IMG/VR virus record: IMGVR_UViG_3300044712_001351
Location: 1-29,715 of that record
Direction: 5' to 3' (one strand)
DNA from: a virus
DNA: 29,715 bases
Shown: in pieces, positions 1-29,715 of the stretch
How positions within the stretch are numbered: the first letter of the stretch is position 1
How the letters are laid out: each line of letters begins with the position of its first letter
The notes under the pieces: generated by a model
Databases searched by the model: none
What the model saw: only the letters and a program-made list of their open reading frames with translations
Told to the model about the DNA's origin: nothing
Program-made: the position numbers and the translations under genes

Positions 1-26
1 TCTGTTGGTGTGGTAGGTGTGGTCAT
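1..26 (-). CDS. 5' end of a small gene running off the left edge
   Basis: An ATG at 24-26 overlaps the TGA stop of the upstream minus-strand gene by 4 bases (ATGA), the same junction used repeatedly in this operon. Only about eight codons (MTTPTTPT) are visible before the window ends, so no function can be given. The Thr/Pro richness may simply be a low-complexity start. It is called only because of the coupling pattern. Confidence 0.35.
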
Positions 27-181
27 TCTTCGATAATGGATTTAAGACTACTAATGAAAGAACCGGACAACAAGACACACATCAACACACGGGAACTTGT
101 GGTGAACTCCCAACCACCAAATCCATATCCGTAAATCATTATCGGAGTGACAAACAAATTCAATAAATCTAATAATTTCAT
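23..181 (-). CDS. 52-aa predicted membrane protein
   Basis: The product is a 52-residue protein starting MKLLDLLNLF with two hydrophobic stretches (about residues 3-18 and 31-45) separated by a Gly/aromatic turn, suggesting a small two-pass or hairpin membrane protein. Its ATG overlaps the stop of the RHH-like gene by 4 bases and its TGA overlaps the next ATG, so it is probably translationally coupled. No family is recognised. Holin-like or superinfection-exclusion roles are possible, but nothing in the sequence decides. Confidence 0.6.
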   Translation of the reverse strand: MKLLDLLNLFVTPIMIYGYGFGGWEFTTSSRVLMCVLLSGSFISSLKSIIEE

Positions 182-324
182 ACCTCTGCTTTAAAACTTC
201 TAACGTAATCGTCAATGATCTGTCTTAGAGCCTCACCTTCGGAGATTTTACGGACTTTCGCTAATTTTTTGATGATCTTCTTTTGTTCTTCTTCTATGAA
301 GTAATCTATTCGTACTTTGTTCAT
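178..324 (-). CDS. Small ribbon-helix-helix-like DNA-binding protein
   Basis: The 48-aa product begins MNKVRIDYFIEEEQ, followed by two predicted helices (KKIIKKLAKVRKI, SEGEALRQIIDDYVRSF). A short N-terminal beta strand, a helix, a Ser-Glu-Gly turn and a second helix are typical of the ribbon-helix-helix (Arc/CopG/MetJ) fold, so it is likely a dimeric transcription regulator. It is first after a good promoter (TTGACC, 16 bp, TATAGT) whose -10 ends six bases before the ATG, implying a leaderless or near-leaderless mRNA. A 5-bp inverted repeat (ACACC/GGTGT) lies in that promoter and could be its own operator; autoregulation is inference. Confidence 0.7.
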   Translation of the reverse strand: MNKVRIDYFIEEEQKKIIKKLAKVRKISEGEALRQIIDDYVRSFKAEV

Positions 325-330
325 GTTTTT

Positions 331-358
331 ACTATACACCTGTGGCGGTGTGGGTCAA
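331..358 (-). promoter_or_regulatory. Promoter of the RHH-like gene with overlapping inverted repeat
   Basis: On the minus strand the -35 TTGACC (358-353) is separated by 16 bp from the -10 TATAGT (336-331). The ATG of the RHH-like gene begins six bases after the -10. The spacer contains ACACC and GGTGT as inverted arms. The 9-mer ACTATACAC (331-339) recurs exactly at 3735-3743, in another promoter of this region. Confidence 0.65.
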
Positions 359-398
359 CATAGATTGTTGAAGCTAACCGCATCAGACTGCATCACAA

Positions 399-575
399 TT
401 ACTTTGTTTTCTCAGTCGGTATTGCTAACTCCAAGTCGTCTTGTTTCCGGTTGGAGAATCTAACAATCAAGTGGGTCAACTCCTTGTCCTGACTCAATAC
501 TTCAAAATAATCCTGTGGGTCTCTACCAACAGTTTTAGTGATGTACTTTCTGATTTTATCCCGGGAATAAATCAT
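399..575 (-). CDS. 58-aa hypothetical protein
   Basis: The product is a charged, soluble 58-residue protein (MIYSRDKIRKYITKTVG...), rich in Lys, Asp and Glu, with no Cys motif or membrane segment. Its ATG overlaps the stop of the 106-aa upstream gene by four bases. It ends 75 bases before the RHH gene, leaving room for that gene's promoter, so it appears to be the last cistron of the upstream transcription unit. No homologous family is recognised. Confidence 0.6.
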   Translation of the reverse strand: MIYSRDKIRKYITKTVGRDPQDYFEVLSQDKELTHLIVRFSNRKQDDLELAIPTEKTK

Positions 576-892
576 ATTCTGGTAACTTGGGTGTTAAACC
601 TAAGCCAATTCTCCACGTCAAAAAAAGTACCATCTTCTTTTTTTATACCCCCGCCATAAATTCCGTTTGGAGGATTGAACCACTGAATAGGGCTTCCTTT
701 CTTGTAGGCTAAGGTATAGCCATGCACTTGACCAAAAGCGTCAGAGTGTTCTTCTTCACTTGAGTACGGAGCTTCGGCTCTTTGCTCTCTTTCCCATTCC
801 AATAACTTTTGGTAGTCGTCTGATATTGCGACTGGAACATAATTATCTATGTTTCCGTGAACATTTGCCAAATAGAGAATATAAAAGGTCAT
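572..892 (-). CDS. 106-aa hypothetical protein
   Basis: The start MTFYILYLANVHGNIDNYVP is chosen because its ATG overlaps the stop of the 22-codon gene upstream (ATGA at 889-892); a longer reading in frame would run antiparallel through the transglycosylase gene. The protein has an acidic middle section (EREQRAEAPYSSEEEHSD) and an aromatic/Gly-rich C-terminus (IQWFNPPNGIYGGG). It lacks recognisable catalytic motifs. Its place behind a cell-wall enzyme and a micro membrane protein hints at a shared envelope or lysis role, which is inference only. Confidence 0.6.
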   Translation of the reverse strand: MTFYILYLANVHGNIDNYVPVAISDDYQKLLEWEREQRAEAPYSSEEEHSDAFGQVHGYTLAYKKGSPIQWFNPPNGIYGGGIKKEDGTFFDVENWLRFNTQVTRI

Positions 893-957
893 AACTGGTA
901 CAGGGCTACCATTGCCCCGATAATTAAAACTAATAAGTAAAAGGGTAGGTCTTTCAT
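889..957 (-). CDS. 22-aa single-pass membrane micropeptide
   Basis: The predicted peptide is MKDLPFYLLVLIIGAMVALY plus QL, almost entirely one hydrophobic helix after a short charged start. It is bracketed by two ATGA overlaps, with the transglycosylase stop at its start and the next gene's ATG at its end, so the phase is fixed by its neighbours. Such a peptide would insert in the membrane and could act as a mini-holin or antiholin, or regulate the adjacent cell-wall enzyme. The role is inference; existence rests on the coupled architecture. Confidence 0.55.
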   Translation of the reverse strand: MKDLPFYLLVLIIGAMVALYQL

Positions 958-1421
958 GGCTGTTGGTGACACTTAGCTGATGCTTCCCATCCACCTGACG
1001 TTTTCCAGCTTCTGTTATTGTCGTATATCTTTTTTGCGCACCTGGTATTGTCCACGGGGTTGAAAGGATCGCCGTCACATTTGTAGCCTTTCCATGTGCC
1101 TTTGATTATCTGGAAAAGCCCTGAAGCCGAAGATATCTTTGATTTAGCTGTGGGTTGAAAACCACTCTCGCACTTTGCTACTGCTTTAGCTTGATCTGCC
1201 TTGTCACCAAAAAACAATTCAATTATTTGGTAGACAGTTAGTTTTCCATCCGCCGACTTCTGCACTACCGAAGAATAGTGATCCAAACTAACGACTGAGG
1301 GCGAGGGATCGAATAGAAACGGTTTAATCGCTTCGGCCTTAGCATAGACTATTGAGCTTTGGATTTGCAAGGTAATGAGAAACGTCACCATACCCGCAGC
1401 TATACCGTAGGTAAGATCCAT
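954..1421 (-). CDS. Membrane-anchored lysozyme-like transglycosylase
   Basis: The 155-aa product has an N-terminal hydrophobic anchor or signal (about residues 6-28) and a C-terminal SLT/lysozyme-like domain. AKCESGF supplies the likely catalytic Glu, followed by SASGLFQII, DPFNPVDNTRCAKKIYDN and a terminal GGWEASAKCH, a typical order for small transglycosylase domains. It would cleave peptidoglycan glycan strands outside the membrane. Start choice: the ATG at 1421 lies four bases after the upstream stop; an in-frame ATG at 1475 (18 extra basic residues) has GGAGG immediately before it but overlaps the previous gene by about 50 bases. It could act in lysis or in DNA entry. Confidence 0.8.
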   Translation of the reverse strand: MDLTYGIAAGMVTFLITLQIQSSIVYAKAEAIKPFLFDPSPSVVSLDHYSSVVQKSADGKLTVYQIIELFFGDKADQAKAVAKCESGFQPTAKSKISSASGLFQIIKGTWKGYKCDGDPFNPVDNTRCAKKIYDNNRSWKTSGGWEASAKCHQQP

Positions 1422-1425
1422 TTTG

Positions 1426-1767
1426 TTACGCTTTGAATATTTCCTGTGCGTCCTCTGGGATAGCAGGTTTTTCATTTTCCTCCATGTCTGTATTTAACTT
1501 CCAGCTTTTCGCTTGTTTCTGCATATAACTTAAACTTTTATTGCCTGTTTTTGCGTTGACCCAATAAATCTCACGGCAACCTTCGGAACAAAAACCATAT
1601 TCTCTGTCATCATCTTGTGGTAATGGGTCGTGGCATTGTGAACATTTAACAACGTGCTTCTTGAGTTCGTTTGCTTCCTCTATTATTTTCCCCTGTCTCT
1701 CTGGTGAAGCGGATCGGTATTCGTTTCTTAGTTCTTGCAGTTTTTCGTTGGTGGATTTGTTACTCAT
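1426..1767 (-). CDS. 113-aa zinc-finger protein
   Basis: The first half is a charged helical region (EKLQELRNEYRSASPERQGKI...). The middle carries CSQC and, about 20 residues later, CSEGC in a GFCSEGC context, resembling a four-Cys treble-clef or MYM-like zinc site. The start overlaps the preceding gene by 4 bases (ATGA at 1764-1767). Function is unknown; small zinc-finger proteins of this kind are common in phage early regions. Confidence 0.65.
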   Translation of the reverse strand: MSNKSTNEKLQELRNEYRSASPERQGKIIEEANELKKHVVKCSQCHDPLPQDDDREYGFCSEGCREIYWVNAKTGNKSLSYMQKQAKSWKLNTDMEENEKPAIPEDAQEIFKA

Positions 1768-2090
1768 AAAAGCGCCATTTGGTTGAAGTAAGTTTTAGCC
1801 GGCTGTCTGTACTCGGGTTTCAGTTCCCAGATCGCCACAAGCCTACCATGCGAGCTTTTGATCTTAGTCGGCTCATATCCTCTCTTTTGCCATTTTTCAG
1901 TCAAAAACACAGCTCCTAACACTTTGGCGTTGAACATTTCAGGCGGTGGGCATTGCTCCCGTACCTGGTCAATTGAGATAGGGCCATGCAAATTATAGAG
2001 GCGTTCGGCTACGTCCCTACAGTGGGCTAAATATTCCGCCCTCTCCCTCTCAAAGAGGTTCATTGCTTGTTGTTTTGTGTTAGCAATCAT
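1764..2090 (-). CDS. 108-aa phage protein, winged-helix-like
   Basis: The product has an N-terminal helical part (AEYLAHCRDVAERLYNLHG) followed by ISIDQVREQCPPPE and LGAVFLTEKWQKRGYEPTKIKSSHGRLVAIWELKP. That succession resembles small uncharacterised phage proteins with a winged-helix-like arrangement. Translation starts at the ATG at 2090, preceded by AAAGGA at good spacing, and also overlaps the TGA of the 52-aa gene. The function is probably nucleic-acid related, but this is weak inference. Confidence 0.7.
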   Translation of the reverse strand: MIANTKQQAMNLFERERAEYLAHCRDVAERLYNLHGPISIDQVREQCPPPEMFNAKVLGAVFLTEKWQKRGYEPTKIKSSHGRLVAIWELKPEYRQPAKTYFNQMALL

Positions 2091-2245
2091 TTTTTCCTTT
2101 GATTAGCCCATTCTTTGTATAACTTTGATTTCTCCCCGCCAAAAGCATCAACCAACTTCCCGCACACACCCCGTATTGGTGGCCTTTCAATAGATCTGAG
2201 CCAAAGTTCAAACGCCTGCCTTTGTGATAATTTTATTGTTTTCAT
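2087..2245 (-). CDS. 52-aa basic protein
   Basis: The ORF encodes MKTIKLSQRQAFELWLRSIE followed by a basic region ending KLYKEWANQRKK. Its TGA overlaps the next gene's ATG (ATGA at 2087-2090), supporting real, coupled translation. A TATAAT lies eight bases before the ATG (minus strand), so the transcript may start almost at the start codon. No family is recognised; amphipathic helices and the basic tail suggest DNA or protein binding. Confidence 0.6.
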   Translation of the reverse strand: MKTIKLSQRQAFELWLRSIERPPIRGVCGKLVDAFGGEKSKLYKEWANQRKK

Positions 2246-2265
2246 ATATTTTTATTATAAATTTT

Positions 2266-2338
2266 GCTTGCCTAGCGTGCAGAAAGCACAGGAGCTTTCG
2301 GGCTACCTGATGCGTTGCTGTCTACAGTTAGGCAAGCG
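2266..2338 (-). ncRNA. Candidate cloverleaf-like structured RNA
   Basis: A perfect 9-bp inverted repeat (GCTTGCCTA at 2266-2274, TAGGCAAGC at 2330-2338) closes a 73-base element. Read on the minus strand it contains three further small stems: CTG-TAGA-CAG, a bulged GG(T)AGC/GCTCC stem with loop CCGAAA, and GTGC-TTTCT-GCAC. The fold is a four-way junction without tRNA signatures. It lies just upstream of the 52-aa gene and downstream of a second structured element, so it may be a 5' regulatory RNA, a processed ncRNA or a DNA cruciform site. Identity is unknown. Confidence 0.4.
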
Positions 2339-2356
2339 GAATTTGTGGCCCTCGGT

Positions 2357-2475
2357 CGGGAGAGTAGGATTTGCACCTACACAGAGTTATTCCCGGATAT
2401 TACCTCCGCCTCCCCATAAATAGACAATCACTTATCTACTTATGGAGGTGCGGCTGCTGCTTTCGCCATCTCCCG
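2357..2475 (-). ncRNA. Candidate tRNA-like structured RNA with oversized arm
   Basis: On the minus strand a perfect 7-bp outer stem (CGGGAGA/TCTCCCG) is directly adjacent to a perfect 5-bp stem GTAGG/CCTAC closing the T-loop-type heptamer TGCAAAT. This is the acceptor/T-arm geometry of a tRNA. The 5' side has a GCG/CGC mini-stem reminiscent of a class II D-arm. In place of an anticodon arm there is a long stem of CCTCC/GGAGG plus a 9-bp ATAAGTAGA/TCTATTTAT helix with a 10-base loop, so no anticodon can be assigned. It could be a decayed tRNA-Leu, a tRNA mimic or a riboswitch-like element. Confidence 0.45.
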
Positions 2476-2502
2476 GCCAAGAACCACAAACTTTTTAAAG
2501 AA

Positions 2503-2742
2503 CTAAACTGTTGCCCGCCTATAACCTTTACAGGATAAGCATACAGCGTATTGTTTTGGCTTTAGTTTTCCACACCTGCACCGTGAGTGGGTTCCGGCTT
2601 CAATTGCCCTACACTCTGCACAGATACCATTTTGGATGTTTTCTTTTAAGGTCGATCCATTGCACTTGTCGCAAGTGTCTAAGCCTAATTCCTTCAAAAT
2701 TAGCTCATCGTATTCACAATCAAATTTCAGTTCGTTATACAT
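2503..2742 (-). CDS. 79-aa double zinc-ribbon protein
   Basis: Four Cys pairs are visible: CDKC, CAEC, CRCG and CLSC, so the 79-aa protein probably folds as two small zinc ribbons. The start overlaps the end of the coiled-coil gene upstream by eight bases (TGGTATGTATAAC). Such proteins in phage early regions are often nucleic-acid binding or inhibitors of host transcription; the specific role is unknown. Downstream lies the structured RNA. Confidence 0.65.
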   Translation of the reverse strand: MYNELKFDCEYDELILKELGLDTCDKCNGSTLKENIQNGICAECRAIEAGTHSRCRCGKLKPKQYAVCLSCKGYRRATV

Positions 2743-2947
2743 ACCAGTCCATAAATTTATTAAGTAACCTGTCTTTGTCTTCCTGTTCTTCCCAGTCTAT
2801 TTCAGCTTTTAAAGTTAAGATCATTGTTTTGAGTTCGGATACCTCGTTATTAAACTTGTCTTGGTTGTAGACTGACCACATTTCCAAATCTTCCAGATCT
2901 TTTTCTAAAATCCTGATGGTGGTTTTGAGATATTTTTGGTTATACAT
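2735..2947 (-). CDS. 70-aa coiled-coil protein
   Basis: The start MYNQKYLKTTIRILEKDLED is selected because the upstream stop is at 2949-2951, one base away, and a longer reading would overlap the preceding gene. The whole product is predicted helical, with heptad-like spacing of Leu, Ile and Met (RILEKDLEDLEMW, SELKTMILTLKAEIDW). It is acidic, has no signal and no membrane segment. Probably a dimeric accessory protein; function unknown. Confidence 0.6.
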   Translation of the reverse strand: MYNQKYLKTTIRILEKDLEDLEMWSVYNQDKFNNEVSELKTMILTLKAEIDWEEQEDKDRLLNKFMDWYV

Positions 2948-2948
2948 G

Positions 2949-3305
2949 TTAATTGGGCCATTCAACATAATCACAGCCATCGGTAGATTTCGTTGTGGGG
3001 TTGTACTTGCCGTTGTCACAAGAGATAAACTTCTTTCCGGTCTTACTTACCTTGTTGACCAGTTTCCCGCCGTCCTTGGGGCACACACGACCTTGTACAT
3101 AGTCTTTTTCTTTCTGTCCACCAAAGGTTCTAGTCGGTTGGGGTTTATAGCCCATTCTTTCAAAAATCCCCTCTAAGGTTTCAATCTTCTTCACTAACTC
3201 AGAAACTTGGGTGTCTCTCACTGTGAATAGAGTGTTATACCCGGAAGGAGTGATTACTGAAAGAGTTGCGCTGGCTGGAGCCTCATTGAGTTCTTGTACG
3301 TCCAT
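2949..3305 (-). CDS. 118-aa protein with coiled coil and C-terminal zinc-ribbon-like tail
   Basis: The start MDVQELNEAPASATLSVITP (ATG at 3305) follows the upstream stop by one base. The N-terminal half resembles a beta-rich segment followed by a helix (SELVKKIETLEGIFERMGY). The C-terminal 40 residues (CPKDGGKLVNKVSKTGKKFISC...DGCDYVEWPN) resemble the zinc ribbons at topoisomerase I C-termini, although one expected Cys is replaced (CPKD instead of CPxC). Likely a single-stranded nucleic-acid binding accessory protein. Confidence 0.65.
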   Translation of the reverse strand: MDVQELNEAPASATLSVITPSGYNTLFTVRDTQVSELVKKIETLEGIFERMGYKPQPTRTFGGQKEKDYVQGRVCPKDGGKLVNKVSKTGKKFISCDNGKYNPTTKSTDGCDYVEWPN

Positions 3306-3306
3306 A

Positions 3307-3477
3307 TTATCTATATAAATATTCAACTAACTCGCCGTTAATAGTTACCGGGATTTTCCTTGCCACTTGGCCGTTTACTCTACGAATTAGGTTTCTGGTT
3401 CTCTTTTCTTTGGCCTCAAAGCGTAAAGCCCATACGCAGGAAGCTAGGGCTAAAAAGGTAAATATTGTTGCGGTCAT
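3307..3477 (-). CDS. 56-aa small membrane-anchored protein
   Basis: The ATG at 3477 gives MTATIFTFLALASCVWALRF, one hydrophobic N-terminal segment, then a strongly basic stretch (EAKEKRTRNLIRRVNGQVARK) and a C-terminus ending LVEYLYR. It is probably a single-pass inner-membrane protein with a cytoplasmic basic tail. The upstream in-frame TTG at 3525 lies inside the promoter and is less likely. No Shine-Dalgarno is visible. Function is not recognised. Confidence 0.6.
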   Translation of the reverse strand: MTATIFTFLALASCVWALRFEAKEKRTRNLIRRVNGQVARKIPVTINGELVEYLYR

Positions 3478-3507
3478 GTTTGGGATTTGGTTTGGATAAC
3501 TATACTT

Positions 3508-3536
3508 AGTGTATACCTTACACAAACAAATGTCAA
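3508..3536 (-). promoter_or_regulatory. Strong sigma70-type promoter with operator-like repeat
   Basis: Minus-strand TTGACA (3536-3531), a 17-bp spacer and TACACT (3513-3508). The inverted repeat GTGTA-N5-TACAC (3509-3523) overlaps the -10 and could be an operator. A second -10-like TATAGT sits just downstream at 3504-3499. It should drive the 3477-to-2503 gene set. Confidence 0.7.
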
Positions 3537-3545
3537 TATACGTGT

Positions 3546-3725
3546 TTATTGCGATATTACCGCATTATCTGATTTCCGGTTTTTTACCCATTCAACGATC
3601 TGGTAAAACCGCCTGTAGGAGATATTGTACTTGTCTTGAATTTCCTGTCTGGACTTCTTGCCGGAACTCCAAAGCTCGTATATCTGAAAATTGCGTTTTG
3701 TTAGTGGCTGTGTCCCCATACCCAT
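3546..3725 (-). CDS. 59-aa helix-turn-helix protein
   Basis: The product MGMGTQPLTKRNFQIYELWS carries a clear helix-turn-helix (KKSRQEIQDKYNISYRRFYQIVEWVKNRK), similar to small phage DNA-binding proteins in which SRQEI..KY.ISYRRFYQIV supplies turn and recognition helix. The ATG at 3725 is chosen because the -10 TATAGT at 3740-3735 would start transcription just before it; upstream in-frame starts overlap the -10. Candidate early regulator or terminase-like DNA-binding protein. Confidence 0.65.
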   Translation of the reverse strand: MGMGTQPLTKRNFQIYELWSSGKKSRQEIQDKYNISYRRFYQIVEWVKNRKSDNAVISQ

Positions 3726-3734
3726 AGCACGCAT

Positions 3735-3763
3735 ACTATACACTAACGTGATCTATTTAACAA
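3735..3763 (-). promoter_or_regulatory. Promoter of the 59-aa HTH gene
   Basis: Minus-strand TTGTTA (3763-3758), a 17-bp spacer and TATAGT (3740-3735), nine bases before the chosen ATG. The -10 region ACTATACAC (plus-strand reading, 3735-3743) is identical to that at 331-339. Confidence 0.6.
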
Positions 3764-3764
3764 T

Positions 3765-4112
3765 TCACTTCTTTTTCCCGCTACACCAGCCGTTATCCGT
3801 TTTGTGGCTGTACCAAACCTGCCCATTCTTCTCAAACCTTTTCATCTCGGCTTGATGGATGGAGCAAACATGCGCCTCGGTTTCTTTTCCATTTCCATTA
3901 CCAGCTGTCTCAGGGGTGGAAAGCTGCGGAGCCTGGTAGATCGTCCTTTCACCTGTAAAGCCCAACTCTGCCATTTTATCCAATACTCCAACTACAACCC
4001 CGCCGTTTTCGAACGGTAAAGTCAAAAGCAACCGGAAGCCTTTATAGTAAGCCTCGACTGTGTACCTGGCTTCGGCTTTACTTTGAAGTTCGCCTTTTTC
4101 GCCCTCTTTCAT
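3765..4112 (-). CDS. 115-aa phage protein with C-terminal zinc-knuckle-like module
   Basis: The N-terminal 60 residues are a compact alpha/beta segment (ARYTVEAYYKGFRLLLTLPFE). A low-complexity linker (STPETAGNGNGKE) leads to VCSIHQAEMKRFEKNGQVWY and SHKTDNGWCSGKKK. The Cys-x2-His ... His ... Cys spacing is a recurring small zinc module in phage nucleic-acid proteins. It is the first gene of the leftward cluster and diverges from the integrase. A role in DNA metabolism or recombination is inferred. Confidence 0.7.
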   Translation of the reverse strand: MKEGEKGELQSKAEARYTVEAYYKGFRLLLTLPFENGGVVVGVLDKMAELGFTGERTIYQAPQLSTPETAGNGNGKETEAHVCSIHQAEMKRFEKNGQVWYSHKTDNGWCSGKKK

Positions 4113-4142
4113 AAAGTCATTCTATGCCTAGAGTCAAGATTT

Positions 4143-4151
4143 TGGTATACT
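4143..4151 (+). promoter_or_regulatory. Probable extended -10 promoter for the integrase
   Basis: TTGGTATACT contains an extended -10 (TG-G-TATACT; -10 at 4146-4151), about 48 bases upstream of the GTG start. No good -35 is visible, which is common with extended -10 promoters. Confidence 0.5.
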
Positions 4152-4198
4152 AAATGTAGAACTTTTGTACTTCTGGAAGCTAGAAATGGTAGGAAAGA

Positions 4199-5284
4199 GT
4201 GGGAAAGCGACGTGGGAGATTTGAGGGATCAATTTATAAGAGGGGATCAGATGGTCTTTGGGTAGGCCAGCTTTACGTCAACGGCAAAAAGAAAGTGAAG
4301 TACGGCAAGACCCAAAAGATTGTCCGTGAGTGGCTCCACGACCAGAAGGAAGCGGTAAACAAAGGCACCTTCATCGACGCTAAGGACGTGACCCTTTCGG
4401 CCTTTTTAGAGTCTTATATGGCCTCACAAGAGGCGTCTCTGCGGCCTAAGACGGTCAATTCCTACCAGTATCTCATCAAGAACCACATCAACCCCGATTT
4501 GGGGTCGGTGAAACTTTCCCAGCTCCGGCCTGACATGGTGCAGGCATTTTATACAAACAAGGTCAACTCGGGTCTGTCTAAAAGAACCGTCCAGTATATG
4601 CACGCAGTTCTTCACAAGTCTCTCGACCAGGCAATGAAATGGGGGCTGGTGGTAAGAAACGTCACAGATTTAGTTGACCCGCCGTCTCCGGCAAAGAAGT
4701 CTCCGGTAACGTGGACTGTCGAACAGTCAAAACAATTTCTGGAACAGGTAAAAGGCTCACGGTTTTACCCCATGTACTGTTTGGCTTATATCGGATTGAG
4801 AGAGGGTGAGATATTGGGTTTGTCATGTGCAGATTTCAACAAAAATGCACATACCATCACCATACATCAGTCGCTGCAATATTTGCCAGGTAAAGGTCTG
4901 GTGATCTCTGAACCCAAAACCGAAGCCTCAAAAAGGACAATCAAGCTGCCGGACTTTGTATATGAGGCACTTTGCGCCCACCCTCTCAAGGAAAATCAGA
5001 AGCTAATGTTTGTGACCTCTGCCAATACTCCGTTCAGTCCCCGTAACTTCTTTCGGGACTTCAAAGACCAGACCAAAGCTGCTGGGCTACCGGAGATACG
5101 TTTCCACGATCTGAGGCATTTTGCGGTGTCATTTCTGGTAAATGAGCTGAAAATACCGCCAAAAGTGGTGCAGGGAATAATCGGGCATACGACAATCAAC
5201 CTAACCATGACTGTGTATGCCCACTCCACCACAGATCAACAAGACGAGGCGATGGAAAAGATGGGAGAGGCTTTTAAAACGTGA
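4199..5284 (+). CDS. int: Tyrosine recombinase (phage integrase)
   Basis: The 361-aa protein has the three-part integrase layout: an N-terminal arm-binding AP2-like segment (residues about 5-60, RRGRFEGSIYKRGSDGLWVG), a SAM-like core-binding domain (about 65-160) and a catalytic domain (about 170-350). Catalytic residues are visible: Arg201 in LREGE, Lys near 246, His303-x2-Arg306 in HDLRH, His330 in IGHTT and Tyr340 in VYAHS. It should catalyse site-specific integration and excision. The GTG start has AGGAAAGA just upstream; an ATG at 4186 is out of frame. A tRNA-Arg gene and a palindrome-rich stretch follow, plausible parts of the attachment region. Confidence 0.95.
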   Translation: MGKRRGRFEGSIYKRGSDGLWVGQLYVNGKKKVKYGKTQKIVREWLHDQKEAVNKGTFIDAKDVTLSAFLESYMASQEASLRPKTVNSYQYLIKNHINPDLGSVKLSQLRPDMVQAFYTNKVNSGLSKRTVQYMHAVLHKSLDQAMKWGLVVRNVTDLVDPPSPAKKSPVTWTVEQSKQFLEQVKGSRFYPMYCLAYIGLREGEILGLSCADFNKNAHTITIHQSLQYLPGKGLVISEPKTEASKRTIKLPDFVYEALCAHPLKENQKLMFVTSANTPFSPRNFFRDFKDQTKAAGLPEIRFHDLRHFAVSFLVNELKIPPKVVQGIIGHTTINLTMTVYAHSTTDQQDEAMEKMGEAFKT

Positions 5285-5591
5285 TCTACCACACACATAC
5301 ATACACAAGGTGTGGTTTGACTGTAGCTTACACATCCGCAACCAATAGACAGAAAGGAAACAAAGGAAAAAAATACACAATAAAACAGCTTAAAATCCGA
5401 CTTATTCACAGTGAATGGTGTCATTTGACACAGTGGAAAAGGGCCGATACATCTACCTTATTTCTTCGAAACAGGATGTCAAAACCATAAGAACGCTACG
5501 GGTGGCGGTTAACAACTGAATAAAACCGTACATATGGCGGTTAGTCTGTCTCCAGATAGATTAACTGATGCATACGTATGGTTTACAGATT
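5285..5591. other. Non-coding palindrome-rich stretch between integrase and tRNA-Arg
   Basis: No convincing gene is present. Visible elements are ACCACAC/GTGTGGT inverted arms (5288-5294, 5310-5316), the palindrome ATTCACAGTGAAT (5404-5416), GTGTCA-TT-TGACAC (5418-5431), two copies of GGCGGTTA about 32 bases apart (5503-5545 region), and the 10-base palindrome CATACGTATG (5571-5580). These could be arm-type integrase or excisionase sites or repressor operators. Position beside int supports an attachment region, but no core site can be proven without the second att copy. Confidence 0.45.
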
Positions 5592-5664
5592 GCCCCCGTA
5601 GCTCAATGGATAGAGTCGTTCACTTCGAATGAAAAGGTTGCGCGTTCGAGCCGCGCCGGGGGCG
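5592..5664 (+). tRNA. tRNA-Arg (anticodon TCG)
   Basis: A full cloverleaf is visible: acceptor GCCCCCG/CGGGGGC, D-arm GCTC/GAGT, anticodon loop CTTCGAA giving TCG, T-arm GCGCG-TTCGAGC-CGCGC, discriminator G. The top pair of the anticodon stem (27-43) is a G-A mismatch and CCA is not encoded. It reads CGA/CGN Arg codons. It may be phage-borne or may be the integration target; an intrinsic terminator follows at once. Confidence 0.9.
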
Positions 5665-5670
5665 CTAAAT

Positions 5671-5707
5671 AGCCACCCTTTCCCATGTGTCGGGGTGGCT
5701 TTTGTTT
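5671..5707 (+). terminator. Intrinsic terminator after tRNA-Arg
   Basis: An 8-bp stem AGCCACCC (5671-5678)/GGGTGGCT (5693-5700) with a 14-base loop is followed by TTTGTTT. Confidence 0.85.
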
Positions 5708-5751
5708 AAGCCTCCCATACTGTGTTCTGTTTACAAAACAAGTAGGGAGTT

Positions 5752-6198
5752 ATGAAACAGTGCGCACGCTGCAAGGAGTATAAAGACGAGTCTGAGTTCA
5801 ACTGGCGCTGGCAAGATCGGGGTGTGTATCAATCCGTCTGCCGTGACTGCCAGCACAAACAAGCCAGAGATCACTACGAAAAGAACTCGGACAATATTAA
5901 AACCAAATCATCAGAAACCAGAAAGAGAGCAAGTGAGGAGGCACAAAGGTTTATATACGAATACCTCTCGTATTCGACATGCAAAGACTGCGGAGAATAT
6001 GACTTTGCCGTTCTGACCTTTGACCACGTAAGAGGTAAAAAAGGCCACGACATCTCCACGATGGCAGCTCAAGGCTACTCCATTGATTCCATAAAAGCGG
6101 AAATCGAGTTATGCGAAGTGGTTTGTGCAAATTGTCATATGAGAAGAGAAAACGAAAGGAGATCTGGAGGAAGATATAGGCGCTTTTGGCCGGAATAA
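5752..6198 (+). CDS. HNH endonuclease-like protein with N-terminal zinc finger (paralogue 1)
   Basis: The 148-aa product starts MKQCARCKEYKDESEFNWRW with CxxC and a second CRDC, a typical N-terminal zinc module of phage HNH proteins. The C-terminal half holds CKDCGEYDFAVLTFDHVRGKK and VVCANCHMRR, giving the HNH metal and catalytic pattern with the two CxxC pairs and the D-H of TFDHV. GGGAG lies close before the ATG. It is a paralogue of the next gene in the same order and orientation. A nicking or homing-type role, or a packaging accessory, are possible. Confidence 0.85.
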   Translation: MKQCARCKEYKDESEFNWRWQDRGVYQSVCRDCQHKQARDHYEKNSDNIKTKSSETRKRASEEAQRFIYEYLSYSTCKDCGEYDFAVLTFDHVRGKKGHDISTMAAQGYSIDSIKAEIELCEVVCANCHMRRENERRSGGRYRRFWPE

Positions 6199-6203
6199 CA
6201 AAG

Positions 6204-6232
6204 AAGAGGTGGCCCAATAGCCACCTCTTTTA
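6204..6232 (+). terminator. Intrinsic terminator after the first HNH gene
   Basis: Stem AAGAGGTGGC/GCCACCTCTT with loop CCAATA, followed by TTTTAAT. The T- and A-rich flanks could allow some function in both directions. Confidence 0.85.
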
Positions 6233-6262
6233 ATTCCAGCAGACGTATGTTAATATGCAACT

Positions 6263-6715
6263 ATGGTGTGCAATCACTGCAAAATAGACAAAAGTGAAGA
6301 TCAGTTTTGGTGGAGTAATAAAAAATTAAATAAAAAGTGCAATTATTGTCGTGAGTGTGGAAGCATGCACAAGCACCGTTACCATTACCGGCATAGAGAT
6401 AGACTTGTTGCTAGATCAAAAAAACAATATCACGAAAGCAGAGTAAGAATTAAAAAATATATCTTTGATTATCTGCTAACTCACCCGTGCGTAGTTTGCG
6501 GGGAAAGGGATACAGTTGTTTTAGAGTTTGACCATGTGAAAAGAGAGGATAAAGTATTGCCTATCGGCAATATGAGAAATCACTTGTACTCCCTAGAAAA
6601 AATCAAAAGTGAAATTAAAAAGTGCCAAGTTCTATGCGCAAATTGCCATAGGAGAAAAACCGCGACGGACTTGGGCTGGAACAAAGAACACCAATACTTC
6701 AACAACCCAGTTTAA
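6263..6715 (+). CDS. HNH endonuclease-like protein with N-terminal zinc finger (paralogue 2)
   Basis: A 150-aa protein starting MVCNHCKIDKSEDQFWWSNK with CNHC and CNYCREC, a basic helical middle (RYHYRHRDRLVARSKKQYHE), then CVVCGERDTVVLEFDHVKRED and VLCANCHRRK. Domain order and motifs match the upstream HNH protein, although codon use is AT-richer, suggesting a different arrival time. The ATG lies six bases after TAATAT, a possible leaderless start; no good Shine-Dalgarno is present. The gene ends four bases into the convergent HTH gene. Confidence 0.85.
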   Translation: MVCNHCKIDKSEDQFWWSNKKLNKKCNYCRECGSMHKHRYHYRHRDRLVARSKKQYHESRVRIKKYIFDYLLTHPCVVCGERDTVVLEFDHVKREDKVLPIGNMRNHLYSLEKIKSEIKKCQVLCANCHRRKTATDLGWNKEHQYFNNPV

Positions 6716-6948
6716 GGGATATTTTCAGTATGTTCGCGCCTCAAGTGTTCTGGGAACAGAACTTTCTCGAAAGCTTTACGTTTTTCCTCTAAGATGAGGT
6801 CGGTGTGTTCAGCAAACCACCGGCCTCTTTCTTTTTCCTCAACCGGCATCCCACAATCAGTAATGAAATATTGAATAACCGAAACCGGCACCTGCCACCT
6901 TTCGGCTATCTCATTTAGAGAGACGACTATCAAGCCTCGTTCTTTCAT
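6712..6948 (-). CDS. 78-aa helix-turn-helix protein next to the methyltransferase
   Basis: The product has a MerR/HTH_17-like N-terminus (IVVSLNEIAERWQVPVSVIQYFITDCGMPVEE...GRWF), followed by a charged helical tail. It sits 18 bases downstream of the methyltransferase gene, in the same direction, and has its own -10 TATAAT six bases before the ATG. It could be a controller protein for the neighbouring restriction-modification genes or a phage regulator. It ends convergently on the HNH gene. Confidence 0.7.
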   Translation of the reverse strand: MKERGLIVVSLNEIAERWQVPVSVIQYFITDCGMPVEEKERGRWFAEHTDLILEEKRKAFEKVLFPEHLRREHTENIP

Positions 6949-6954
6949 ATCTTT

Positions 6955-6960
6955 ATTATA
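6955..6960 (-). promoter_or_regulatory. Consensus -10 for a leaderless HTH mRNA
   Basis: Minus-strand TATAAT is followed by AAAGAT and then the ATG, so a transcript initiated at the usual distance would begin within about one base of the start codon. The -35 is weak. Confidence 0.5.
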
Positions 6961-6966
6961 ACGATT

Positions 6967-8619
6967 TTAGCGCCGGTTCATACGCCTATCTCGCAATTCA
7001 TACCAAGCCGATCTTATATTGCGAACTGTGACGGCATCAAACCCAAGTGTTCCATGCAGGACTACACTATCAACGTAATCCAACGCTTCGGTCTCTTTGG
7101 CCTTTCTCAGAAGTGCATCTACTTTTTCAATATCGAGCTGGGTATCATCCCGGTATGGGATTGGCAGTTCCTCGGCTTCCCTTGGCTCAAGCTCAAGGAC
7201 CCCTCCCCCATAGCTTCTGCCGCATACTTCAGCCCATGCGAGAGTTAGGGAATTGAAGAAGGTAGCAGCCAGTAGGGTCGGAGAGATACCGTTGAACCTG
7301 ACTCGGTGAATGGTATCAGTCGTAGTTGCGCCTGCCTGATTGACCACCAATAAAGGATACTTGTGAATTTGGCGGAACATAAACCCGCCTGGCACATAAA
7401 CAGATGGAACGTCATACCACCGTGGCCTGATCCGGCATTTGTAGCCCTTATGGATATCGTCTGCTTCTCCTGACTTGATATAGTCATGAAGCGACTGCGG
7501 GAAAGTGTTTGCTGACTTCCCGGTCAAATCCAGTAAATAAGCCGGCTGGGTCAAACTGTACTTTACTAAGTCTGCTTCCGTATAGAGAGCTGACGTTAAA
7601 GCTGAAGTCCTGCCGACAATTGGAACAGTAAACTCTTCAACCCCAAGCGCCCTGCGGGTATTTGCATCAAGAACAAAGAAGCTGTTTCTTCCGGTAACAA
7701 CACCAACGTCAACTTCGGCTATCTTTCCAAGGTGGGTCAGCCCTGGTGCTTGCTGGGCTTCGTCCAAAGCATTGAATGATTTACCGGAAAGAAAAAGTGA
7801 TGTCCATTTCATCCCGTTTCTTGAGTGCTTTGCTTCTACGTGCGAAATGGTATTTTCCAAATCCTGTAAAACCAGTTCTTCACCGCTCTCAAATTCGATG
7901 GTGTGGATGTCAGAGGATGGACCTGGCTGCTCTCTTTTACCTTCGGCCAGAAGTAAAACAACTTCCTGCTGGATGTCTGGGAATACCAGCTTTTTAAAAC
8001 CAACAATCACTACATGGTCAAAAACCTTGCTTAATCTCGATCTCAACTCAGCGGCATAGTTGACCTGCAATAGTTCAGCAGGCACTACCATCGCAAGCCT
8101 TCCGCCCGGGCGCAGCAGCTCAATCCCTAATTGAATAAACGCTGTCCAGGCGTTGGCCAGCTTAGTTGGTTTGTATTTAGCTTCCCTCAGATGGGCAAAA
8201 GCTATTGTCCGCGACTCATCATCAAAATACTGGAACCTGATAAAGGGTGGATTTCCGGCGAAGACATCAAACTGTTCTTCATTCTTCAGGCTCGAATATT
8301 CTTTAAAAAAGTCATTGCAAGCCCAAGTGATCTGCACCGGATGGTCAAACTCCCTGACGCGGCGCTGGGCTTTTAAAAGCTCGTTTTCCTCGATTTCAAC
8401 GGCTACAATCGACAAAGATGGTAAGTTCTCACGTGCGGCCTTTTTTGCTATGGCTTCAACGAAATTACCATCCCCGCAGCTAGACTCTAATATGCGCTCC
8501 CTGCCGGTCCGCACAGCCCAATCAATCAGGTAATCTGCAAGCTTAAGGGGCGTGTAGTATCCGCCCCTAAGTTTCTGCTCACCTGCCGGCTTCTTATTCG
8601 TCAAAAAGGAAAAATCCAT
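6967..8619 (-). CDS. N6-adenine DNA methyltransferase (Eco57I/TaqI-like class)
   Basis: The 550-aa protein has SAM-binding motif I (ILESSCGDGNFVEA, about residues 45-57), motif II acid in VAVEIEE and catalytic motif IV NPPF in FDVFAGNPPFIRF (about 123-130), the N6-adenine (gamma-type) signature. YYTP near residue 22 is motif X-like. The C-terminal half (TGRNSFFVLDANT..., SYGGGVLELEPREAEELPIP) resembles target-recognition domains of this class. It follows the probable endonuclease by 27 bases in one operon and should methylate its recognition sequence. The ATG at 8619 is used; a preceding in-frame TTG is an alternative. Confidence 0.9.
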   Translation of the reverse strand: MDFSFLTNKKPAGEQKLRGGYYTPLKLADYLIDWAVRTGRERILESSCGDGNFVEAIAKKAARENLPSLSIVAVEIEENELLKAQRRVREFDHPVQITWACNDFFKEYSSLKNEEQFDVFAGNPPFIRFQYFDDESRTIAFAHLREAKYKPTKLANAWTAFIQLGIELLRPGGRLAMVVPAELLQVNYAAELRSRLSKVFDHVVIVGFKKLVFPDIQQEVVLLLAEGKREQPGPSSDIHTIEFESGEELVLQDLENTISHVEAKHSRNGMKWTSLFLSGKSFNALDEAQQAPGLTHLGKIAEVDVGVVTGRNSFFVLDANTRRALGVEEFTVPIVGRTSALTSALYTEADLVKYSLTQPAYLLDLTGKSANTFPQSLHDYIKSGEADDIHKGYKCRIRPRWYDVPSVYVPGGFMFRQIHKYPLLVVNQAGATTTDTIHRVRFNGISPTLLAATFFNSLTLAWAEVCGRSYGGGVLELEPREAEELPIPYRDDTQLDIEKVDALLRKAKETEALDYVDSVVLHGTLGFDAVTVRNIRSAWYELRDRRMNRR

Positions 8620-8646
8620 CAAGACACCAATACTCCCAAAGATGTG

Positions 8647-9414
8647 CTACGTTTCCTCCTCATCCTCAACGATGACTTCAGCTACGTTATGCGGTGGCAA
8701 ACCCTTATATCGATCCAGGTAATGGGGAAATAGGGTTTGGGAAAACTTTTCATACCGCAGATTTGAGGAAGGGGCCGGATTGGTTTCTGATACTGTTCCG
8801 GTCTGTGGATCCCAGAGGACAAGGGCAATAGCTTCTGCAAGATGCGCCTGGTCTAAAACGTCTTTCCGATTACCAAGTCGTTCTAATGTTCTAATTATAT
8901 CAACTTCTTGGCGATATCCGACTGCTGGTTTTGGCAAAACCACAATGAAAGCAACAACCGCATACGGGAAGCGAGTATGAACTGTAGCCGCTTCGGTAGA
9001 CAGATCGTTGATCATATTCTGCCAGTTCTTGGCAATGCTTTTGGCATCATTTAAAGTCTTGCTGTCAAACACTACCCTTGGACCGTCCGGACGGTAGGCT
9101 GCGTCAAAGTTTTGTGGACGGATACCGCCGATAATTCTGACCGTTCCGACCTCAACACAATCTGCCTGAACAGGGAGCAGTGAATTACCACCGGGAGTAC
9201 AAACAGGAATACCCCCTAATGCAGTAGCCAACACCTGGCCAAAAGATCGGTCTATAAAGGAAGCAAAATTAACCGACTGCTGCCGGTCAAAAGCATTTAC
9301 CTTTTTAGCTTTGTTATTTCCAGGGTTAACGTCCGCTAACCACAATTGTCCCCAACGCCGCAATTGCTCCTGGTCGATCACCAATGGAGGCATAGAGTTT
9401 GCCAGGACTGCCAT
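8647..9414 (-). CDS. Probable restriction endonuclease (PD-(D/E)XK-like)
   Basis: The 255-aa product contains NFDAAYRPDGPRVVFDSKTL (about residues 103-122), where the acidic residues and D-S-K fit a PD-(D/E)XK core. The next helix (AKNWQNMINDLSTEA) and a hydrophobic strand (FPYAVVAFIVVLPKP) suit that fold. It lies directly upstream of a DNA methyltransferase, the usual type II layout. GGGGTGG precedes the ATG. Start MAVLANSMPP. The C-terminus is acidic (VEDEEET). Family placement is by motif and context only. Confidence 0.7.
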   Translation of the reverse strand: MAVLANSMPPLVIDQEQLRRWGQLWLADVNPGNNKAKKVNAFDRQQSVNFASFIDRSFGQVLATALGGIPVCTPGGNSLLPVQADCVEVGTVRIIGGIRPQNFDAAYRPDGPRVVFDSKTLNDAKSIAKNWQNMINDLSTEAATVHTRFPYAVVAFIVVLPKPAVGYRQEVDIIRTLERLGNRKDVLDQAHLAEAIALVLWDPQTGTVSETNPAPSSNLRYEKFSQTLFPHYLDRYKGLPPHNVAEVIVEDEEET

Positions 9415-9426
9415 GAGCCACCCCTT

Positions 9427-9480
9427 TTCGAAGATTGAAGTGACTCCATTCTACATGAGATTTTAAAATTTGACTTCGAA
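9427..9480. promoter_or_regulatory. Promoter region of the endonuclease gene framed by inverted repeats
   Basis: TTCGAAG (9427-9433) and CTTCGAA (9474-9480) form 7-base inverted arms around a minus-strand TAGAAT -10-like hexamer. They may bind a regulator of restriction expression. The 91-base gap is otherwise empty. Confidence 0.4.
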
Positions 9481-9505
9481 TTTTGGTTGTGGTTTCAAGT
9501 TCAGC

Positions 9506-10024
9506 TTATTTTTTGATTCCTGACAACCCCAGCAAGTCTTGGACGATCACGCGAAACTCAGTAATAAGCAGCTCAATATCTGGACCGTGCGGATTATATC
9601 GGATACCATGGGCGGACAAATTTCCTGCCAAATTGACCTTGGGCAATCCACTTCTGGTGTGCTTGTTTAAGGTCCAAGAAGTCTCATTGATGAGACTTTT
9701 GATCAAAGTTTCCATCATAAAGTAGTTGCCATTGCCGTCCTTGATGTTGGCGGATAGCCCTTTGGCTTCATATACTTCGATGATTAAAACCTCGCACAGC
9801 CGGCGCATCATTACCGCGCAGGCATCAAACCACCCCTTTTCATAGCAGCCGTTTATCTGATTTACCAGCTTTTCAATATATCCCCGAGTGCCGCGAACAT
9901 ATGAAACGGGGACTATTTGCGCTGTCTCTGCCTTGATACCCTCAGCCGGCGGTTTTAAATAATCAGGGATATCAGCCTGGATCTCCTTGGCGATATCAAG
10001 GGAAATCTTAGCCAGGCTGTCCAC
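9506..10024 (-). CDS. DUF4145-like protein of the defence-type operon
   Basis: The 172-aa protein is mostly helical. CYEKGWFDACAVMMRRLCEVLIIEVYEAKG and LSAHGIRYNPHGPDIELLITEFRVIVQDLL resemble DUF4145/HEPN-like helical domains, where an early Arg-rich helix and a late R/N-x-x-H-like patch occur; a canonical RxxxxH is not clearly present. It begins with GTG overlapping the TAG of the DUF5343-like gene (TAGTG), so the two are translationally coupled and probably work together. Likely intracellular; RNase or sensor roles are speculative. Confidence 0.65.
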   Translation of the reverse strand: MDSLAKISLDIAKEIQADIPDYLKPPAEGIKAETAQIVPVSYVRGTRGYIEKLVNQINGCYEKGWFDACAVMMRRLCEVLIIEVYEAKGLSANIKDGNGNYFMMETLIKSLINETSWTLNKHTRSGLPKVNLAGNLSAHGIRYNPHGPDIELLITEFRVIVQDLLGLSGIKK

Positions 10025-10746
10025 TATTCACCGCTTCGTGGTTTGTAGAGGTGGTTTTCGATTGCGGTAAAAATATCCTCAATTTGCTTGGTAGGTGCGT
10101 CAGGGGATATGTGAATTTGGATATCAATATGGACTGATGGCGCGACTAAGCGGTCTGGCAGAGATGGTTTCTCTGGCTTTACTTCTGCAGGTGACTGGCC
10201 GTTTCCATTAGAAGGTACTGCTTGAGGTTCAACGACTGCAACCGCCGCTACAGCCTTTACAGGTTTGGATTTTTTGGCCTGTGCCTTTGCTGGTGTTGAC
10301 CCGGTTGCTTTTCCATCTTTGCCTTTGGCTGGATCGGCTTCCCGAAGCAATTCAAACACAGACGCATTTTTTGCAGCAAAGTTTTCACCGACACGGGTAG
10401 TTTTTACAAACCAGTTGATCAAGTAAGTACGGTCGGCAATCTCCGGCGAAGCATCAAGCAGACCAACTGGATAAATGTCTGTCATAATGTCTTTGCAGAC
10501 TTGGGGATATTGGTCATCAAGCCGCCAATGGTTGGCCCGCTCGGTAGTCTTGCCGTCCTTATCTACAAACCCGAAGAGCTGCAAGTTTCGATAAATGCCC
10601 CTCGCAGATTGTATTCCGACACCAAGAGCATCTTGAATATATTTTAGGTTAATGGTGTCTACTAACCGATTGCGGAATAACCCGCGAATCTTCCACCATT
10701 GGCTTAAAGGAATGTCCGGATATGTTTGCTGTTTTTCGTCAGCCAT
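10024..10746 (-). CDS. DUF5343-like winged-helix protein
   Basis: The N-terminal 140 residues (YPDIPLSQWWKIRGLFRNRL..YIQDALGVGIQSARGIYRNLQLFGFVDKDG) match the winged-helix-like opening of DUF5343 proteins. A low-complexity Ala/Lys/Pro linker (about 150-205) leads to a conserved C-terminal block VHIDIQIHISPDAPTKQIED. That two-block architecture is known in DUF5343 proteins of restriction and defence neighbourhoods. It is first in the operon, with AAGGGG eight bases before the ATG, and is coupled to the DUF4145-like gene. Biochemical function is unknown. Confidence 0.75.
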   Translation of the reverse strand: MADEKQQTYPDIPLSQWWKIRGLFRNRLVDTINLKYIQDALGVGIQSARGIYRNLQLFGFVDKDGKTTERANHWRLDDQYPQVCKDIMTDIYPVGLLDASPEIADRTYLINWFVKTTRVGENFAAKNASVFELLREADPAKGKDGKATGSTPAKAQAKKSKPVKAVAAVAVVEPQAVPSNGNGQSPAEVKPEKPSLPDRLVAPSVHIDIQIHISPDAPTKQIEDIFTAIENHLYKPRSGE

Positions 10747-11069
10747 GTTTGCGCCCCTTTATTTAATTAGGAAGAAATCAGAAGGTCATTTCATTTTCGC
10801 AGATAAAGATCACTATTTCATGTGTCGTTTGTCACCCGTTCCATGTACTAGTGCAATAAATTTTAAAATCTATTTTGTAAAAGTTATCCCTGTTGGAAGA
10901 AGGGTTTTTCTCGGTTTCCCCCCCTCCCCCCAAGGTGTTATCCCCGTCGGTGAGAAGTTGTATTCTGTCTCGCTCTTGTGCTTTTTAACGACCCCACAAG
11001 AGACTTAGTTTCCCCGGGTCGGTTAGTTTCCTCCAAGGTATTCGGAATTTCCGAACACCTTCCAAGAAA
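10747..11069. other. 323-base intergenic region with repeats, C-tract and long hairpin
   Basis: No credible gene is seen. It holds the promoter side of the DUF5343 operon, two near-copies of TTATCCC(T/C)GT(T/C)GG (10884-10896 and 10938-10950), a C7-T-C6 tract (10918-10931, G-rich on the minus strand), CTCTTGTG/CACAAGAG inverted arms (10973-10980, 10995-11002) and the long palindrome at 11024-11072. The repeats recall iterons or degenerate DnaA boxes, so an origin or regulator-binding region is possible. Confidence 0.45.
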
Positions 11070-11072
11070 CTA
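11024..11072. repeat. Long near-perfect hairpin
   Basis: AAGGTATTCGGAA (11035-11047) and TTCCGAACACCTT (11049-11061) pair with one mismatch around a single base. Outer arms TAGTTTC (11024-11030) and GAAACTA (11066-11072) add seven pairs across a 4-base internal loop. It overlaps the stop codon of the 135-aa gene and could be an RNA terminator-like structure or a cruciform binding site. Confidence 0.6.
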
Positions 11073-11477
11073 CCCTTTATCCGCTCTCAACACTCGAACA
11101 ATTTTATGGATCTTTCCAAAACTATCTTCAATCTGGTTACTTCCCGTTTCCCGTTGGAAGTCTTCCAAGAATAATGAAAGCTGTTGGCCGTTTTCATTTA
11201 TTTGTTGGCGCAGGTCGGCAATCTTATTTGATAAATCTGCTGCCGTTGGAAGCTTCATGATCTGCTTTTTAGTGTTGTTCCGCACTCGTAATGCCTCTTT
11301 GTATGCTGCATCGTGTGCTTGATAAGTTGGATCGCTTGTCATAATTCCTGAAAGCATCTCCTTTAACTTACCGGCTTCAATTTTCAGAACCCCGATCTTG
11401 TCGATGTGGTGTCTTGCCATCGTTTCAGCATTATCTTCTATTGCTGGCCTAACAATTGAGCTTGCTTCTGGTGCCAT
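11070..11477 (-). CDS. 135-aa helical phage protein
   Basis: The product is almost wholly alpha-helical with coiled-coil spacing (KIGVLKIEAGKLKEMLSGIM, SNKIADLRQQINENGQQLSLFLEDF). Start MAPEASSIVR directly abuts the TAA of the zinc-ribbon gene (TAAATG). No enzymatic motif is present. It may be a structural or regulatory oligomer. The stop lies in the outer arm of the long hairpin. Confidence 0.65.
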   Translation of the reverse strand: MAPEASSIVRPAIEDNAETMARHHIDKIGVLKIEAGKLKEMLSGIMTSDPTYQAHDAAYKEALRVRNNTKKQIMKLPTAADLSNKIADLRQQINENGQQLSLFLEDFQRETGSNQIEDSFGKIHKIVRVLRADKG

Positions 11478-11684
11478 TTAATCTTCACCCCCTTCATCGT
11501 CCCATTGTTCCATAAACTCCTTATTTACCTGACTTGAAACTATTTCTGAATACCTTTTGTGAGAAATCTTGAAGCCACAACTTTTTTCCGGACAAATGAC
11601 ATATCCAGGCTGTCCGAAAGCGAGATAACCAAAATTCTTATCACATCTTGGACATTTATTTTTTTTGAGGTTGAACCACTTCAT
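11478..11684 (-). CDS. 68-aa zinc-ribbon protein
   Basis: The product MKWFNLKKNKCPRCDKNFGY contains CPRC and, 19 residues later, CPEKSC followed by GFKIS, a compact zinc ribbon; the C-terminus is acidic. The ATG at 11684 lies seven bases after the U-run of an intrinsic terminator and has no Shine-Dalgarno, an unusual context suggesting controlled read-through or a separate promoter. A TTG at 11690 is an in-frame alternative. Probably a nucleic-acid binding regulator. Confidence 0.6.
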   Translation of the reverse strand: MKWFNLKKNKCPRCDKNFGYLAFGQPGYVICPEKSCGFKISHKRYSEIVSSQVNKEFMEQWDDEGGED

Positions 11685-11690
11685 ACGCAA

Positions 11691-11719
11691 TAAAAAAACC
11701 GACTGGTGATCTCAGTCGG
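11691..11719 (-). terminator. Intrinsic terminator immediately upstream of the zinc-ribbon gene
   Basis: On the minus strand CCGACTG (11719-11713), loop AGATCAC, CAGTCGG (11705-11699) and TTTTTTTA form a strong terminator. It ends the excisionase-like unit but sits 7 bases before the next start codon. Confidence 0.8.
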
Positions 11720-11768
11720 CCTTTTCTGTTATTTTAAACCCTTACGTAAAGGTTTTCCAGAGATCACC
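11705..11768 (-). promoter_or_regulatory. Possible anti-terminator pairing
   Basis: GGTGATCTC (minus strand 11768-11760) is perfectly complementary to GAGATCACC (11713-11705), which covers the terminator loop and one base of each arm. Pairing would compete with, or cap, the terminator. TTACGTAA lies between the two arms. Confidence 0.4.
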
Positions 11769-11823
11769 TGGTTACTGATAACTTACTCCTTTCGTTTTTG
11801 TCTTGCAACTGTATCTTTCTGGA

Positions 11824-12012
11824 TCAAGTTTTTACTGCACGTTTCTCAATCCAGAGTTTCAAATCGGATTCTCGTATCACCACCCTCCTTTCCGTCAATC
11901 TGATATGCGGTATCTTCTTTTGCTCAATTAGCAAATAAAGCTGTGATTTGCTAATCCGGAGAAATTTAGCCGCTTCCGGCACGGTCAACAGTCTATCTAG
12001 TGTCGTATCCAT
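11824..12012 (-). CDS. Excisionase-like helix-turn-helix protein
   Basis: The 62-aa protein MDTTLDRLLTVPEAAKFLRI continues SKSQLYLLIEQKKIPHIRLT and ERRVVIRESDLKLWIEKR, the full signature of the HTH_17/excisionase (MerR-like winged helix) family: VPEAAxxLxISxxxLYxLIxxxxIPxxRxxxRxxxIRxxDLxxWIE. It could bend att DNA with the integrase or regulate transcription; AlpA-like activators share this fold. It overlaps the upstream zinc-finger gene by 20 bases. It is 6.5 kb from int in this orientation, so an Xis role is plausible but not proven. Confidence 0.8.
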   Translation of the reverse strand: MDTTLDRLLTVPEAAKFLRISKSQLYLLIEQKKIPHIRLTERRVVIRESDLKLWIEKRAVKT

Positions 12013-12271
12013 TAAGTTGCTCCATTATCCTCATCACGTAATAAGCCAGCAGTTTCCCTTTTGCCCCGTTGGGTAGTTCCTCATAGTCTTCCATGGTGAA
12101 CGTTCGTAGAAAAGCAAAAGGGATGGATTTCGGTTCAAACCTGTCCATTTTGTTCTCCAAACAGTCCTCACAAGCATCACTCATCTGCAATTTGCAGATC
12201 CTGCAAAGGGCTGTGTTTGGAGTTACTATGTATTCAGTTGTTGGTCTGGTCTCCTTCTCCACTCGTTTCAT
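11993..12271 (-). CDS. 92-aa zinc-finger protein
   Basis: From ATG 12271 the protein is MKRVEKETRPTTEYIVTPNT followed by CRICKLQMSDACEDCLENK, which has CRIC and CEDC pairs forming a likely zinc site, and a helical C-terminus (MEDYEELPNGAKGKLLAYYVMRIMEQL). A TTG at 12295 is in frame but falls inside the opposite promoter. It is divergent from the tRNA leader transcript, only 28 bases from the leader ATG, so expression of the two may be linked. Function unknown. Confidence 0.65.
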   Translation of the reverse strand: MKRVEKETRPTTEYIVTPNTALCRICKLQMSDACEDCLENKMDRFEPKSIPFAFLRTFTMEDYEELPNGAKGKLLAYYVMRIMEQLNGYDTR

Positions 12272-12283
12272 CTTAACACCCAG

Positions 12284-12292
12284 TGCTATAAT
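12284..12292 (+). promoter_or_regulatory. Extended -10 promoter of the tRNA-Gln/Asn operon
   Basis: TGCTATAAT is a perfect extended -10 (TATAAT at 12287-12292). The -35 position is poor. The first ATG follows after CAACTTG (seven bases), so the transcript would begin at or next to the leader start codon. Confidence 0.7.
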
Positions 12293-12299
12293 CAACTTG

Positions 12300-12341
12300 A
12301 TGACCGATTTTGCTAATAATCAGAACCAACAGACCTCTTAA
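12300..12341 (+). CDS. 13-codon Asn/Gln leader peptide of a tRNA operon
   Basis: The short ORF encodes MTDFANNQNQQTS. Codons 6-11 are AAT AAT CAG AAC CAA CAG, six consecutive Asn or Gln codons, exactly those read by the tRNA-Gln(CTG), tRNA-Asn(GTT) and tRNA-Gln(TTG) genes that begin 51 bases downstream. The 5' arm of the first hairpin lies within these codons, and the TAA stop falls just before the second pairing segment. This matches the layout of trp, his and leu leader peptides. The start is probably leaderless. The peptide itself probably has no function; ribosome position on it would be the signal. Confidence 0.8.
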   Translation: MTDFANNQNQQTS

Positions 12342-12360
12342 GGGGGCTTGGTTCTTTTTG
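12322..12360 (+). terminator. Attenuator hairpin 1:2
   Basis: AGAACCAA (12322-12329, inside the leader codons) pairs perfectly with TTGGTTCT (12348-12355), followed by TTTTG. An inner CCTC-TTAA-GGGG hairpin stacks inside. It is both the pause hairpin (1:2) of a trp-type attenuator and, with its U-run, a possible terminator. Confidence 0.8.
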
Positions 12361-12374
12361 TTTTGCTAAGCCCC
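12343..12374 (+). promoter_or_regulatory. Antiterminator pairing 2:3
   Basis: GGGGCTTGGT (12343-12352) can pair over ten positions with GCTAAGCCCC (12365-12374), including two G-U pairs. It uses the 3' arm of hairpin 1:2 and the 5' arm of terminator 3:4, so it excludes both. It would form when a ribosome stalled on the Asn/Gln codons covers segment 1. Confidence 0.7.
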
Positions 12375-12390
12375 AAATAGGGGCTTTTTT
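12368..12390 (+). terminator. Attenuator terminator 3:4
   Basis: AAGCCCC (12368-12374), loop AAATA, GGGGCTT (12380-12386) and a T-run to 12390 form a textbook intrinsic terminator ending two bases before the first tRNA. Transcripts would stop here unless 2:3 forms. Confidence 0.9.
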
Positions 12391-12392
12391 AT

Positions 12393-12464
12393 TTCGGGGT
12401 CGTCTAGCTGGTAGGACTTACGGCTCTGACCCGTAAAAGCGTGGTTCAAACCCATGCCCCGAAA
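12393..12464 (+). tRNA. tRNA-Gln (anticodon CTG)
   Basis: Acceptor TTCGGGG/CCCCGAA, D-arm GTCT/GGAC, anticodon stem TACGG/CCGTA with loop CTCTGAC (CTG), T-arm CGTGG-TTCAAAC-CCATG, discriminator A, and CCA encoded at 12465-12467. The first pair is U1-A72. The leader contains CAG at codons 8 and 11. Confidence 0.95.
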
Positions 12465-12468
12465 CCAA

Positions 12469-12539
12469 TGGCAGCTCGTTCAATGGTAGGACGGTGGCCT
12501 GTTAAGCCATTAATTAGGGTTCGACTCCCTGGTTGCCAG
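12469..12539 (+). tRNA. tRNA-Asn (anticodon GTT)
   Basis: Acceptor TGGCAGC/GTTGCCA, D-arm GTTC/GGAC, anticodon loop CTGTTAA (GTT), T-arm TAGGG-TTCGACT-CCCTG, discriminator G; the next three bases are CCT. It starts one base after the CCA of the previous tRNA. The first pair is U1-A72. It reads the leader AAT and AAC codons. Confidence 0.95.
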
Positions 12540-12544
12540 CCTAT

Positions 12545-12615
12545 TCTGGGATCGTCTAATGGTAGGACGGGTGTTTTTGGAACACCTAATCGAGGTTCGA
12601 TCCCTTGTCCCAGAA
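12545..12615 (+). tRNA. tRNA-Gln (anticodon TTG)
   Basis: Acceptor TCTGGGA/TCCCAGA, D-arm GTCT/GGAC, anticodon stem GGTGT/ACACC with loop TTTTGGA (TTG), T-arm CGAGG-TTCGATC-CCTTG, discriminator A, no complete CCA. The first pair is U1-A72. It reads CAA (leader codon 10) and, by wobble, CAG. A CAGAGC/GCTCTG hairpin without a strong T-run follows. Confidence 0.95.
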
Positions 12616-12648
12616 CACGGCCAGAGCTGGAGGCTCTGACCGCTTATC

Positions 12649-12828
12649 TTAGCCTCTCGCTACAACTTTGATCATAGCGAACGGCTGAAGCAGCAATACC
12701 GCCCCGCAATTCATGCACTCATAGCAAAACCACTCTGGTACCTCACCAGCAAGTGCTTTGAACTTCTCGGGAAGTGTGCGCTTCTCTACCGCACTCCGGC
12801 ACACCGGACATTGACGATAGATCGACAT
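12649..12828 (-). CDS. 59-aa zinc-ribbon protein
   Basis: The product MSIYRQCPVCRSAVEKRTLP has CPVC and later CYECMNC, a compact zinc ribbon, followed by a hydrophobic tail (GAVLLLQPFAMIKVV). GGAGGTGAT precedes the ATG at nine-base spacing, one of the best Shine-Dalgarno sites in the window. It ends beyond the hairpin following the tRNA cluster, convergent with it. Role unknown, probably nucleic-acid binding. Confidence 0.7.
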   Translation of the reverse strand: MSIYRQCPVCRSAVEKRTLPEKFKALAGEVPEWFCYECMNCGAVLLLQPFAMIKVVARG

Positions 12829-12892
12829 TTGGTCATCACCTCCAGTCTGGCTGCTACAACGGCTCTAACTTTGGCCGGAATAGCCTGTTTTT

Positions 12893-12920
12893 ATGTACAT
12901 CGTTGTTGTAAAATGTACAT
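12893..12920. promoter_or_regulatory. Twin ATGTACAT palindromes
   Basis: The 8-base palindrome ATGTACAT occurs at 12893-12900 and again at 12913-12920, start-to-start distance 20 bases (about two helical turns), in the divergent gap between the zinc-ribbon and HNH genes. The second copy overlaps the HNH start codon. A TAAAAT -10-like hexamer spans 12910-12915. This looks like a cooperative operator. Confidence 0.5.
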
Positions 12921-13332
12921 AGTGGCTACTAATAATCGGGAATACGCACATGACTACTACATGAAGCACAGAGATAGACTCTTGTTGCTTTGCAAAGCGA
13001 GACGGGATGCACACAGTAAAGAGGAGAATAGGCGTCGTGCTTTGCGAAGAAAAAACAACCCAGAGGTCAGTGATAAGTGGCGTCGTTCTCCTGAGGGTAG
13101 AGAAGCAGCAGTTAGATACGTCGAGAAGTACATGAAAAACAATCCCGAAAAGATTACTGCATGGAAAACCAGTAAAAAACTTCCGATGAAACCTTGCGAA
13201 GTATGCGGTAATCCTAAGGGTGAGAAGCATCATCCTGACTACACTAAGCCTCTTGATGTTGTGTATCTCTGCCGTGTTCATCACATAGCCACACGCAGTT
13301 CGTATTCCTCCAACGGGTTGATTGCCCGATAA
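12913..13332 (+). CDS. HNH endonuclease (HH-N-H type)
   Basis: From ATG 12913 the product is a 139-aa protein with a strongly basic middle (HKDR-like repeats, RRALRRKNNPEVSDKWRRSP) and the classic phage HNH block CEVCGNPKGEKHHPDYTKPL followed by VVYLCRVHH, where HH, the later Cys and the last HH form the metal and catalytic centre. A GTG at 12922 is also plausible, as it lies seven bases after TAAAAT. It may be a free-standing homing or nicking enzyme; it separates the tRNA module from the ATPase module. It is not closely similar to the two upstream HNH paralogues. Confidence 0.85.
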   Translation: MYIVATNNREYAHDYYMKHRDRLLLLCKARRDAHSKEENRRRALRRKNNPEVSDKWRRSPEGREAAVRYVEKYMKNNPEKITAWKTSKKLPMKPCEVCGNPKGEKHHPDYTKPLDVVYLCRVHHIATRSSYSSNGLIAR

Positions 13333-13368
13333 AGCCAAGAAAGGAATGAAATGTTAAAGTTCAGACTT

Positions 13369-14868
13369 TTAAGCGGTATTTCTCTGTGGCGGTGGTGTAG
13401 TAAGGTTCCGTTGATTGACCACTTCCAGCGCATCACGAATGGGAATAGCTCTTTGTAAAAAGAGTTTTTCCTTATATGCGTCCACTTCTTCAATGTTCTC
13501 AACTGCCGGCACGTCAGCGGTCTGCAGCACGTGCCTCACAATAGGATCTTCCTTGCTCTCGTCAAAGTACCTTCTCATCACCATTTCCCGCTTTTTAAAT
13601 CCCTGTATCCACTGCGAGTGCAGCGTGTAGACTCCATGTTCAGGTTCAGTGATGGGATTCTGGCTCTCGTTTCTTGCCTGTTGTTTGACCTGCTTCGGGT
13701 TGTAGTGAAACATCTGCTCGGCTATTTGTCTGGCATCATTCACGTCCTGAACAGAGAAAGAAATGATGTTTCCGAAACTCCAAATCTGCTCTCTGAGTTC
13801 TTCTGTGAGCTGCCATAAGGCTTGAACCACTACAATCAGCCAAACCTTCCTGCTCCGGTAAAAAGTGGATATCTGGCCTATCTCCTTGGCCATACCGGGC
13901 ACTTCAAACAGAACGGGGGCTTCGTCTATGACATAAAGAAATCCTTTGTCGTTTGGGTTGTTGGGCCGGCGTCTGTTCATTTCCTGCCGTATTAGAGAAT
14001 GTATCTGGGTGAAGATATAGTTAAGCTGTAGCTCCTGATCGAGCATCTTTTCTCCGGATACCAGTACGATCAAACCTTTCTCCACGGCTTCGGTTGGGCT
14101 CCACGATGGTCTGTAGTGGCCTAGCCTAGCTCTCATAAACTTTGGCTCCACAATTCCCAAAATTGAGCGCAAAGTGAAAGACCGCATTTCCCGTTCTTTC
14201 GGTTCGACATCTGACCCAAAGAAATTCTTGAAATAAAAGACGGCTTCCGGAACTTTTGTCATAACCAGCCCAAGAGCCATTGCCCGTTGTGATCCATCCA
14301 GAAGCAGCTTTTTTCCTTCTGTGATCTGCCAACACTCCCCATGTTCGTTTTCTAATGCTGTCAGAACCCTAAACAGCTCAGGGGCCATTTCCTCAAGCGC
14401 GGGCTTCCCCAACATCCCCAGTTCCATCGTTTTCGGGTTTAACCTTCTCAAGTTTTCCGCGACCCGCTGCAATTGGGTCTCAAATGGCACTCCATAGCTT
14501 TTATGAAACTCCGGCTGGGTGTGGGTGTACTCCGGGTGATTTAGGATATCAACCACCAACCGTTTCTCCAGCTTTTCCCGGTCTTCTTTCGGAAGCCTCA
14601 TGACAATAGCCAGAATGTCATTGCATAGTGGGCCGGAAGCATCGAGGATGACTGCACCCTGATCGGGATAAGTGAGTGCATAAGCGACAATCAATCCGGC
14701 GACGAAGCGGGTCTTACCGCTGCTCGGTTTTCCAATGCAGAACATCCCACGGATCAGCCCGGGCAAATACACTTTCCCTTCGAAGTCATCCCGCACATTT
14801 GGAATTGGTGGGGTCTTGCTTCCGAACAGCATGTATTTCGTAATCGCAAGAAGTGAAGACCTGTTCAT
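13369..14868 (-). CDS. Type IV coupling protein/TraG-VirB4-like ATPase
   Basis: The 499-aa protein has a Walker A motif (CIGKPSSGKTRFV) near residue 45 and Walker B FLYVIDEAP about 270 residues later, followed by a sensor-like VVVQALWQLTEELREQIWSFG; this order fits VirD4/TraG/FtsK-HerA-type DNA-pumping ATPases. YRSRKVWLIVVVQ is typical of the P-loop conjugation group. It overlaps nothing downstream and follows the Replic_Relax-like gene by two bases. In conjugative elements such proteins connect the relaxosome to a type IV secretion channel; here, in a phage context, it may be a relic of an ICE or plasmid or may move DNA itself. AAGG precedes the ATG at 14868. Confidence 0.75.
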   Translation of the reverse strand: MNRSSLLAITKYMLFGSKTPPIPNVRDDFEGKVYLPGLIRGMFCIGKPSSGKTRFVAGLIVAYALTYPDQGAVILDASGPLCNDILAIVMRLPKEDREKLEKRLVVDILNHPEYTHTQPEFHKSYGVPFETQLQRVAENLRRLNPKTMELGMLGKPALEEMAPELFRVLTALENEHGECWQITEGKKLLLDGSQRAMALGLVMTKVPEAVFYFKNFFGSDVEPKEREMRSFTLRSILGIVEPKFMRARLGHYRPSWSPTEAVEKGLIVLVSGEKMLDQELQLNYIFTQIHSLIRQEMNRRRPNNPNDKGFLYVIDEAPVLFEVPGMAKEIGQISTFYRSRKVWLIVVVQALWQLTEELREQIWSFGNIISFSVQDVNDARQIAEQMFHYNPKQVKQQARNESQNPITEPEHGVYTLHSQWIQGFKKREMVMRRYFDESKEDPIVRHVLQTADVPAVENIEEVDAYKEKLFLQRAIPIRDALEVVNQRNLTTPPPQRNTA

Positions 14869-14870
14869 AC

Positions 14871-15608
14871 TTACCTTAGAGGGGCAACCTCCCCATCCTG
14901 CCATAAATAAATCGAAGCTGTTAATGCTTCGCCCAATGCCTGGTTCCGGAATATCCGGCTGTCGGTGAAATAGAAAGGGCTGATGGATTTGCCATCATGA
15001 ACGAACGTCAACAAAGATCGGTTCCGGTCAATAAAGCCTTTGATTCTTTCCATTTCCACATCGCATACAAACACAACCATTGGTTTCTCGATCCCCTCAA
15101 TAACTTTCGAGTATCTTTCGACCTTGAATTTCAGAAGCCTTTTAAAGTTGTCATCGGTGCAGAACTCAAATAGGATCGTAGTCCCCGAACTTAACCTAAG
15201 CGCCCATTCAGGCTTTAACGGTCTGCCCATGAAAAATGAGGAAGGGATGTATTCTTTTGGTAGAGGATCGGCCCACCAGAAGCGAATCAATCCTCCGGTG
15301 ACATTTAATTCGTGGTACATCGTATGTGGGTATGTGTGGGATCGCTGGCGGTTCACCCGTTTTACAGAATAGGCTAGTTTGCCCTCGAACGGATGAGTTA
15401 CGAGCTCGCCATGGTCCACCAGTTTTTTCAGGCTCCTTTCAACATATCCGTTATCGCGTGAAAAGCTGCCGTGTAAAAATCCCCAGTAATGTTCCTTCAA
15501 AGCCCACCCACCAAACTTCTGACCAGCCTTTCGTATGTCTTCTAAGGTGATCTTTTCCTCTGGTAATGGTCCGGATTTTTCAGCCTCATAAACTGTGATG
15601 CTCGTCAT
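14871..15608 (-). CDS. Replic_Relax (replication-relaxation)-like protein
   Basis: The 245-aa product starts MTSITVYEAEKSG after GGAGGCAGT. It has a winged-helix N-terminal part (residues about 20-100, KLVDHGELVTHPFEGKLAYSVKRV) and a C-terminal part with YHELNVTGGLIRFWW, PEWALRLSSGTTILFEFCTDDNFKRLLKFKVERYSKVI, resembling the Replic_Relax family found beside coupling-protein genes in plasmids and ICEs. The E-F-C-T-D and K-x-E-R-Y pattern fits the nuclease-like half. It is paired with the ATPase gene, two bases upstream of it. Function inferred. Confidence 0.65.
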   Translation of the reverse strand: MTSITVYEAEKSGPLPEEKITLEDIRKAGQKFGGWALKEHYWGFLHGSFSRDNGYVERSLKKLVDHGELVTHPFEGKLAYSVKRVNRQRSHTYPHTMYHELNVTGGLIRFWWADPLPKEYIPSSFFMGRPLKPEWALRLSSGTTILFEFCTDDNFKRLLKFKVERYSKVIEGIEKPMVVFVCDVEMERIKGFIDRNRSLLTFVHDGKSISPFYFTDSRIFRNQALGEALTASIYLWQDGEVAPLR

Positions 15609-15628
15609 ACTGCCTCCATAATAGAAAA

Positions 15629-15892
15629 TCACCACTGTAAAATCCAATTGACCAACCAGAAAAACGCTGCCAAATAAACAAGCATCAAAACAAACGCGGC
15701 AACCCGCACCACCAGGTACTCAGTAGGAAGTGGAGGGCGCCCCCTGCGTCCCTCCGCCTCCCACAGCCGGGCCATCCTGTCCGACTCCATCCACACACCC
15801 TTAATAAGAGCTGTGAACAAACCAATGGTCAGGACAAACAAAAGTCCCAGCACATTCAGAAGAACGGACAGGGCGACCCGGAGTAATTTCAT
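15629..15892 (-). CDS. 87-aa two-pass membrane protein
   Basis: Two hydrophobic helices (VALSVLLNVLGLLFVLTIGLF and YLVVRVAAFVLMLVYLAAFF) flank a basic loop (EAEGRRGRPPLP). Its ATG overlaps the stop of the upstream membrane protein (ATGA at 15889-15892). It is probably part of the same membrane complex as the ATPase module. No family name is recognised. Confidence 0.7.
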   Translation of the reverse strand: MKLLRVALSVLLNVLGLLFVLTIGLFTALIKGVWMESDRMARLWEAEGRRGRPPLPTEYLVVRVAAFVLMLVYLAAFFWLVNWILQW

Positions 15893-16191
15893 ATGCAGAT
15901 GTCGTTGGCCATCGTGTCGATGACGACTTCACCCATGAAAGAAAAGATCGCGCCAAAGGCCATCAATATGCCTAGAACGATCTCAAAAACGGGCCACACG
16001 TTCTCCGCCCGGAAGCGCCCGGTGTGGTACTGCTCGTACTCCGGGGCTAAATACTTGCCCCCTATAGATTTTAAAATCTCCTTTTTCTGTATAATTGTCT
16101 GAGGCCCCTGATGTCTTGTCAGCTGCTCCAGCTCCCAAGGCTCCGCTACAGTCCAAACAATGTCATGTGCAATCCTGATCTGTTCCATCTC
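15889..16191 (-). CDS. 100-aa single-pass membrane protein
   Basis: Starting at ATG 16191 (AAAGGAGC eight bases before), the product is MEQIRIAHDIVWTVAEPWEL, a soluble N-terminal part, then one TM helix (VWPVFEIVLGILMAFGAIFSFMG) and a short tail. A longer in-frame reading to 16287 crosses the divergent promoter region. It begins the membrane-protein/coupling ATPase operon, divergent from the sigma-like regulator. Confidence 0.65.
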   Translation of the reverse strand, partial: EMEQIRIAHDIVWTVAEPWELEQLTRHQGPQTIIQKKEILKSIGGKYLAPEYEQYHTGRFRAENVWPVFEIVLGILMAFGAIFSFMGEVVIDTMANDICI

Positions 16192-16260
16192 AATAGCTCC
16201 TTTAATTCCATTAAAGCCATTTCGAATCACAGAATCGTCACTTTTTAAAATTGGGGGGAA

Positions 16261-16764
16261 ATGAAAAAACAGGTATTCAAAAGACATGAAAGTTACGAAG
16301 ATATCGTGAGTGCTTTCTACGATATTGCTTTAATTCTGGGGACACTGCAGCCAAGACATATCAAGGTTCTCTATTGGAAGCACAAAGGAAAAGATTTCCA
16401 ATGGATCGCACACTATCAATTTAACGATGAAGTAGCCAAGGAAAGATGTAAGAATTTGTACTGGGAAGCCCGGAAAAAGCTGGGAAAATACAAAGATCAT
16501 GGCGTTTTCAGATACATAATCATCTCTATTCTGACAGGCGGTGATCCTGAGAAAATAGAAGACTGGCCAATAACCTTAAACGTAAATTGGGAAGACTTTG
16601 TAAAAACGGTCCTGGGAGTTGACGAACGGGGTATTCTTGTTGCTGACGGCGAAGCATTGGCAGAGTATACAGGAATGGATGATGACGAAAGACTAAAGCA
16701 CTTCAAGTTCAGCAAATATGAACTTAGATTCCTTGGTTTAAATAGCGAAGATGATGTGGTTTGA
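16261..16764 (+). CDS. Sigma-70 region-4-like regulator
   Basis: The 167-aa protein has, in residues 30-76, TLQPRHIKVLYWKHKGKDFQ WIAHYQF and later CKNLYWEARKKLGKY, matching the spacing of a sigma region 4/ArpU-like helix-turn-helix (L..R...VL ... IA ... R...ARKKL). The C-terminal 90 residues are acidic and unrecognised. GGGGGGAA lies before the ATG. It sits at the junction between early-type modules and the late lysis/structural block, the usual place of late-transcription activators (ArpU or RinA analogues). It ends at a terminator. Assignment is motif-based. Confidence 0.6.
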   Translation: MKKQVFKRHESYEDIVSAFYDIALILGTLQPRHIKVLYWKHKGKDFQWIAHYQFNDEVAKERCKNLYWEARKKLGKYKDHGVFRYIIISILTGGDPEKIEDWPITLNVNWEDFVKTVLGVDERGILVADGEALAEYTGMDDDERLKHFKFSKYELRFLGLNSEDDVV

Positions 16765-16783
16765 TATAATAAGAGGTGGTACT

Positions 16784-16825
16784 AAGGACGGCCCTCCGCT
16801 GGAACGAAGAAAGCCGTCCTTTTTT
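16784..16825 (+). terminator. Intrinsic terminator after the regulator
   Basis: AAGGACGGC (16784-16792) and GCCGTCCTT (16813-16821) pair around a 20-base loop, followed by TTTTTG. It separates the rightward regulator from the convergent lysis operon. A TATAAT at 16766-16771 upstream could make a short RNA ending here. Confidence 0.9.
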
Positions 16826-16826
16826 G

Positions 16827-17078
16827 TTATATAGGCATTACCTTTGCTGGTATGGACTTTTCATCCAAGCCAAACACTTTGTCGAGGATATCCCTAAGCC
16901 ACATGCCAAAGGCAGGAAGAAATCCTGCCACAAATGCAACCGACAAGGTTCTCACCGCTTCTTCAGGATTAGACCAATCCGGTTTTAAAAGAAAGGCTTG
17001 AGCGAGACCCGCGCCAACGGCAGCCCTAACCCCTCGATATAATATTTTTGCCCATTCCGGAAATTCTTTTTTAGCCAT
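16827..17078 (-). CDS. Holin-like small membrane protein
   Basis: From ATG 17078 the product is MAKKEFPEWAKILYRGVRAA, with one or two hydrophobic helices (VRAAVGAGLAQAFLL and VRTLSVAFVAGFLPAFGMWL) in 83 residues and a charged C-terminus. It overlaps the end of the CHAP lysin gene by eight bases, the normal position of a holin or lysis accessory. Pore formation is inference; no specific holin family can be named. Confidence 0.65.
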   Translation of the reverse strand: MAKKEFPEWAKILYRGVRAAVGAGLAQAFLLKPDWSNPEEAVRTLSVAFVAGFLPAFGMWLRDILDKVFGLDEKSIPAKVMPI

Positions 17079-17868
17079 TTTGCTTTTCACCCCCTCTTTT
17101 AAAAAATGCTTCAATTATTTTGATTATCCCCAATGCCCACTCTGGAGTTTTAATTACCTGTATTGTGCTGTCACTTGAGGTAAGGTTCTTTACTTCGGCC
17201 AAAATGTTCTCGGTTGATTTGTCTTTTCCGACTGGTTTTAATTCTTCCCACAACTTATCCACAAACTGTTCATAACCTTGACGGCTTTCCCTTTCGGTTT
17301 TTAAGGAAGATGACATTCCAATTAACTGTTCAGATAATGTTTTTTTATCAGACCACAAATCGTTGAGCATGGACCGGATGGCTTGAACTTCCATTTCTTT
17401 AAAATCTCCCCCAATGTTGATTTTTGTCTGGTCAGTAATTTCTTGTACGCCTAAAAACTTTATCCTGGGTCTTAGCCAGCCCAATACGTTTTTGTAGCTT
17501 CTCTCCTGAATATGAGGATTCGTCCCTAAGGGATTGTTTTGTTCATAAATAAGTAGCCTGTCTTTGGTACTGCCAGATAAGGCTATAGCGATATGCCCGG
17601 CTTCTCCACCTTTCCAAACCACCAGATCACCGTCTATTGGAAATCCATCTGGGGTGTTAGGGATAAGCTCAAAGTAGTCAAATGTAATTTGCTTTGGTTT
17701 TGTGAAGACCTCGTAGGCGTAGAGATTCTGGATCGTCGCTTTGGGGAAACCGAGGCAAAAAATCCATTCATAAGCGAGATCCATACACTGATAAATTGCC
17801 GACTTAGAAGATACCTCCTGGAACTCACCTTGAGTGTTTTCAACAAACAGATTTAGTTTGTCTCTCAT
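17071..17868 (-). CDS. CHAP-domain endolysin or cell-wall amidase
   Basis: The 265-aa protein has a CHAP domain in residues about 1-135: Cys28 in YQCMDLAYEW, His92 in GGEAGHIAIALSG and Asn near 110 in IYEQNNPLG, the usual Cys/His/Asn centre, with YKNVLGWLRPR closing it. A coiled-coil linker (DLWSDKKTLSEQLIGM...) and short C-terminus (ALGIIKIIEAFF) follow. It would cut peptide links of peptidoglycan. No signal peptide is seen, so export would need the adjacent holin-like protein, or it may be virion-bound, since it sits next to fibre genes. Confidence 0.85.
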   Translation of the reverse strand: MRDKLNLFVENTQGEFQEVSSKSAIYQCMDLAYEWIFCLGFPKATIQNLYAYEVFTKPKQITFDYFELIPNTPDGFPIDGDLVVWKGGEAGHIAIALSGSTKDRLLIYEQNNPLGTNPHIQERSYKNVLGWLRPRIKFLGVQEITDQTKINIGGDFKEMEVQAIRSMLNDLWSDKKTLSEQLIGMSSSLKTERESRQGYEQFVDKLWEELKPVGKDKSTENILAEVKNLTSSDSTIQVIKTPEWALGIIKIIEAFFKRGGEKQNG

Positions 17869-17879
17869 CTTTGGTCAGA

Positions 17880-18176
17880 TTATCTGTTTTCGATAAGCCT
17901 GTCAACTTTGCCCTCGATCCTGTCTACTTTTTTGTCCATCTCTTTTACTGTCTGTTTTATACCTATAAATTCGTCTACTAATGGGTCTACTCTGTCGTTT
18001 CTATCTTCTATAGCTTGAACCCGGGTGGCCAGATCACGAAGGTTGATTCTGAGGGGATCGAGATTGTTATTAAGCACACTAATAACCAGATAAGAAGTGA
18101 GAGCAATAACGCCACCAAGAACCGCCGAAATAATCGAATAAGCATTATCTTGTAAGAATTTTTTTAAAAAGGTCAT
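17880..18176 (-). CDS. 98-aa membrane-anchored coiled-coil protein
   Basis: From ATG 18176 the product has one TM helix (YSIISAVLGGVIALTSYLVISVL) followed by a coiled coil (RDLATRVQAIEDRNDRVDPL, VKEMDKKVDRIEGKVDRLIE) ending in the cytoplasm or periplasm. It lies between fibre and lysin genes, a common place for lysis-timing or spanin-like proteins in phages (hemolysin XhlA-like). No family is certain. The start is two bases after the fibre stop (TAAATATG). Confidence 0.65.
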   Translation of the reverse strand: MTFLKKFLQDNAYSIISAVLGGVIALTSYLVISVLNNNLDPLRINLRDLATRVQAIEDRNDRVDPLVDEFIGIKQTVKEMDKKVDRIEGKVDRLIENR

Positions 18177-18178
18177 AT

Positions 18179-20044
18179 TTACAAATAGGCACAAATATAT
18201 CGGAGGATCGTCTTTGAATTGTTGCCATAGTATCCAATCTTATTATTGGCATTGTCAGTCATCTCCGACTTGAAATTAAGGTAATAAGGTGTTTTAGAGG
18301 CCAAGGCGACTATCTTTGTTCTGTAGACAGACATACCACCTGCCCAAACGTTTGATCCGGATGCACCTTGGATGTAGGCATAAGACGTAAGGTCAGCATC
18401 GCTTTCGGAGTTATTGGCAGCGGAAAGAGTACAAAAAGCTGAAGAATAAACTGCTGTACCACCGTTCCTCCCAAAAACATTTGCCATGTATTCAAGCCTC
18501 CATAAACCAATGGGGACAGAAATAGTGTTTGAGTTCACGTTGTACCAAGTATTGGCTGTTGGGTTATCTTGGGTTCTTAGTAGATTATCTGTGGCTTCTC
18601 CGGACCATTTAGACGTATCAAGTGGGAAACCAGCAGGGGCTTTTGCCGTTGAATAGTATGGTGAAGTTATTGCTGCGTTGGCAAGATCATAGTCAGTTCC
18701 ACCATAAACTGTAATTGTTGTATCAGTTGAGAAAGCTACTTTTGTAATGATGAAGTACTTGACCGTGGTCTGGGTGAGTTTAATCCTCATCCCGGGGTAG
18801 TATTTGGTTGTGAGATCAACGCCTGCAATCGTAAAGGTAAATGTTGGGTCATCAGCTGAGGCATAAGTCCAAGTCTCCCTTGCTGGTGTCCAACCTGACT
18901 GCATAGATGAATCTGCAATTGCCTTGGCTGTGGCAAACTTAGCGTCATCGGTTCCCGTGTCCAGTTCCGCTCCGGTCGCTTTAACTGGTAAGGTCTGGTC
19001 TCCTGTATTGGTTCCTGATGTGTTCCCAATTACCGTCAATTGTGCGTCTGTCACATATCGTTTATTGGTTGAATCAGCTATATCCGCGGTTGAAGCGTCA
19101 GCACCAGAAGTCACCAGACCTTTAGCATCATATGTGATTTTGGTTTTTGTAGCTCCTGTTATAGCTACATTGCCGGCCACTTTTGTATCAGCATAGGTCT
19201 TTGTGGCTTTCTGGGTGGCCACCTTGGTGTCTGAGTTGGCAGTTAATGCCCCGTCAGTATCAAGATATCCCACTGGAATAGAAGCAGCCTCCACTTCGGC
19301 AATCGTTTTGCCCCCGTCTTTTAATAACTTTCCCGTTACCCCGTCAAAGGCAGCAATCCGACTGGAAACTGCGGAAGCGGGACCAACTACGTCACCGGCG
19401 CCCTCTCCATCAACTCCCTTTTGGGCGACCAGTTCCCAATATGAAGCGTTTGGCGGTTCGTGATTGGTATGTGCCTGAATACAGATGTATGAATTGCCTC
19501 CTGAAAAAACTACATCATTTAATACATAAGCAGTAGCCCCACTCCAAGTACCTTTCCAGACTATTGAGTCTCCCTGCTCGCCTTGGATACCTTGTATTCC
19601 CTGTGGTCCGGTAATATCGGTCAAGGCAACTAAATTAGTCCACGACACCTCGCCTACATACCGCCATTGGATATGAGTTGCTGTTTTTTGTAGCTCAACT
19701 TCCCTCCCATCAGCTCCGGCAGCACCCGTATTTCCAGTATCCCCCTTGTCACCTTTTAAGGTGGCAACTGCTATCAGGTTAGTCCATGAAACATTCGAGG
19801 TGTATTTCCATTGAATGTATCCGCCTGATACTTGAAGTTGAATTTCTTCTCCTGCGGCTCCCTGTGACCCTGTATCTCCTTTTGAGGCGATCAAAGCCCA
19901 GTAAGTGGCATTTGGAGGTTCATTTCCGGTGCTGTTGAGAATACAAACATAAGAAGCTCCCCCGTGAGTTACAAAATCGCCCGGGGTATAGGCAGTTGCA
20001 ATGCTCCATGCCCCTTTTGCTAATTCTGATACTTTCTTTGCCAT
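18179..20044 (-). CDS. Tail fibre/receptor-binding protein with collagen-like segments
   Basis: The 621-aa protein contains two copies of a carbohydrate-binding-like module (about 13-56 and 167-210: WSIATAYTPGDFV...GASYVCI...EPPNATYW and WSGATAYVLNDVV...NSYICI...EPPNASYW). Between them lie two IQW(K/R)Y...SWTNL beta repeats and Gly-X-Y collagen-like runs (KGDKGDTGNTGAAGADG, GPQGIQGIQGEQG). A middle Ser/Thr/Asp-rich shaft and a C-terminal beta-rich head (about 390-621) follow. This is a typical trimeric receptor-binding fibre. It likely defines host range on the cell surface. Confidence 0.85.
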   Translation of the reverse strand: MAKKVSELAKGAWSIATAYTPGDFVTHGGASYVCILNSTGNEPPNATYWALIASKGDTGSQGAAGEEIQLQVSGGYIQWKYTSNVSWTNLIAVATLKGDKGDTGNTGAAGADGREVELQKTATHIQWRYVGEVSWTNLVALTDITGPQGIQGIQGEQGDSIVWKGTWSGATAYVLNDVVFSGGNSYICIQAHTNHEPPNASYWELVAQKGVDGEGAGDVVGPASAVSSRIAAFDGVTGKLLKDGGKTIAEVEAASIPVGYLDTDGALTANSDTKVATQKATKTYADTKVAGNVAITGATKTKITYDAKGLVTSGADASTADIADSTNKRYVTDAQLTVIGNTSGTNTGDQTLPVKATGAELDTGTDDAKFATAKAIADSSMQSGWTPARETWTYASADDPTFTFTIAGVDLTTKYYPGMRIKLTQTTVKYFIITKVAFSTDTTITVYGGTDYDLANAAITSPYYSTAKAPAGFPLDTSKWSGEATDNLLRTQDNPTANTWYNVNSNTISVPIGLWRLEYMANVFGRNGGTAVYSSAFCTLSAANNSESDADLTSYAYIQGASGSNVWAGGMSVYRTKIVALASKTPYYLNFKSEMTDNANNKIGYYGNNSKTILRYICAYL

Positions 20045-20045
20045 A

Positions 20046-20231
20046 TTATTTTGATTTAAATGCCCAAGCGCTTGCCGGATTGCGGGTCTTTGTGGACCAG
20101 TTTGAATAAGCCTTTTGGTAAATTAAAACCTCATCTTCACCAGGTCCGACTAATATTTGTGCCGAGTCAGGCGTAAGTATTTCTTCTTCATCACCACTTT
20201 GCAAAACTTTGGCTTTATTAATCCATGGCAT
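20046..20231 (-). CDS. 61-aa small virion-associated protein
   Basis: The product MPWINKAKVLQSGDEEEILT is short, acidic and beta-like (AQILVGPGEDEVLIYQ). It lies one base from the fibre gene start and four bases from the LamG gene end, in a compact structural cluster, so it probably belongs to tail or fibre assembly. No family is recognised. Confidence 0.65.
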   Translation of the reverse strand: MPWINKAKVLQSGDEEEILTPDSAQILVGPGEDEVLIYQKAYSNWSTKTRNPASAWAFKSK

Positions 20232-20235
20232 ATTT

Positions 20236-20964
20236 TTATGCGAGTCCGGTAATTTGAGCTAACTTGGTGATTTCATTTGATGTCAGGCCACGATTAAGAA
20301 TACCAACATGCTGGATTAGTCCAGTTACCCTGCGCCCTGTATCGTCATCGCGCCCGATGTAAAAATCGTGTTCTGAAGTACCAAATGAACCGCTAGTAGC
20401 GTCTGATATAACGGAGGTCCCGTTTACATAAGTCGTTAGTGTGTCATTTTCCCAAACAATTACAAACAAAGTCCATTTATTTGCATGATCTGCAACTGGA
20501 ACAGCCAAAGTAGTTGCCCCACCTGCACTATTTCGGAAACGGACTTCCACGTTGGTATTGTTTAAACCTAGTAAATACAGAGAATCGTTTGCATCACCGT
20601 TTCTAAAACCAAAATATCCTTTAGTACCTGTATCTGATGGTTTAATAAGTCCGAAAATAGAGATCGCACTTGCGTTATCCACATCGTCTATTTCATTTAC
20701 TTCTACATCGTCATTCACTCCGTCAAAACCATAAGCAGACCCAGCCAGTCCAGGCTGAGCATAGGCTACGCCAGTGGCAACCCCCTCATAGCTTCCTAAA
20801 GTAGCAGGTGCGTTGTTTACGGCATTTCCTGAATTTTCGTTAAGAGGGTAATAGGCAACCAGGCCAGAAAGTCCAACAATGAAATTAAAGAGCTGCTGTT
20901 CTCTCGTCAGCCCCTGGCTCTTATGCAACCCTTGAAGATTTTTTAAATTCAACAGGTTTTGCAT
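20236..20964 (-). CDS. LamG/concanavalin-like fibre or decoration protein
   Basis: From ATG 20964 (after the previous stop by one base) the 242-aa product starts MQNLLNLKNLQGLHKSQGLT, then a LamG-like jelly-roll (GLVAYYPLNENSGNAVNNA, GFDGVNDDVEV, ISIFGLIKPSD, WTLFVIVWENDTLTTYVNGT, FYIGRDDDTGRRVTGLIQHV). Such domains bind polysaccharide in phage fibres and decorate capsids. Its location between capsid-type and fibre genes fits a surface-adhesion role. Confidence 0.8.
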   Translation of the reverse strand: MQNLLNLKNLQGLHKSQGLTREQQLFNFIVGLSGLVAYYPLNENSGNAVNNAPATLGSYEGVATGVAYAQPGLAGSAYGFDGVNDDVEVNEIDDVDNASAISIFGLIKPSDTGTKGYFGFRNGDANDSLYLLGLNNTNVEVRFRNSAGGATTLAVPVADHANKWTLFVIVWENDTLTTYVNGTSVISDATSGSFGTSEHDFYIGRDDDTGRRVTGLIQHVGILNRGLTSNEITKLAQITGLA

Positions 20965-20965
20965 A

Positions 20966-21292
20966 TTACTTTTCGATTGTGATAACGGCTGCTGTTGGTA
21001 TTCTTTCAATTAAGTTGATCGCCGTCATACCATTTGGAACGAGAAGATCAACAATCTGGCCAGCCGGAATAACCTCGTCAAAGTTTGCTGCTGTTACATC
21101 AGCTGTTCCCCATTTCAGAAATACGTCTTGGGAAATAGCATATACCCGTAAAAAACTTGTTGCTTTGTGAAGAACTATCTCGGTTGAGGATGAAATCGGA
21201 TAACTGATTGTTCTAGCTAAAGCCGGAACATCCGGTGTAATCGGCAAAAAACGACTATGCTTGAGACTTCCGTCATTATTTTTTATGAACAT
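20966..21292 (-). CDS. 108-aa small structural protein
   Basis: The product MFIKNNDGSLKHSRFLPITP is a beta-rich protein (FLRVYAISQDVFLKWGTADV, VDLLVPNGMTAINLIERIPT) without catalytic residues. Similar small proteins occur in phage head or tail gene clusters, often as decoration or connector components. It is placed between the large beta-rich protein and the LamG gene. Function is inferred from context. Confidence 0.65.
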   Translation of the reverse strand: MFIKNNDGSLKHSRFLPITPDVPALARTISYPISSSTEIVLHKATSFLRVYAISQDVFLKWGTADVTAANFDEVIPAGQIVDLLVPNGMTAINLIERIPTAAVITIEK

Positions 21293-21384
21293 CGTATATC
21301 ACATCCTTTCATTTTTTCTAAAAGGTAAATAAATAATTTTTCATTTGGGATTTTTTGAATAGAAACCCCGTAAAACTATCAGCA

Positions 21385-22113
21385 CTAGGCTGAGGTGCCG
21401 GCGTGAATCACGTAGGTTGTTCCGTCGATCTTCACATTTATTTTCTTTACCGGAGTCAATGACTCACCAGTTGCATCAGCAACCAGACCATCATCGGTCG
21501 GGTCGATGGTGAACAAGTGGGTAATCTTGTTTCCGGGATATATGAAAATTGCCTGGTCCATCGTAGCCGCACCGTTATTGGACATATAGAGAAGCTCATG
21601 CTCTCCCGTAACGGCTGTATTCCTGTGGGAATCAAGCCATGCGGAAGCCACGTGTGAAGCTGCAATCGCTCCACCGCCCTCTTCTATAAGACCATAGAGA
21701 GCTGCGAGGAATCCGCCGCCTCCGGCAACTGCTCCATCGGCTCTTGCTTGTCCGTACACACCAATTATTGTGCCGTTGGTCACGGTAAAGCTGGTATCAA
21801 CGACGGCCACACCTTGAACGCCACGGATACTTGCTGTACCTGTTGCTTTCAAGTGGGTTTCGCTGTCAATCCCCCAATGTGTACCGGAAGTTTTCGCGGA
21901 TTCAGACCTAATTTGGAAAGCATAATCTTCGGTTGTCCCGCCAGTAGGACGGACATCCAGTTTTAGCCTTCCCCTGATCTGATTCTGAGCTGTTTTAGCG
22001 GAGTTACCTGCATATAAAGCGTTGGAAACGCCAAAAACATTGAGCCCATTTATTTTCAGGGCCACTTTGTCACTGGCTACGTTAATTTCTACGCCCCTAT
22101 TAAAGACTTTCAT
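21385..22113 (-). CDS. 242-aa Gly-rich head decoration or fibre-type protein
   Basis: A beta-rich protein (IRGRLKLDVRPTGGTTEDYA, GVQGVAVVDTSFTVTNGTII, GVYGQARADGAVAGGGGFLA, ALYGLIEEGGGAIAASHVAS) that resembles uncharacterised virion proteins encoded next to major capsid genes in environmental phages. AAGGAGGTGAC precedes the ATG, one of the strongest ribosome sites here, suggesting high expression. The 150 bases to the capsid gene hold a GGCGGG/CCCGCC hairpin that may act in mRNA processing. Confidence 0.75.
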   Translation of the reverse strand: MKVFNRGVEINVASDKVALKINGLNVFGVSNALYAGNSAKTAQNQIRGRLKLDVRPTGGTTEDYAFQIRSESAKTSGTHWGIDSETHLKATGTASIRGVQGVAVVDTSFTVTNGTIIGVYGQARADGAVAGGGGFLAALYGLIEEGGGAIAASHVASAWLDSHRNTAVTGEHELLYMSNNGAATMDQAIFIYPGNKITHLFTIDPTDDGLVADATGESLTPVKKINVKIDGTTYVIHAGTSA

Positions 22114-22263
22114 TTTATTTTGTCACCTCCTTACTATAACATTTTTGGTTTTGATAATGTTTTTGTCTAGCGTCCTGCCATTTGCAGGAGAGATATTTTC
22201 AGCTAGAGAATCTTCTTACCGATTCTGGCGGGTTGAGTAAGAGACCCCCGCCTCAAGGTCCCG

Positions 22264-23433
22264 TTAGAAATCGGAAGCATCCTGGACCAACTGCACCATC
22301 ATGTCAGCTCCATCGTAAAAAGTCTTGGCTCCGATACCGATCAAGCCTTTCGGCAGGTCAGCAAAGCCCTTTTCTTTTCTTCCGATTTCCAGCTCCATGA
22401 ATTGCAGTACAAGGTCGATCGCCCCGCGAACCATGAACACGGACTTCTGTTGCTGAGCCGTCCAGTAGTTATTAGCTGAGGTAAAGCTCGCAGAAACAGA
22501 GATATCTCCAAATCCGGTAAAAGCCATGCTCTCGGCTGATGTAGCCCGAACATATCTCTTACGTCGGATCATGAAGTTGTCGCGTATGCCCATTTGGACA
22601 TAATTGGTTCCAGCAGTTCCAGCGTCTGACAAACAAGCTACCAAATTAGCACGGGTGGCGGCGACGTTGTTGCCAATTAAGACACCAACACGGCCAGCGG
22701 TAGTACTGTTAAGGTCAGTTTGGAACTCTAAGTACACACCAGAGACCACAATGTAATCTCCGGCGGTAGGTTGGGTTGCGAGTACTAAGGTTGCGCTCCA
22801 AGGAAGGTTGTTGTTTTGAACAACAGTCCATCCCTGCCACGGCCCGACAACTCCATTCTCAAGAACGGAATCACCGAGTCTACTTTCCCTGTCGCTTTTT
22901 GCCCTTCTCAGTTTTGCAACTGTCCGAGGTCCCATGACGATTGCTCGCATGGAAGTCTCAAATGGAGCATCAAAAGCACCGAGTTTTCCTTCTGCTTCTT
23001 CCAGAATATCCAAGATATTGCTGCCACTTACTGCTTGGGCTACTCCAGCCTGGATCGACTGTCCGGCATTGGAAATCTCACTAAGGAATTTTTGCTCAAC
23101 CCGGTTCATCATACCCTTGCGGATCGAAGTCAACGAGTGTTGCAAAGCATCATAAGGAGACTGCTTTTTCTCAGTGTCGTCAATATCTTCTGCGGCGTAC
23201 TCAAAAGTAGCAACTTCCAAATATTGATCGGTGGCGGTTTTCGTAGAGAAGTTGATATCACTATGCGGGGTATAAGGTCCCGTATTAGGATGAGAAAACA
23301 ACGGTCTATGAAGTTTCCGGCCATTGGTGCTTAAGATTCGTTCCAGGGATTGATTGGCAAGGTATATGGCTGAATTAGCCGTATACAGGTCAACCTGTAG
23401 ATCGCCCCAAAACTCCTGTCTTGCATTTTCCAT
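22264..23433 (-). CDS. Major capsid protein
   Basis: The 389-aa product starts MENARQEFWGDLQVDLYTAN; it lies directly downstream of a scaffold-like gene and upstream of decoration-type genes. Sections such as YDALQHSLTSIRKGMMNRVEQKFLSEISNAG (spine-like helix), TSMRAIVMGPRTVAKLRR and WQGWTVVQNNNLPWSATLVL (A-domain-like) fit the HK97 fold, and there is a long insert of beta repeats (GDYIVVSGVYLEFQ...GVLIGNN). AAGGGGGTG lies upstream; a nearer ATG in another frame (short) also has good spacing. Assignment by context and fold-like features. Confidence 0.8.
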   Translation of the reverse strand: MENARQEFWGDLQVDLYTANSAIYLANQSLERILSTNGRKLHRPLFSHPNTGPYTPHSDINFSTKTATDQYLEVATFEYAAEDIDDTEKKQSPYDALQHSLTSIRKGMMNRVEQKFLSEISNAGQSIQAGVAQAVSGSNILDILEEAEGKLGAFDAPFETSMRAIVMGPRTVAKLRRAKSDRESRLGDSVLENGVVGPWQGWTVVQNNNLPWSATLVLATQPTAGDYIVVSGVYLEFQTDLNSTTAGRVGVLIGNNVAATRANLVACLSDAGTAGTNYVQMGIRDNFMIRRKRYVRATSAESMAFTGFGDISVSASFTSANNYWTAQQQKSVFMVRGAIDLVLQFMELEIGRKEKGFADLPKGLIGIGAKTFYDGADMMVQLVQDASDF

Positions 23434-23518
23434 TTTTCATTTTCACCCCCTTTCAAAAAACATTAAATAATAAAAAACCAAACTTTTAAATTCAGAGGTG
23501 AGTTATGAAGAGTTGAGG

Positions 23519-24181
23519 TTACTTACTGGTTTCGAGGTGCTTGGCTCTGGCTTCCCTTGCTTCCTTCCAGGCTTTTCGGCCTTCTTCTGAGGAAAGGTCG
23601 AAGTCGTCAGGATTCAATGGTTTCGACAAGTCAAGATCAGAAACTTTGTAAGACCCTTTTCCGCCTCGTTTTGGAGAAGCACTTTCAAGTTTCTTCTTCT
23701 CCTCAATTTCCTTTAGCCGGCTGGCTATGTAAGGAAGTTTGACGGATTCTCTAATAGAGATGCCCTTTAATTTCGAGAGGTCTTTCACTTCAGCTTCGAT
23801 GTCTTCTGGTAGTCCGAGTTCTTTCAAATCCCGTTCTGCCAATTTTTCATCGAGTAGCCTATCAATGGCCTCTTGAGTAAGAACATCAGTCTTACCTCCG
23901 TTATCCTGGGTTTTTCCCTTCCCGTCTCCGGGCTTTGTGGAAGTCTGGGCTTTAGTCCTCCAGTTTATCTTTTGCTTTATTGCTCCAGATAATCTTTCGT
24001 GATGGGACTTTTCCCGTTCAACGAGTTTATCGAGTAGTTCCGGGTTATCTTCCGGATCTATGCCAAAGTCTTCAGCGACCTTAGCTCTCAATTCTTCGTC
24101 TTTAACTTCCTTTTGTGCTTCCTCTTCAGCTTTTTGCTCTTCAGGAGGCACTTGGAACTCATGATCTTTGTTGTCGTCCAT
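23519..24181 (-). CDS. Capsid scaffold-like protein
   Basis: A 220-aa, very charged, Glu/Lys-rich helical protein (EEQKAEEEAQKEVKDEELRA, KLVEREKSHHERLSGAIKQK, ASRLKEIEEKKKLESASPKR) ending in an Asp/Leu-rich C-terminal patch (DLDLSKPLNPDDFDLSSEEG). Such composition and position just before the major capsid gene are typical of head scaffolding proteins. No protease domain is seen. Confidence 0.75.
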   Translation of the reverse strand: MDDNKDHEFQVPPEEQKAEEEAQKEVKDEELRAKVAEDFGIDPEDNPELLDKLVEREKSHHERLSGAIKQKINWRTKAQTSTKPGDGKGKTQDNGGKTDVLTQEAIDRLLDEKLAERDLKELGLPEDIEAEVKDLSKLKGISIRESVKLPYIASRLKEIEEKKKLESASPKRGGKGSYKVSDLDLSKPLNPDDFDLSSEEGRKAWKEAREARAKHLETSK

Positions 24182-24240
24182 ATGACTTTATTTTTTTGCT
24201 CTTTAAGAGCGAGTTTTATAACAAACAGCGCAATATGCGG

Positions 24241-24486
24241 TTAAGGATGAAACTCGTGCCCACAAGCGGGACAAGTAACACCCTTTTCGAGACGTAGCAT
24301 TTTCACCTCTGCACCTTTTGTATGAGAGGCAAATTCTTCTGCTAATTTAGCAAAATCGGAACCGTGAGTTTTCAGAGAATATTTGCGAGCTTCCTTACCA
24401 TCAACTTCTACAATCGCCACATCAAACTTTGGAGTTTCTTTTATATCAGGAGATAATGCTTCTTTGGATTCTTTATTTTTAGCCAT
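24241..24486 (-). CDS. 81-aa protein with C-terminal zinc-binding tail
   Basis: The N-terminal part is charged and likely disordered (MAKNKESKEALSPDIKETPK); a beta-alpha segment follows (FDVAIVEVDGKEARKYSLKT) and the C-terminus is CPACGHEFHP, a short zinc knuckle. It sits between scaffold and a DUF1617-like gene in the packaging/capsid cluster. Role unknown. Confidence 0.65.
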   Translation of the reverse strand: MAKNKESKEALSPDIKETPKFDVAIVEVDGKEARKYSLKTHGSDFAKLAEEFASHTKGAEVKMLRLEKGVTCPACGHEFHP

Positions 24487-24509
24487 GTGAGTTACTTATA
24501 GAGAAAAAA

Positions 24510-25010
24510 TTAACCTTTGTCAACATCGTCTGAAATAATAGCCTCAATGGAGGCGAATTGTTTAACGGAAATGTTCTCTGGGATAAACTCTCTGGAAACC
24601 TTGTAAATGCCGACAGTAACCTTTTCTTTCAGGATTGATTCCAGTTCTCTAAGTTGGGCCTGATAGTTGTTAATTGCCGGGAGATGTTTTTCCCGAAGTG
24701 CCTCAAATTCTTTATTGAATTTCTCCATGTCGGCAATAGCGTAAAATTCCTTGCCATTTTCGGTGTACTTCTGAGGGACACCATCTTTCATTACGGCATG
24801 GAGCTTGGCCAGGGATATCTGTTCACGTTCAAAAATCACATATTCTTGTTTTGGATTTCTGGCTTCCAGCAGAGCTTCAGCTTCCCCTTTTAAACTATTG
24901 ATATTGCGCATGACTGCATAAGCAAACTTTGCTCCGTGCAATTCTCCCAAAGAATTTAAACCTAAATACAGTTCCAACACTTCCCCTTTGGTAAGTTCAA
25001 CTGTTTCCAT
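24510..25010 (-). CDS. DUF1617-like phage protein
   Basis: The 166-aa helical protein starts METVELTKGEVLELYLGLNS and continues LGELHGAKFAYAVMRNINSLKGEAEALLE, resembling the first half of DUF1617 phage proteins (conserved leading helix pair and FAYAV..N). The second half is helical (DMEKFNKEFEALREKHLPAI) with a terminal beta-like section. DUF1617 proteins have no fixed function. It is placed within the head-gene cluster. Confidence 0.6.
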   Translation of the reverse strand: METVELTKGEVLELYLGLNSLGELHGAKFAYAVMRNINSLKGEAEALLEARNPKQEYVIFEREQISLAKLHAVMKDGVPQKYTENGKEFYAIADMEKFNKEFEALREKHLPAINNYQAQLRELESILKEKVTVGIYKVSREFIPENISVKQFASIEAIISDDVDKG

Positions 25011-25050
25011 GTAAGGTTATTTAAGCACGTAATAAATGGTTTGTCAAAAA

Positions 25051-25203
25051 TTAGAATCCGTAACTTTTGGCAACCGTCTTTACCCTTTCTGCCCGTTTCT
25101 TTTTTATAGCTTCACGCGGGTCTGGATTTTGAGCCTTGGCAATAGCCCGTTCGATCCAGATCCGGATTTGCTGCTTGGTACCCTCGTTGTTGATGATTGC
25201 CAT
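25051..25203 (-). CDS. 50-aa basic protein
   Basis: The product MAIINNEGTKQQIRIWIERA continues IAKAQNPDPREAIKKKRAER and ends VKTVAKSYGF, a helical basic protein. It starts two bases after the stop of the preceding gene (TAATATG) and fills the gap to the 166-aa gene. It may be a small DNA-binding or head protein; no family recognised. Confidence 0.6.
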   Translation of the reverse strand: MAIINNEGTKQQIRIWIERAIAKAQNPDPREAIKKKRAERVKTVAKSYGF

Positions 25204-25204
25204 A

Positions 25205-25498
25205 TTATGCTAAACCAAACTTACTTTTTGCCTGCTTTATTTCTTCTTCCGTGGCTTCTTTTTTATGCCGGTTTTCTATTAAGGGATTGAATATCTCCAA
25301 AAGTTTCTGTATGGCAATATCCCGTGCTATGGCTATATCTCCTGCTTCATCACGAGATAAACCTGCCGCCCCTGATACAGTATCCAGCTCGTAAATCTTG
25401 AAAGCTATATACTTGACTAACTGTTGAAAAACCGGATGTTCCCGAAGCGTCTTAATTGTTTCCGGGGAAAGTTCTTCCATAAAGCCATTATAGACCAT
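25205..25498 (-). CDS. 97-aa helical protein next to terminase
   Basis: A helical protein (MVYNGFMEELSPETIKTLRE, FQQLVKYIAFKIYELDTVSG, ARDIAIQKLLEIFNPLIENR) with a charged C-terminus. It overlaps the terminase stop by 11 bases. An internal ATG at 25480 lies six bases after TATAAT, so a shorter, leaderless form is also possible. It occupies a place where small head or packaging accessory genes are often found. Confidence 0.65.
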   Translation of the reverse strand: MVYNGFMEELSPETIKTLREHPVFQQLVKYIAFKIYELDTVSGAAGLSRDEAGDIAIARDIAIQKLLEIFNPLIENRHKKEATEEEIKQAKSKFGLA

Positions 25499-26927
25499 AG
25501 GTTTTCTTAATCAAATCGGCCCTCTCTGCGCGGTCCCTCCGGAGCAAGACTTGGGCAAGTTCACTGACCGGGGCTTCGGCAATCTCATTTTGCATGGCAA
25601 GTGCATCCGGTACATCATCGTGCGCACCCTTGGGGAAAACAATCAACTCGTCCTCCAAGTCCTTACACTCCCCCTCGATGTGGAAAATTGAGCCGCTAGC
25701 ATAACGGGGTATGAGTCCACGTATCCTGATCTCTTTCTGAACTGTAGGCTGTTTGAGTGGAACGATATTGGGGAACTTATTTACCTTCCGACAAGCTTCG
25801 TCAAAGAAAGGTTTGACCGCCCTCAGATACACCGTTTCCTCGATACCTATTTTCTCAAATCCTTCGTCATGGAGCCTGAAAATCAGATCAAGCAGTTCTT
25901 TGGAGTCGATGTGAAGCCCCATCGCCTTGATGTTCCACATATTCTGAGCGTCAACGTAGTTTCTAATTACTCCTGTGTTGTCATTCTCCAGTTGCTTTCC
26001 GCCTGGGTCAATAGTAGCAAATTTCCGTGTGTTTAAAACCTCAACCGCGGACCATGATCTCTTTTTAAACCAGGACTCTTTGAACTCCTGGTTCTCAGAA
26101 GTGATTGGGTGGCCTTGATACAAAGCTGACCACTCATAAGGCCCAACGCTATTTCTGATCGTTTCCAACTTTTCCAGTGGAAACTTGTCAGGCCATAATG
26201 GTTCACCTTTTTTTCGAAACTGCTCGTCTTCGATGGCAATTGCCGGAAAATCAATAACTGTCCATTTGTCGTAATAGGTGATACCGTTCGCCTCGTCTTC
26301 TTTTTGTTTTTTTAACAGCCTGCCGGTTAGATCATCGGTATGCCATCTGGTAGCAATAACAATAATGGCCGTGGCTCCCTCTTGGCGGGTATAAAAGGTC
26401 GAACGGTACATATTCCACCGGGAATCCCTGATTGTTTGGGAGTCGGCTTCTTCCCGGTTCTTAAATGGATCGTCGATGATTCCAATTTTAAAGCCTTTAC
26501 CAGTAATTGCTCCACCTGCACCAGCAGCTACATACCCGCCGCCCTCCTTGGTAAGCCATTTGCCCTTTGCTTTTGCATCCTGCCTCAGCCTGGAATTGAA
26601 TATCCTTTGATAAGCTGGTGACTGCATTATGTCTCTGGTAGCCTGACCGAAGTCTGTAGCCAGTTCTGCCGAATATGAAGTAACAATGATTGGCCATTCC
26701 GGATGATTACCTAAAGCCCATGACGGGAATTTCTTTGTAGTAAGCTCTGATTTACCATGCCTAGGGGGAACGGTCAAAATGATCCTGACATCCTCGCCGT
26801 TTTCCACTTTCTTTACTGCAACTTCTAAAACGGCTGCCAACGACTCGTGAAACCATGTATCCTGGTAATTAGGATCGACTGCTATGGCGTAATCAATGAG
26901 GCTTTTTTTGGCTTGGCTCACCACCAT
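25488..26927 (-). CDS. terL: Terminase large subunit
   Basis: The protein (about 479 aa from the ATG at 26927) has the ATPase motor with Walker A TVPPRHGKSE (near residue 55) and Walker B IGIIDDPFKN. The C-terminal nuclease-like half has ATIDPGG and a late acidic HDDVPDALA, the expected Asp positions of the RNase H-like domain. It packages phage DNA with the small subunit. An upstream in-frame ATG at 26978 overlaps the small-subunit gene by 85 bases; AAGAGG is placed before the 26927 start. The same operon includes both subunits. Confidence 0.95.
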   Translation of the reverse strand: MVVSQAKKSLIDYAIAVDPNYQDTWFHESLAAVLEVAVKKVENGEDVRIILTVPPRHGKSELTTKKFPSWALGNHPEWPIIVTSYSAELATDFGQATRDIMQSPAYQRIFNSRLRQDAKAKGKWLTKEGGGYVAAGAGGAITGKGFKIGIIDDPFKNREEADSQTIRDSRWNMYRSTFYTRQEGATAIIVIATRWHTDDLTGRLLKKQKEDEANGITYYDKWTVIDFPAIAIEDEQFRKKGEPLWPDKFPLEKLETIRNSVGPYEWSALYQGHPITSENQEFKESWFKKRSWSAVEVLNTRKFATIDPGGKQLENDNTGVIRNYVDAQNMWNIKAMGLHIDSKELLDLIFRLHDEGFEKIGIEETVYLRAVKPFFDEACRKVNKFPNIVPLKQPTVQKEIRIRGLIPRYASGSIFHIEGECKDLEDELIVFPKGAHDDVPDALAMQNEIAEAPVSELAQVLLRRDRAERADLIKKTYGL

Positions 26928-27378
26928 TGCCTCTTTTTCGAGAGGCGATACGGTTGGCGATTCTGTCAATTTGTTCATCACCGAAAGGGTTTAATGGCTC
27001 ATCATCCGTAGTTGCGTCTATTCTTTCCCGCATACCGTGGTCAGACGAGAGAATTAGCTTGGTAATAACAGGACTATATACCCCAGCCAGCCCATTGTTT
27101 ATTAATCTTTGTTTTTGGGCCGACCTGATTGCATCCAGAGCGATTTTAAATTCAGGGTATTCTTTTTCCCATAGGTAAACTGATGATCGAGCAATTTTAA
27201 TAAAATCGGCAAAGCCCTCTATTGTTGGCAAATTTACTTTTATTCCGAACTCATAAGTAGTGGATTTGTCGCCATCTGTTTTTGTGCGTTTTATTTCCTC
27301 ATCTGTACAAGTCTTCAAATAGAAATCAACCATCTGAACATAGCTTTCTTTATACTCAGTCGGTCTTCCTGCATCCAT
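26893..27378 (-). CDS. terS: Terminase small subunit
   Basis: The 161-aa protein MDAGRPTEYKESYVQMVDFY has the usual small-terminase features: an N-terminal GRPTEY motif, an HTH (LPTIEGFADFIKIARSSVYL WEKEYPEF), and the helical GLAGVYSPVITKLILSSDHG segment. It would recognise pac or cos DNA and bring it to the large subunit, whose start it overlaps. An extended -10 (TGCTATACT) lies 14-22 bases upstream. Confidence 0.85.
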   Translation of the reverse strand: MDAGRPTEYKESYVQMVDFYLKTCTDEEIKRTKTDGDKSTTYEFGIKVNLPTIEGFADFIKIARSSVYLWEKEYPEFKIALDAIRSAQKQRLINNGLAGVYSPVITKLILSSDHGMRERIDATTDDEPLNPFGDEQIDRIANRIASRKRGNGGEPSQKKPH

Positions 27379-27391
27379 AGTTTATGACTTC

Positions 27392-27400
27392 AGTATAGCA
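27392..27400 (-). promoter_or_regulatory. Extended -10 promoter upstream of terminase
   Basis: Minus-strand TGCTATACT (-10 TATACT at 27397-27392) starts the packaging operon. It is back-to-back with the promoter of the plus-strand peptidase gene. Confidence 0.55.
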
Positions 27401-27413
27401 TCTAGGGGAAATT

Positions 27414-27442
27414 TTGACATTTATTGTCCGAAATGCTAAACT
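27414..27442 (+). promoter_or_regulatory. Promoter of the M15 peptidase gene
   Basis: TTGACA (27414-27419), a 17-bp spacer and TAAACT (27437-27442). The ATG is ten bases later, so the leader would be only a few bases long and has no Shine-Dalgarno. Confidence 0.6.
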
Positions 27443-27452
27443 ATAGGCCAAC

Positions 27453-27965
27453 ATGGGGGAAATATTAGCTATTTTGCTTAATTTCATAGCTGGGCTGTTC
27501 CTGACTAAAGAGGTGGCCTTGCTCTCTGACCGGGCTTCGTGGCTGACAACGGCCCAAAAGCTCAACGCTGAGGCTGTACCAGTCATTGAAAAGGTAATAT
27601 CCGATTCCGAAAAGGATGGGATGTGTCTTGTGGTAGCCTCTAGCCTCCGTTCCCGGGAGCAGCAGGAGGAATTGTATAAAGACAACCCTGAGATCGCGGC
27701 CAAGCCGGGAACTTCCGAACATGAGACTGGATTTGCAGTTGACTTTACGGCGTGTCCAATGAAAGACGGAAAAAGAGACGACTCAGCAGAGAGACTGGAA
27801 TTACGCAAAGACTTTAAAGAACTCCCTGAATATCAGTGGTTGAAGAAGAACGCCCCTAAATATGGCCTGGTAGAGAGCTACCGTGAGGATAATAAGGGAA
27901 AAACAAAACTTCCGGCTGAACCGTGGCATTGGAGATTTGACAAATGGTTCCTTCTATTCCAATAG
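27453..27965 (+). CDS. M15/VanY-type D,D-carboxypeptidase or endolysin
   Basis: The 170-aa protein has an N-terminal hydrophobic segment (ILAILLNFIAGLFL) acting as anchor or signal, and an M15 domain. LVVASSLRSREQQEELY is the usual substrate-side motif, GTSEHETGFAVDF supplies the first zinc His and Asp, and EPWHWRF supplies the last His. It should cut peptide crosslinks or D-Ala ends of peptidoglycan. It is the only plus-strand gene within the late block, with its own promoter, so it may be expressed separately (for example in the lysogen) rather than with the other wall enzymes. Neighbours on both sides are packaging/virion genes. Confidence 0.9.
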   Translation: MGEILAILLNFIAGLFLTKEVALLSDRASWLTTAQKLNAEAVPVIEKVISDSEKDGMCLVVASSLRSREQQEELYKDNPEIAAKPGTSEHETGFAVDFTACPMKDGKRDDSAERLELRKDFKELPEYQWLKKNAPKYGLVESYREDNKGKTKLPAEPWHWRFDKWFLLFQ

Positions 27966-27967
27966 GG

Positions 27968-29503
27968 TTATTGCTTCGCCGTGCCTGATCGGACAATTTC
28001 AATTATTCCATCGGTTAGAGTTTCATCGTTTGTCACCTTCAACAATTTATCAAGCCTTTTGAGATTTTTATTCAAAGCATCTTCTAAATCTATCGAGTTC
28101 ATCACCTTCAACCCCACATTACTCGGAAGCATACGGGACAAGAACCCGGATAATGTGTGGAAGGTGGCAAGATCAACGACATCCGCAGTTTTCCTGGCTA
28201 CCTGCTCCAATACTCCCCGCTTTTTTGCTTTCTGATAAAGCGCATTTACCCTCTCCTCCATGTTCCTTACCAGCGTGTTCGTATTGAGTAAGTTACTCAT
28301 CCTTTCATCAAGCATTTTTACCGTTTCGTCCGGCATCAGGCTCCGGACGACCTTCTTTACTCCCTTTCTGGTGTTCTCATAGGCTTGGGCGTTTACGCTT
28401 GTCAGAGGATCACCTAATTTACTGAAGGCTTTTCTTCCAAACTCTGTTCCATAACGCCTTGATAAATCGTTAAGCTCTTTCAACGTAAGCCCCTCTTTTT
28501 GTAACTTGTTTTTCAGATTTATTATTTCAGCTTGCGCGGGGGCATCCTTAATTTTGGTATAAAGCTCATCTAGCTGGGCAATAGCATCATCCACAAAATT
28601 CTGTTTGATCGTTTCTTCCCCGACCTTTGTAGTCGTAATTAGTTTGTCGCTTTTTAGAGGGCCAACACTCGCACCTTGTGTTTCTAGCAACTCATCGACT
28701 TTACCGGCAAGAGCATCAACACCATCATCGATCTTGTTGCCAAGGTCAGCATAGGTCTTAACGCCGGCTGTATCAATGCTGGAGAGGGCTTTCTTTGCCT
28801 TTAATATGTCATCCGTTTTCCCCTGAACAATCTTACCCACAACATCATCAATTTCCTCAGTTGCTTTGGCTATATTGGCGGCTCGCCTGGCATCAATAAC
28901 CTTGTCAGTAACCTTGGAAATTGTGCCGATGGCCTTTTGGCCTCCTTTGATAGCTCCTTCGGTAGCAACTTGTGCTCCTTTTAGATATGGAACGAGTGCC
29001 GCAACATTGACCGCATCTTCCAAGTCAGCCACAGCCTCGGGGTGGGCTTCCTTGAACTTGCTGTATTTCTGCATGATGTTTTGAGCTAATTCAGTCTGAC
29101 TGATTTTTTCAATGCCTTTACTTGCCATATCCTCTGCAAATTTCGGGGCAATAAGCTTGACAACACTAAGTTCCAAGTCCCCAACCAGTCCTCCAACCTG
29201 TCCAGCCGTTCTGAGGGCTTTTCTTCCGATGTTCTGATCCTCGCCCAACTCTTTTTTGATAGTCCCTGCCCTTTCCTCGAAGCTGGACTTAATATCAGAC
29301 CCAAACTCTTTGACTGCATCTATTGGTGAACCGATAATTCCACCCTCATCCAAGTCATCAATCTGGCTTTTATATGTAGGATATTTTTCTACCACCTTAC
29401 CCACTAAGTCCTGATCGCTCATACTGGCGTAGGGCGTTCCATCGCCTGACACTCCGGTCGGGTATTTTTCTCTTAGTTTTTTAGCAAAATCCGCTGTGTT
29501 CAT
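27968..29503 (-). CDS. 511-aa helical virion or injection-type protein
   Basis: From ATG 29503 the protein starts MNTADFAKKLREKYPTGVSG and is mainly helical, rich in Ala, Lys and Asp, with coiled-coil stretches (EEIDDVVGKIVQGKTDDILK, KIDDGVDALAGKVDELLETQ, KLDKLLKVTNDETLTDGIIE) and one moderately hydrophobic patch (VNVAALVPYLKGAQVATEGA). Composition and placement by terminase suggest a portal-associated, internal virion or ejection protein, although a tape-measure-like role cannot be excluded. The start lies four bases after the preceding stop. Confidence 0.65.
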   Translation of the reverse strand: MNTADFAKKLREKYPTGVSGDGTPYASMSDQDLVGKVVEKYPTYKSQIDDLDEGGIIGSPIDAVKEFGSDIKSSFEERAGTIKKELGEDQNIGRKALRTAGQVGGLVGDLELSVVKLIAPKFAEDMASKGIEKISQTELAQNIMQKYSKFKEAHPEAVADLEDAVNVAALVPYLKGAQVATEGAIKGGQKAIGTISKVTDKVIDARRAANIAKATEEIDDVVGKIVQGKTDDILKAKKALSSIDTAGVKTYADLGNKIDDGVDALAGKVDELLETQGASVGPLKSDKLITTTKVGEETIKQNFVDDAIAQLDELYTKIKDAPAQAEIINLKNKLQKEGLTLKELNDLSRRYGTEFGRKAFSKLGDPLTSVNAQAYENTRKGVKKVVRSLMPDETVKMLDERMSNLLNTNTLVRNMEERVNALYQKAKKRGVLEQVARKTADVVDLATFHTLSGFLSRMLPSNVGLKVMNSIDLEDALNKNLKRLDKLLKVTNDETLTDGIIEIVRSGTAKQ

Positions 29504-29507
29504 ACTT

Positions 29508-29715
29508 TTAAATTCCCAGAGGATTGCTCCCTGACCCGCCACCACCATTAATATTCAACGGGTCCTTATTCCCTCTGGTTGGGACAAGTACCGATATATC
29601 CGTCCCTAATTGCAGGGATGTCTTATCAGAGAGATAGTTGGATAGCTGGACTATTCCAGCAATATTATCTTGTTCCGTCTTGGTTTCACTGGGTAAAAAC
29701 CTCTCCAACCGTTGC
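29508..29715 (-). CDS. 3' end of a gene running off the right edge
   Basis: The reading frame remains open to the window edge upstream of a TTG at 29708, so this is the C-terminal part of a longer protein, not a complete 66-aa gene. The visible end includes LSDKTSLQLGTDISVLVPTR and a low-complexity tail GGGGSGSNPLGI. From its place before the injection-type protein and terminase it could be a portal or tail component. No motif decides this. Confidence 0.55.
   Translation of the reverse strand, partial: QRLERFLPSETKTEQDNIAGIVQLSNYLSDKTSLQLGTDISVLVPTRGNKDPLNINGGGGSGSNPLGI

Follow-up and report, generated by a model that had tools for sequence, protein, structure and literature searches.

The tRNA operon and its leader

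What controls three phage tRNA genes that lie directly behind an intrinsic terminator and a very short reading frame, when that frame is rich in the very codons these tRNAs read? The question is raised by a locus in what we call the window, the whole stretch of DNA analysed (29,715 bases, a complete record of IMG/VR). An earlier note, made from the letters alone, had described an extended -10 promoter, a 13-codon ORF with six Asn/Gln codons and the genes of tRNA-Gln(CTG), tRNA-Asn(GTT) and tRNA-Gln(TTG) downstream. It had also claimed that the three tRNAs read all six codons, and that four RNA segments can form mutually exclusive 1:2, 2:3 and 3:4 pairings. All of these claims held, the last by both sequence complementarity and folding, and the coordinates given for the elements proved correct. 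The features are as follows.

12284 to 12292, plus strand: extended -10 promoter TGCTATAAT, read directly from the sequence
12300 to 12341, plus strand: leader peptide ORF MTDFANNQNQQTS-stop, 13 codons, without Shine-Dalgarno, probably leaderless (sequence; shuffle test)
12315 to 12332, plus strand: regulatory codons AAT AAT CAG AAC CAA CAG, all read by the three tRNAs downstream
12322 to 12329, plus strand: segment 1, AGAACCAA, which complements TTGGTTCT at 12349-12356 (1:2) in the full-length fold
12343 to 12356, plus strand: segment 2, of which GGGGCTTGGT (12343-12352) pairs with GCTAAGCCCC (12365-12374) (2:3)
12365 to 12374, plus strand: segment 3, able to pair with segment 2 (antiterminator) or with segment 4 (terminator)
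12368 to 12394, plus strand: intrinsic terminator AAGCCCC-AAATA-GGGGCTT-TTTTATTT, adjoining the first tRNA, whose start is at 12393
12393 to 12467, plus strand: tRNA-Gln(CTG) (ARAGORN, Rfam)
12469 to 12541, plus strand: tRNA-Asn(GTT) (ARAGORN, Rfam)
12545 to 12616, plus strand: tRNA-Gln(TTG) (ARAGORN, Rfam)

The Rfam tRNA scores of the three genes are 50.6-57.5 bits. The leader reads ATG ACC GAT TTT GCT AAT AAT CAG AAC CAA CAG ACC TCT TAA (12300-12341), and an ORF with six consecutive Asn/Gln codons was obtained in 0 of 100,000 dinucleotide shuffles of the leader (a run of at least five, 1e-5). The leader also holds the only Asn/Gln codon run of at least five in the six frames of the window. 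Folded as a whole, the leader adopts 1:2 together with 3:4 at -31.0 kcal/mol (z = -3.4; none of 200 shuffles as good), while the RNA from 12333 onward folds as 2:3 (-24.6). The arms of the terminator, AAGCCCC (12368-12374) and GGGGCTT (12380-12386), form the 3:4 stem of 7 bp with 5 G-C pairs, followed by the T-run TTTTATTT. The leader meets the attenuator criteria of clustered regulatory codons (six consecutive ones among 13), mutually exclusive 1:2, 2:3 and 3:4 helices, and an intrinsic terminator between the leader ORF and the first tRNA (12368-12394). The observation is real, correct in every detail and far beyond chance.

From the promoter geometry, transcription is expected to start at about 12299-12300. 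No good -35 box was found for the TGCTATAAT promoter and, because there is no -35 match, the consensus promoter scan did not list it. A promoter combining TGn with TATAAT is known to need no -35 element.

Leaders with other codons in other phages

The locus was compared with others gathered by scanning IMG/VR with two patterns, adjacent tRNA-Asn and tRNA-Gln(TTG) in the first and tRNAs just 3' of a T-run in the second. Further tRNA regions were then taken from the same contigs, giving a total of 513 distinct tRNA operon starts. Both scans are biased, and neither prevalence nor host range can be derived from them. The design of leader, terminator and tRNAs recurs in about 10 unrelated phages, each time with other codons that match other tRNAs. 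The leaders found outside the window and outside the other operons of phage G029 (below) include:

L125, tRNAs Pro-Asn-Gln: leader MVLIQQNQPNTTDVYGSGL, matching run MVLIQQNQPNTT
L110, tRNAs Arg-Gln-Lys: leader MKMIRRQTRKQIQGIRKPWFGFVY, matching run MKMIRRQTRKQIQG
L191, tRNAs Trp-Pro-Cys: leader MFKTNTTNITCWPPGSRGMS, matching run CWPP
L221, tRNAs Thr-Pro: leader MIKVACTHIPTTTPWHRPGVVQ, matching run THIPTTTPWHRP
L221, tRNAs Ala-Val: leader MQTTLVNIIEAMEAIMVEGAEVCL
L222 and L247, tRNAs Lys-Phe-His-Trp-Arg-Ser (KFHWRS): leaders MKTFNKHSRSSKKSFWFKPSS... and MRTINTFKHFSKKSFWFSPNS...
L247, second operon, tRNAs Arg-Ser-Ser: leader MKLINTSSSSSRLIISKEIRLCV
L178, tRNAs Thr-Asn-Pro-Ser-Ser (TNPSS): leader MKTLNTTNSSTAPVNLGGLLL
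L120, tRNAs (Trp)-Asn-Gln: leader MKTTWQNQNSSNEYTSGA; the tRNA-Trp was read by eye in the gap
L276, tRNAs Glu-?-Trp-Cys-Arg: leader ...RTLLERCLWLEK...
L105, tRNAs Phe-Ile-Lys-Val-His-Cys-Gln-Trp: leader ...QHGVICQKWFQ...

The leaders are 13-35 residues long and their sequences are unrelated save for codon content. Between L222 and L247, whose leaders are homologous, the 2:3 helix changes from GTTCGG/CCGAAC to CTCGG/CCGAG, with a compensatory U-A to C-G replacement. A promoter-like box, ATATATAGTATA or ATATATAGAATA, lies directly 5' of the leader ATG in these two loci, which belong to related phages, and also before the second leader of L247.

Several candidates were set aside. L221 'Ile-Glu', L244 'Glu' and L267 'Trp' have a high ORF-content score but lack a terminator and were left out of the count; L183 (GRRRR 5' of tRNA-Arg), L242, L189 and L326 are doubtful and were excluded from the set of 18 leaders used below; L126 (Asn-Gln with a terminator) has no matching ORF. 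On the minus strand of L320, 5' of tRNA Pro-Pro, a 41-codon ORF is followed by a 16-bp helix overlapping a terminator, which looks very attenuator-like; its codons, compared only with the two tRNAs called at this place, do not match them. No leader was found in six named tRNA-carrying phages (PaP1, RHph_N38, CcrBL10, Mvi-JY20, SPAsTU and Vibrio D507), and no tRNA in the LR745206 stretch.

How these leaders would begin translation seems to differ. No Shine-Dalgarno sequence precedes the window ATG at 12300, which lies 7 nt past the -10 hexamer; with a transcription start at about 12299/12300, the ORF would therefore be read as a leaderless message. The distance is 6-7 nt in L125, L110 and the Thr-Pro operon of L221, and in L276 the ATG stands about 4 nt past a Bacteroidetes-type TATATTTG. 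Judging from spacing, leaderless initiation at a 5'-AUG would fit all five. A Shine-Dalgarno-like sequence is present in L191, in the Ala-Val operon of L221 and in most leaders of G029.

Six leaders in one phage

G029, a 416-kb phage first met through its Arg-Gln-Lys operon (L110), carries six leader-type tRNA operons, each leader matching its own tRNAs. Besides that of L110 these are:

tRNAs Trp-Leu-Leu-Leu-Gln-Cys-Ser-Leu: leader MKSLSLQCQLLSSSLLSWCLLSSVPVGTK, with 21 consecutive residues all in the tRNA set
tRNAs Glu-Ala-Ala-Glu-Glu-Phe-Glu-Val-Val: leader MNKNFNIEIVAFAAERIAVFAERVFAIDNSVHRFK
tRNAs Tyr-Tyr-Met-Met-Ser-Ser: leader MQNVHYTSFVISSNSMFGYSYYMMGYSGK
tRNAs Asn-Asn-Pro-Pro-Pro-Thr-Thr (NNPPPTT): leader MLFMNTTTNPTNNNPEVLQD
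tRNAs Asp-Asp-Lys-Lys-Gly-Gly-His-Gly (DDKKGGHG): leader MTKFVVDMHDVDTRRGGRGFGKHDKDRYRHRVI

The NNPPPTT and DDKKGGHG leaders were found by inspecting the region upstream of G029 operons that were already known. Leaders and operons can be paired in 720 ways, and the true pairing is the best of them all. The match extends to isoacceptors: where the operon includes tRNA-Ser(GCT), the leader has AGY at 7 of its 8 Ser codons, and where it includes Ser(AGA) and Ser(TGA), the leader has TCN at 5 of 6 (Fisher p = 0.026). A promoter box, TATATATAAT(A)TATAAA, is common to five of the six leaders. Some G029 tRNA groups (304843, 310757-310993 and 372986 onward) have no leader. Together with the six named phages, these groups show that the device is not general among tRNA-carrying phages.

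L330, L390, L110 (G029) and L332 (G030) come from huge phages, whose roughly 55 tRNAs are spread over several operons; six of these operons have a leader of their own. Some of the tRNA groups without a leader contain tRNA-like genes with long insertions or introns. Comparison of G029, G026 and G027 with named phages gave no near matches, or short stretches at tRNA genes only.

Leader content follows tRNA content

The strength of the match between leaders and tRNAs was assessed by permutations that keep the ORFs and the tRNA sets and break only their pairing. Leaders were chosen by structure only (terminator, ORF, 2:3 helix near the stop), blind to the tRNAs. For 25 operons with at least two tRNAs, the summed score was 44.2; permuted sums averaged 11.1 and peaked at 24.9, and none of 5,000 permutations reached the true value. 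The same was true (0/5,000) with the window removed and also with both the window and G029 removed, where the sum was 18.6 against 8.0 (maximum 17.4). A simpler geometry rule, taking ATG ORFs 9-45 codons long with a stop 15-40 nt ahead of a terminator that precedes tRNAs, gave matching leaders (p < 0.05 each) in 14 of 24 multi-tRNA operons where 2.1 were expected (0/2,000 permutations).

A codon-by-codon switch predicted by folding

To model translation, we folded the RNA 3' of a ribosome whose A site was placed at each codon in turn, assuming a leading edge 12-14 nt from the A-site codon. For the window, the predicted probability of the terminator, in per cent, was M 100, T 98, D 91, F 77, A 0, N 0, N 0, Q 0, N 3, Q 4, Q 19, T 96, S 100 and stop 100; with no ribosome on the RNA, the terminator is also predicted to form (P = 1.00). 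The model thus predicts antitermination only with a ribosome stalled on the Ala codon or on the six Asn/Gln codons, and termination with a ribosome at the stop. Segment 2 starts 1 nt past the leader stop codon, and a ribosome at the stop would therefore cover it. The geometric criterion of an attenuator, namely that a stall at the regulatory codons frees segment 2 and a ribosome at the stop codon masks it, is met within this folding model and its assumed footprint.

The 18 leaders are less uniform when segment 4 is present at equilibrium, with a clear switch in only 8 and an unclear one in 10. For the model to hold in leaders without a clear equilibrium switch, kinetic (co-transcriptional) folding is needed, which is accepted for trp. 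We approximated it by ending the RNA before segment 4 and scoring the pairing of the 5' arm of the terminator with upstream RNA. Placing the ribosome at the median cognate codon gave a mean pairing of 0.81 over the 18 leaders, compared with 0.55 when the middle was shuffled and 0.23 when the ribosome stood at the stop (Wilcoxon p = 4e-6); this test performs better than the equilibrium fold. The distance from stop to terminator is 21-35 nt in all 18 leaders; in most of them, segment 2 is found within the final codons or immediately 3' of the stop.

The cassette is an insertion

The operon and its leader form a cassette of approximately the following extent:

12273 to 12617, plus strand: inserted cassette, flanked by a conserved GCCGTG hairpin and by the start of a small minus-strand gene

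Relatives of the window were found via TerL and via an alignment. In the syntenic relatives L067 and L069, and also in L082, L083 and L085, the flanking minus-strand genes and the GCCGTG hairpin are present and the tRNAs, promoter and leader are absent at the cassette site. This comparison shows the cassette to be an insertion. Since the close relatives lack it, covariation of the window's own helices cannot be tested, and support has to come from analogous rather than homologous leaders. As exact DNA patterns, the window terminator plus tRNA have no second copy that we could find; blastn of the leader or the cassette returned only tRNA genes or chance matches. The neighbouring proteins encoded at 8647-9414 and 13369-14904, used as single-sequence queries, found no relatives.

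In the relatives, the GCCGTG/CACGGC hairpin (window 12617-12650) stands directly before the Shine-Dalgarno sequence of the small minus-strand gene, which is cysteine-rich. The window cassette is inserted between this hairpin and the start codon, and replaces the Shine-Dalgarno sequence of the small gene.

Proposed mechanism and alternatives

We consider it very likely that ribosome-mediated transcription attenuation of the trp/his type controls the tRNA operon of the window, although translation, termination and the signal are inferred and there are no expression or ribosome data. Further points against it are that the window ORF, lacking a Shine-Dalgarno sequence, would have to be initiated leaderless, and that the host is uncertain. 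In this model, RNA polymerase would start at about 12299 and a ribosome would follow on the 13-codon leader ORF. With charged Gln- and Asn-tRNAs plentiful, the ribosome would reach the stop and cover segment 2; 3:4 would then form and transcription would end before the tRNAs. Should either charged tRNA be scarce, a stall on the Asn/Gln codons would block segment 1, letting 2:3 form in place of the terminator, and tRNA-Gln(CTG), tRNA-Asn(GTT) and tRNA-Gln(TTG) would be made. Starvation, decay of host tRNAs or a tRNA-cutting defence enzyme are possible causes of such a shortage. Without translation, 1:2 and 3:4 would form and the operon would be off.

The earlier note had claimed this chain, from a shortage of charged Gln/Asn-tRNA through a stall on segment 1 and formation of 2:3 to production of the tRNAs. 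It is supported computationally and has no laboratory support. Of the checks it had proposed, folding with the ribosome position varied was run and came out in favour, the antitermination window coinciding with the regulatory codons. A search for covariation of leader codons with anticodons succeeded in unrelated phages, with analogous leaders, the related phages having no cassette. What computation shows is the parts, their mutual exclusion, the codon-by-codon switch and its recurrence with matching codons in unrelated phages; leader translation, stalling, termination, transcription and the physiological signal are inferences.

The ORF and terminator might instead be the 3' end of a captured host gene (...DFANNQNQQTS-stop), picked up together with the tRNAs, the codon match being coincidental. 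In favour of this, the frame is open 5' of the ATG at 12300 (ORF 12093-12341), there is no Shine-Dalgarno sequence and comparison with kin shows the cassette to be inserted. However, a strong promoter lies inside the cassette just 5' of the ATG, and the frame, followed upstream beyond about 12272, is antisense to a conserved minus-strand gene. A captured gene end would also leave unexplained the shuffle test, the codon-exact switch and the recurrence with other codons in unrelated phages. Given a promoter inside the cassette and a design that reappears with other codons, we regard this origin as very unlikely.

Attenuation by the translated leader also has to be weighed against a terminator controlled by other means (a phage antiterminator protein, a T-box-like tRNA-sensing RNA or another ligand), with the ORF only timing the pausing. 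Folding alone cannot tell what sets the choice, and exclusive hairpins occur in riboswitches and T-boxes too. Yet no T-box or other cis-regulatory Rfam family reaches threshold, segment 2 is at or near the leader stop in most leaders, and codon content tracks tRNA content across operons, for which only a translated sensor offers a simple explanation. Control of this kind therefore seems to us highly improbable. Finally, there might be no regulation at all: the leader peptide would act as a codon sink or have some function as a small protein, and tRNA levels would merely be lowered constitutively by the terminator. Some G029 tRNA groups indeed manage without a leader, and another phage uses a strong plain tRNA promoter (PMC11555353). 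Against this, the leaders share nothing but codon content and have only 13-35 residues, the folding scan places the antitermination window on the cognate codons, and constitutive damping leaves the codon-tRNA match unexplained. We consider this possibility extremely unlikely.

Relation to known systems

Leader-peptide attenuation is known to control amino-acid operons (e.g. PMC1183508). The trp, his, leu, ilv, thr and pheA leaders have the same short ORF with tandem regulatory codons, the same alternative 1:2, 2:3 and 3:4 helices, an intrinsic terminator before the first structural gene and a stop-codon ribosome that covers segment 2. They regulate biosynthetic enzymes, whereas the phage leaders regulate tRNAs, so that a stall would be relieved by adding tRNA rather than amino acid. 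The usual target of an attenuator, biosynthesis of the sensed amino acid, is thus not met here; the target differs, not the mechanism. Unlike the amino-acid operon leaders, those of phages often mix codons for several amino acids, as many as eight, and the window's and several others are apparently leaderless. Attenuators of the pheST type control aminoacyl-tRNA synthetase operons. They likewise restore charged tRNA rather than amino acid supply, but their operons encode synthetases and the phage operons make the tRNA itself. T-box riboswitches too sense tRNA charging via a choice between terminator and antiterminator. They do so by binding uncharged tRNA directly with conserved sequence, whereas the phage sensor is a translated ORF, and in the window the T-box (RF00230) gave no Rfam match at the gathering threshold and none in a permissive scan.

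In work on phage tRNA arrays and tRNA-based counter-defence, phage tRNAs have been suggested or demonstrated to make good the loss of host tRNAs to defence nucleases (van den Berg 2023, PMC10264068; Nat Commun 2024, PMC11555353). In the searched text of these two papers, leader or attenuation control is not mentioned; PMC11555353 reports a strong promoter. The claim that no leader-peptide attenuator of a tRNA operon has been described held within the literature searched, where we found no report of one (subscription journals and preprints were mostly outside the search). Novelty is therefore likely without being certain. The mechanism is known; the tRNA-operon target and the sensing of several amino acids appear to be new. 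To our knowledge and within that literature, this would be the first leader-peptide attenuation of tRNA genes and the first multi-amino-acid sensors of the tRNA pool.

The finding is larger than first thought, a recurring phage device with a known mechanism, a new target and a new multi-codon logic, for which there is no experiment yet. A bolder reading, which we consider likely, is that phages have widely and repeatedly evolved attenuators that sense the charging of several tRNAs and switch on exactly the operon supplying them. If so, replacement tRNAs would be made only when host tRNAs fail, for example when anticodon-nuclease defences fire, and one huge phage could carry six independent sensors, one per tRNA operon. 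The purpose of phage tRNAs has been debated for decades, with codon compensation, replacement of degraded host tRNAs and evasion of tRNA-cutting defences among the proposals. A switch turned on only by stalls at its own codons would be a direct molecular statement that the tRNAs serve rescue from shortage, and the leader peptides would reveal, from sequence alone, which tRNAs a phage expects to lose.

The phage and the surroundings of its tRNA genes

Among the products encoded in the window are integrase, excisionase, TerL, major head protein, endolysin, tail proteins and several HNH endonucleases, which identify it as a temperate tailed phage or prophage. With three tRNAs within 224 bp on a contig that also encodes integrase, TerL, the major head protein and an endolysin, the locus meets the criterion of a phage tRNA array. 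Relatives of the window TerL are of metagenome origin (62-73% identity). The nearest in a named genome bin (66%) comes from a Patescibacteria assembly, which hints at such a host as a possibility without proving it, and the host remains uncertain.

Another tRNA gene, tRNA-Arg(TCG), lies at 5592-5665 just 3' of the integrase gene and is 79% identical to the tRNA-Arg(TCG) at the corresponding place in the relative G003; it is likely to be linked to the attachment site. HNH endonuclease genes adjoin both tRNA sites of the window (5752-6715 and 12811-13332). The one at 12811-13332 is missing in the relatives and might be a homing endonuclease tied to the cassette insertion. The window also carries a stand-alone Eco57I-type DNA methyltransferase gene (6967-8622, minus strand).
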